Source: an uncultured Eisenbergiella sp. (GTDB lineage: Bacteria; Bacillota; Clostridia; Lachnospirales; Lachnospiraceae). Taken from it: DNA of 44,357 bases. The position numbers were made by a program, and so were the translations under genes. How positions within the stretch are numbered: position 1 is the first letter of the stretch; each line of letters starts with the position of its first letter. Of the stretch, positions 1 through 44,357 are shown piece by piece. The DNA is taken from contig CANRGX010000018.1 in the NCBI GenBank assembly GCA_947630215.1, forward strand, positions 1 to 44,357, read 5' to 3'. The notes under the pieces are model-generated. The model was not told the origin of the DNA, made no database searches, and saw nothing but the letters and a program-made list of their open reading frames with translations.

Positions 1-1248
<1,248 letters not shown>

Positions 1249-1256
<8 letters not shown>

Positions 1257-2355
1257 CCGTCTCTACCTCCGCCAAAGCAGCCTTTTCCTGCTGCTGCAAC
1301 TGAAAAATCGCTTTCTGTCTGCTGATCTCCCGTCGCAGTTCTTCCTCGTCAGGCAGATACAACTTATATTTAGAGGCAAATAACTGCTCATTTCCATGAA
1401 GAATGGAATATCTGGCAATATCCTCGTCCGTTTCTTCGCAAAGTACAAGTCCGATTGTCGGATTATCATCGTCCCCTTTTTTCAATTCATCATACATACG
1501 GACATACATATCCATCTGTCCTACATCCTGATGTGTGATCTTATTTGTCTTTAAATCAATCAGCACAAAGCATTTCAAAATATAATTATAAAATACCAAA
1601 TCAATATAATAATCTTCCTTCTCCGTATGGATATGCTGCTGTCTTGCCACAAAAGCATAGCCTTTCCCCAGCTCCATTAAAAATTTCTGAAGATTGTTAA
1701 GAATAGCCGTTTCCAAGTCGCTTTCTGTCATATCTGTATTTGAAGACAATCCCATAAATTCGGCAATGATCGGATTTTTTACAAATTCCAGCTTATCATT
1801 TTGATAGTTAAAAGTCTTTTCTTTCATCTCTGTTTCCACGGCATTTTTATTTTGGGACTGCAACAAACGGTAATAATATTGGGTATTGATATTTCTTTGC
1901 AGAGTGCGGGAACTCCAAGTCTGCTCGTAAGCCTCCTTCCGATACCACTCTCTCGCTTTACTGTCATCCACATGAATAAGCAGACGATAATGTGACCATG
2001 ACAATAACTCAGATTTTCCACACACCGTGTGGAAAATCTCCGGATAAGTCTTGTAAAACAGATAAAAACTATAAAGATTCGTTTTGGCAAAACCTTTTCC
2101 GAACTGTTGACCAAGCTCTTTTGACAGTTTCTTTATCACTTCTACGCCATAATCCGCCCTGTCTTTTCCCGCCAATTCTTCTTCAGCAATTCGCCTGCCA
2201 ATCAACCAGTTCCTTTGTACCAGAACTGCATCGACTGCCTTATATGCGGTCTGTTGTGCGGAAAGGATAATCTCCCCGACATCATTTGTAATATCGTTTG
2301 TATTCTTATAATTTTCCATAAGAATATTGTTCGTTGCAACAGGTAAATTATTCAT
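1249..2355 (-). CDS. DUF1016/YhcG-type PD-(D/E)XK nuclease inside the type I RM operon
   Basis: This 368-residue protein has the two-part DUF1016 layout. The N-terminal helical domain carries the signature [10 protein letters not shown] (about 118-127). The C-terminal PD-(D/E)XK nuclease fold has Asp252 in YYIDLVFYN and the motif IDLK with Asp267 and Lys269, followed by [10 protein letters not shown]. The catalytic residues are all present, so it is probably an active nuclease. The start codon overlaps the hsdM stop as ATGA, and the 3' end overlaps hsdS by 8 nt, so the three genes are translationally coupled. DUF1016 proteins are common in defence islands and near RM genes, but their precise role is not settled. 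A paralogue lies at 42046-43083 in the type III locus. A perfect palindrome is embedded in the coding sequence at 2011-2039. Confidence 0.92.
2011..2039. repeat. Perfect 13-nt-arm palindrome inside the DUF1016 gene
   Basis: Left arm AGATTTTCCACAC (2011-2023), spacer ACC, right arm GTGTGGAAAATCT (2027-2039); every arm position pairs. On the coding strand it spans the codons for IFHTVCGKS. Its central base, 2025, is the first base of the Val111 codon after Thr110, just before the conserved LSWSHY. The paralogue at 42046-43083 has a different palindrome centred on the equivalent codon. Confidence 0.97.
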
Positions 2356-3923
2356 TTCGCATCTCCTTCGATTTCCGCAATAATCTTATCAATTTCTGAT
2401 CGAAGTTCTTCTTCTCTTGCAACAATCTCTTTGATTTCAGCGTTTAATTTCACAATATCAATTTTTTCTCTTGTATCTTCCTGCTCCACATAAGAGGAAA
2501 CTGAAAGATTATACTCATTTTCAGCAATTTTGTCATTTGCCACAACCGCTGCATAATACTCTTTATCTTGCCTTGCCTCATAAGCCGCAAGAATATGTTC
2601 TATATTCTCACTTGTAAGCTTATTATTGTTCGTCACTTTTACACATTCTTTTGATGCGTCAATGAACAATGTGCTGTTCTCTGATTTGCTCTTTTTCAGC
2701 ACCATAATACAAGTGGCAATACTCGTGCCAAAGAAAAGATTACCCGGCAACTGGATAATGCACTCCACATAGTTATTGTCTATCAGATATTTACGAATTT
2801 TCTGCTCTGCACCGCCCCGGTACATGACACCCGGAAAACATACGATAGCTGCCACGCCATTTGTCGCAAGCCATGATAAAGAATGCATAATAAATGCAAG
2901 ATCCGCTTTCGACTTTGGCGCAAGCACACCCGCCGGAGCAAATCTTTCGTCATTGATAAGGATAGGATTGTCATCTCCCTCCCACTTGATGGAATACGGT
3001 GGATTAGACACAATCGCCTCAAAAGGCTCATCGTCCCAATGCAAGGGCTCTATCAACGTATCTCCATGACCAATGTTAAACTTCTCATAGCCAATGTCAT
3101 GCAGAAACATATTGATACGGCAAAGATTATATGTAGTGATATTGATCTCCTGTCCGAAAAACCCCTGTCTGACATTCTCTTTTCCCAAAACCTTCGCGAA
3201 TTTAAGAAGCAGAGAACCGCTGCCGCACGCCGGATCATATACCTTATTTACGTTTTTCTTTCCAAGTACTGTAATTCTTGTCAAAAGTTCCGATACTTCC
3301 TGCGGTGTATAATACTCCCCGCCGCTCTTTCCGGCATTCGAGGCATACATACCCATTAAATACTCATACGCATCTCCAAATGCATCAATAGTGTTGTCCT
3401 GATAATCGCCCAATTTCATTTCGCCAACGCCATTCAGGAGTTTTGCCAGCTTTGCATTCCTCTTTTCGACTGTTCCGCCAAGCTTGTTACTGTTTACATC
3501 CAGATCATCAAACAGACCTTTTAAATCATCTTCACTGTCATGCCCCTGTGCAGAGCTTTCTATATTTCGGAACACTTTTTCAAGCGTTTCATTCAAGTTC
3601 TCGTCCTGCGGCGCTTTTGTCTTCACATTACAAAACAATTCGCTCGGCAGTATAAAATAACCTTTTGTATCAACCAATTCTTCTCTTGCAGGCTCTGCAT
3701 CACTGTCAGAAAGATTTGCATAATCAAAATCGGCATTCCCCGCCTCAATCTCGCCTGCATTTACATATTTCGCAAAATTTTCAGAAATATATCTATAAAA
3801 CAGCATGCCTAACACATACTGTTTGAAGTCCCAACCATCTACACTTCCTCTAAGGTCATTCGCCATATTCCATATGGTACGATGAAGTTCTTCTCTCTCT
3901 TGTTCCTTCTTGGTGTCAATCAT
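2352..3923 (-). CDS. hsdM: Type I restriction-modification N6-adenine methyltransferase HsdM
   Basis: HsdM transfers a methyl group from S-adenosylmethionine to adenine at sites chosen by HsdS. The 523-residue protein has the N-terminal HsdM helical domain (about 10-160) and then the N6 methylase core. That core includes YYTPQEV (about 204-210), the SAM motif DPACGSG (230-236) and the catalytic motif NPPY (306-309). A coiled, charged C-terminus (about 485-523) is typical for contact with HsdS. The start has a clear AAGGAGG site 7 nt upstream. It is the first gene of an operon running through the DUF1016 nuclease into hsdS. No hsdR is visible, so the operon is either methylation-only here or continues past the left edge. 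All motifs are intact, so an active enzyme is likely. Confidence 0.96.
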
Positions 3924-4054
3924 TGGACATCCTCCTTACATAAAATCCCAAATTAATTTTACTACAAAATGGCCAAATTGTCATTTTAATCTTTATTAAA
4001 GATGCGCACAATCCACAAACGAGACAGATATTTTCTGCCCCAATTTCATTTTTA

Positions 4055-4091
4055 TGGTAAATAGCAAACTGAGAGTCCCGTTTGTAACTTA
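4055..4091. repeat. 37-nt dispersed repeat, left copy, in the 3924-4271 intergenic region
   Basis: This stretch matches 43862-43898 in the same orientation with only two differences over 37 nt; the core is AGAGTCCCGTTTGTAACTTA. A weaker partial echo (TTTCCCGTTTTGTAA) follows at about 4095-4110. The surrounding 348-bp gap between hsdM and the IS30 remnant is AT-rich and holds no convincing gene. It presumably contains the hsdM promoter, but no clear -35/-10 pair was found. The two copies lie beside the two restriction loci, on opposite sides of the core genes. Confidence 0.9.
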
Positions 4092-4271
4092 GACTTTCCC
4101 GTTTTGTAAGCAAGATTCCAGGGTTTCTTTTGCAGCCCGGCATGTTATAATACGTTCCGCAGAAAATTTGCGTACAAAAACCAGAGATCGATCCCCTCTC
4201 GAAACTTTTGCATTCGGAGAATCCATCCATTTGGCGTGGTTTTTTTCTGGCAGCTTATGCAGATTTCTCTG

Positions 4272-4643
4272 TTACTTTTTGAGAAGTTTCGGCTTTAAGA
4301 TGTTGTTCTCGGCGGCTACCGGCGAACATCCCAGTTTCCTAAACAGATCTTCTCCGTAGTACAGCTTTTTCCTGTTGTAGGAATTGATATGATCCATCAT
4401 CAAAAAAAGGTCTTTCTGTGTCAGGTTATCAAAACTGCTCCCTTTCGGCAGTACACAGCGTATCAGTTCGTGGTTTACCTCACAGGAGCCTTTCTGATAT
4501 AGCGAATCAGCATCACAGTAAAAAGTCCGCGTCCTCAAGTATGGAGCCATCTTCCGGTATTCGTTCTCTTTGGGATTAGAAAATTCAATTCCGTTATCCG
4601 TAAGGATAACCGAACTCGATGTATTGGCAACCCTCAGAAACAT
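4272..4643 (-). pseudogene. IS30-family transposase, C-terminal remnant
   Basis: The open stretch encodes about 123 residues of the DDE integrase core. These include ILTDNGIEFSNP with the second catalytic Asp and YQKGSCEVNHELIR with the catalytic Glu, then MMDHINSYNRKKL and a short tail ending LLKK. The N-terminal helix-turn-helix half and the first Asp are missing. Just upstream (4644-4800) the reading frame is broken by stops and shifts, though fragments such as GRDRTTSMKEIKKYSYDKK remain readable. It is a dead 3' fragment, not a mobile unit. It separates the type I RM operon from tuf and records past insertion at this boundary. Confidence 0.85.
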
Positions 4644-5047
4644 TCTTCACGGAACAGCTCTTCTCATCAGGAACTTACAGAAATTACAAGGATCGCCGGG
4701 ATGGCTACTTTTTTATCGTAAGAGTACTTTTTAATCTCCTTCATACTGGTAGTCCTGTCGCGTCCCAGTTCCTTTCCGGCCATCAGTGGTCAAAGTATAG
4801 AAAAAAATGAGACTACTCTTCCAGTCAGTCTCAGATTTTGTAGGGGAGAATCCATACCCTTCTCTCTCTGTAAGATAGGATACCCGATACGCATCATCCG
4901 TGATACTGGGTATGGAATCTCAGATTACAATTCAAAGATTAAAAAAAGGATTTCAAACAAATCGCCCAAAGTCCGCTAAGCGCACCTCGAAAATGCTCCG
5001 CATTTCCTCGGTCACGGGCATTCGCTAAATGCCCGTGAAAGCAATAA
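4644..5047. other. Gene-poor region with degenerate IS sequence and inverted repeats
   Basis: No intact gene is seen. The left part is the broken upstream portion of the IS30-like transposase. Near 4839-4860 and 4908-4922 the motif GGGTATGGA(A/T)TCTC occurs in inverted orientation, probably a terminal repeat or a stem left by an insertion element. A perfect 11-bp hairpin with TCACGGGCATT arms lies at about 5012-5038. These are remnants or structural elements only. Confidence 0.55.
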
Positions 5048-5082
5048 AATAGGGACATCCAAGTAAACTTGGAGTCCCTATT
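5048..5082 (-). terminator. Rho-independent terminator of tuf
   Basis: A long stem with outer arms AATAGGGAC (5048-5056) and GTCCCTATT (5074-5082), plus an inner paired segment (CCAAGT/ACTTGG), lies 43 nt past the tuf stop. On the minus strand it is followed by a weak T-rich stretch. It ends the str operon. Confidence 0.8.
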
Positions 5083-5124
5083 ATTATCGCTTTTTATGCG
5101 CTTAGCTCAAGGCTTTCGTGCAAG

Positions 5125-6312
5125 TTACTCAATGATCGTCGCAACCCTGCCGGATCCAACCGTTCTGCCACCCTCACGGATAGCGAACGTAAGCCCCTGC
5201 TCCATAGCCACGGGATGAATCAACTCGATGGTCATCTCGACGTTATCGCCAGGCATACACATCTCGGTGCCGGCAGGCAGATTGCAGACGCCGGTCACGT
5301 CGGTGGTACGGAAGTAGAACTGCGGTCTGTAGTTATTGAAGAAAGGCGTATGACGGCCACCCTCGTCCTTGGTCAGAACGTACACCTGAGCGGTGAATTT
5401 GTGGTGGCAGGTCACGGAGCCGGGCTTTGCCAGAACCTGTCCTCTTTCGATTTCGGTTCTCTGTACGCCACGCAGCAGCGCGCCGATGTTATCGCCGGCC
5501 TGCGCCTCATCCAGCATCTTACGGAACATTTCGATACCGGTAACAACGGTCTTTCTGGTTTCTTCCTTGATACCTACAATCTCAACTTCCTCGTTCAGAT
5601 GCAGCGTACCTCTCTCCACTCTACCGGTAGCAACGGTGCCGCGGCCGGTGATGGTGAACACGTCCTCAACAGGCATAAGGAAAGGCTTGTCGGTATCGCG
5701 CTGAGGGTTGGGGATATACTCGTCAACCGTCTTCATCAGCTCAAGAACCTTGTCGCCCCACTCGCTGTTGGGATCTTCCAGAGCCTTCAGAGCGGAACCT
5801 CTGATGATCGGGCAATCGGTAAAGCCGTACTCCTCGAGCTGTTCGGTAACTTCCATCTCAACCAGCTCCAGCAGTTCCTCATCGTCAACCATGTCGCACT
5901 TGTTCAGGAAAACGACGATATAGGGAACGCCCACCTGACGGGACAGCAGGATGTGCTCCTTGGTCTGAGCCATCACGCCGTCGGTAGCGGCAACCACCAG
6001 GATAGCGCCGTCCATCTGCGCCGCGCCGGTGATCATGTTCTTTACGTAGTCAGCATGTCCGGGGCAGTCCACGTGTGCATAGTGTCTGTTCTCGGTCTCA
6101 TACTCAACGTGTGCGGTGGAAATCGTGATTCCACGCTCTCTTTCTTCGGGAGCCTTGTCGATCTGATCGAAGGCAACCACCTGGCCGGTGCCCAGTCTGG
6201 CATTCAGGGTCTTGGTGATAGCGGCGGTCAGAGTTGTTTTGCCGTGGTCAACATGGCCGATGGTGCCGATGTTGCAGTGCGGCTTGGTTCTTTCAAATTT
6301 TGCTTTTCCCAT
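5125..6312 (-). CDS. tuf: Translation elongation factor EF-Tu
   Basis: EF-Tu delivers aminoacyl-tRNA to the ribosomal A site as a GTP complex. At 395 residues it is full length. Visible motifs are the P-loop GHVDHGKT (19-26), the effector region RGITI, the G3 motif DCPGH, and NKCD for guanine recognition. They are followed by the two beta-barrel domains ending in GRVATIIE. The ATG has an AAGGAGG site at good distance. It is the last gene of the str cluster, after fusA, and has an additional promoter of its own in the 141-nt gap (6372-6400). A strong hairpin terminator follows. Nothing in the sequence suggests altered function. Confidence 0.99.
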
Positions 6313-6371
6313 TTTGTGTAATCCTCCTTAAATCAAGAAAAATTTGGTTATTTTTCAATCAGCTATTTATG

Positions 6372-6400
6372 ATTATATTCGATAATAGCTGTATTTTCAA
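6372..6400 (-). promoter_or_regulatory. Sigma-A promoter upstream of tuf
   Basis: Read on the minus strand: TTGAAA (6400-6395), a 17-nt spacer, TATAAT (6377-6372). It lies in the fusA-tuf gap about 60 nt before the tuf start and would let tuf be made at a higher level than the rest of the str operon. Confidence 0.8.
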
Positions 6401-6453
6401 GTCCTATTTTATCGGGAAAAAGATTTCCCGGCAAAATCAGTCCGGACTTTCGT

Positions 6454-8571
6454 TTATTTGCCCTTGGCGTTGAGCACCTTTTCCTGTACGTTCTTCGGAA
6501 CCTGCTCGTAGCGCTCAAAGAACATGGAATAGTTGCCGCGGCCCTGGGTCTTGGAACGCAGGTCCGTGGAATAGCCGAACATCTCGGCAAGCGGCACATA
6601 CGCCTTGACCATCTTGCCTCCGCCGATGTCCTCCATGCCCTCGATGCGTCCGCGGCGGGAATTGATATCGCCGATGACGTCGCCCATATACTCCTCGGGC
6701 ATTGTCACTTCCACCTTCATGATGGGCTCCAGCAGTACGGGGTTGGCTTTCTTCATCGCGTCCTTAAACGCCATGGAACCGGCGATATGGAACGCCATTT
6801 CAGAGGAGTCTACCTCATGATAGGAGCCGTCATAAACGTTGGCATAGACACCCAGCACCGGGAACCCGCCCAGCACGCCGGCCTTGGTGGCTTCTTCGAT
6901 TCCTTCGCCCACAGCGGGGATATATTCCTTCGGAATCGCGCCGCCCACAACCGTGGACTCGAACTTAAAGGTTTCTTCGCCGTTGGGATCCATGGGCTCA
7001 AATTTCACCTTACAATGACCGTACTGGCCGCGTCCGCCGGACTGTCTCGCATACTTGCTGTCCACGTCCACCGGCGTGGTAAAGGTCTCTTTATAGGCCA
7101 CCTGGGGCGCGCCTACGTTCGCCTCCACCTTAAACTCGCGCAGCAGACGATCCACGATGATTTCCAGATGCAGCTCGCCCATGCCGGCGATGATGGTCTG
7201 TCCGGTCTCGGTATCGGTGTGCGCCCGGAACGTGGGATCCTCCTCCGCCAGCTTCGCCAGCGCGATGCCCATTTTATCCTGTCCCGCCTTGGTCTTGGGC
7301 TCGATGGCCAGCTCGATAACCGGCTCAGGGAACTCCATGGATTCCAGAATGACGGGGTGCTGCTCGTCGCAGATCGTATCGCCCGTGGTGGTGAACTTAA
7401 AGCCTACCGCCGCCGCAATATCGCCGGCATACACCTTATCCAGCTCCATCCGCTTGTTGGCGTGCATCTGCAGCACACGGCCCACGCGCTCCTTTTTATC
7501 CTTCGTGGCGTTGAGCACGTAGGAACCGGAGTTGAGCGTGCCGGAGTATACGCGGAAATAGGCCAGCTTACCCACAAAGGGATCGGCCATGATCTTAAAC
7601 GCCAGCGCGGCGAAGGGTTCCTCGTCAGAGGAATGTCTCTCCACCTCATTGCCCTCCAGATCCACGCCCTTGATGGCGGGGATATCGGTGGGGGCGGGCA
7701 TATAGTCCAGAATCGCATCCAGCAGCTTCTGAACACCCTTATTTCTGTAAGCGGAACCGCAGCAGACCGGAACTGCACTGCATTCACAGGTCGCCTTACG
7801 CAGAACCGCCTTCATTTCTTCTACGGAAGGTTCTTCCCCTTCCAGATACTGCATCATCAGATCGTCGTCCAGTTCGCAGATCTTCTCCACCATCTCGGTG
7901 CGGTAGAGCTCGGCGTCCTCCTTCATATCCTCGGGGACTTCACCGACTGTGATGTCTTCGCCCTTTTCATCATTATAGATGTAGGACTTCATCTCGAACA
8001 GATCCACGATTCCCTTGAAGCTGTCTTCCTTGCCGATAGGCAGCTGCAGGATAATGGCGTTTTTCCCAAGCCGGGTCCTGATCTGATCCACGGCGCCATA
8101 GAAATTGGCGCCCATAATGTCCATCTTATTGATGAACGCCATACGGGGGACATTATAAGTGTCCGCCTGACGCCAGACGTTTTCGGACTGAGGCTCTACG
8201 CCGCCCTTCGCACAGAATACGCCCACGGCGCCGTCCAGCACGCGCAAAGAACGCTCCACCTCTACCGTGAAGTCCACGTGTCCGGGGGTATCAATGATAT
8301 TGATCCTGTGTTCCAGTGCGCCTGGCTGTTTTTGGGTAAATTCTTCATGAGTCCAGTGACAGGTGGTCGCCGCAGAAGTGATCGTAATGCCCCGCTCCTG
8401 CTCCTGCTCCATCCAGTCCATGGTAGCTGTGCCCTCATGCGTGTCACCGATTTTGTAGTTCACACCGGTATAATAAAGAATACGCTCTGTCAGAGTGGTT
8501 TTCCCGGCATCGATGTGGGCCATAATACCAATGTTTCTGGTCCTCTCTAATGGATATTCTCTCCCAGCCAA
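6454..8571 (-). CDS. fusA: Translation elongation factor EF-G (TTG start)
   Basis: EF-G is the GTPase that drives ribosomal translocation. The chosen start is TTG at 8571-8569, giving 705 residues that begin (M)[17 protein letters not shown] strong GAGGAGG ribosome binding site lies about 8 nt upstream of this TTG, inside the sequence that an upstream in-frame ATG at 8601 would translate. Starting at that ATG would add ten residues not expected in the family. The GTPase motifs AHIDAGKT (about 18-25), [16 protein letters not shown] and NKMD are intact. They are followed by domains II to V ending in VLNAKGK. It lies between rpsG and tuf in the conserved str order. Confidence 0.97.
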
Positions 8572-8646
8572 AAGTTTTTCCTCCTCAAAATAATCGGCCA
8601 AAACTGAAAGATTCCTGTCCAGGGCCGTCTTCCCATTTCTTCTTTA

Positions 8647-9195
<549 letters not shown>

Positions 9196-9336
9196 TTAAT
9201 TCATCGGTACTCACATGTGACGCCTAATGTGTTCGTGCTAGTCTATCTGTCCGCCTATAGCGGGCTACGGGGAGGCCCCGCTTTTTCAGAATACCAACAC
9301 TCAATTAGTTTTCATTGTGGTACTTGCCGGCCCGGC

Positions 9337-9759
9337 TTATTTCTTGCCGGCCTTCGGCCTCTTTGCGCCGTATTTGGATCTGGCCTGGCGTCTGTTCGCC
9401 ACGCCTGCGGTATCGAGGGTGCCTCTGATAATGTGGTATCTCGTACCGGGCAGGTCCTTAACACGGCCGCCCCTGATCAGCACAACGGAGTGCTCCTGCA
9501 GGTTGTGTCCTTCGCCGGGAATGTAGCTTGTCACTTCGATTCCGTTGGAAAGGCGCACCCTGGCGATCTTTCTGAGGGCGGAGTTAGGCTTCTTAGGAGT
9601 CGCTGTCTTCACAGCCGTGCACACACCCCTCTTCTGCGGCGCGGGATCGTTGTCGTATCTCTTGTGCAGAGAGTTGTAGCTTTTCTGAAGGGCGGGCGCA
9701 TTGGACTTCTTTGCAGTCGTCTGACGTCCTTTTCTGACTAACTGGTTAAATGTTGGCAT
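9337..9759 (-). CDS. rpsL: 30S ribosomal protein S12
   Basis: S12 is part of the decoding centre and the classical streptomycin-resistance locus. The 140-residue length fits Gram-positive S12. The conserved [11 protein letters not shown] (about 54-64) keeps both lysines, so the common resistance substitutions there are absent. The second hotspot segment GRVKDLPG also looks wild type. The ATG follows a GGAGGTG site. It is the first gene of the str operon, driven by the near-consensus promoter at 9928-9956 and followed by rpsG, fusA and tuf. Confidence 0.99.
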
Positions 9760-9898
9760 TCGTTTTCACCTCCTGTGTTTTTCATTTAAACTTATTCTTG
9801 ACTGAAATGCCAGCCTTATACATCCTGCTGCCAGTCTTTTCCTCTGTGCGGGGGCGCCTGATCGTGCCTCCTGTTCGATGAAAGGGCCCCTGCCGGAA

Positions 9899-9948
9899 CA
9901 AAAAAGCATCCGGATGCACGCTAGAATAGTATACGTGCTTCCGGATGC
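9899..9948 (-). terminator. Rho-independent terminator after rpoC
   Basis: Arms GCATCCGGATGCACG (9906-9920) and CGTGCTTCCGGATGC (9934-9948) pair at 14 of 15 positions around a 13-nt loop. On the minus strand they are followed by a T5 run. It lies about 60 nt downstream of the rpoC stop and overlaps the str promoter. Confidence 0.85.
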
Positions 9949-9956
9949 CTTGTCAA
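9928..9956 (-). promoter_or_regulatory. Strong sigma-A promoter of the str operon
   Basis: On the minus strand TTGACA (9956-9951), a 17-nt spacer and TATACT (9933-9928). The spacer and the -10 box are also the upstream arm and loop of the rpoC terminator hairpin, so promoter and terminator share the same bases. Transcripts starting here (about 9921) contain only the downstream arm and cannot form that hairpin. Confidence 0.88.
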
Positions 9957-10005
9957 GTACTTTTTGGTGCAAATTGCCACGTTTCTTCGGCGCCGGGGCC
10001 TATTT

Positions 10006-13000
10006 TCAGTCGTCTAAGACGCCCGTTTCGGAATCGGCCTGCTCGTATGCGTCCTCAAATTCCCCGTCCGCATCTTCCGCCAGATCGCCGTCGTCTAAGT
10101 CGTCGATCAGGTCGCCGTTTTCCTCAAAGTCCTCCTCAAAATCCTCGTCGGACTCCTCCAGCAGATCGTCGTCCTCGTCCAGCTCCCGTGCGTTTCTCGC
10201 GCTGCGTTCCGCCTCCAGCGCAAGCCTGGCTTCTTCCGCCGCTCTGGCCGCCCGCTCCGCTTCCTCCGCCGCGATGATAGCGTCGGTGTTGAGCTTGACG
10301 TCGCGATAGCGCTTCATACCGGTTCCGGCCGGGATCAGCTTGCCGATGATGACGTTCTCCTTCAGGCCGATCAGCGGATCGATCTTGCCCTTAATGGCCG
10401 CCTCGGTCAGAACCTTCGTGGTCTCCTGGAAGGAGGCCGCGGACAGGAAGGAATTGGTGGCCAGCGCCGCCTTTGTGATGCCCAGCATCACCTGTCTGCC
10501 CTCCGCCGGGCGTTTGCCCTGGGCGATCAGTTCTTCATTGAGATCCTCAAAATCCAGCACGTCTACCATGACACCCGGCAAAAAGTCCGCGTCACCGCTG
10601 TTCTCGATGCGTACCTTCTTGAGCATCTGGCGCACGATTACCTCGATGTGCTTATCCGCGATATCCACGCCCTGTAACCGGTACACGCGCTGTACCTCGC
10701 GCAGCATATAGTCCTGCACGGCCCGGATTCCCTTGATCTTGAGCAGGTCGTGGGGGTTGACGGAACCTTCGGTCAGTTCGTCGCCGGCCTCCAGCGCCTG
10801 TCCGTCCATGACCTTGATACGGGATCCGTAAGGAATCAAGTAGGTCTTGCTCTCGCCGGTTTCTTCATTGGAAACGATGATTTCGCGCTTCTTCTTGGTA
10901 TCCTTGATGGTGGCCACGCCGCCGAACTCCGCGATAATCGCAAGTCCCTTGGGCTTTCTGGCCTCGAACAGTTCTTCCACACGGGGAAGACCCTGGGTGA
11001 TATCGTCGCCCGCTACGCCGCCGGAGTGGAAGGTACGCATGGTAAGCTGCGTGCCGGGTTCTCCGATGGACTGGGCGGCGATAATTCCCACCGCCTCGCC
11101 GACCTGCACCGGTTCGCCTGTGGCCATGTTGGCTCCGTAGCACTTGGCGCAGATCCCGTTCTTGGAGCGGCAGGTGAGGATGGTACGGATTTTGACCGCA
11201 TCCATCGGCTCGCCCTTTTCATTCACGGCGCTCTCCAGAATCCGCTTGGCGCGGCTGGGGTTGATCATGTGGTTGGCCTTCACAATCAGATCGCCGTTTT
11301 TATCGTAAATGTCCTCACAGGAATATCTTCCCATGATCCTGTCTTTTAAGCCTTCAATGGTCTCCTTGCCGTCCATGAACGCCTTCACGGTCATGCCCGG
11401 GATCGTATCCCTGCCTTCCGCGCAGTCGATCTCACGGATGATCAGCTCCTGGGAAACGTCCACCATACGGCGGGTCAGATAACCGGAGTCCGCCGTCCGC
11501 AGCGCGGTATCGGACATACCCTTGCGGGCACCGTGCGCCGACATGAAGTATTCCAGCACGTCCAGTCCCTCACGGAAATTGGACTTGATGGGCAGCTCGA
11601 TGGTACGTCCCGTAGTATCCGCCATCAGGCCGCGCATTCCGGCCAGCTGTTTGATCTGCTGGTTGGAACCGCGGGCGCCGGAGTCGGCCATCATGAAAAT
11701 GTTGTTGTACTGATCCAGACCGTTGATCAGAACGTCGGTCAGTTCCTTATCCGTCTCCTGCCAGGTCTCCACCACGGCGCGGTAGCGTTCTTCTTCGGTA
11801 ATCAGGCCGCGGCGATAGTTTTTGCTGATGGTGTCCACGGTCTTCTGCGCCTGCGCCAGCATTTCCGCCTTCTGCGCCGGCACCGTCATATCGGAAATGG
11901 ACACCGTCATGGCGGCTTTGGTAGAGTATTTGTACCCGATGGATTTTACGTCGTCCAGCACTTCCGCCGTCCGGGACGCGCCATGGGTGTTGATGACTCT
12001 TTCCAGAATCTGCTTTAACTGCTTCTTGCCCACATGGAAATCGACTTCGGGCAGAAGGAGGTTTTCCTTCACGCTTCTGTCCACATAGCCCAGATCCTGC
12101 GGCAGAATCTCATTGAAGATGAAACGGCCCAGGGTGGATTCTACCACGCCGGTCACCACTTCGCCGTCCGGCGCGGTTTTGGAGATCCGCACCTTGATAC
12201 GGGAATGCAGCGTACACTCGCCGTTCTCATAGGCAAGAATCGCTTCGTTGACGCTCTTGAACGCCTTGCCCTCCCCCTTGACGCCGGGTCTCTCCTGCGT
12301 CAGGTAGTAAATGCCCAGCACCATATCCTGGGACGGGACGGCCACCGGGCCGCCGTCGGAGGGCTTGAGCAGGTTGTTGGGAGAAAGCAGCATAAACCGG
12401 CACTCCGCCTGCGCTTCCTGGGACAGCGGGAGGTGTACCGCCATCTGGTCGCCGTCGAAGTCCGCGTTGAACGCCGTACACACCAGCGGATGCAGCTTGA
12501 TCGCCTTGCCCTCTACCAGGATCGGCTCAAAGGCCTGGATCCCCAGTCTGTGCAGAGTAGGGGCGCGGTTGAGCATAACCGGATGCTCCTTGATCACATC
12601 CTCCAACACATCCCAAACCTGCGGATCCAGTCTCTCCACCAGCTTCTTTGCATTCTTGATGTTCTGGGAAACGCCGCGGGAAACCAGCTCCTTCATCACA
12701 AAGGGCTTAAACAGTTCGATGGCCATTTCCTTGGGCAGGCCGCACTGATAGATCTTGAGCTCCGGGCCCACCACGATAACGGAACGACCGGAATAGTCCA
12801 CGCGCTTGCCCAGAAGGTTCTGACGGAAACGCCCGGATTTGCCCTTGAGCATATCCGAAAGGGACTTGAGCGCACGGTTGCCGGGCCCCGTCACGGGACG
12901 GCCCCTTCTGCCGTTATCGATCAGCGCGTCCACCGCCTCCTGCAGCATCCGCTTTTCATTGCGTACAATGATATCCGGCGCGCCCAGCTCCAGCAGTCTC

Positions 13001-13827
13001 TTTAACCGGTTGTTGCGGTTGATGATCCTTCTGTAAAGATCGTTCAGGTCGGAGGTCGCGAACCGGCCGCCGTCCAGCTGTACCATAGGCCGCAGATCGG
13101 GCGGAATCACCGGAATGGCGTCCATGATCATCCACTCGGGCCGGTTGCCGGACTCCCGGAAGGCTTCCACTACCTCCAGCCGTTTGATGATCCTGGCCCG
13201 CTTCTGGCCATTGGCGTTCTCCAGTTCTTCTTTCAGTTCCCTGGACTCCGTTTCCAGATCGATGGCCTGCAGCAGCTCCTTGATGGCTTCCGCGCCCATT
13301 CCGACACGGAAACGGTTGCCCCACGCCTCCCTGGCGTCCTGATATTCCTTTTCGGAAAGAATCTGCTTGTGCTCCAGATTCGTCTCTCCCTTATCCAATA
13401 CGATATAGGAAGCGAAATACAACACCTTTTCCAGCACTCTGGGAGACAGATCCAGAATCAGCCCCATTCTGCTGGGAATCCCCTTAAAATACCAGATATG
13501 GGAAACCGGCGCCGCCAGTTCAATATGCCCCATCCGCTCCCTGCGGACGGTGGCCTTGGTCACTTCCACGCCGCAGCGGTCGCAGACCACGCCCTTATAT
13601 CTGATCTTCTTATATTTGCCGCAGTGACACTCCCAGTCCTTGCTGGGCCCAAAGATCCGCTCACAGAACAGGCCGTCCCGCTCCGGCTTTAAGGTTCTGT
13701 AGTTGATCGTCTCCGGCTTTAAAACCTCGCCGCGGGACCACTCGCGGATTTTCTCCGGCGATGCCAGGCCAATCTTGATGGCATCGAATGTCATGGGCTG
13801 ATACGCTTCGTTTCTTGATTCAGGCAT
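10006..13827 (-). CDS. rpoC: DNA-directed RNA polymerase subunit beta'
   Basis: Beta' forms the RNA polymerase clamp and active centre. The 1273-residue protein has the N-terminal zinc ribbon ([19 protein letters not shown], about 68-86). The catalytic motif NADFDGDQ that holds the active-site magnesium lies around residues 455-462. The second zinc site has Cys residues in [16 protein letters not shown]. The conserved [19 protein letters not shown] also stands out. The last 70 or so residues are an Asp/Glu-rich tail, longer than in most bacteria but common in Clostridia. An AAGGAG site precedes the ATG. The gene follows rpoB by 60 nt without a terminator between them, and ends at the hairpin at 9899-9948. 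Confidence 0.99.
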
Positions 13828-13887
13828 TTTGGCACTCCTTTTTTAAATGTTCTCGCACCTTCTCGCACACTTCACAGGCTCAGTGCG

Positions 13888-16800
13888 TCAAATCTCGTCA
13901 AAGGAACCCTCAAACTCCAGGTCAGCTTCTTCAAAATCCGGTTCTTCATCCTCGGCGTCCTCGGCGGAAACCAGTTCTTCCCGGTTTTCGTCAAACTCCT
14001 GCTTCTGATACCCCATTCTGCCGAAGCTGTTTTCTTCATTATAATTATAACCTCTGGAATCCCCTTCCATCTCGTAGCGGTAATCCACGTCGCCGTAATC
14101 CACGCTCTCCATGATCTCCACTTCGGTGTTGTCGTCGCGCAGCACCCGGACATCCAGTCCCAGAGATTGCAGTTCTTTCAGCAGCACCTTGAAGGATTCG
14201 GGAATCCCCGGCTCCGGAATGTTGTCACCCTTGATGATCGCCTCGTAGGTCTTCACACGGCCCACCACATCGTCGGACTTCACCGTCAGGATCTCCTGCA
14301 GCGTGTAGGACGCGCCGTAGGCTTCCAGCGCCCACACTTCCATCTCGCCGAAACGCTGTCCGCCAAACTGGGCCTTGCCGCCCAGCGGCTGCTGTGTCAC
14401 AAGGGAATACGGGCCGGTGGAACGGGCATGGATCTTGTCGTCCACCAGATGATGCAGCTTCAGGTAATGCATATGCCCGATGGTAACCGGACTGTCGAAG
14501 TATTCGCCGGTACGGCCGTCCCGCAGCTGTACCTTGCCGTCGCGGGAAATGGGAACGCCCTTCCAGACCTCCCGGTGATCCCGGTTCTCATACAGGTACT
14601 CCATGACCTCGGGAAGCAGCACATCTTCATACTTCGCCTTAAAATCTTCCCATTCGCTGTTCACATAATCGTTGGCCAGCTCCAGCGTATCCTGGATATC
14701 CTTCTCGTTGGCGCCGTTGAAAATCGGAGTCGCCACCTGAAAACCCAGCGCCTTGGCAGCCAGGGAAAGATGGATCTCCAGCACCTGCCCGATATTCATA
14801 CGGGAAGGCACGCCCAGCGGGTTCAAAACGATGTCCAGCGGACGGCCGTTGGGCAGATAGGGCATATCCTCCACGGGAAGCACGCGGGAAACCACGCCCT
14901 TGTTCCCGTGACGGCCGGCCATCTTGTCGCCCACGGAGATTTTCCGCTTCTGCGCAATATAGATGCAGACCGCCTGGTTGACGCCCGGAGACAGCTCGTC
15001 GCCGTTTTCCCGGGTGAACACCTTGGCGTCCACCACAATGCCGTACTCTCCGTGCGGCACCTTTAAGGAGGTATCGCGTACCTCGCGGGCCTTCTCACCG
15101 AAGATCGCACGCAGCAGACGTTCCTCCGCCGTCAGTTCGGTTTCGCCCTTGGGCGTCACCTTACCCACCAGAATATCGCCGGCGCGGACCTCCGCGCCCA
15201 CACGGATAATCCCTCTGTCGTCCAGATCCTTTAAGGCGTCGTCGCCCACGCCGGGAACGTCCCGGGTGATTTCCTCGGGCCCCAGCTTGGTATCGCGGGC
15301 TTCCGCCTCATATTCTTCAATGTGAACCGACGTATACACGTCGTCCATAACCAGTCTTTCGCTCAAAAGGACGGCGTCCTCGTAGTTATATCCTTCCCAG
15401 GTCATGAACCCGATCAGCGGGTTCTTGCCCAGCGCCAGTTCGCCGTTGGATGTGGAAGGGCCGTCGGCAATCACCTCGCCCGCCTGCACCCGGCTGCCCT
15501 TGAATACAATGGGCCTCTGGTTATAGCAGTTGGACTGGTTGCTTCTGGAAAACTTGGTCAGATGGTACTCCATCTTCTCGCCGTCGTCGCAGGTGATACG
15601 GATTTCCTTCGAGGAAACATAGGTGACCACGCCGGCCTTCTTCGCCACGACGCAGACGCCGGAGTCCACTGCCGCCTTCACCTCCATGCCCGTGCCCACC
15701 ACAGGCGCTTCCGTCGTCAGAAGCGGCACCGCCTGACGCTGCATGTTGGAGCCCATCAGCGCACGGTTGGCATCGTCGTTCTGCAGGAACGGAATCAGGG
15801 CCGTCGCCACAGAGAATACCATCTGCGGGGAAACGTCCATATAGTCGAACATCGTCCTGGGATATTCGGAAGTCTCGTCACGATAGCGGCCGGACACGCT
15901 GGTCCTGACAAAATGCCCTTCCTCGTCCAGCTCCTCATTGGCCTGCGCCACATGGTAATTGTCTTCCTCGTCCGCCGTCATATAGACCACCTCGTTGGTC
16001 ACGCGGGGATTCTCCGGATCGGACTTGTCGATCTTGCGGTAAGGCGCCTCCACGAAGCCGTACTCGTTGATCTTGGCGTAGCTGGCCAGAGAGTTGATCA
16101 GACCGATGTTGGGGCCTTCAGGCGTCTCGATGGGACACATTCTCCCATAATGGGAATAGTGCACGTCGCGGACCTCGAACCCGGCGCGGTCACGGGACAG
16201 ACCGCCGGGGCCCAGAGCGGAAAGACGGCGCTTGTGGGTCAGCTCGCCCAGCGGGTTGTTCTGATCCATGAACTGGGACAGCTGGGAGGATCCGAAGAAC
16301 TCCTTCACCGCCGCCTGCACCGGCTTGATGTTAATGAGCACCTGGGGCGTAATTTCCTCCGCGTCGTGCGTAGTCATGCGCTCTCGCACCACCCTCTCCA
16401 GACGGGAAAGGCCGATGCGGTACTGGTTCTGCAAAAGCTCACCCACCGCACGGATACGGCGGTTGCCCAGATGATCGATATCGTCGTCCTTGCCGATTCC
16501 GTACTCCAGGTGAATGTTATAGTTAATGGAAGCAATGATATCTTCCTTCGTGATATGCTTAGGGATCAGCTCATGCACATTCTTGTGGATGGCCTCCGCC
16601 AGAGCCTCCGGGTCGTCCGAGTACTGCTCCAGAATCTGGGCAAGCACCGGATAGTACACCAACTCCGTAATACCCAGCTCCCGGGGATTGCAGTCCACAT
16701 AGTGGGTCAGATCCACCATCATGGAAGAAAGCACCTTGACCTTCTTCTCCTCGGTCTGGATATAGACATAGGGCACGGCGCAGTTCTGGATCTCGTCGGC

Positions 16801-17754
16801 CAGTTCCCGGGTCACCTTCGTCCCGGCCGCGGCCAGCACCTCTCCGGTCGTGGTGTCCACCACATCCTCCGCCAGCACGTGTCCGGCAATCCGGTTGCGC
16901 AGCATCAGCTTCTTGTTGAACTTATAGCGGCCCACTTTGGCCAGATCATATCTTCTGGGGTCGAAGAACATGGCGTTGATCAGGCTCTCCGCGCTCTCCA
17001 CGCTCAGCGGCTCGCCGGGGCGGATCTTCTTATACAGCTCCAGCAGACCCTCCTGATAGTTCTCGGCGGTGTCCTTGGAAAAGCTGGCTTCGATTTTGGG
17101 TTCGTCGCCGAACAGCTCGCGGATCTCCTCATTGGTGCCCACGCCCAGCGCGCGCAGCAAAACCGTGATCGGTACCTTCCTTGTCCGATCCACGCGCACA
17201 TAAAACACATCGTTGGAATCCGTCTCGTATTCCAGCCATGCGCCGCGGTTGGGGATTACCGTGCAGGAAAAAAGCCGCTTGCCGATCTTGTCATGGCCGA
17301 TTCCGTAATAGATGCCGGGGGAACGCACCAACTGGCTGACAATGACACGCTCTGCGCCATTGATGACGAAAGTACCGGTCTCCGTCATCAGAGGAAGATC
17401 GCCCATGAAAATCTCATGCTCGTTGATTTCTTCCTTTTCCTTATTATAAAGGCGCACTTTCACCTTCAGAGGAGCGGCGTAGGTCGCGTCCCTCTCCTTG
17501 CATTTCTCAATCGAATACTTCACGTCATCTTCGCACAGTTCAAAGTCCACAAATTCCAGACTCAGATGGCCGCTGTAGTCGGATATCGGGGAAATATCGT
17601 CAAAAACCTCCCTCAGCCCCTCGTCAAGGAACCACTGATAGGATTTCTTCTGAACCTCTATCAGATTGGGCATTTCCAATACTTCATTCCGCCGTGCATA
17701 ACTCATACGTAAGTTCTTGCCAGAGGCAATCGGCCGTATCCTGTTTTTTTCCAT
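13888..17754 (-). CDS. rpoB: DNA-directed RNA polymerase subunit beta
   Basis: Beta forms the second half of the RNA polymerase active-site cleft. The start is placed at the ATG at 17754 ([14 protein letters not shown]), because GGGGTGAA lies 8 nt upstream of it; an in-frame GTG at 17760 sits too close to that site. This gives 1288 residues. The rifampicin-binding cluster ([20 protein letters not shown] then [10 protein letters not shown], about 488-518) has the sensitive-type residues. The conserved [13 protein letters not shown] and the C-terminal clamp contacts are present. The last 25 residues are strongly acidic, matching the acidic tail of RpoC. It follows rplL across a 231-nt gap that contains an attenuator-like hairpin. 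Confidence 0.98.
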
Positions 17755-17937
17755 TGACACTTCACCCCGTTCTTATACTGATTTCATTGACAAAAACTGT
17801 TCGGTATTCCACGAAAAAAAGAGCCTACCTCAACACAGTAATGCACATTACAATTTAACACATCCGCAATGGAAAGTCAACAAATAAAATCATAAATTTT
17901 GCATAAAATCTCCCCGTCTGCATATGCTTTCCGGATC

Positions 17938-17970
17938 AAAAAACAGGCGCCCGCATACGCGGACGCCTGT
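17938..17970 (-). terminator. Attenuator or partial terminator between rplL and rpoB
   Basis: A stem with 12-nt arms (ACAGGCGCCCGC at 17943-17954 and GCGGACGCCTGT at 17959-17970) tolerates one G-U pair in RNA. It is followed on the minus strand by six T. It lies 15 nt after the rplL stop. Partial termination here would give excess L7/L12 over polymerase subunits, as in the classical rplL-rpoB arrangement. Confidence 0.85.
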
Positions 17971-17985
17971 CGGCAAAGGTCTGAT

Positions 17986-18360
17986 TTATTTGAGGGTAAC
18001 CTTGGCGCCTTCGGCTTCCAGCTTCTTCTGGATGTCTTCGGCTTCTTCCTTGGTCGCACCTTCCTTGACGAGCTTGGGAGCGTTGTCGACAACGTCCTTG
18101 GCTTCCTTTAAGCCCAGTCCGGTCACTTCGCGGACAACCTTGATAACCTTAACCTTGTTAGGGCCGATCTCGGTCAGCTCAACGTTGAACTCGGTCTTCT
18201 CCTCAGCAGCCTCCGCGGGAGCGCCTGCCGCCGCAACCACAACGCCCGCAGCAGCGGATACGCCGAATTCTTCTTCGCAAGCCTTCACCAGCTCGTTTAA
18301 CTCCAAAACCGTCATCTCTTTGATCGCATCGATAAATTCCTGAGTTGTGAACTTAGCCAT
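17986..18360 (-). CDS. rplL: 50S ribosomal protein L7/L12
   Basis: L7/L12 forms the mobile stalk that recruits translation factors. The start is the ATG at 18360 with GGAGG upstream, giving 124 residues beginning [16 protein letters not shown]. An upstream in-frame ATG would add 44 unrelated residues and is rejected. The N-terminal dimerisation domain is joined by an Ala/Gly/Glu-rich hinge (about 36-55) to the factor-binding C-terminal domain. That domain contains [19 protein letters not shown] and ends in GAKVTLK. It is co-transcribed with rplJ, 144 nt downstream of it, under the L10 leader. Confidence 0.98.
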
Positions 18361-18504
18361 TTTTCTTAACCTCCATTTGGTTTGATAAAGGGTTTCTTCG
18401 CCGTCTCTATACGGCGATTCTCTCTCGATACAGGTTCGCATATGTTCTGCTTCCCGCCGCCCCATGGGCCATATGCCGGCGGGCTCTGCCATACAGGCCG
18501 GTCC

Positions 18505-19020
18505 TTATTCCGCCGCAGCCTGTGCGGGAGCGGCCTCGCCGCCCTTTTCCGCGATCTGGTTCAGCACGCGGGCCAGATTGGAAACCGGGGACTGCAGGCT
18601 GCCCAGCAGCTTGGAAATAAGGGTTTCTCTGCCGGGAATCTTGGCAATCTCCAGAATGCCTGCCGCATCATAGGCGTTGCCTTCCACCACGCCGCCCTTA
18701 ATTTCCAGCTTCTCCGCGGTCTTCGCGAAATCTGCCAGTTCCCTTGCCGGTGCGGTCGCATCGGTCGTGGAAATGGCGACTGCGGAGGGGCCGTTGAGAT
18801 AAGGAGCCAGCGCTTCAAAGTCCGTTCCCTTAAACGCGAAATTCATCATGGTGTTCTTATACACCTTGTAGGTCACGCCGGCTTCCCGCAGCTTCTTGCG
18901 CAGAGCGGTATCCTGCTCCACGGTCAGACCACGGTAGTCCACCAGGACAACGGACTGAGCGTCCTTGATGGCGTCCGTGATTTCCGCCACAACGGGCTGT
19001 TTGAGTTCAACCTTTGCCAT
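18505..19020 (-). CDS. rplJ: 50S ribosomal protein L10
   Basis: L10 anchors the L7/L12 dimers to 23S rRNA and, in complex with them, represses its own mRNA. The 171-residue protein has the conserved VVLVDYRGLTVEQ and the NTMMNFAF segment. Its C-terminal helix (SPVSNLARVLNQIAEK, then an Ala-rich tail) is where L7/L12 dimers dock. The ATG is preceded by AAGGAGG. A dedicated promoter and an L10 leader with a terminator hairpin lie upstream (19111-19269), so rplJ-rplL forms its own regulated unit rather than depending on read-through from rplA. Confidence 0.98.
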   Translation of the reverse strand: MAKVELKQPVVAEITDAIKDAQSVVLVDYRGLTVEQDTALRKKLREAGVTYKVYKNTMMNFAFKGTDFEALAPYLNGPSAVAISTTDATAPARELADFAKTAEKLEIKGGVVEGNAYDAAGILEIAKIPGRETLISKLLGSLQSPVSNLARVLNQIAEKGGEAAPAQAAAE

Positions 19021-19110
19021 TTTTTTACCTCCTTATAGATTTTGCCGAAAAAGAGGATTTTGCGGATATCCGTGTCCCTGTGTCTGCACCGGGACGCGCT
19101 TTTATGCGTT

Positions 19111-19234
19111 AAAAACCTCCCTGTCCGAAAACAGAGAGGTATAAAAAGACTACATCACGCTCTTTTTCCTCGGCAGGCGCTTCTTCTTACACCGGTTCTC
19201 CGGTACCTGCTGTCTTCGGCACGGTCTTTCGACC
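19111..19234 (-). promoter_or_regulatory. Ribosomal protein L10 leader with attenuator hairpin
   Basis: The minus-strand leader contains the L10-leader hallmarks GAAGACAGCAGGT and CCTGCCGAGG, in the expected order. It ends in a hairpin with 9-nt arms (19116-19124 and 19131-19139) and a T5 run, which is an intrinsic terminator. The known mechanism is that L10(L12)4 binds the leader kink-turn and favours termination. Boundaries are approximate: the start is inferred from the promoter and the end from the T run. Confidence 0.85.
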
Positions 19235-19240
19235 GCTACT

Positions 19241-19269
19241 ACAATACCATATCCATCCGGGCCTGTCAA
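19241..19269 (-). promoter_or_regulatory. Sigma-A promoter of rplJ-rplL
   Basis: Minus strand TTGACA (19269-19264), a 17-nt spacer, TATTGT (19246-19241). Transcription would start near 19234, directly at the beginning of the L10 leader. It lies between the end of the capA-like gene and the leader. Confidence 0.85.
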
Positions 19270-19332
19270 GCGTTTTTTGGCGGACAGATTTTCCCGTTTC
19301 CGGATCCCGTTTCCTGCCCTCCGGCATACCGT

Positions 19333-20652
19333 TTACCCTGCCCGGGACAGAAAACCGTTCTCGTCCAGAACCGCCTCCGGGGAAATTTCTCTCATATAGG
19401 AAAGGATCCGTTCGCGTTCTGTTCCCGTACTCAAGGATACAGTGCAGTTTTCCTGCCGCGCCGGAATGAACTGCAGGCTCTTTAGGCCGTTGTCGTCCAG
19501 AACTGCCTTCACCAGGCAGGAATCCAGCGGTTTGGAATTAAAGAGGAAATTTCCAAGGCTGTAGACTACGGGCACATCGCCGCAATAGCCCACCGGCTGC
19601 AACACATGGGGATGGGAACCGATGATCAGATCCGCGCCTGCCTCCGCGATTTGGGGGGCCTGCTCCTTCTGCAGCCAGTCGATCTCATTGGTGCTCTCCG
19701 TTCCCCAGTGCACAAATACAATGACAAAATCGCTGTTTTCCCTGGCCTCCCGCACGGCCTGCAGAAGCATTCCCACATCCCGGCAGCGGAAAACGCCGGC
19801 GGTCGCCTCTGTTGCGCCCCGGGTGCTGGGATTGTCCATCCGCTCGATCTGCGTGGCGGCCACGATGGCTATCTTTTTGTCGTTGGCGATAAAGTAGACC
19901 GGCCGGGAGGCTTCCGCCAGATTCCGTCCCGCCCCCACATGGCGCATATCCATGCCGTCCAGAATATCCAGCGTATCCGTCAGGGAAACCTCTCCGTAAT
20001 CGCTGGCGTGGTTATTTGCCAGAGAAACGATATCCACTCCCATGTCCGTCAGATAATTTGCGTATTCCGGTCTGGCGCGGAACGTAAACGTCTTGTCCGG
20101 CAGCGGCTCCCCTCTGTCCGTATAGGGGAACTCATTGTTTACCATACAGATGTCCGCGTCTCTCATCTCGTCCAGAAGCTCTGTGGCAATGCCTCCCTCA
20201 ATGCCGCGTCCCCGCTGCCGCATCATCGCCATGGGCGCATAGGTGTCGTCAAAGAGGATATCCCCTGCAAAGACCAGGCTGATCTCGTCGGGATTTTTGG
20301 TCTCCTTCGCAAAAACATTCTCGCGGCGGCACCGTTCTTCATCCGCCAGAAGCTCTCCGTAGCGGCTGGTGCTTTCCCCGCTGCCGTCCGTCTCGCTCAC
20401 CTGTCCGCTGTCCGTCTCCGGGGCCGTATCCGCACCGCCTGCTGCCGCAGCGTCCGCCGCCGTTTCTGCCGCCGGGGCGGACACGGTCTGCGCTTTCTCT
20501 GTATCCATGATTTTCCGTGAATGTCGTCCGGCCCCGAAAAACGCCCAGAATCCGAACAGGGCCGCGCTTCCGACTGCGATGGTCAACGTCAACGTCAGCA
20601 AAAAAATATGGCCGTTATGAAGTTTTTTCTTTTTCTTCTTTTTCCCTGCCAT
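19333..20652 (-). CDS. CapA-family metallophosphatase-like protein, inserted between rplA and rplJ
   Basis: The start is the ATG at 20652 after a GGGAGGGG site, giving 439 residues. The N-terminus is cytoplasmic and very basic (GKKKKKKK), followed by one transmembrane segment (about 15-37). A Pro/Ala/Ser/Glu-rich linker comes next, then an extracellular CapA/PGA_cap domain. Family motifs visible are VFAGDILFDD, NNEFP, SLANNHASDYG, FVHWGTE, GSHPHVLQP and YSLGNFLFN, with the Asp/His residues that coordinate metals in this calcineurin-like fold. CapA proteins act in poly-gamma-glutamate or other envelope polymer metabolism; the substrate here is not known. It sits where rplA and rplJ are normally adjacent, flanked by the rplA terminator and the rplJ promoter. 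No convincing own promoter is visible. Confidence 0.88.
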   Translation of the reverse strand: MAGKKKKKKKLHNGHIFLLTLTLTIAVGSAALFGFWAFFGAGRHSRKIMDTEKAQTVSAPAAETAADAAAAGGADTAPETDSGQVSETDGSGESTSRYGELLADEERCRRENVFAKETKNPDEISLVFAGDILFDDTYAPMAMMRQRGRGIEGGIATELLDEMRDADICMVNNEFPYTDRGEPLPDKTFTFRARPEYANYLTDMGVDIVSLANNHASDYGEVSLTDTLDILDGMDMRHVGAGRNLAEASRPVYFIANDKKIAIVAATQIERMDNPSTRGATEATAGVFRCRDVGMLLQAVREARENSDFVIVFVHWGTESTNEIDWLQKEQAPQIAEAGADLIIGSHPHVLQPVGYCGDVPVVYSLGNFLFNSKPLDSCLVKAVLDDNGLKSLQFIPARQENCTVSLSTGTERERILSYMREISPEAVLDENGFLSRAG

Positions 20653-20692
20653 CGCGTGCCCCTCCCTGCAGGCGCCTTTCTGCGGACAAAAA

Positions 20693-20717
20693 TGTCCCCG
20701 GACGTACGCCGGGGACA
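20693..20717 (-). terminator. Terminator after rplA
   Basis: Arms TGTCCCCGG and CCGGGGACA (20693-20701 and 20709-20717) form a 9-bp stem, followed by T5 on the minus strand. T6 follows on the plus strand too, so the hairpin could act in both directions. It lies 59 nt past the rplA stop and just upstream of the CapA-family gene. Confidence 0.85.
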
Positions 20718-20775
20718 CCGTTTTTTACTGTCTGACGGGAAATCCGCCCGATTCGCCCGTTTCTCGCAAAACGGC

Positions 20776-21468
20776 TCAGACGTATTTCGCAGTGGAAACC
20801 TTCACGCCGGGGCCCATGGTGCTGGCCAGCGTGATGCTCTTTAAAAACTGTCCCTTTAAAACGCTGGGACGTGCCTTGATGATCGCGTCGATCAGGGCCT
20901 GGTAGTTCTCCAGCAGGGCTTCTTCGGTAAAGGAAGCCTTCCCCACCGGTACGTGGATGATGTTGGACTTATCCAGTCTGTACTCGATCTTACCGGCTTT
21001 GATATCGGCGATGGCCTTGGTCACATCCATGGTAACCGTCCCGGCCTTGGGGTTGGGCATCAGGCCCTTGGGGCCCAGGATTCTGCCCAGTCGGCCAACC
21101 ACGCCCATCATGTCGGGTGTCGCAACGACCACATCGAAATCCAGCCAGCCTTCATGCTGGATCTTGGGGATCAGATCCTCGCCGCCGACAAAATCCGCGC
21201 CTGCCGCCTGCGCCTCATCCAGCTTCGCGCCCTTGGCAAATACCAATACCCGCACCGTCTTACCGGTTCCGTTGGGCAGCACTACCGCGCCGCGGATCTG
21301 CTGTTCCGCATGACGGCCGTCACATCCGGTTCTGATATGGGCCTCGATGGTCTCGTCAAATTTCGCGCCCGCGGTCTTTTTCACCAGTGCGATGGCGTCG
21401 GCGGGTTCATACTGTACGCTGCGATCCACCAGTTTGGCGGCTTCGCGATATTTCTTTCCATGTTTCAT
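20776..21468 (-). CDS. rplA: 50S ribosomal protein L1
   Basis: L1 binds 23S rRNA at the E-site stalk and controls release of deacylated tRNA; in many bacteria it also represses its own operon. The start at 21468 ([16 protein letters not shown]) is supported by GGAGG 8 nt upstream, giving 230 residues. An ATG 15 nt further upstream overlaps the ribosome binding site. The conserved [20 protein letters not shown] and the C-terminal STMGPGVKV are present. It is 64 nt downstream of rplK and is followed by a terminator. Confidence 0.98.
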
Positions 21469-21532
21469 TTCCGTTTCCTCCATTGGTTGCTAACGTAACG
21501 GTTCTTTGCGCCGTCACTCCCATTCTCTCACA

Positions 21533-21958
21533 TCAGTCTTCTACTACAATACCCATGCTTCTGGCCGTGCCTGCGATCATGCTCATGGCCGCTTCGATGC
21601 TCGCCGCGTTCAGATCGGGCATCTTCATTTCCGCGATCTCACGGACCTTATCCTTGGAGATCGTCGCAACTTTGGTCTTGTTGGGAACGGCGGAGCCGCT
21701 CTTGAGATTGCAGGCCTTCTTCAGCAGTACTGCAGCAGGCGGAGTCTTGGTGATGAAACTGAAGCTTCTGTCTGCATATACCGTGATGACCACGGGGATA
21801 ATGACATCGCCCTTGTCAGCGGTTCTGGCATTGAACTGCTTGGTAAACTCGACGATGTTGACGCCATGCTGGCCCAGGGCGGGTCCCACCGGGGGAGCCG
21901 GTGTCGCCTTGCCGGCAGGAATCTGTAACTTAATGTAACCGGTAACTTTCTTTGCCAT
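21533..21958 (-). CDS. rplK: 50S ribosomal protein L11
   Basis: L11 binds the GTPase-associated centre of 23S rRNA. The start at 21958 ([18 protein letters not shown]) has AGGAGGTG 8 nt upstream and gives 141 residues, the usual length; an ATG three codons earlier lies too close to that site. The N-terminal proline-rich [16 protein letters not shown] is where thiopeptide antibiotics bind together with rRNA. The C-terminal RNA-binding domain ends [12 protein letters not shown]. It lies between nusG and rplA. The 114-nt gap from nusG is GC-rich and may fold, but no specific leader is recognised. Confidence 0.98.
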
Positions 21959-22072
21959 TTTAGGCACCTCCTAATCTATTGTGGTATGGCGCAGCGTGCT
22001 CCCCGGCCTTACGGGGCGCTGCTTCCACGGCTCAACTGACGACGCGCCAGGCACGTCCCAGCGAACTTTCTA

Positions 22073-22591
22073 TTACTGCAGCTTTCTTACCTCCGCGAAG
22101 CTGATCTCCACAGGCGTCTCCCTGCCGAACAGCTCCACCGTAATGGTAACGGTCTGTTTGCCGTAATCTATCTTCTGGACGACGCCCACGGTATCCTTCC
22201 AGGCGCCGGAGACCACGACGATGGCGTCGTTCTCCGTAAAATCGATGGTGACGTTCTCCGTCCGGATCCCCAGAGGCTTTACTTCCGCTTCGCTTAACGG
22301 GACGGGCTTGCTGCCGGGCCCCACAAAGCCGGTCACACCTCTGGTATTGCGAACCACATACCAGGTATCGTCATTCATGACCATATTGACCAGCACATAG
22401 CCGGGAAAGAGCTTCTTCTGAACCGTCCGCTTCGCGCCGTTCTTCATTTCCACGACGTCCTGCATGGGAACGCGGACTTCCAGGATCTCATCCTGCAGAT
22501 GCCTGTTCTCGATGGTCTTTTCGAGGTCGGCCTTTACCTTATTCTCATATCCGGAATAGGTATGGGCCACATACCACTTCGCTTCTGCCAT
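22073..22591 (-). CDS. nusG: Transcription termination/antitermination factor NusG
   Basis: NusG binds the RNA polymerase clamp and links it to Rho or the ribosome. The 172-residue protein has the NGN domain (WYVAHTYSGYENKVK at the start; LFPGYVLVNM near 62-71; VRNTRGVTGFVG). A C-terminal KOW domain follows (about 120-172, including VVSGAWKDTVGVVQKID). A GAGGAG site lies just upstream. It is 16 nt downstream of secE, in the universally conserved secE-nusG pair. Confidence 0.98.
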   Translation of the reverse strand: MAEAKWYVAHTYSGYENKVKADLEKTIENRHLQDEILEVRVPMQDVVEMKNGAKRTVQKKLFPGYVLVNMVMNDDTWYVVRNTRGVTGFVGPGSKPVPLSEAEVKPLGIRTENVTIDFTENDAIVVVSGAWKDTVGVVQKIDYGKQTVTITVELFGRETPVEISFAEVRKLQ

Positions 22592-22607
22592 AAGAATCTC
22601 CTCACTG

Positions 22608-22805
22608 TCACATCGTCAAGAAATTGACGCCGAACTGCACGACGGTATCAATCAGCGCAATGAGCGCGCCGATCACGATGGAAACGCCCACCACTGCGAT
22701 GGACTGTTTCAAAAGAGTATTCTGATCCGGCCAAATGATTTTTTTAAATTCGGCTTTCACGCCGTCAAAGAACTTTTTGACAGACGCCTTTTCCTTGTTC
22801 GGCAT
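22608..22805 (-). CDS. secE: Preprotein translocase subunit SecE
   Basis: SecE clamps the SecY channel in the membrane. At 65 residues it is the short single-span form of Firmicutes. The amphipathic helix with the conserved KAEFKKIIWPDQ is followed by one transmembrane segment (about 36-60, QSIAVVGVSIVIGALIALID). The ATG follows AAAGGGG. It lies between rpmG and nusG. Confidence 0.97.
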   Translation of the reverse strand: MPNKEKASVKKFFDGVKAEFKKIIWPDQNTLLKQSIAVVGVSIVIGALIALIDTVVQFGVNFLTM

Positions 22806-22835
22806 ACGAAACCCCTTTCCCGACGCCCCCAGGGC

Positions 22836-22985
22836 TTATTTCGTTTCCTTATGCGTCGTGTGCTTTCTGCAGAATCTGCAGTATTTCATGGTCTCCATCC
22901 TGTCGGGATGCGCCTTCTTGTCCTTTGTCGTGTTGTAATTGCGCTGCTTGCACTCCGTACATGCCAACGTGATTCTGGTACGCAT
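22836..22985 (-). CDS. rpmG: 50S ribosomal protein L33, zinc-binding form
   Basis: L33 is a small ribosomal protein near the E site. The start at 22985 gives the usual 49 residues ([20 protein letters not shown]). The two CxxC pairs (CTEC and CRFC) mark the zinc-containing form, whose replacement by Cys-free paralogues during zinc limitation is known in other Firmicutes. It is the first gene of the rpmG-secE-nusG-rplK-rplA unit. An upstream in-frame ATG would add 40 residues with no family match and is rejected. Confidence 0.96.
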
Positions 22986-23116
22986 TTCTTCTACCTCCGT
23001 ATATACCCAAATCCTGTAACGGTACCGGCCTTTTCCTTGTGGGAATGCCCTGCGCAGGCCGGCGCCTTCGTGATTCAGAGCATAAAAAAAAGACCTAAAA
23101 TCCATCTTGCTATTCG

Positions 23117-23145
23117 ACTATAGCATAAGAGCGCGCATTCGTCAA
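23117..23145 (-). promoter_or_regulatory. Sigma-A promoter of rpmG-secE-nusG-rplKA
   Basis: Minus strand TTGACG (23145-23140), a 17-nt spacer, TATAGT (23122-23117). Transcription would start near 23110, leaving a leader of about 125 nt before rpmG. Confidence 0.82.
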
Positions 23146-23193
23146 CTCATTTTATGGAAAAAAGTTGAGAATGCTCGCCCGCCGCTTTTCCTG

Positions 23194-24321
23194 TCAGTCT
23201 CCGGCCTGTGCGCGCGCCATGTCCAGCGCGCTGCGGATGACCTTGTCCATATCGTAATATTGATACTGGCCCAGACGGCCGCCGAAGAAAACGTTCTTCT
23301 CCCGGGCGGCCAGCGCCGCGTATTTGTCGTAGAGGGCGCCGTTCTTTTCGTCGTTGATGGGGTAATAGGGCTCGTCGCCCTGGCGCCACTCGGCCGGGTA
23401 CTCCCGGGTGATCACGGTTCCCTTCCCCACGCCGGGCTCAAAATGCTTATGCTCAATGACCCTCGTGTAGGGGACGTCGCGGCTGGTGTAGTTGACCACG
23501 GCGTTTCCCTGATAGTTGTCCTCCTCCGGCAGGACCTCCGTCTCAAAGCGTAAGGAGCGGTACTCCAGCGCGCCGTACCGGTATCCGTAATACTCGTCGA
23601 TCATTCCCGTATAAAGGAGCTTCTCCCAGGTGTCCCGGTCAGATGCGGGCCGTTTTTCATTTTCCTTCAGGAACGCCCGGTAGGAAAGTCCCGTGCGCAC
23701 CTCGCAGCCCTCCAGCAGTTTTTCTACGATCTGCGTGTAGCCGCCGTCCGGAATCCCCTGAAAAGGATCGTTAAAATAGTTGTTGTCGTAGGTGAAGCGC
23801 AGCGGAAGCCTCTTTATGATAAAGGCCGGCAGCTCCCGGCAGTCCCTGCCCCACTGCTTTTCGGTATACCCCTTCACCAGCTTTTCATAGACGTCCGTCC
23901 CCACTAAAGAAAGGGCCTGCTCCTCCAGATTTTTCGGTTCCCGAATGTGCAGCTTTTCGATCTGCGACGCAATTACGGCCTTCGCCTGCGCCGGCGTCCG
24001 GACGTTCCACATTTTGCTGAAGGTATTCATATTGAAGGGCAGGTTGTAAAGCTCGTCCCCATACACCGCCACCGGAGAATTGATAAAGGGATGAAACGGC
24101 ACAATTTGGTTTACATAATTCCAAACCTCCCGATCGGAAGTATGAAAAATATGCGCGCCGTACCGGTGTACGGAAATCCCCATCACCTTTTCGGTATAAA
24201 TGTTGCCCGCGATATGATCCCGTCTTTCCACCAGCAGCACCCTGCGTCCCCGCGCGCGCATCTCGTGTGCGAAAACCGCGGCGAACAGGCCTGTCCCGGC
24301 GATCAGATAATCATAGTGCAT
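23194..24321 (-). CDS. glf: UDP-galactopyranose mutase
   Basis: This flavoenzyme interconverts UDP-galactopyranose and UDP-galactofuranose, supplying galactofuranose for cell-surface polysaccharides. The start at 24321 (MHYDYLIAGTGLFAAVFAHE) follows GGAAGGTAGGG and gives 375 residues, the family length. The N-terminal FAD dinucleotide motif reads GTGLFA, with Ala where a third Gly is common. Family segments RRDHIAGNIYTE, GAHIFHTSDREVWNYVN, FNMNTFSKMW and GYTEKQWG are clear, and the C-terminus has GRLGQYQYYDMDKVI. It is a single gene downstream of an XRE regulator with no glycosyltransferase nearby, so the polymer it serves is not shown here. Confidence 0.95.
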   Translation of the reverse strand: MHYDYLIAGTGLFAAVFAHEMRARGRRVLLVERRDHIAGNIYTEKVMGISVHRYGAHIFHTSDREVWNYVNQIVPFHPFINSPVAVYGDELYNLPFNMNTFSKMWNVRTPAQAKAVIASQIEKLHIREPKNLEEQALSLVGTDVYEKLVKGYTEKQWGRDCRELPAFIIKRLPLRFTYDNNYFNDPFQGIPDGGYTQIVEKLLEGCEVRTGLSYRAFLKENEKRPASDRDTWEKLLYTGMIDEYYGYRYGALEYRSLRFETEVLPEEDNYQGNAVVNYTSRDVPYTRVIEHKHFEPGVGKGTVITREYPAEWRQGDEPYYPINDEKNGALYDKYAALAAREKNVFFGGRLGQYQYYDMDKVIRSALDMARAQAGD

Positions 24322-24378
24322 CTTTTTCCCTACCTTCCGCCGGCCGGTCACTTTCCGCAGCCGTCCGGCGCTTGTTTT

Positions 24379-24714
24379 TTATTTTGCGCGATATTTCTTG
24401 ATCTGCACGAAATCGTCCATCAGCTCCAGTACCTTGTCGCGCCCCTCCTGATTGAGCTTGACATAGTACTGCATCACACGGTTTTCCAGCAGCTGTTCGC
24501 TGATGGTGGTATCCCGTTCCAGGGAACTGAAATCCACCGGATTCAGATTCAGTTTATTGCACATCTTGATGACCGTTCCATAGGCCATCCCGTCGATGCC
24601 GCGTTCCAGAGCCGTCACCAGGGTACTGTAAGGGATCTGCATTTCCAGCGCAAACTGTCTCACGCTCCTGTACTGGCTCAAAATTTCCTTTTTTAAAATC
24701 TGTGCTTTCGTCAT
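24379..24714 (-). CDS. XRE-family helix-turn-helix regulator
   Basis: The start at 24714 (MTKAQILKKEILSQYRSVRQ) has GGAGGAAAAGAG immediately upstream and gives 111 residues. The N-terminal Cro/C1-type helix-turn-helix (about 14-65, SVRQFALEMQIPYSTLVTAL) is followed by a charged helical C-terminus of unknown role. The gene lies 57 nt upstream of glf in the same direction and may share its transcript. A promoter with an extended -10 lies in the divergent gap (24805-24834). The target is not visible. Confidence 0.85.
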   Translation of the reverse strand: MTKAQILKKEILSQYRSVRQFALEMQIPYSTLVTALERGIDGMAYGTVIKMCNKLNLNPVDFSSLERDTTISEQLLENRVMQYYVKLNQEGRDKVLELMDDFVQIKKYRAK

Positions 24715-24804
24715 CTCTTTTCCTCCATTTCGTTTTGCATGAATAACGTTATTTCGCGCATATCCGAATGGATTGTCGGTCAATTTCGGTTACTCACTTC
24801 CGCC

Positions 24805-24834
24805 ATTATACACCATAACCCGTTCCCCTTGCAA
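24805..24834 (-). promoter_or_regulatory. Promoter of the XRE regulator (and possibly glf)
   Basis: Minus strand TTGCAA (24834-24829), an 18-nt spacer ending in TG, TATAAT (24810-24805). The TG makes an extended -10 element. The leader to the regulator start is about 85 nt. Confidence 0.7.
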
Positions 24835-24932
24835 CCGGAAAGCTTTGAACAAAATATGAATTTTATGGCATTTACCCGTTAATTTTTACCGCAAAAAAAT
24901 ACAAGTTCTTCTGTCTTTGACGCGCTCTTGTC

Positions 24933-24961
24933 TTGACAGACGGACCCCTCTCCCTTAAAAT
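24933..24961 (+). promoter_or_regulatory. Promoter of the unknown gene at 25014
   Basis: TTGACA (24933-24938), a 17-nt spacer, TAAAAT (24956-24961). It is well placed 53 nt before the start codon and supports 25014-25433 as a real gene. Confidence 0.78.
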
Positions 24962-25013
24962 CTTATCAAACGCTCCCTTTCCCCAACCGGAAAGGAAAAA
25001 GGAAGGTGTCTCC

Positions 25014-25433
25014 ATGAGCTGGAACGAAACCTGTCTGAACGCCCTGACGCGGGCCGGTCTGTTTGAGAACGATGCCCACAGAACCCGTTTTCAGGATTTT
25101 CTGGACTGTTTTTCCGATAAGCCGTTTTTTTGCAAAGGCGTATGCAAATGTATGTATCTGTCCGCCTGGGATGAGGAACATTTCCGGATCCTTCTGGAAA
25201 CGCTGTCCCACATGACGCTGGGCAGGGACCGGGATACCAAGGATATGCGCACGCTGGGCGTCTCCTTTGCAGAGGAAACGCCCGGCGATGAAACGTATCT
25301 TTATCTGTTGTCCGTTTCCTATCTGGACAATTCCGAATTTCATCTGGATGAAAACGTGCAGCTCTCCGAACGCACGGCCTACCTCATCCGGCGCGCCCAA
25401 CAGGCCGCCGCCATCATAGATCAGGTGACGTGA
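25014..25433 (+). CDS. Hypothetical protein, 139 residues
   Basis: I do not recognise a family. The start at ATG 25014 (MSWNETCLNALTRAGLFEND) has GGAAGG upstream and its own promoter. The product looks soluble and acidic, with three Cys near CKGVCKCMYLSAW (about 42-54). It has no signal peptide or membrane segment, and its C-terminal helix is Ala/Arg/Gln-rich. It is read divergently from the XRE regulator and convergently with the GH27 gene, whose stop lies 2 nt beyond its own. A CxxxC-C arrangement could bind metal, but this is a guess. Confidence 0.7.
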   Translation: MSWNETCLNALTRAGLFENDAHRTRFQDFLDCFSDKPFFCKGVCKCMYLSAWDEEHFRILLETLSHMTLGRDRDTKDMRTLGVSFAEETPGDETYLYLLSVSYLDNSEFHLDENVQLSERTAYLIRRAQQAAAIIDQVT

Positions 25434-25435
25434 GC

Positions 25436-26740
25436 CTATGCGCGGATCCGGAATACCTTCGCTCCGTGGGCCGGCACTTCTGCCGCGATATGCCCCTGCT
25501 GCCGGCTTTCCTGCTTCTCCCAAAGCTCCGTCAGCACAAGTATCCGGTCGTCTTCATATCCTTCCTCCAGTTCCCCCACGTCCACCGAAACCGTCTGCGC
25601 CCTGTCCTCCAGATTAAACAGGGCCACGCACACCTCTTTGGTCTTTTCGTCCCGGTTTTTCCACACGGCACACCCGTCGTTTCGCCGGATCTGGCTCCGG
25701 CGTCTGTTTTCTCCCAGAAGCGCCAGAATATCGCGGTTTTGCAGCAGGGAAAGCGTCCAGTTATCCAGCAGTGTCAGTTCCGCTCCCAGCATCAGCGGGG
25801 AACCGAACATACACCAGAGACTCAGCATGGTTTTCTGTTCATCCGGCGTAAACCGGGTGTTTCTCTCCGTGCCAAAGCCCTTGCCGATCCGGCCCAGCGG
25901 AAGCATATCGCAGTCCGGATAGCAGCCCTGCTTTCCGTGATCCTGCCACAGCTCACAGCGGGCGAACATGGCCTTGAGCAGATCCCAGTTGTCCCAGAAA
26001 TCGTCCGTGATCCGCCACATATTCGCATATTTGCCGTATTCCCAGGCGCGCTGGATCTGCGCGGGGCCGGGCGACAGGCTCAGGACGATGGGACGCCCCG
26101 CCTTTTGGATGGCCCGCTGGATCATCCGCGTCTCCTCCCAGCCGGAAAAGGGAACCTGGCGGTACATCCAGCTGTCGCAGATGTCGTCGCACTTGATAAA
26201 GTCCACCCCCCAGTCCGCGTACAGACGGAACAGGGAATCATAATAGGCCTGTCCGGCCGGCACAGCCCTTACGCCGTACATATCGGGGTTCCAGCCGCAG
26301 ATGGAGGAAGGATCGGCCGCCTGGTCCGCCGTGGCGTCATACCCTTCTATGGGACAGTGCAGATGGGCCGCCCTGCGGGGAATGCCGCGCATGATATGGA
26401 TGCCGAATTTCAGCCCCAGGCTGTGGATATACTCCGCCAGCGGGCCAAAACCCCTGCCTCCCGCCGAGGAGGGGAAGCGCCGGGGACTGGGCAGGAACCG
26501 GCCATAGACGTCCATTTCCTGATCCCCAAAGGGAATATACTGGTACTCATTCCTGCGGGTGCCCGCGTCGTTGGCGTACCACTGGATATCCACCACCACA
26601 TACTCCCAGCCGTATTCCTTCAGATGGGCCGCCATGTAATCCGCATTGGCCTTCACCTGTTCCTCCGTCACCGTGGTGTCATAATAATCATAGCTGTTCC
26701 AGCCCATGGGCGGGGTGGGCGCAAACTGATTTTTATCCAT
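25436..26740 (-). CDS. Glycoside hydrolase family 27, probable alpha-galactosidase
   Basis: GH27 enzymes remove terminal alpha-galactose with retention of configuration. The 434-residue protein begins with the family signature APTPPMGWNSYDYY. Asp185 in DFIKCDD is the expected nucleophile, and the RITDDFWDNW segment (about 243-252) carries the acid/base Asp. MFGSPLMLG is typical, and the last 80 residues form a C-terminal beta domain. There is no signal peptide, so it acts on imported oligosaccharides in the cytoplasm. Some GH27 members act on beta-arabinopyranose instead. It is the last of three hydrolase genes on this strand, 27 nt after the GH8 gene, and is presumably co-transcribed with it. 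Confidence 0.9.
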   Translation of the reverse strand: MDKNQFAPTPPMGWNSYDYYDTTVTEEQVKANADYMAAHLKEYGWEYVVVDIQWYANDAGTRRNEYQYIPFGDQEMDVYGRFLPSPRRFPSSAGGRGFGPLAEYIHSLGLKFGIHIMRGIPRRAAHLHCPIEGYDATADQAADPSSICGWNPDMYGVRAVPAGQAYYDSLFRLYADWGVDFIKCDDICDSWMYRQVPFSGWEETRMIQRAIQKAGRPIVLSLSPGPAQIQRAWEYGKYANMWRITDDFWDNWDLLKAMFARCELWQDHGKQGCYPDCDMLPLGRIGKGFGTERNTRFTPDEQKTMLSLWCMFGSPLMLGAELTLLDNWTLSLLQNRDILALLGENRRRSQIRRNDGCAVWKNRDEKTKEVCVALFNLEDRAQTVSVDVGELEEGYEDDRILVLTELWEKQESRQQGHIAAEVPAHGAKVFRIRA

Positions 26741-26767
26741 TTTTGTTATCCTTTCTTCCCGTCCGGA

Positions 26768-27922
26768 TCACCAGATCCGGTAATTTCCGCTCAGCGCCAG
26801 CAGGGCAAACAGATACAGGCAGTTGTCATAGTACCTTCTCCCGCCCCTGCGAAGCGGCTGATTCCAGAACCATTCCACCCAGCCGGCCGCCGTCGCGTAA
26901 TCGCTGCCATCCTCCGGTTCGGTCGTCAACGCTCCCTGGGCCGTCGTCGCTAAAAGGCCCAGCGGATGCAGAACCGTCTGCCCGGTAGGCGTCCCGTCCG
27001 TCTCAAACACGCATCTGGCCGCTTCCAGATCCGTACCCAGAAACCGCATCTGCCGCAGGGGCGCGCCCTTCTGTCCTTCGTCTATGCCAAACCAGAGCCA
27101 GTCCAGCCCGATGTTTGCTGCCGTGCGATAGGCGTCGCTGTAAAACTTATCGTGGATTTCTCCCCAGGGCATGGCCCTGCGCACGGGCGATCCGTCAAAC
27201 TCCCCGTACTCCGGGTTCAGCCCCGTGACGGGATGACACGCCCTGGCCAGATATTTCCTGCTGGCCCGTGCCGCCTCCTTCCAGAAGGGCCTGTCCTTTT
27301 CATCCGCCCAGAGGGAGAACAGTTCGTAGAAGTGCGGCAGATGGTAGGACGGATCGGTAAACGGACTGCCGGGCGTGAACAAAATCAGCTTGTTCTCCCG
27401 ATTCCACATGGGCTGGCCGCTTCTGCCGTTTTCCCCCTTGTGCAGGCAGGCGCGCAGAATCTGTCGGGCCTCGCCGGAATAGTTGAAGATGCCCTCGCCG
27501 TCCCCCCACCTGTGGGAAGCGAAAAACAGCGCCATCGCAAAAAATTCTTCGCCGTCCGGAGCCGGCCCGTAGGAATTCTTCTTTCCATCCGGTGTACAGG
27601 ACCAGGCGAAGTATCCCTCGTTTTCTCCTTCTTCCATATACATATAGGTCTTCGCCCATTTCCAGATGCGGTCAAACTCTGCCTTGCGATCCAGCTGCAC
27701 GCACAGCATCATTCCGTAGGACATTCCCTCTGTCCGGGCGTCATGGTTGCCGGTGTCCTCCAGATAGCCCATATCCGCCCCGGCCTCATGATAAATCCGC
27801 TCCTCAGGGCTGCCGTAAAAAAAGGTCTGCACGGCCGCCGCGATCCTGTCCTGTATTTCCGCTTCGCTTTTCCCGATCTCCGCAAAAAAATTCCGGTAGC
27901 TCCCCGTTTCAAACGCGCCCAT
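26768..27922 (-). CDS. GH8 reducing-end xylose-releasing exo-oligoxylanase (Rex-like)
   Basis: Rex enzymes release xylose from the reducing end of xylo-oligosaccharides by inversion. The start at 27922 (MGAFETGSYRNFFAEIGKSE) follows an AAAGGA site, giving 384 residues close to the Bacillus halodurans enzyme. Alignment from memory is strong over the whole length. Examples are RTEGMSYGMM with the acid Glu near 65, FAWSCTPDGKKNSYGPAPDG, FFASHRWGDG and DPSYHLPHFYELFSLWA. YSDAYRTAANIG carries the likely base Asp near 263, and RRYYDNCLYLFALLALSGNY closes the domain. An ATG 99 nt upstream would add a basic stretch with no family match. No signal peptide, so it is cytoplasmic. It is flanked by GH31 and GH27 genes in one direction. 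Confidence 0.92.
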   Translation of the reverse strand: MGAFETGSYRNFFAEIGKSEAEIQDRIAAAVQTFFYGSPEERIYHEAGADMGYLEDTGNHDARTEGMSYGMMLCVQLDRKAEFDRIWKWAKTYMYMEEGENEGYFAWSCTPDGKKNSYGPAPDGEEFFAMALFFASHRWGDGEGIFNYSGEARQILRACLHKGENGRSGQPMWNRENKLILFTPGSPFTDPSYHLPHFYELFSLWADEKDRPFWKEAARASRKYLARACHPVTGLNPEYGEFDGSPVRRAMPWGEIHDKFYSDAYRTAANIGLDWLWFGIDEGQKGAPLRQMRFLGTDLEAARCVFETDGTPTGQTVLHPLGLLATTAQGALTTEPEDGSDYATAAGWVEWFWNQPLRRGGRRYYDNCLYLFALLALSGNYRIW

Positions 27923-28036
27923 TCTTTTTTCCTTTCTGCCGCCCTTCCCGGAAGACGGCCCCGTATTTTTCACCGCTATCATAGCATAGTTTCCGTTGTT
28001 TTTCCATCTTTCCTTCCCCAAACTTTTCCTTTCGCC

Positions 28037-30325
28037 CTACGGCCTTACCACGACCCATTCTTCGATCTCAAAATCCTTGTTTTCCTTCTCCATGGGCCGG
28101 ATTTCCCCGGTTTGAAACGCTTGCTCTGCTTCCTTCCAGCGTAAGGCCGTCAGACGGTATTCTCCCGATTCGTACCCGTATCCGTCACCTGCGTCTTCAT
28201 AGAAAAGCAGCTCCGCGTCCGCGCCCGAAAAGACCCTGGCCTGCAGCCCCGGTTTTTGTTCCTCCGAAGAGAGGGCCGGTCTGGCCAAAAGCAAAATTGT
28301 CCCCGCCTTTACAAACAGAGGGATCCGCGTAAGCGGCGCGTCCGCATCGATCCACTGTCCGCCTTCATAGCAGGCGTCCGTCCAAAAGTCGTACCACTTA
28401 CACCCTGCCGGCAGGTAGACGCGCCTGTGGGCCGGGCCCTTGTCCAGCCGGACGGAATTTGCCCCGTACCAGAACGGCTCCGTCACCGGACAGACCATCA
28501 GGTCCGGGCCGAACAGATACTGATCCCGGATCTCCCACACCTCCCGATCCTCCGGAAAGGCAAAGGCAAGAAAGCGGATGAGCGAACGATCCTGCAGATA
28601 ACACAGACCCGCCAGTGAATACAGATAGGGAAGCAGCCGGTAACGGAGCGCATTCGCCGCCAAAAGCGCGTCGTAAAAGGGCTGTTCTTTGTTGGCAAAC
28701 TGCCACAGCTCCCTGTGGCAGTCTGTCCCATGCCCCCGGAAAACGGGGAGAAACGCCGCCCACTGATACCATCTGACAAACAGCTCCCGGTAGCCTAAGT
28801 CCGCAGTGGTATCCGGATACTCGCCCTTCCAGTACCAGTAATCCCCGTTCTTTACAAAAAAGCCCCCGATATCCACCGTCCAGTAAGGGAGTCCGCTGGC
28901 GCAAAAATGCAGCCCCGCCGCGATCTGACGCCGCAGCGTCTCCCAGGAAGCCTCCACATCTCCCGACCAGAGCACTACGCCATACCGCTGCTGCCCGGTG
29001 GTGCCGCTTCTGGTCAGATTGCATACCCGCCTCCCATAACAGGCCCTCTGTCCTTCATAGAGGGTGCGGGCATGGTACAGGCCGAAAGCGTCCATCTGCT
29101 CTGCCGGCATTGCCTGCCCCGCCGTCTGACAGTATTCCTCATACATCCGAGAGGCCTCCGGCCGCGTCCGGTGATTCCATTCCGGGGTAAACGGCTCGCT
29201 GTTGTCACACCACCAGGCGTCCACGCCGTACCGCGCCAGTCCCCTCTCTGTCTGCTTCCAGTAGAGGGCCCGCGCCTCCTCCCGGAACGGATCATAGACG
29301 GTCTGCCCCGGAAGAAGCAGGCCCTTTTCCCGAAATTCCCGGTAATTTTCCGTAGATTCCTCCATATTGGGCCATATGGAAAGCATGAAATGCACATGGT
29401 TTTCATGCAGGGATGCGATCATTGCCGCCGGATCGGGAAAGCGCGTGGGATCGAAGTTCTTCTGCCCCCATTTGCCGTCCTCCCAGGAACACCAGTCCAG
29501 GACGATGCAGTCCAGGCCAATCCCGCGCTTTCTATAGGCAAGCGCCGTTTCCAGTATTTCCTCCTGGGTCTCATAGCGCTCCTGCGACTGCCAGTAGCCA
29601 TACGCCCACCGGGGAAGGAGCGCCGCCTTTCCGGTCAGCTTCCGGTATCCGGCGATCACGCCGTCCATGCTCCCTCCGTTGATAAAGTAAAAATCCATCT
29701 CCCGGTCGGCTTCCGTATAAAGGTAGGAACCGTAAACCGTATCCGAAAAGATCAGAGGGCTGTAGGTGTCCGTCAAAATCCCATAGCCCTTCGTCGATAC
29801 CAGCATGGGCACCGCGATCTTCCGGTTGGCCTGATGCACATAGACCGTCTGCCTGCGTAAGGATCCCAGTCCTTCCTCCTGCTGCCCCAGGCCGTACAGC
29901 GCCTCGTCTCCCCACACCAGATGCAGTCTCGTATGATACCGCACCCCGTCCGAAATCCGGGAGACGGGAAACTCCTCCAGCTCCTTGCTGTCCTTCTCCC
30001 GCTCCCGCAAAAGCAGCGTCCCGTTTTGGTCGTAATACCGATAGGAAGCGGTTTCTTTGCAGACGACCAGCTCCACATGGGCCAGCCGCAGAATCACTTC
30101 CTCCGGCGTTTCCTCAAACGTCCAGTTTGCGTACACGCCCTTTTCTGTCACGCCCGGCTTTTCTGCTTCCGAAAAAGCCTCCTTTTCCGTGTAGGTTATC
30201 CGGATAATCCTGTCATTTTTGGGTTCCAGCCGGTGCGTCCCGGCCTCGGAAGAAAGGTACAGCCTGTCATTGTGCCGCACGGCCCCGGTGATGGCGCGGC
30301 TTTTGGGTTTCCTTGCAGTCAGCAT
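28037..30325 (-). CDS. Glycoside hydrolase family 31, probable alpha-xylosidase or alpha-glucosidase
   Basis: GH31 enzymes are retaining exo-acting alpha-glycosidases. The 762-residue protein has an N-terminal beta-sandwich (1-230), a TIM barrel (about 235-590) and C-terminal beta domains. The nucleophile is Asp374 in WWCDNSEP and the acid/base is near Asp456 in LWSGDVEASWE. The barrel entry LPRWAYGYWQSQERY and GLDCIVLDW fit the family. Placement next to a Rex-type GH8 and a GH27 favours alpha-xylosidase acting on xyloglucan or decorated xylan fragments, but substrate cannot be fixed from sequence alone. No signal peptide is seen. The ribosome binding site is GAAAGGAAAA. The first gene of the cluster, it lies 72 nt after the ABC ATPase gene with a terminator between. 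Confidence 0.9.
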   Translation of the reverse strand: MLTARKPKSRAITGAVRHNDRLYLSSEAGTHRLEPKNDRIIRITYTEKEAFSEAEKPGVTEKGVYANWTFEETPEEVILRLAHVELVVCKETASYRYYDQNGTLLLREREKDSKELEEFPVSRISDGVRYHTRLHLVWGDEALYGLGQQEEGLGSLRRQTVYVHQANRKIAVPMLVSTKGYGILTDTYSPLIFSDTVYGSYLYTEADREMDFYFINGGSMDGVIAGYRKLTGKAALLPRWAYGYWQSQERYETQEEILETALAYRKRGIGLDCIVLDWCSWEDGKWGQKNFDPTRFPDPAAMIASLHENHVHFMLSIWPNMEESTENYREFREKGLLLPGQTVYDPFREEARALYWKQTERGLARYGVDAWWCDNSEPFTPEWNHRTRPEASRMYEEYCQTAGQAMPAEQMDAFGLYHARTLYEGQRACYGRRVCNLTRSGTTGQQRYGVVLWSGDVEASWETLRRQIAAGLHFCASGLPYWTVDIGGFFVKNGDYWYWKGEYPDTTADLGYRELFVRWYQWAAFLPVFRGHGTDCHRELWQFANKEQPFYDALLAANALRYRLLPYLYSLAGLCYLQDRSLIRFLAFAFPEDREVWEIRDQYLFGPDLMVCPVTEPFWYGANSVRLDKGPAHRRVYLPAGCKWYDFWTDACYEGGQWIDADAPLTRIPLFVKAGTILLLARPALSSEEQKPGLQARVFSGADAELLFYEDAGDGYGYESGEYRLTALRWKEAEQAFQTGEIRPMEKENKDFEIEEWVVVRP

Positions 30326-30347
30326 TTTCTTTTTCCTTTCCCGTTTC

Positions 30348-30392
30348 TTTTTTGTCCGTCGGACAAAAAACTGCCCGCCGTGCGGCGGACAG
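30348..30392 (-). terminator. Terminator between the ABC transporter and the GH31 gene
   Basis: A GC-rich stem (30371-30392, arms CTGCCCGCCG and CGGCGGACAG) is followed on the minus strand by T6. Next comes a second perfect palindrome, TTTTTTGTCC with GGACAAAAAA (30348-30357 and 30361-30370). The first hairpin plus T run is a convincing terminator for the ABC operon. The adjoining palindrome lies between it and the GH31 start, and could be an operator. Confidence 0.78.
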
Positions 30393-30397
30393 TTCCC

Positions 30398-31150
30398 CTA
30401 TCTGTCTGATTCCAAATCGCCAAGAACGCGGCGCAGAAACTGCGCGGTTCTTTCTTCCTTCGGATGCCGGAAAAATTCTTCTGCCGGCCCTTCTTCCACG
30501 ATCCCGCCGTCCTCCATGAACACGACCCGATCCGCCACGTCTCTGGCGAACGCCATTTCATGGGTGACCACCACCATCGTCGTACCCTCCTCGGCCAGTT
30601 TGCGCATGACCTCCAGCACCTCGCCCGTCAGCTCCGGATCCAGCGCGGAGGTGGGCTCGTCAAAAAGGATGACCTGCGGGTTTGCCGCAATGGCACGGGC
30701 AATCGCCACGCGCTGCTGTTGTCCGCCCGACAGCTGGTCGGGATAATAGAGGGCGCGATCCTCCAGGCCCACCTTCCGGAGCATTTCCCATGCGATCCGC
30801 TCCGCCTCCTGCCGGGGAACCTGCCGGGCCACCGTCAGGCCCTCCATCACGTTATGCAGCGCCGTCATATTGCGGAAAAGGTTGAAGCTCTGGAATACAA
30901 ATCCCATCTGCATCCGAAATTCCCGGATCTTTTTCTTGCTGATGTGCACCATATCGTGGCGCAGATCGCCAAACAGGATTTCTCCCCGGTCAACCCGCTC
31001 CAGAAAGCTGATGCAGCGCAGCAGCGTGGTTTTGCCGGAACCGCTGGGGCCCAAAACCGCCACCACCTCGCCTTTTTCCACTTTAAAATCCAGTCCTTTT
31101 AAAACCTCGTTCCCACCGAAAGCCTTGTGCAGTCCCTTTACCTCTAACAT
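30398..31150 (-). CDS. Polar amino-acid ABC transporter, ATP-binding protein
   Basis: This is the energy-coupling subunit of an amino-acid importer. The 250-residue protein has Walker [10 protein letters not shown] (34-42), a Q-loop in [18 protein letters not shown], signature LSGGQQQR (140-147), Walker [15 protein letters not shown] (160-173) and the H-loop VTHEMAFA. This is the GlnQ/HisP/TcyC pattern of the polar amino-acid group. It follows the permease gene by 3 nt and closes the three-gene operon. A hairpin terminator lies just beyond its stop. Confidence 0.95.
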
Positions 31151-31153
31151 GGA

Positions 31154-31861
31154 TCAGACCCCCGTTTTCAATCCTCTCAAGCCCTTTCTGTCCCCCTCCT
31201 TATGCTCCCATACCAGCCGTTTTTCCACATATCCCTGCACCCAGGTCAAAACGGTACAAAAGATCAGGTAAATCACGGCAGCCTCGCAGTACATGGCCAG
31301 CGGCTCAAAGGTTCGCGCCGCGATCTGCTGCGCCGTGGTAAACAGCTCCACAATCGTGATGCTGGAGGCCAGCGAAGTATCCTTCAAAAGGGAAATCAGG
31401 TTGTTGAAAAGAGACGGGAAGGCAATGGGAAACGCCTGCGGCAGCACCACCCGCACCATCAGCTGCGGATAGGTCAGGCCGATCAGATACGCCGCCTCCG
31501 TCTGCCCCTCCGGCACCGCCAGGATCGCCGCCCGGATCACCTCCGCGTTATAGGCCGCCAGATTCATTCCAAACGCAATGACTGCCGCCGGAAAGGCGTC
31601 CAGCATGACGCCCACGGAGGGCAGTCCGAAATAGATGATAAACAGCTGTACCAAAAGGGGCGTCCCCCTGAAAATCCAGATATAGAGCTGGGAAAGCTGC
31701 TTGAGTCCCCGGATATTGGCCACCTGGACGATGGCCAGAAACAGAGCCAGCACCATGCTGAAGGCAAAGGAGCAGACTGTCAGCGGGATCGTCACCCGGA
31801 TTCCCGGCATCAGGATCTTGGTAAAGGAGGTGATTAAAATATTGGCAAGCCGTTCTGTCAT
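31154..31861 (-). CDS. Polar amino-acid ABC transporter, permease
   Basis: The start at 31861 (MTERLANILITSFTKILMPG) follows AAAGGGGA and gives 235 residues. An ATG 90 nt upstream would overlap the binding-protein gene heavily and is rejected. Several transmembrane helices are evident. The HisM/GlnP signatures FRGTPLLVQLFIIYFGLP and the cytoplasmic loop for the ATPase (EAAYLIGLTYPQLMVRVVLPQA) are present. The ending SLLKDTSLASSITIVELF is typical of the amino-acid permease family. It lies between the binding protein and the ATPase gene. Confidence 0.95.
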   Translation of the reverse strand: MTERLANILITSFTKILMPGIRVTIPLTVCSFAFSMVLALFLAIVQVANIRGLKQLSQLYIWIFRGTPLLVQLFIIYFGLPSVGVMLDAFPAAVIAFGMNLAAYNAEVIRAAILAVPEGQTEAAYLIGLTYPQLMVRVVLPQAFPIAFPSLFNNLISLLKDTSLASSITIVELFTTAQQIAARTFEPLAMYCEAAVIYLIFCTVLTWVQGYVEKRLVWEHKEGDRKGLRGLKTGV

Positions 31862-31874
31862 GACCGTTCCCCTT

Positions 31875-32723
31875 TCAGTGTTCCGATCCGCTCCCGTCCT
31901 CGCTTGTAATATCGCTGCCGAAATACTTCTCGGAAACCGCCGCAAGCTCACCGGAGTCCTTCAGATTTTGGATCGCCTGGTTGAGCGCCTCCAGCAGGCT
32001 TTTGGTTTCTTCTCCTTTTCTGACCGGAATGGCAACCTTGGATGCCTCCTCTGTCAGCGCCACCACCTTCAACGGCGCGTCCGGATGCTCGCCCAGGTAT
32101 TCATAAAAGGAAACGTCCGCGTTCAGCGTCGCGTCCACGCGGCCCGCCAGAACCATCTCCAGCGTCTCTCCCAGGGAGTCCACGTTGCTCACCGTGGCGC
32201 CGTAGTCCTGCGCCAGGTACTGATAGGTACTGTTTAAACTGTTCGCCGTCGTCTTTCCTTTCAGATCTTCAAAGGTTCGGATATCGGTATTGTCGCTTCC
32301 TACGATCAGCGCGGTATGGATATAGCCGTAGGGCTCCGCGAAGTCGTACTTTTGCGCGCGCTCCTCCGTGATTTCCACGCCGTTGATCACCAGATCGTAG
32401 CGGCCGCCGTCCAGCCCCGCAAACAGGCCGTCCCATTCGCCTTCCACGAACTCCGCTTCCACGCCCAGTTCCCGCGCGATCAGCTGTCCCACTTCCGTAT
32501 CAAAGCCGACCAGATCGCCCGCCTCGTCATGATACGTCCAGGGCGCCCAGGTGCCTTCCATCGCGATAACCAACTTTCCCCTCTCCTGTATCTGCGCCAG
32601 CAGATCCTGGGACGATTCCGCCGTCCCGGCAGCGTTTTTCGCGCTCTGCCCGCATCCGCCAACCGCCAGCGCTGCCGCCAGGACAACCGCTGTCAAAACA
32701 GATTTTGTCCGCTTCCTTTTCAT
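31875..32723 (-). CDS. Amino-acid ABC transporter substrate-binding lipoprotein (cystine-like)
   Basis: The 282-residue precursor has a basic start (MKRKRTKS), a hydrophobic segment and the lipobox AVGGC (Cys24 anchor). It is therefore a membrane-anchored receptor outside the cell. The mature part is an SBP_bac_3 domain: LVIAMEGTWAPWTYHDE, GFDTEVGQLIARELGVE, DLVINGVEITEERAQKYDFA. These most resemble cystine-binding proteins, though other polar amino acids cannot be excluded. It is the first gene of the operon, followed by the permease gene, and is driven by a promoter with both hexamers at consensus (32812-32840). Confidence 0.92.
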   Translation of the reverse strand: MKRKRTKSVLTAVVLAAALAVGGCGQSAKNAAGTAESSQDLLAQIQERGKLVIAMEGTWAPWTYHDEAGDLVGFDTEVGQLIARELGVEAEFVEGEWDGLFAGLDGGRYDLVINGVEITEERAQKYDFAEPYGYIHTALIVGSDNTDIRTFEDLKGKTTANSLNSTYQYLAQDYGATVSNVDSLGETLEMVLAGRVDATLNADVSFYEYLGEHPDAPLKVVALTEEASKVAIPVRKGEETKSLLEALNQAIQNLKDSGELAAVSEKYFGSDITSEDGSGSEH

Positions 32724-32811
32724 TTTTCCAATCCTTTCTTACCCTTTTCTTCCCATTCTGGAACAATGTCCTTTAACCCCACATTTTTAGTGGGTTTATA
32801 GGGCATGCGTT

Positions 32812-32840
32812 ATTATAACCGTTCTTCTTTTTCCTGTCAA
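32812..32840 (-). promoter_or_regulatory. Consensus sigma-A promoter of the amino-acid ABC operon
   Basis: Minus strand TTGACA (32840-32835), exactly 17 nt, TATAAT (32817-32812): both hexamers are perfect. A short stem (AACCCAC with GTGGGGTT, about 32774-32796) lies in the leader just after the start point and might serve as a regulatory site, but no known riboswitch is recognised. Confidence 0.9.
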
Positions 32841-32871
32841 CCTTTTTGGCGGCATCCGCCGGCCGGAAGGG

Positions 32872-33435
32872 TCAGAACAGCTTCTTTCCGTCCCGGAACG
32901 CTTCGCCGACCCGTTCGGTCACCTTATAATATCCGTGCGTATACGGATCGAACGCGATGGCGTTCACCAGGGACATATCCAGCTTTCCGTCGGGCATCAC
33001 GCGCTCGTCCGCCGTGACATTTACCACCTTTCCGATAACCCCGCAGCCGTATTCGTTTTCCTGGTATTCCAGATACTCGCATTCCAGGCAGAGCGGAAAC
33101 TCCCGGATCACAGGCGCGTCAACGCACTCCGCCTTCACAGCGGTCAGACCGGCTTTTTCCAGCTTGTTCGTCAGACTATTGCCGGAGGCGATACCAAAGA
33201 AATCCGCCTCTGTCACATGGGCGGCGTCGGCGATACTGACCGTAAACGCGCCCCTTTCTTTGATGTTTTTGACCGTTTTATGGCTTTCGGTCAGATTGAG
33301 CGCCACTCTGTCCCGTTCCTGCATCGTTCCCCAGGCGGCGTTCATGACGTTCACGCTGCCGTCCTCGTTGTAGGTGGCGACCATCAGCACCGGCATCGGG
33401 AAAATGCCCTCGGTAATATTCAGTTTCTTTCTCAT
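32872..33435 (-). CDS. Flavin reductase-like FMN-binding protein
   Basis: The start is placed at the second ATG (33435, MRKKLNITEGIFPMPVLMVA), because AAAGGGG lies 8 nt upstream of it and only 2 nt before the first ATG. The 187-residue protein has the flavin reductase-like split-barrel pattern: PMPVLMVATYNEDGSVNVMN, LNLTESHKTVKNI, GAFTVSIAD and FFGIASGNS. It ends with GKVVNVTADERVMPDGKLD and a PYTHGYYKV segment. Proteins of this group bind FMN and act as NAD(P)H:flavin oxidoreductases. No partner oxygenase is nearby. A plausible promoter (TTGCTA, 18 nt, TACAAT) lies upstream at about 33490-33520. Confidence 0.88.
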   Translation of the reverse strand: MRKKLNITEGIFPMPVLMVATYNEDGSVNVMNAAWGTMQERDRVALNLTESHKTVKNIKERGAFTVSIADAAHVTEADFFGIASGNSLTNKLEKAGLTAVKAECVDAPVIREFPLCLECEYLEYQENEYGCGVIGKVVNVTADERVMPDGKLDMSLVNAIAFDPYTHGYYKVTERVGEAFRDGKKLF

Positions 33436-33727
33436 GTCCATATCCCCTTTCCAATCAAAACAGGAACCGTCCTGCGTCCTTCTCTATCATTGTATATCCG
33501 GCAGTAAAAAAATAGCAAGTCCCTTATTCTTTTTTCTTCCTGCCAAGTCTATTCTGTGTTATAATTTGCTGCAGGGTTTTCCTTCCCTTATTTTGCCCTT
33601 ATGAGAGTTCCTGCCATATATACGAGGGAAAGCATAAGAGCAAGCTCCCTTGCTATAGATTTAGCATTTTACATAGATCGTGACGGTATGTCCTGGATTG
33701 CGGTCGATGAAAAGGAGGTTATTTGGT

Positions 33728-34510
33728 ATGAAAGATTATAGCAGGCAGAACAAAAAAGCATGGGAATATAACGCTTATGAGTTTTGGACAAAGACAGCGG
33801 GAAAGCCTTCAGATCGCGCAAAAAAGAATTTGGAAAACCCAATAAGGATGCTGAAGTGGCATGCCAATTATTTTGATCGTTTTGATCACGTAAAAGTTGC
33901 CAATATTTGCGGATCCTGCGGAAAGAAAGCGATCCCATTGGCCTTGCTTGGCGCAGAAGTCACAATATTTGATATCTCTGAGGAGAACAAAAGATATGCC
34001 TTAGAAGTGGCAGAGGCGGCACATGTCAACATCAATTTTGAAGTTTGCGATATACTTGAAATCGACATGGCGAAATATGGAGGCTATTTCGATGTTGTAT
34101 TTATGGAAGGCGGCATTCTTCATTATTTTCACGATATAGATGAATTTATGAAAATCATGTATTCGCTCCTGAAATCGGGAGGGAAAATGATATGCAGCGA
34201 TTTTCATCCGTTTACCAAAATAGTGGACACTTTAAAACTGGAACAACCCACAATGAGTTATTTTTCAACAGAAATTTTTGAGGGAGAAATGGCTCACGCC
34301 CGCTTTTATGATAAAGAGATTCGGAGTCAAATGCCTAAATGCAGTTACAGGAAATACACCATCAGTGAGATTATCAATTCCATTATCCAAAATGGCTTTT
34401 GCTTAAAACGTTTTGACGAGCATCCGTCCTGGGAAAACGAAAAGCTGCCGGGTGAGTTTACCGCTGTTGCAATAAAACAGGCCGTTGCAAACGATTTTCT
34501 CACACAATAA
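33728..34510 (+). CDS. Class I SAM-dependent methyltransferase, unknown substrate
   Basis: The ATG at 33728 (MKDYSRQNKKAWEYNAYEFW) follows AAAGGAGG at 9 nt; in-frame codons further up lie before this site. The 260-residue protein has the Rossmann-fold methyltransferase core. Motif I reads ANICGSCGKKAIPLALLGA, with VTIFDIS as the next strand, then FEVCDILEID, FDVVFMEGGILHYF and LKSGGKMICSDFHP. The target molecule cannot be inferred. By eye the gene is richer in A/T than its neighbours on either side, as is the next gene, which suggests the pair was acquired together. Confidence 0.85.
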   Translation: MKDYSRQNKKAWEYNAYEFWTKTAGKPSDRAKKNLENPIRMLKWHANYFDRFDHVKVANICGSCGKKAIPLALLGAEVTIFDISEENKRYALEVAEAAHVNINFEVCDILEIDMAKYGGYFDVVFMEGGILHYFHDIDEFMKIMYSLLKSGGKMICSDFHPFTKIVDTLKLEQPTMSYFSTEIFEGEMAHARFYDKEIRSQMPKCSYRKYTISEIINSIIQNGFCLKRFDEHPSWENEKLPGEFTAVAIKQAVANDFLTQ

Positions 34511-34597
34511 AATCCTCTTGCAGGGTTTGACGGAAAGCCGGGGAAACCCAAAAAGTGCGGCTTTGCGGTATCTGCTTCGTTAGAGGGGAGAAGGACT

Positions 34598-35296
34598 ATG
34601 AGAAAAATAATTGGCATTATGCCGCTCTATGACGATGAAAAAGAAAGCTACTGGATGCTGCCGGGATATATGAAAATGCTGGAGAAAGAAAATGCGATAC
34701 CCCTGATGCTTCCTCTAACCTCCAATACCGGGGAACTGGAATATTTTCTTGAGATATGCGGCGGATTTCTGCTGCCCGGCGGACAGGATGTGTCTCCGTC
34801 GGTTTATCATGCCAAAAGGAAACCGTGGTGCGGCCCCTGCTGCGAATTACGAGATGAAATGGAGCGATATATCCTAAAGAACGCCGTAGCGATGGATAAA
34901 CCTGTTTTAGGCATCTGCCGGGGCATTCAGTTTATGAATGCCTGTTATGACGGGACTTTGTATCAAGATCTGGCAGTTGAGCATAGCAGCAGTATCGACC
35001 ATCACATGAAACCGCCGTATAACAGGGCGGCACATCAAGTCACGATACGAAACGATACGCCGCTTTATGATATTTTGGGCAAGAAGCAAATGGGAGTAAA
35101 CAGCTATCACCACCAAGCGATCAAAAGGCTGTCGCCCGCTTTTCAGGAAATGGCCGTTTCGGAAGATGGCCTGGTTGAAGGGATATATATGCCGTCCCAT
35201 AAGTTTATAGTTGGCGTTCAATGGCATCCTGAATTTTCATACGAGGTTGATGAAAACAGCAGGAAGCTGATAAATGCGTTCGTAGCTTCGATCTAG
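34598..35296 (+). CDS. Class I glutamine amidotransferase-like hydrolase (peptidase C26 family)
   Basis: Relatives hydrolyse gamma-glutamyl amides such as gamma-glutamyl-GABA. The 232-residue protein has the oxyanion strand GGFLLPGGQDVSPSVY, the nucleophile elbow GICRG with Cys107, and VQWHPEF with His210 and Glu212. This completes the catalytic triad. The ribosome binding site is GAGGGGAGAAGG. It lies 87 nt after the methyltransferase gene in the same direction and shares its AT-rich composition. Its TAG stop overlaps the TAG stop of the convergent tcdA gene in a shared CTAG. The substrate is not known. Confidence 0.9.
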   Translation: MRKIIGIMPLYDDEKESYWMLPGYMKMLEKENAIPLMLPLTSNTGELEYFLEICGGFLLPGGQDVSPSVYHAKRKPWCGPCCELRDEMERYILKNAVAMDKPVLGICRGIQFMNACYDGTLYQDLAVEHSSSIDHHMKPPYNRAAHQVTIRNDTPLYDILGKKQMGVNSYHHQAIKRLSPAFQEMAVSEDGLVEGIYMPSHKFIVGVQWHPEFSYEVDENSRKLINAFVASI

Positions 35297-36060
35297 CGGC
35301 TTCCTGCTTTCGCCGTCAAATCCCGAATCACCTCGCCCGCCAGAATCAGCCCTGCCACAGACGGTACAAAAGCCGTGCTGCCCGGAATGCTTCTGCGGAC
35401 GGTATCATGACCCGTTTTGTCAGACGGGCCGCCGGTAAAAGTCCCGTCGCAAAGCAACGGTTCCTCTGGGGGATGGATCGGCTGTTCCTGTGAATACACA
35501 ACCTTCAGTTTTTCGATCCCCCGTTTTTTCAGTTCCCTCCGCATCACCCTGGCCAGCGGATCCACGCAAGTCTCATAGATGTCCGCTACCCGGAAGGCTG
35601 TGGGATCCAGCTTGTTCCCGGCGCCCATGCAGCTGATAATGGGCGTATCCGTCTCTTTGCACCGCACCGCCAGTTCCAGTTTGGCCGAAACCGTATCAAC
35701 AGCGTCCACCACATAATCATATGCCGCAAACTCAAATTCTGCGGCGTTCTCCGGAAGGAAAAAACAGGTATGCACCCGGACGTCCGCCTGGGGGTTGATC
35801 TCCAGGATCCGCTCCCGCATTACTTCCGTCTTGTGCCGTCCGAGCGTTTTTTGGGTGGCAATAATCTGCCGGTTCAGATTGGTCAGACAGACCCGGTCGT
35901 CATCGATCAGATCGAACGCCCCGATGCCGCTGCGGCAGAGCGCCTCGCAGACATATCCGCCCACGCCGCCGATCCCAAACACCGCCACCCGGGAAGCCGC
36001 CAAAATTTCCATGGCTTCTTTTCCCAAAAGCAATTCCGTCCTTGAAAATGGATGCTGCAT
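35293..36060 (-). CDS. tcdA: tRNA threonylcarbamoyladenosine dehydratase
   Basis: TcdA is an E1-like enzyme that cyclises t6A37 of tRNA to ct6A using ATP. The 255-residue protein has the ThiF/MoeB nucleotide motif VAVFGIGGVGGYVCEAL (about 25-41), LIDDDRVCLTNLNRQI, and the family-typical VDAVDTVSAKLEL. The segment SCMGAGNKLDP and the late Cys in LLCDGTF also match. A GGAG site precedes the ATG, and a promoter lies at 36112-36140. It converges on the amidotransferase gene with overlapping stops. Confidence 0.93.
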   Translation of the reverse strand: MQHPFSRTELLLGKEAMEILAASRVAVFGIGGVGGYVCEALCRSGIGAFDLIDDDRVCLTNLNRQIIATQKTLGRHKTEVMRERILEINPQADVRVHTCFFLPENAAEFEFAAYDYVVDAVDTVSAKLELAVRCKETDTPIISCMGAGNKLDPTAFRVADIYETCVDPLARVMRRELKKRGIEKLKVVYSQEQPIHPPEEPLLCDGTFTGGPSDKTGHDTVRRSIPGSTAFVPSVAGLILAGEVIRDLTAKAGSR

Positions 36061-36111
36061 CTTTCGCTCCTTTTTCCATCGTTTTTTGTCTGTTCCTCTT
36101 ATTATTGTGCC

Positions 36112-36140
36112 ATTATATCATGCTGCTAAAGGATTTACAA
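36112..36140 (-). promoter_or_regulatory. Promoter of tcdA
   Basis: Minus strand TTGTAA (36140-36135), a 17-nt spacer, TATAAT (36117-36112), about 50 nt upstream of the tcdA start. On the other strand of the same 246-nt gap a TACAAT near 36218-36223 may serve the DUF3160 gene, with only a weak -35. Confidence 0.75.
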
Positions 36141-36306
36141 TGTTGGGTACCACCGCCCTCCCTGCCGTCTGCAGCCAGGATCGGAAACGAACGGTTTCCA
36201 AACCCACAGGAATATGATACAATAAGGCCGGACGGCCCTGTATCCCAGGACAGATCCAAAAAACGCCCGGCTGTCAAAAGCCCGGTATGTCAAAACGGAG
36301 GTAGGA

Positions 36307-38538
36307 ATGAAAAAGAGGGGAATTTCCATGTTAATGGCCGCGTCTCTGCTGGCCGCTTCACTGTGCGCCTGCGCCGGATCCGGGGGAGAACCCGAAACTG
36401 TGCAGCCGTCTTTTTCCTCCACACCAGAGACCGATTCCCAGTCGGCTGAAACATCAGAGGAAGAAACCACATTGCAGGAAACCCTGCCCCAGGAAACCGG
36501 AGAAGACGACTCCGGCAAGATAGAGGTGACGGCCCGGGACGCCGAAGTGACCCCCTGTGCGGCACCCTATACCATAGAACCGGATCTGAGCAATGTGGAC
36601 AATGCATGGCAGTTTTATCTTGAAATCGAAGAAATGCGGGACAAGCTGGCCCAAAACGGCTTTGTCATCACCAGCGACGCGGGCTGTGAGTTTTACGAGA
36701 TATACGAAACCAACCGGTACTCCCAGATCGCCAGTTTTGTAACGGTGGATTCCCTGATGCACACCTACCACCTGTATTTTTCGTATCTGATGAAAAATCT
36801 GGAAAAAGATTATCTGGCCGACCGTCTTGCACAGATAAGCAGCCTGCTGCTTGCGGACAGCCGCGCCCTGTATACACAGTTAAAGGGAAGCCCGTGGGAA
36901 GACGCCGCGCTGCGCACCCTGACCTTTTTCAACGTGGGGGCCAGACTGCTGGACGCACAGGTGGAAACGGACGAAGCGGCTGAGGCCGCCGTGGCGCGTG
37001 AACTGGATCGCATTATGACCGCCGAAGGGATCGAAACCTGTTCTGTCACGGGAGAATATGAGGACTACACCCAATATGCTCCCCGGGGCTATTATGAGGG
37101 CGACGAACTGCTGGAACGCTACTTCCGGGCTATGATGTGGTACGGCCGGATCCATTTTGCACAGAAATCGGAGGAAGCAACGCGCTGCGCCCTTCTGATC
37201 ACCTGGCTGCTTTCGGAGGACGCCCAGGCCCATGACCTCTGGAAATCCGTCTATGAAGTGACCTCTTTCTTTGCGGGCTCCAGCGACGATCCGGGCGTTG
37301 ACGAATATCTGCCGATCCTGCAGGAGACCTACGGAGAGACTATCGCCGTGGACGATCTGGTCTACAATACGGATGCCTTCCCGCTCTTTCGCGAAAAAAT
37401 CGCCACGCTTCCTGCACCGGCCATCAACTCTCAGCCGATTCGGGAAGGAGAAGATAACGTCATTTTGGGCTTCCGTTTTATGGGACAGCGCTTTTCCATC
37501 GACGCCGCCATTCTGCAGCGTTTGATCTATCAGAATGTAGAGGAAAATCCCACCGGGGAGAAACGTCTTTTGCCCGATGTGCTGGACATCCCCGCCGCCC
37601 TTGGCAGTGATACCGCCTTACAGATCCTGGAGGATTTGGGCGCAACGGACTATGCAGGCTATCCCGAGCAGATGACGCTTCTGCGCGCAGCCCTGTCGCA
37701 GGAAAACCAATCCCTCTGGTCGGCCAGTCTTTCTTCCGGCTGGCTGGATACGCTGCGTCCGCTGCTGACCCCCAAGGGAGAGGGATATCCGCTCTTTATG
37801 CAAAACGAAGAATGGACCAAAAAAGATCTGGAGTGCTTCGCCGGCAGCTTTGCAGAGCTCAAGCACGACACGGTCCTGTATGCCAAACAGGCCATGGCGG
37901 AAATGGGCGGCCCCGGAGACGAACGGATTCCGGACGACAGAGGCTATGTGGAACCGGAACCTCTCGTGTATGCCAAATTTGCCGAATTGTCCGAGCGGAC
38001 GGCGCTGGGCCTTTCCCAGTATGGGCTTCTTTCGGATGCCGACCAGGAAAATCTGGATCGCCTGACGCAGATTGCGGACACGCTGCTTGCCATTTCCAAA
38101 AAGGAGCTGCAAAACGAACTGCCCACGGACGAAGAATTTGACTTTATCCGCAGCTACGGCGGCAATATCGAACATTTCTGGCTGGAAAGCGTCAAAGAGC
38201 TCAATGGCGGCGATTATATAGACACACGGGAAAGTCCGGCGGCGATCATCACGGACATCGCCACCGATCCCAACGGATCCGTGCTGGAAACGGGTACTGG
38301 GAACCCTTCCTCGATCCTTACGGTGGTTTTTGTTGACGGCAAAGTCAAGCTGGCGCGGGGCAGCGTGTATACCTTCTATCAGTTCCCCTGGCCCATAGAC
38401 GACCGGCTGACAGACACCAAATGGCGCCGTATGCTGGGCATCCAGCAGGGCGAAGACGGCAATTTCGGCCGGGACGACTCCATCCGGCAGCCCGAATGGA
38501 CGGACGGCTACCGTTACAGATATGAATGGGAATCCTAA
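36307..38538 (+). CDS. DUF3160 lipoprotein
   Basis: The 743-residue precursor has a lipoprotein signal (MKKRGISMLMAASLLAASLC, with Cys residues at 20 and 22; LCAC is lipobox-like). A long Ser/Thr/Glu linker follows (about 25-72). Then comes the DUF3160 domain: YTIEPDLSNVDN, NGFVITSDAGCEFYEIYETN and FVTVDSLMHTYHLYFSYLMK. The domain is large, mostly helical and of unknown function. Near the C-terminus, IATDPNGSVLETGTG and VYTFYQFPWPIDDRLTD fit the family. It is therefore an extracellular membrane-anchored protein. The GGAGG site is close to the ATG. Its end overlaps the start of a CapA-family gene by 17 nt, so the two are probably made together and may act on the same envelope polymer. Confidence 0.9.
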   Translation: MKKRGISMLMAASLLAASLCACAGSGGEPETVQPSFSSTPETDSQSAETSEEETTLQETLPQETGEDDSGKIEVTARDAEVTPCAAPYTIEPDLSNVDNAWQFYLEIEEMRDKLAQNGFVITSDAGCEFYEIYETNRYSQIASFVTVDSLMHTYHLYFSYLMKNLEKDYLADRLAQISSLLLADSRALYTQLKGSPWEDAALRTLTFFNVGARLLDAQVETDEAAEAAVARELDRIMTAEGIETCSVTGEYEDYTQYAPRGYYEGDELLERYFRAMMWYGRIHFAQKSEEATRCALLITWLLSEDAQAHDLWKSVYEVTSFFAGSSDDPGVDEYLPILQETYGETIAVDDLVYNTDAFPLFREKIATLPAPAINSQPIREGEDNVILGFRFMGQRFSIDAAILQRLIYQNVEENPTGEKRLLPDVLDIPAALGSDTALQILEDLGATDYAGYPEQMTLLRAALSQENQSLWSASLSSGWLDTLRPLLTPKGEGYPLFMQNEEWTKKDLECFAGSFAELKHDTVLYAKQAMAEMGGPGDERIPDDRGYVEPEPLVYAKFAELSERTALGLSQYGLLSDADQENLDRLTQIADTLLAISKKELQNELPTDEEFDFIRSYGGNIEHFWLESVKELNGGDYIDTRESPAAIITDIATDPNGSVLETGTGNPSSILTVVFVDGKVKLARGSVYTFYQFPWPIDDRLTDTKWRRMLGIQQGEDGNFGRDDSIRQPEWTDGYRYRYEWES

Positions 38539-40051
38539 AGGACGCCGGGGCCTGCGCCGCTTTCTTTTCCTGACGTTCCTGCTGGGCATCGCCGGATTTG
38601 CGCTGTTCTTTTTCTGGCGGGACGGGACTTTCCTGCCCCGGTGGATTGTCTGGAAAGAAGGCAGCTTTACGGACGCGTCCGGCCAATATACCGTCCTCGT
38701 GGCGGACAGAAACGCAACGGCCGTTTTCGACGGCCAGGTTATATGGGAAACGGAGCGCGGCATAAAGGTGCAGGATGCGTTAAGCTGCGATACGGACGGG
38801 GACGGTCAGGACGAGCTGGTGCTGTTGTGTTGGAGAATAGGCCGCTTTGGATCCGCCAGGCCCTTCTGGGTGAAGCAGGACGAGAAAAAATGGTCGCAGC
38901 ATATTTTTGTGTACCGTCTGGACAACGGGCAGATCACGCCAAAGTGGATGGCTTCCGATATCGGGACAAAAGCGGTCTCTATGACGGCGTCCCGGCGCAG
39001 AAGCCAATCCGACTTTGACAGAGAAAACCCGGCCGCTTTGGGAAGTCGGACACAGGTCAGACCGGATCTGCGACAGCGCCTTCTTCTGACCGCCCCCGAC
39101 GGGACCTCGAGCAGTTGGGTATGGAATTCCTGGGGATTTTCCAAAGAAGATACGGACATTACCTTCGCTGCGTTCGGCGACAATCTGATCCATGAACCGA
39201 TTTTTCGATACGGTCTAACCAATCAACAGGGCTTTGATTTTCTTTATGACGATCTGAAGGATACCATCGCAAAGGCGGACGTCGCGGTTATCAATCAGGA
39301 AACGCCCCTGACAACAGACCCGTCCTGCTACAGCGGCTATCCCCGGTTCGGCACCCCTGCAGAGGTGGGAGAGGCCCTTGTCCGGGCCGGATTTCACGTG
39401 GTCACCTGCGCCACCAATCATGCCGTGGATCAGGGCGTGGACGGCATCGATTTTACAAGAACCTTTTTTCAGTCCCGGGGCCTGGTGTGTGTCGGCACAC
39501 AGACAAAGGCGGAAACCGGCTACCGCCCCTATGAGGTCATCGCGCGGGGCGGCCTGCGGTTCGCATTGCTTGCCTACACCTACGGCACCAACGGCCTGAC
39601 GGTTCCTGCCGGCCGCTCCTGCATGATTCACACGCTGGACGACGAAGCCCGGGTGCGGGAAGATATCGCGCTGGCACGGAAGGAAACGGATTTCGTAATC
39701 GTCTTTGTGCACTGGGGCACAGAAAATGCCGCCCAGCCGGACGCGTTTCAGGAAAAATGGACAGACATTTTCCTGGAAAGCCACGCCGATGTGGTCATCG
39801 GAACCCACCCCCACACGTTGCAGCCCTGTGAAATGCTGACGGGCAGCGACGGGCACCGGATGCTGGTCTACTATTCCTTGGGCAATTATGTCAGCGCACA
39901 GCCGGAAAAGGTCTGCACCAAGGGCGGCATGGCCCGATTCACTGTCTCGCTGACGCCAAACGGATGCGAAGTCACAGAGTATGCCCTTATCCCCCTTCTT
40001 ATCACGCGGGGGGAGGAAGGCAGATATACGGTAGGGATGGCGGAGCCGTGA
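38522..40051 (+). CDS. CapA-family protein with N-terminal membrane anchor and FG-GAP-like segment
   Basis: The 509-residue protein has a basic N-terminus, one membrane helix (about 13-31) and a beta-rich region (about 45-195). That region contains a calcium-binding-type loop, DTDGDGQDE (about 90-98), as in FG-GAP/VCBS repeats. The C-terminal CapA/PGA_cap domain follows: FAAFGDNLIHEP, VINQETPL, CATNHAVDQGVDG, FVHWGTEN, GTHPHTLQP and YSLGNYVSA. These give the metal-binding pattern of the family. The start overlaps the DUF3160 gene, suggesting coupling. An internal start cannot be excluded because no strong ribosome binding site is visible. A second CapA protein lies at 19333-20652, without the FG-GAP part. 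The substrate is unknown; an envelope polymer is likely. Confidence 0.88.
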   Translation: MNGNPKGRRGLRRFLFLTFLLGIAGFALFFFWRDGTFLPRWIVWKEGSFTDASGQYTVLVADRNATAVFDGQVIWETERGIKVQDALSCDTDGDGQDELVLLCWRIGRFGSARPFWVKQDEKKWSQHIFVYRLDNGQITPKWMASDIGTKAVSMTASRRRSQSDFDRENPAALGSRTQVRPDLRQRLLLTAPDGTSSSWVWNSWGFSKEDTDITFAAFGDNLIHEPIFRYGLTNQQGFDFLYDDLKDTIAKADVAVINQETPLTTDPSCYSGYPRFGTPAEVGEALVRAGFHVVTCATNHAVDQGVDGIDFTRTFFQSRGLVCVGTQTKAETGYRPYEVIARGGLRFALLAYTYGTNGLTVPAGRSCMIHTLDDEARVREDIALARKETDFVIVFVHWGTENAAQPDAFQEKWTDIFLESHADVVIGTHPHTLQPCEMLTGSDGHRMLVYYSLGNYVSAQPEKVCTKGGMARFTVSLTPNGCEVTEYALIPLLITRGEEGRYTVGMAEP

Positions 40052-40148
40052 AGAAATGAACCTTTACTTTTGCTTAATTTATTTCTGACGGGGTTTGTAG
40101 CCTTATTTTTGCAATATTTCAATTATTTCATTCACATTTTTAATAAAA

Positions 40149-40463
40149 TCAGTTGTATGCCGCATGACTATTTTTTTCAAATTCTAATTCTGATAATTGT
40201 GCCCTCAACATATCACGCAACTTACAAAGTCCCTGGATGCATTTTTCTTTTTTCATATCGGGGGATATTTTATTAAATTTCCACATCCTATTGAAATCCA
40301 CCACATAATCATGTTTATTGCGATTATTTCCTCTGGCATAAGCAGTTTTTACAGCCGCATGTATTTCACCATTCCAAAACAGGGAAGCACGAATCATAGT
40401 TGCGCTATCCCTTAGAGCCTCTTTTAATTCATGTTCACCATATATGTTTTTCCACATCCCCAC
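40149..40463 (-). CDS. Orphan 104-residue fragment downstream of the res remnant
   Basis: I do not recognise a family. The reading frame overlaps the end of the chimeric res fragment by 40 nt in another frame and starts inside its Walker A region. The first dozen residues are thus a frame-shifted reading of that motif. The later part (HELKEALRDSATMIRASLFW, HDYVVDFNRMWKFNK, KCIQGLCKLRDMLRAQLSEL) looks like real protein with helical, charged character. It is probably the C-terminal remnant of a defence protein. The sequence is AT-rich like the rest of the island. It may not be translated. Confidence 0.4.
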   Translation of the reverse strand: MGMWKNIYGEHELKEALRDSATMIRASLFWNGEIHAAVKTAYARGNNRNKHDYVVDFNRMWKFNKISPDMKKEKCIQGLCKLRDMLRAQLSELEFEKNSHAAYN

Positions 40464-40813
40464 TCGCCTGATAGTAACAAAGCACCAACAGGCTCAATTT
40501 CCTTACAATAATGGATTAATGCATCCAACCCGTCTGTCATTAGTGCATCGGACAGCTTAATGTTGTTGCGTGTCTGAACCCTACGGATATTTTCAAGAAG
40601 CTGACCAAAGTCAAGCAGCATTCTGGCATTTGCAAAACCCATGTACAGTTCATCATCAGAGAGCATCCAGTTTGTCACATCTCGCACAACATTGATATCT
40701 CTGCGATAAGTAAAGCGGTCATTAAACGGCTGGCCGGCAAACACACCTACAACGCTTTCTATAGCCTCGGTCTGATACGGCTGTATGGTAAATTTGAATT
40801 TCATATCAGCCAT
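40424..40813 (-). pseudogene. Type III restriction subunit Res, N-terminal remnant joined to a foreign P-loop
   Basis: The first 95 or so residues (MADMKFKFTIQPYQTEAIES, then VGVFAGQPFNDRFTYRRDI and LLENIRRVQTRNNIKLSDAL) match the start of type III Res helicase-nucleases. Where Res would continue with METGTGKTY, the sequence instead reads GALLLSGEWGCGKTYMV. That resembles the Walker A region of KAP-like P-loop ATPases, and the frame stops three residues later. The helicase motifs and nuclease domain (roughly 900 residues) are missing. The ATG overlaps the mod stop, as expected in a mod-res operon. It is best read as a recombination scar between two defence genes. Confidence 0.75.
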
Positions 40814-41588
40814 TACAATACCTTCCTTTGTGTTTTCGGACTGTAGGTCTCAAAAATCTGTTCAAAATTCGTCATGACACTGTCATTTGCCATGCCGCTG
40901 TCACGGAACACGGCATAAATCGGCTTGCGCTTAGCAATTTCTGTCACTGTTTTCTCTGTGACATTAGAATCGAAGCAGGCAATCAGGTAACCTTCCGCAA
41001 CGGAGAACACCTTCTTTCCTGCGATTTCTGTTTTTTCAATATCAGAGGACAAAAGAATACCGAGATCAAGCATCACCTGAAAAAGCAGGTCTTCCGGCAT
41101 TCTGTTCGCTTTGATATTGCTGGCAAAGAGCCGCATCTGTCCTTGGTTATAATCTGCCGGGCGATAGTAAACTTTCTCCATATTTGTGGTATCTACGCGA
41201 AAAACATGGAAACCAATATCAAGATCAACTGTTGTCAAGGGGAATTCTTCTTTAATTTTCTTCCCTACACGACGGATACGTTCCTCGCCAATATCACAAA
41301 TTGTTTTGTACCCACAGACTTCTCCCTGTCAAGGCGCAGTGTCTTAGCAATAGGCTGATTCGCCAGCACAACGGATTTCTTCTTATCTGCCCATGTGAAT
41401 TGGTAGCGTTCCTGTGCGCCTTCCACAACTTCGGATGATATTTCCTGACGCAAAACATCAGCATCAATGGCGCGGACGACTTTACCATCCTCGTTTATTG
41501 TTTCCGTGACGGCGTTTGGGAACATCATGGCAAGTTTTTTAAAATTTTCCTCTGTCAAATCCGGTGTGTGCATTTTAAGCTTGTCCAT
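40813..41588 (-). pseudogene. Type III methyltransferase Mod with internal deletion and frameshift
   Basis: The first part (MDKLKMHTPDLTEENFKKLA, VRAIDADVLRQEISSEVVEG, ERYQFTWADKK, ANQPIAKTLRLDREKSV) is the N-terminus of Mod. At about 41316-41325 it jumps, in a different frame, to the C-terminal part (GYKTICDIGEERIRRVGKKI, VDLDIGFHVFRVDTTNMEKV, PEDLLFQVMLDLGILLSS, KTQRKVL). The intervening region, about 400 residues in intact Mod proteins, is gone, including the SAM-binding site and the DPPY catalytic motif. The product cannot methylate DNA. The start overlaps the upstream 156-residue gene and the stop overlaps the res remnant, preserving the original operon layout. Confidence 0.85.
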
Positions 41589-42045
41589 GATAGTAAGCCT
41601 CCTCTGTACCTTGTAATGCGTATTTTTCTAAAACTCTTATATCCTGCTGAAGCAATTCTGCAGTTAATTGATTATCATCTAAATTTTCATTTAAGTGCTT
41701 TACTATCTGATGTATCCCTTTTAAAATAAGCCGTGGAATTTCTCCGGCCAAATTATTATAAAGCTCCTGTGGATTTGCATCAGAAAGTGGCCTACTTGAT
41801 GGAATCGGTACAAGCAGGAGCGTATTTGATGGATTCAGGTAAGTATCAATAATATTGTTTATCCGCACCTTCTCAATGTAAGAAACAATCTTTTCTTTCT
41901 TTGCCAAAAAGTCCCATTCATTTTGAGGAAAATTCCGCAGATAATTCAATCCATTGTTAATACTTTTATATGTATCTGCCACATTAGGAAAATGCAAATA
42001 ATGCGATAGAATATTATAGCAGATATCATAATATGTTTTGCTCAT
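41575..42045 (-). CDS. Unknown 156-residue protein between the DUF1016 nuclease and mod
   Basis: I do not recognise a family. The frame is intact (MSKTYYDICYNILSHYLHFP at the start), with a mostly helical, charged, soluble sequence. A central stretch reads NPSNTLLLVPIPSSRPLSD, and the C-terminus is NQLTAELLQQDIRVLEKYAL. It starts directly after the DUF1016 stop and overlaps mod by 14 nt, so it was translated as part of the RM operon. Its survival intact beside broken mod and res is notable. It might be an accessory or immunity factor for the nuclease, but nothing in the sequence shows this. Confidence 0.65.
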   Translation of the reverse strand: MSKTYYDICYNILSHYLHFPNVADTYKSINNGLNYLRNFPQNEWDFLAKKEKIVSYIEKVRINNIIDTYLNPSNTLLLVPIPSSRPLSDANPQELYNNLAGEIPRLILKGIHQIVKHLNENLDDNQLTAELLQQDIRVLEKYALQGTEEAYYHGQA

Positions 42046-43083
42046 TTATTCCTTCTCCAACTTCTCAAATTCATCTAAATTCAATTCCCGCTTCAATTCT
42101 TCCTCGGTCGGCATATAGGGCATATACTTTGCCGCATAAATCTGTGTGTTGTTCTCCGGCAGAGTCAGCTGCATCAAAGTATTGCTTTTTTGAGCGCACA
42201 GAAGAATGCCTACCGGAGGATTATCGCCCTCGTTCATCATATATCTTGTATAATAATTAACATACATCTGCATCTGACCGATATCTTGATGTGCCAGGTC
42301 GCTTGTTTTCAGATCAATCAGCACAAAGCATTTCAGAATATAATTGTAAAAGACAAGATCGATATAAAAATGTCTGCCGTCTATATTGAAATGCTTCTGC
42401 CTGGCGACAAAAGAAAAACCCCGTCCCAGTTCCAGCAGAAATTTCTGCAAATGATCAATGAGTGCCTGTTCCAGAGTGGACTCATAATAATGTTCATTTT
42501 CTGGCAGATCAAGAAATTCCAGCACATAAGGGTCTTTGATAATCTTTTCATATTCCGGTTTTGGCTCCGTAGTCTGAATTTCGGTAGCAACACTCTCTTT
42601 ATCCCTGCTTGCAAGGATACGCTGATAGAACATGGTATTAATCTGACGTTGCAGCTGTCTGACGCTCCAGCTCGATTTTACCGTTTCGTCAAAGTAGAAT
42701 TTGCGTTCTGTTTCATTTTCTACTTGCATCAAAAGCAAATAATGGGACCAGCTCAATTCGGCAGACAGTGTCTGCCGAATTGGAAACGCAAGATAAAAAC
42801 GCCGCATATTCCGCAGATTCCGAATACTGAAGCCTTTTCCAAACTCCTTTGTCAAACGTTCTGAGATATATTTCAAAACCTGTTTCCCGTAGGCTGCGCG
42901 TTCATTTTCTCCGCAAATCTCATAGATTATTTTGCCGATATTCCAATATGCAGTTACCATCGCAGCATTGACAGCAGAATACACCTGCCGCTGTGCATCA
43001 ATGATATAGCCTCGAATGGAAAGATACATATCCTCTGATTGCGTATCACTTGGCAAATTATCTTTTTTTATAATTTCACTCAT
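42046..43083 (-). CDS. DUF1016/YhcG-type PD-(D/E)XK nuclease in the type III RM locus
   Basis: The 345-residue protein is a paralogue of the one at 1249-2355. The N-terminal DUF1016 domain includes FGKGFSIRNLRNMRRFYLAF and LSWSHYLLLMQV (about 110-121). The C-terminal nuclease domain has Asp242 in [20 protein letters not shown] and Asp257/Lys259 in IDLK, then HQDIGQMQMYVNYY. All catalytic residues are intact. It overlaps the DUF4391-like fragment upstream by 8 nt and directly precedes the 156-residue gene. It remains whole although mod, res and the DUF4391 gene are damaged, so it may have a role independent of methylation. A perfect palindrome lies at 42754-42782. Confidence 0.92.
   Translation of the reverse strand: MSEIIKKDNLPSDTQSEDMYLSIRGYIIDAQRQVYSAVNAAMVTAYWNIGKIIYEICGENERAAYGKQVLKYISERLTKEFGKGFSIRNLRNMRRFYLAFPIRQTLSAELSWSHYLLLMQVENETERKFYFDETVKSSWSVRQLQRQINTMFYQRILASRDKESVATEIQTTEPKPEYEKIIKDPYVLEFLDLPENEHYYESTLEQALIDHLQKFLLELGRGFSFVARQKHFNIDGRHFYIDLVFYNYILKCFVLIDLKTSDLAHQDIGQMQMYVNYYTRYMMNEGDNPPVGILLCAQKSNTLMQLTLPENNTQIYAAKYMPYMPTEEELKRELNLDEFEKLEKE
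42754..42782. repeat. Perfect 14-nt-arm palindrome inside the second DUF1016 gene
   Basis: Left arm CAATTCGGCAGACA (42754-42767), central G (42768), right arm TGTCTGCCGAATTG (42769-42782); all 14 pairs match. On the coding strand it spans the codons for PIRQTLSAEL. The central base is the first base of the Leu106 codon after Thr105, just before LSWSHY. This is the same place, to the base, as the palindrome at 2011-2039, though the arm sequences are unrelated. Confidence 0.97.
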
Positions 43084-43429
43084 GAAAACATCCTTTCAAT
43101 TCGCTCCACGCTGTGGAGTGTTTTTGCCACTCTTTAAATCTTCCATTTTTTTCACGTAAACGTGTATAAATTTCAAATTTCTTCTTGGGCTGCTGTTCCC
43201 TCCGGGCGGCAGCCTCGGCCTTTTCTATCATTTTTTTCAGTTTCAGTATTTGCTCTTGTAAAGAAAGGCGTTCGTCCAAAGAAAAGGAGTTCATCTTTTC
43301 AGCTCGTTCCTCATAAAGAGTAATCTGCTCTACGAAAATATCCCATATCTCGTCAAGAGAGAAAGTGCCTTTTTCTTCCTGATTGATAAGGTCATCGTCG
43401 CCTGTGGAAGTCATAACCGAAATACGCAT
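43076..43429 (-). pseudogene. DUF4391-like protein, truncated at its N-terminus
   Basis: The 117-residue stretch has the C-terminal features of DUF4391 proteins, which accompany type III RM genes. It has FSLDEIWDIFVEQITLYEER, a charged coiled coil with SLDERLSLQEQILKLKKMIE, and AARREQQPKKKFEIYTRLRE. Intact members are about twice this length and have an N-terminal globular domain that is absent here. The first nine residues probably do not belong to the family. In another frame just upstream the peptide KVIKDDVEKTTQQGCVFRL ends in a stop and may be the tail of a lost neighbour. Its end overlaps the DUF1016 gene by 8 nt. Confidence 0.6.
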
Positions 43430-43551
43430 CCTTGCTGTGTTGTTTTTTCAACATCATCTTTGATCACTTTAGTAGTATTATTAAAAATCTACACAGTTTT
43501 CCTCCCTCTGTAATGCCTTGTTTATTTTATGTAACTAGGTTAAAATCATTC

Positions 43552-43770
43552 TCAAATGGAGCCATTACTATTTTCAGTAAATTCTAAAATATCATCCACA
43601 CCACAATTCATAACACAACATATTCTTTCAATACTTTCCAGTGATATATATTGTCCTCTTTTCATCCGTGTTATGATGTTTGCCGAAAAACTTGCTTGTT
43701 TTTGTAAATCAATATTGGATATATTCTTCTCAATCATCAAATGAAATAGTTTTTTATAACTGATAGCCAT
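43552..43770 (-). CDS. Small XRE-family helix-turn-helix regulator (RM controller type)
   Basis: The start is the ATG at 43770 (MAISYKKLFHLMIEKNISNI), with GGAGG 7 nt upstream; an ATG two codons earlier touches that site. The 72-residue protein is essentially one Cro/C1-type domain: NISNIDLQKQASFSANIITR is the helix-turn-helix, followed by MKRGQYISLESIERICCVMN and VDDILEF. The size and position upstream of RM genes resemble C-type controllers. Its promoter contains a dyad (43802-43817) that looks like its own operator. The gap of 122 nt to the DUF4391 fragment shows no terminator. Confidence 0.85.
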   Translation of the reverse strand: MAISYKKLFHLMIEKNISNIDLQKQASFSANIITRMKRGQYISLESIERICCVMNCGVDDILEFTENSNGSI

Positions 43771-43796
43771 TATCATACCTCCATACTACTTTTATT

Positions 43797-43825
43797 AATA
43801 TATCACGGAAATGTGATTATAGCAA
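43797..43825 (-). promoter_or_regulatory. XRE gene promoter with an internal operator-like dyad
   Basis: Minus strand TTGCTA (43825-43820), a 17-nt spacer, TATATT (43802-43797). The spacer holds most of ATCAC-N6-GTGAT (43802-43817), a symmetric site suited to an XRE dimer. A further half-site GTGAT occurs at 43832-43836. Binding here would block RNA polymerase, implying autorepression. Confidence 0.7.
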
Positions 43826-43861
43826 GCAAACGTGATTTGTTAATATGCTTTAAAACATCAT

Positions 43862-43898
43862 TGGTGAATAGCAAACAGAGAGTCCCGTTTGTAACTTA
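43862..43898. repeat. 37-nt dispersed repeat, right copy
   Basis: This matches 4055-4091 in the same orientation with two differences. It lies in the 513-bp stretch between the XRE gene and tRNA-Asn, on the tRNA side of the decayed type III locus. It could mark a recombination site or be a copy of a small dispersed element. Confidence 0.9.
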
Positions 43899-43910
43899 TA
43901 ATCGCCTCCT

Positions 43911-44072
43911 TCATTTCGCCAATTGTTTTTTTAATGCAAGTATTTCTGACTCTTTTCCTAAATTCATAAATTTCCGCACATCCAAAAATGTATCACACTT
44001 TTTAATAAAAGTCATCAAAAATGGCACTGTAATGGCATTGAAAATGGCACTGAAAATACTTCTAACCACCAT
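43911..44072 (-). CDS. Possible 53-residue small protein
   Basis: A short frame begins MVVRSIFSAIFNAITVPFLM and ends SEILALKKQLAK, with a hydrophobic N-terminal half and a charged C-terminal half. It could be a small membrane peptide, or the tail of a lost gene. A stop codon lies three codons upstream of the ATG, and the ribosome binding site is weak. The rest of the 43771-44283 interval has no other credible gene. I do not recognise the sequence. Confidence 0.3.
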   Translation of the reverse strand: MVVRSIFSAIFNAITVPFLMTFIKKCDTFLDVRKFMNLGKESEILALKKQLAK

Positions 44073-44223
44073 ATTCTCTCACCGTCAATTTGCTGTATTT
44101 TCCCCTTCATCTTCCGCCCAGATCGTCAGAAAACAAAAAGCGGAACCAACCGCTTGTCAATCATTTATAGGCCGAAAGCAATATAATTCTACTTATAACT
44201 ACTTAAAAATTTCCCTCAAACAC

Positions 44224-44259
44224 AAAAAACCCGTAAACAGTATTGTTTACGGGTTTTTT
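44224..44259 (-). terminator. Terminator of the tRNA-Asn gene
   Basis: Perfect 16-nt arms (AAAAAACCCGTAAACA at 44224-44239 and TGTTTACGGGTTTTTT at 44244-44259) surround a 4-nt loop. The stem is flanked by A and T runs, so it can work in both directions. It lies 24 nt past the 3' end of the tRNA. Confidence 0.92.
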
Positions 44260-44283
44260 AGCGTCTTCTCTTTGACGCTTTCG

Positions 44284-44356
44284 CTCCCCCTGTTGGACTC
44301 GAACCAACGACACTGCGGTTAACAGCCGCATGCTCTACCGACTGAGCTAAGGAGGA
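44284..44356 (-). tRNA. tRNA-Asn (anticodon GTT)
   Basis: The minus strand folds into a standard cloverleaf. The acceptor arms are TCCTCCT and AGGGGGA with discriminator G, the D-arm is GCTC...GAGC, and the anticodon arm is TGCGG-CTGTTAA-CCGCA with anticodon GTT. The T-arm is GTTGG-TTCGAGT-CCAAC. CCA is not encoded. It ends one base inside the window edge. tRNA genes are frequent integration sites, and a defence locus lies directly downstream of it. Confidence 0.97.
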
Positions 44357-44357
44357 A

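Follow-up and report, generated by a model that had tools for sequence, protein, structure and literature searches.

The 44,357-nt window, by which we mean the whole stretch of DNA analysed, carries two DUF1016 genes, both on the minus strand. The first (1249-2355) lies between hsdS and hsdM and encodes P0001, a protein of 368 aa; the second (42046-43083), whose neighbour is a fragment with a partial DUF4391 match, encodes P0002 (345 aa), in which a ParB/Noc-like DNA-binding domain is joined to a PD-(D/E)XK nuclease. For both proteins, the DUF1016/YhcG domains PF17761 and PF06250 score above the Pfam cut-off. Residues 41-158 of P0002 (42610-42963, minus strand) align with the DNA-binding domains of Noc and ParB, and its YhcG_C PD-(D/E)XK nuclease domain is encoded at 42082-42546 on the same strand. 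In the structure model of P0002, a helix formed by residues 87-99 covers codons R88-N92 (42808-42822, minus strand; alignment columns 85-89), and a second helix, residues 112-119, covers codons S113-L116 (42736-42747, minus strand; columns 110-113). As described below, the residues of the former covary with the outer bases (k5-k9) of a palindrome arm and those of the latter with the inner bases k3 and k4. By alignment, the equivalent codons of P0001, which would form its outer-base and inner-base reading helices, are T92-S96 (2068-2082) and S121-R124 (1984-1995), both on the minus strand.

Each gene contains a perfect palindrome, with 13-nt arms and a 3-nt centre in the first (2011-2039) and 14-nt arms and a 1-nt centre in the second (42754-42782), as reported in a first-pass annotation of this DNA. 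Its further observation that both are centred on the first base of the codon directly after a Thr also holds (T110/V111 in P0001; T105/L106 in P0002). Both palindromes precede the LSW codon, as it had stated for an LSWSHY motif, but the spacing is unequal, one lying 21 nt ahead of it and the other 12 nt.

We collected DUF1016 relatives from one scan (80 loci), from the window's own genome, family and class, from two other phyla and from another family, as well as from fetched stretches, viral contigs and E. coli. Open frames with a DUF1016 match, 299 in number, were found in 275 of 286 loci; the viral contigs contributed 7 and 2 relatives, with none for YhcG. Some Bacteroidota genomes (G336, G363, G409 and G315) stand out with seven to nine matches to DUF1016_N, often mere fragments. 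The N-domain is covered far enough in 234 frames, 145 of them non-redundant. An odd-centred quasi-palindrome scoring at least 8 is present in 117 of these 145 genes, compared with 64 of 725 synonymous-codon shuffles (five per gene), and a score of at least 11 is reached in 55/145 genes versus 1/725 shuffles; 28 of the 145 genes have no palindrome at the lower score. Where the score is at least 9, the centre falls on codon position 1 in 86 of 90 genes, mostly within alignment columns 100-109. In Pseudomonadota, 22 of 30 loci carry the palindrome (for example, AATTGTCCAACAG-N-CTGTTGGACAATT) and 8 do not. Tandem in-frame units occur in 10 of 214 distinct genes, and E. coli K-12 yhcG contains three such units, 39 nt apart. 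Chance, already considered a poor explanation in the first-pass annotation, is ruled out by this excess over codon shuffles, the comparison it had proposed. Its view that palindromy itself is selected and that plain descent is insufficient likewise holds.

Such selection could in principle act on an mRNA hairpin, either to tune expression, one of the four roles suggested at the outset, or as a structure to which the protein binds. Perfect inverted repeats would fold, and in L079, L083 and L157 a palindrome lies directly ahead of the start codon. The pattern of pairing, however, contradicts an RNA stem. In 49 genes whose palindrome centre was set from the protein motif rather than from palindrome quality, arm position 6 forms a Watson-Crick pair in 43, against 14.2 expected, and all four pair types are present. 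A larger set of 79 de-duplicated units yields 395 pairs joining a wobble base to a second-codon base; these units were picked by palindrome score, which favours pairs, a bias that the fixed-centre set does not share. When the second-codon base is G, its wobble partner is C in 78 cases, A in 2 and T in 1; opposite A it is T in 98, A in 2 and C in 2; opposite C it is G in 130, A in 4, T in 4 and C in 2; and opposite T it is A in 69 and G in 3. Among these wobble-codon cells, G-T accounts for 4/395 and A-C for 6/395. Since T is always synonymous with C at the wobble position, an RNA stem would have admitted G-U, and the almost purely Watson-Crick pairing therefore argues for selection on DNA rather than on an RNA hairpin. 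Mismatches tilt toward A-C over G-T (12 vs 5 for k3-k8 in the fixed-centre set; 20 vs 8 for k2-k9 in the 79 units), which would suit a bottom-strand hairpin, but they are few and reading by a protein offers an explanation. An RNA hairpin also leaves no room for the covariation with helix residues described next, and we reject this candidate as extremely improbable.

Once the peptide encoded by the palindrome is set aside, mutual information between protein columns and arm bases connects column 110 with k3, column 113 with k4, column 85 with k7, and column 88 with k8 and k9. Weaker signals link column 89 to k5 and k6 and place column 138 second for k3; high z values are also seen at further columns for some arm bases, notably k1 and k2. 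Residue-base counts were taken from 111 genes under 75% identity, out of 200 with a site. At column 85, Arg is found with G in 45/45 genes, Ala with C in 10/10 and Gln with C in 4/4, while Thr (T 13, C 7, A 2) and Ser (T 9, C 6, G 2) are mixed. Arg at column 113 is accompanied by C in 46/46 genes, and Leu by A in 16, G in 2 and T in 1. At column 110, Ser goes with A (45/49), Thr with G (29/37) and Gly with C (13/13); at column 88, Lys or Arg with G (46/60), Glu with C (8/9) and Trp or Tyr with T (16/17). Arg at column 89 is found with C at k5 in 14 of 17 genes. These matches agree with well-known amino acid-base preferences such as Arg-Gua. Columns 110, 113, 85 and 88 are the best of 302 for k3, k4, k7 and k8 when 88 non-overlapping nearest pairs are analysed, with Fisher values of 3e-11, 4e-5, 9e-13 and 2e-8, respectively; the pairings of column 89 with k5 and k6 are not significant in this set (0.15 and 0.055).

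Each gene's own site was then ranked with residue-base tables whose training genes were all under 60% identity. The own-site percentile has a mean of 0.963 and a median of 0.991, and falls in the top tenth in 102 of 111 genes; 60 random column sets gave a mean percentile of 0.608 and a maximum of 0.711. Both window palindromes are thus predicted cognate sites of the proteins encoded around them, with own-site percentiles of 0.99 for the first gene (L003) and 1.00 for the second (L001). The two arms described initially as unrelated do differ in sequence, but they are not neutral: arm bases follow the residues of the gene's own protein, and this matching accounts for the differences between genes. 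Of the four suggested roles, the data support one, that of a self-recognition site for the nuclease.

The fold of the N-domain is in keeping with this role. The DUF1016_N model is of ParB type, resembling the DNA-binding domains of ParB and Noc, and the HTH_ParB profile matches one DUF1016 gene of the window's genome. A search for a PDB relative by sequence found none. A match to the LmbU regulator family in NCBIfam was weak (E 0.0097; 15.9 bits, the cut-off being 125) and was not used. In ParB, according to the available sections of PMC7383237, the outer base is read from the recognition helix (R173) and the inner base is governed by position 201, R173 and G201 being described there as conserved. 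In hhalign, DUF1016 column 110 falls on the G of ISTGHAR, and the DUF1016 covariation repeats the ParB-like scheme as far as those sections describe it, with the recognition helix matching outer bases and a 201-like position matching inner ones. DUF1016 proteins therefore share with ParB-parS and Noc-NBS the fold of the DNA-binding domain, a palindromic site and, within the same limits, the scheme of outer and inner base reading. Unlike these systems, they have a PD-(D/E)XK nuclease in place of the ParB N-terminal (CTPase) domain, which was not found (a Pfam scan of the window proteins gives DUF1016_N and YhcG_C only); their half-sites are further apart; and the site lies inside the protein's own gene and differs in each lineage. 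The YhcG family as delineated by Kosinski 2005 (PMC1189080) has the same C-terminal nuclease domain and a helical N-domain of ~200 aa; in the portion of that paper at hand, the N-domain had no confident fold match and a DNA site is not mentioned.

The selection for palindromy at the DNA level, the residue-base covariation and the fold are supported by computation. Binding in the cell, binding as a dimer and the purpose of binding are inferred. DUF1016_N would be a ParB/Noc-like DNA-binding domain; as a dimer, it would read both half-sites, each subunit contributing two helices, with columns 85/88/89 for the outer bases and columns 110/113 for the inner ones. The site and its reading residues would coevolve, so that relatives have palindromy and geometry in common rather than sequence. 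Judged from sequence and models, the palindrome, flanked by the specificity-setting codons, is very probably the cognate site of the gene's own protein. With the site between its reading codons, lock and key would stay linked under recombination.

Because the same genes had served to choose the columns, non-coding sites matter as an outside check. Palindromes upstream of the gene are present in 18 of 215 genes, compared with 18 of 746 control windows. From these 18 genes, ten sites of nine genes were picked by eye as DUF1016-type (left out were L019, L061, L196, L069, L076, L062, L217, L181, L255 and the second palindrome of L074) and scored against every second gene's protein. For seven of the ten, the fit to the own protein is clear, no more than 5% of other proteins scoring better: L031 (first site), L096, L074, L079, L083, L157 and L054, among which L074, L079 and L083 are near relatives. 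The fit is poorer for L056 (9% of other proteins better), the second site of L031 (12%) and L048 (26%).

Similarly, two allele groups in E. coli differ at residues 85 and 88, and the corresponding bases differ in both arms. In the first unit of the Lys85/Arg88 alleles (8/8 read), k7 is C throughout, and k8 is G in both arms save in K-12, where k8 is A in one arm; in the Arg85/Trp88 alleles (3/3), these bases are G and T in both arms. The second and third units follow the residues less strictly. Perfect Watson-Crick arms that drift together, and the compensatory change between these E. coli alleles, could also be produced by template switching that repeatedly perfects an old quasi-palindrome without function. 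Such mutational upkeep, however, predicts neither the residue-base matching nor the sites that precede other genes of the family, and we regard it as highly unlikely. In E. coli yhcG, nt 240 to 420, comprising the reading helix and the sites, is the most variable part between alleles. Breakpoints were seen inside the third palindrome (nt 378-410), at nt 385 with IS1 (L134) and at nt 406 with another transposase (L133 and L135).

The first-pass annotation had also raised a replaceable cassette and the memory of a target sequence. In the window's own genome, each palindrome occurs once, with no further copies within 3 mismatches, which gives no evidence for a memory. We searched 25 genomes, taken from 25 of the 80 loci of the one scan, with the consensus of subfamily-1 sites. 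This gave 26 matches against 3 control matches, and 22 of the 26 lie in or upstream of DUF1016 genes; of the other four, three are poorly symmetrical and L161 stands apart. The latter (G126:C2:1705000-1707100) is a well-formed DUF1016-type palindrome with no DUF1016 frame in the 2.1 kb read; its neighbouring frames resemble by eye an integrase and a BrnT toxin. Copies in many genes of one genome were found neither in the window's genome nor in the 25 genomes. Rickettsia palindromic elements are in-frame palindromes in coding sequence spread over many genes, as described in the accessible part of PMC4316617; the DUF1016 palindromes are likewise in frame but are not so spread. A mobile palindromic element of this kind, or a replaceable cassette in a tolerant loop, would account for the tandem units and for the unit of L161 away from a DUF1016 frame. 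It is at odds with the single-copy window palindromes, with the concentration of consensus matches at DUF1016 genes and with arms that follow the host protein in the own-site ranking; a dispersed element is rejected on the first two grounds, and we give the whole proposal almost no credence. What survives of the cassette is a weak version, in which reading residues and site form one short linked block.

Taken as a whole, a cognate site of the self-encoded DUF1016 protein, with autorepression as its likely use, is the best explanation and in our judgement a probable one. Protein bound within the gene would block RNA polymerase and cap the level of nuclease. Such an intragenic operator would move with a mobile gene and function behind any promoter, and a brake of this sort suits a gene found in many contexts. 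Autorepressors with intragenic operators are known, lac O2 being an example of a protein-binding site inside coding sequence. The DUF1016 site shares this placement and differs in residing in the binding protein's own gene, between the specificity codons and covarying with them. A parS site is also present inside B. subtilis spo0J; among ParB frames from related genomes, 1 of 21 has a parS with two mismatches. DUF1016 sites are mostly internal and in a few genes lie upstream within 55 nt of the ATG; no promoter was established. Upstream centres 29-55 nt before the ATG in L157, L074, L079, L083 and L054 speak for autorepression; the centre is 7 nt before the ATG in L096 and 149-225 nt in L031, L048 and L056. 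Promoter-independent autorepression has roughly an even chance of being the main use of the predicted site.

Self-recognition may also serve another end, the nuclease finding and cutting other DNA that carries the same gene type, or parking at its own locus until triggered. The nuclease fold is present and the catalytic D..[DE]xK is retained by 190 of the 191 genes that have coverage among the 200 bearing a site, which leaves room for a role in nuclease addressing. The family is moreover a candidate defence family (PDC-S02) in PADLOC, and paralogue half-sites are distinct, 0 of 27 real within-genome pairs being within one base. On the other hand, the nuclease would cut its own gene unless restrained, and paralogue sites are no more different than protein divergence predicts: orthogonality beyond divergence was not shown in 28 within-genome pairs, one of which is the same locus twice. 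We consider this use possible, if unlikely. More speculatively, each allele's block could be the reading head and address of a self-addressed nuclease, used for both expression control and exclusion of same-allele DNA, from which specificities would diversify; this we think doubtful.

In the window's family, 27 of 60 sampled genomes contain DUF1016_N, a domain for which this analysis offers a fold and a cognate site, both likely, together with a table relating residues to bases. For the majority of genes, inspection of the gene alone yields the predicted site. The role of YhcG-type candidate defence nucleases thereby becomes directly testable. The family also offers a natural data set of protein-DNA specificity, each gene containing its predicted pair, and exemplifies selection on coding sequence for a DNA site covarying with the encoded protein. 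In the literature on DUF1016, YhcG, PDC-S02 and intragenic operators, with most subscription journals and bioRxiv preprints outside coverage, no title or abstract deals with such a site.

A gapless scan of the whole window (loop ≤11) found only two other palindromes scoring at least 13: one close to a tRNA gene (44224-44259) and one inside hsdS (772-808), which is imperfect and has 16-nt arms. Besides tRNA and the L10 leader, no Rfam family was found in the window. At the contig start (1-60), the hsdS frame enters a four-base tandem repeat (DRQT codons), which may be phase-variable or an assembly end. Finally, a degenerate DUF1016-type palindrome (CAATTCGCTCCAC-gct-GTGGAG...) lies at 43097-43125, immediately ahead of the second DUF1016 gene and within the tail of the DUF4391 fragment. 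Judged by eye, its bases fit an L007-like protein (Gln85, Arg88) and not P0002, and it is perhaps the remnant of a replaced DUF1016 gene.
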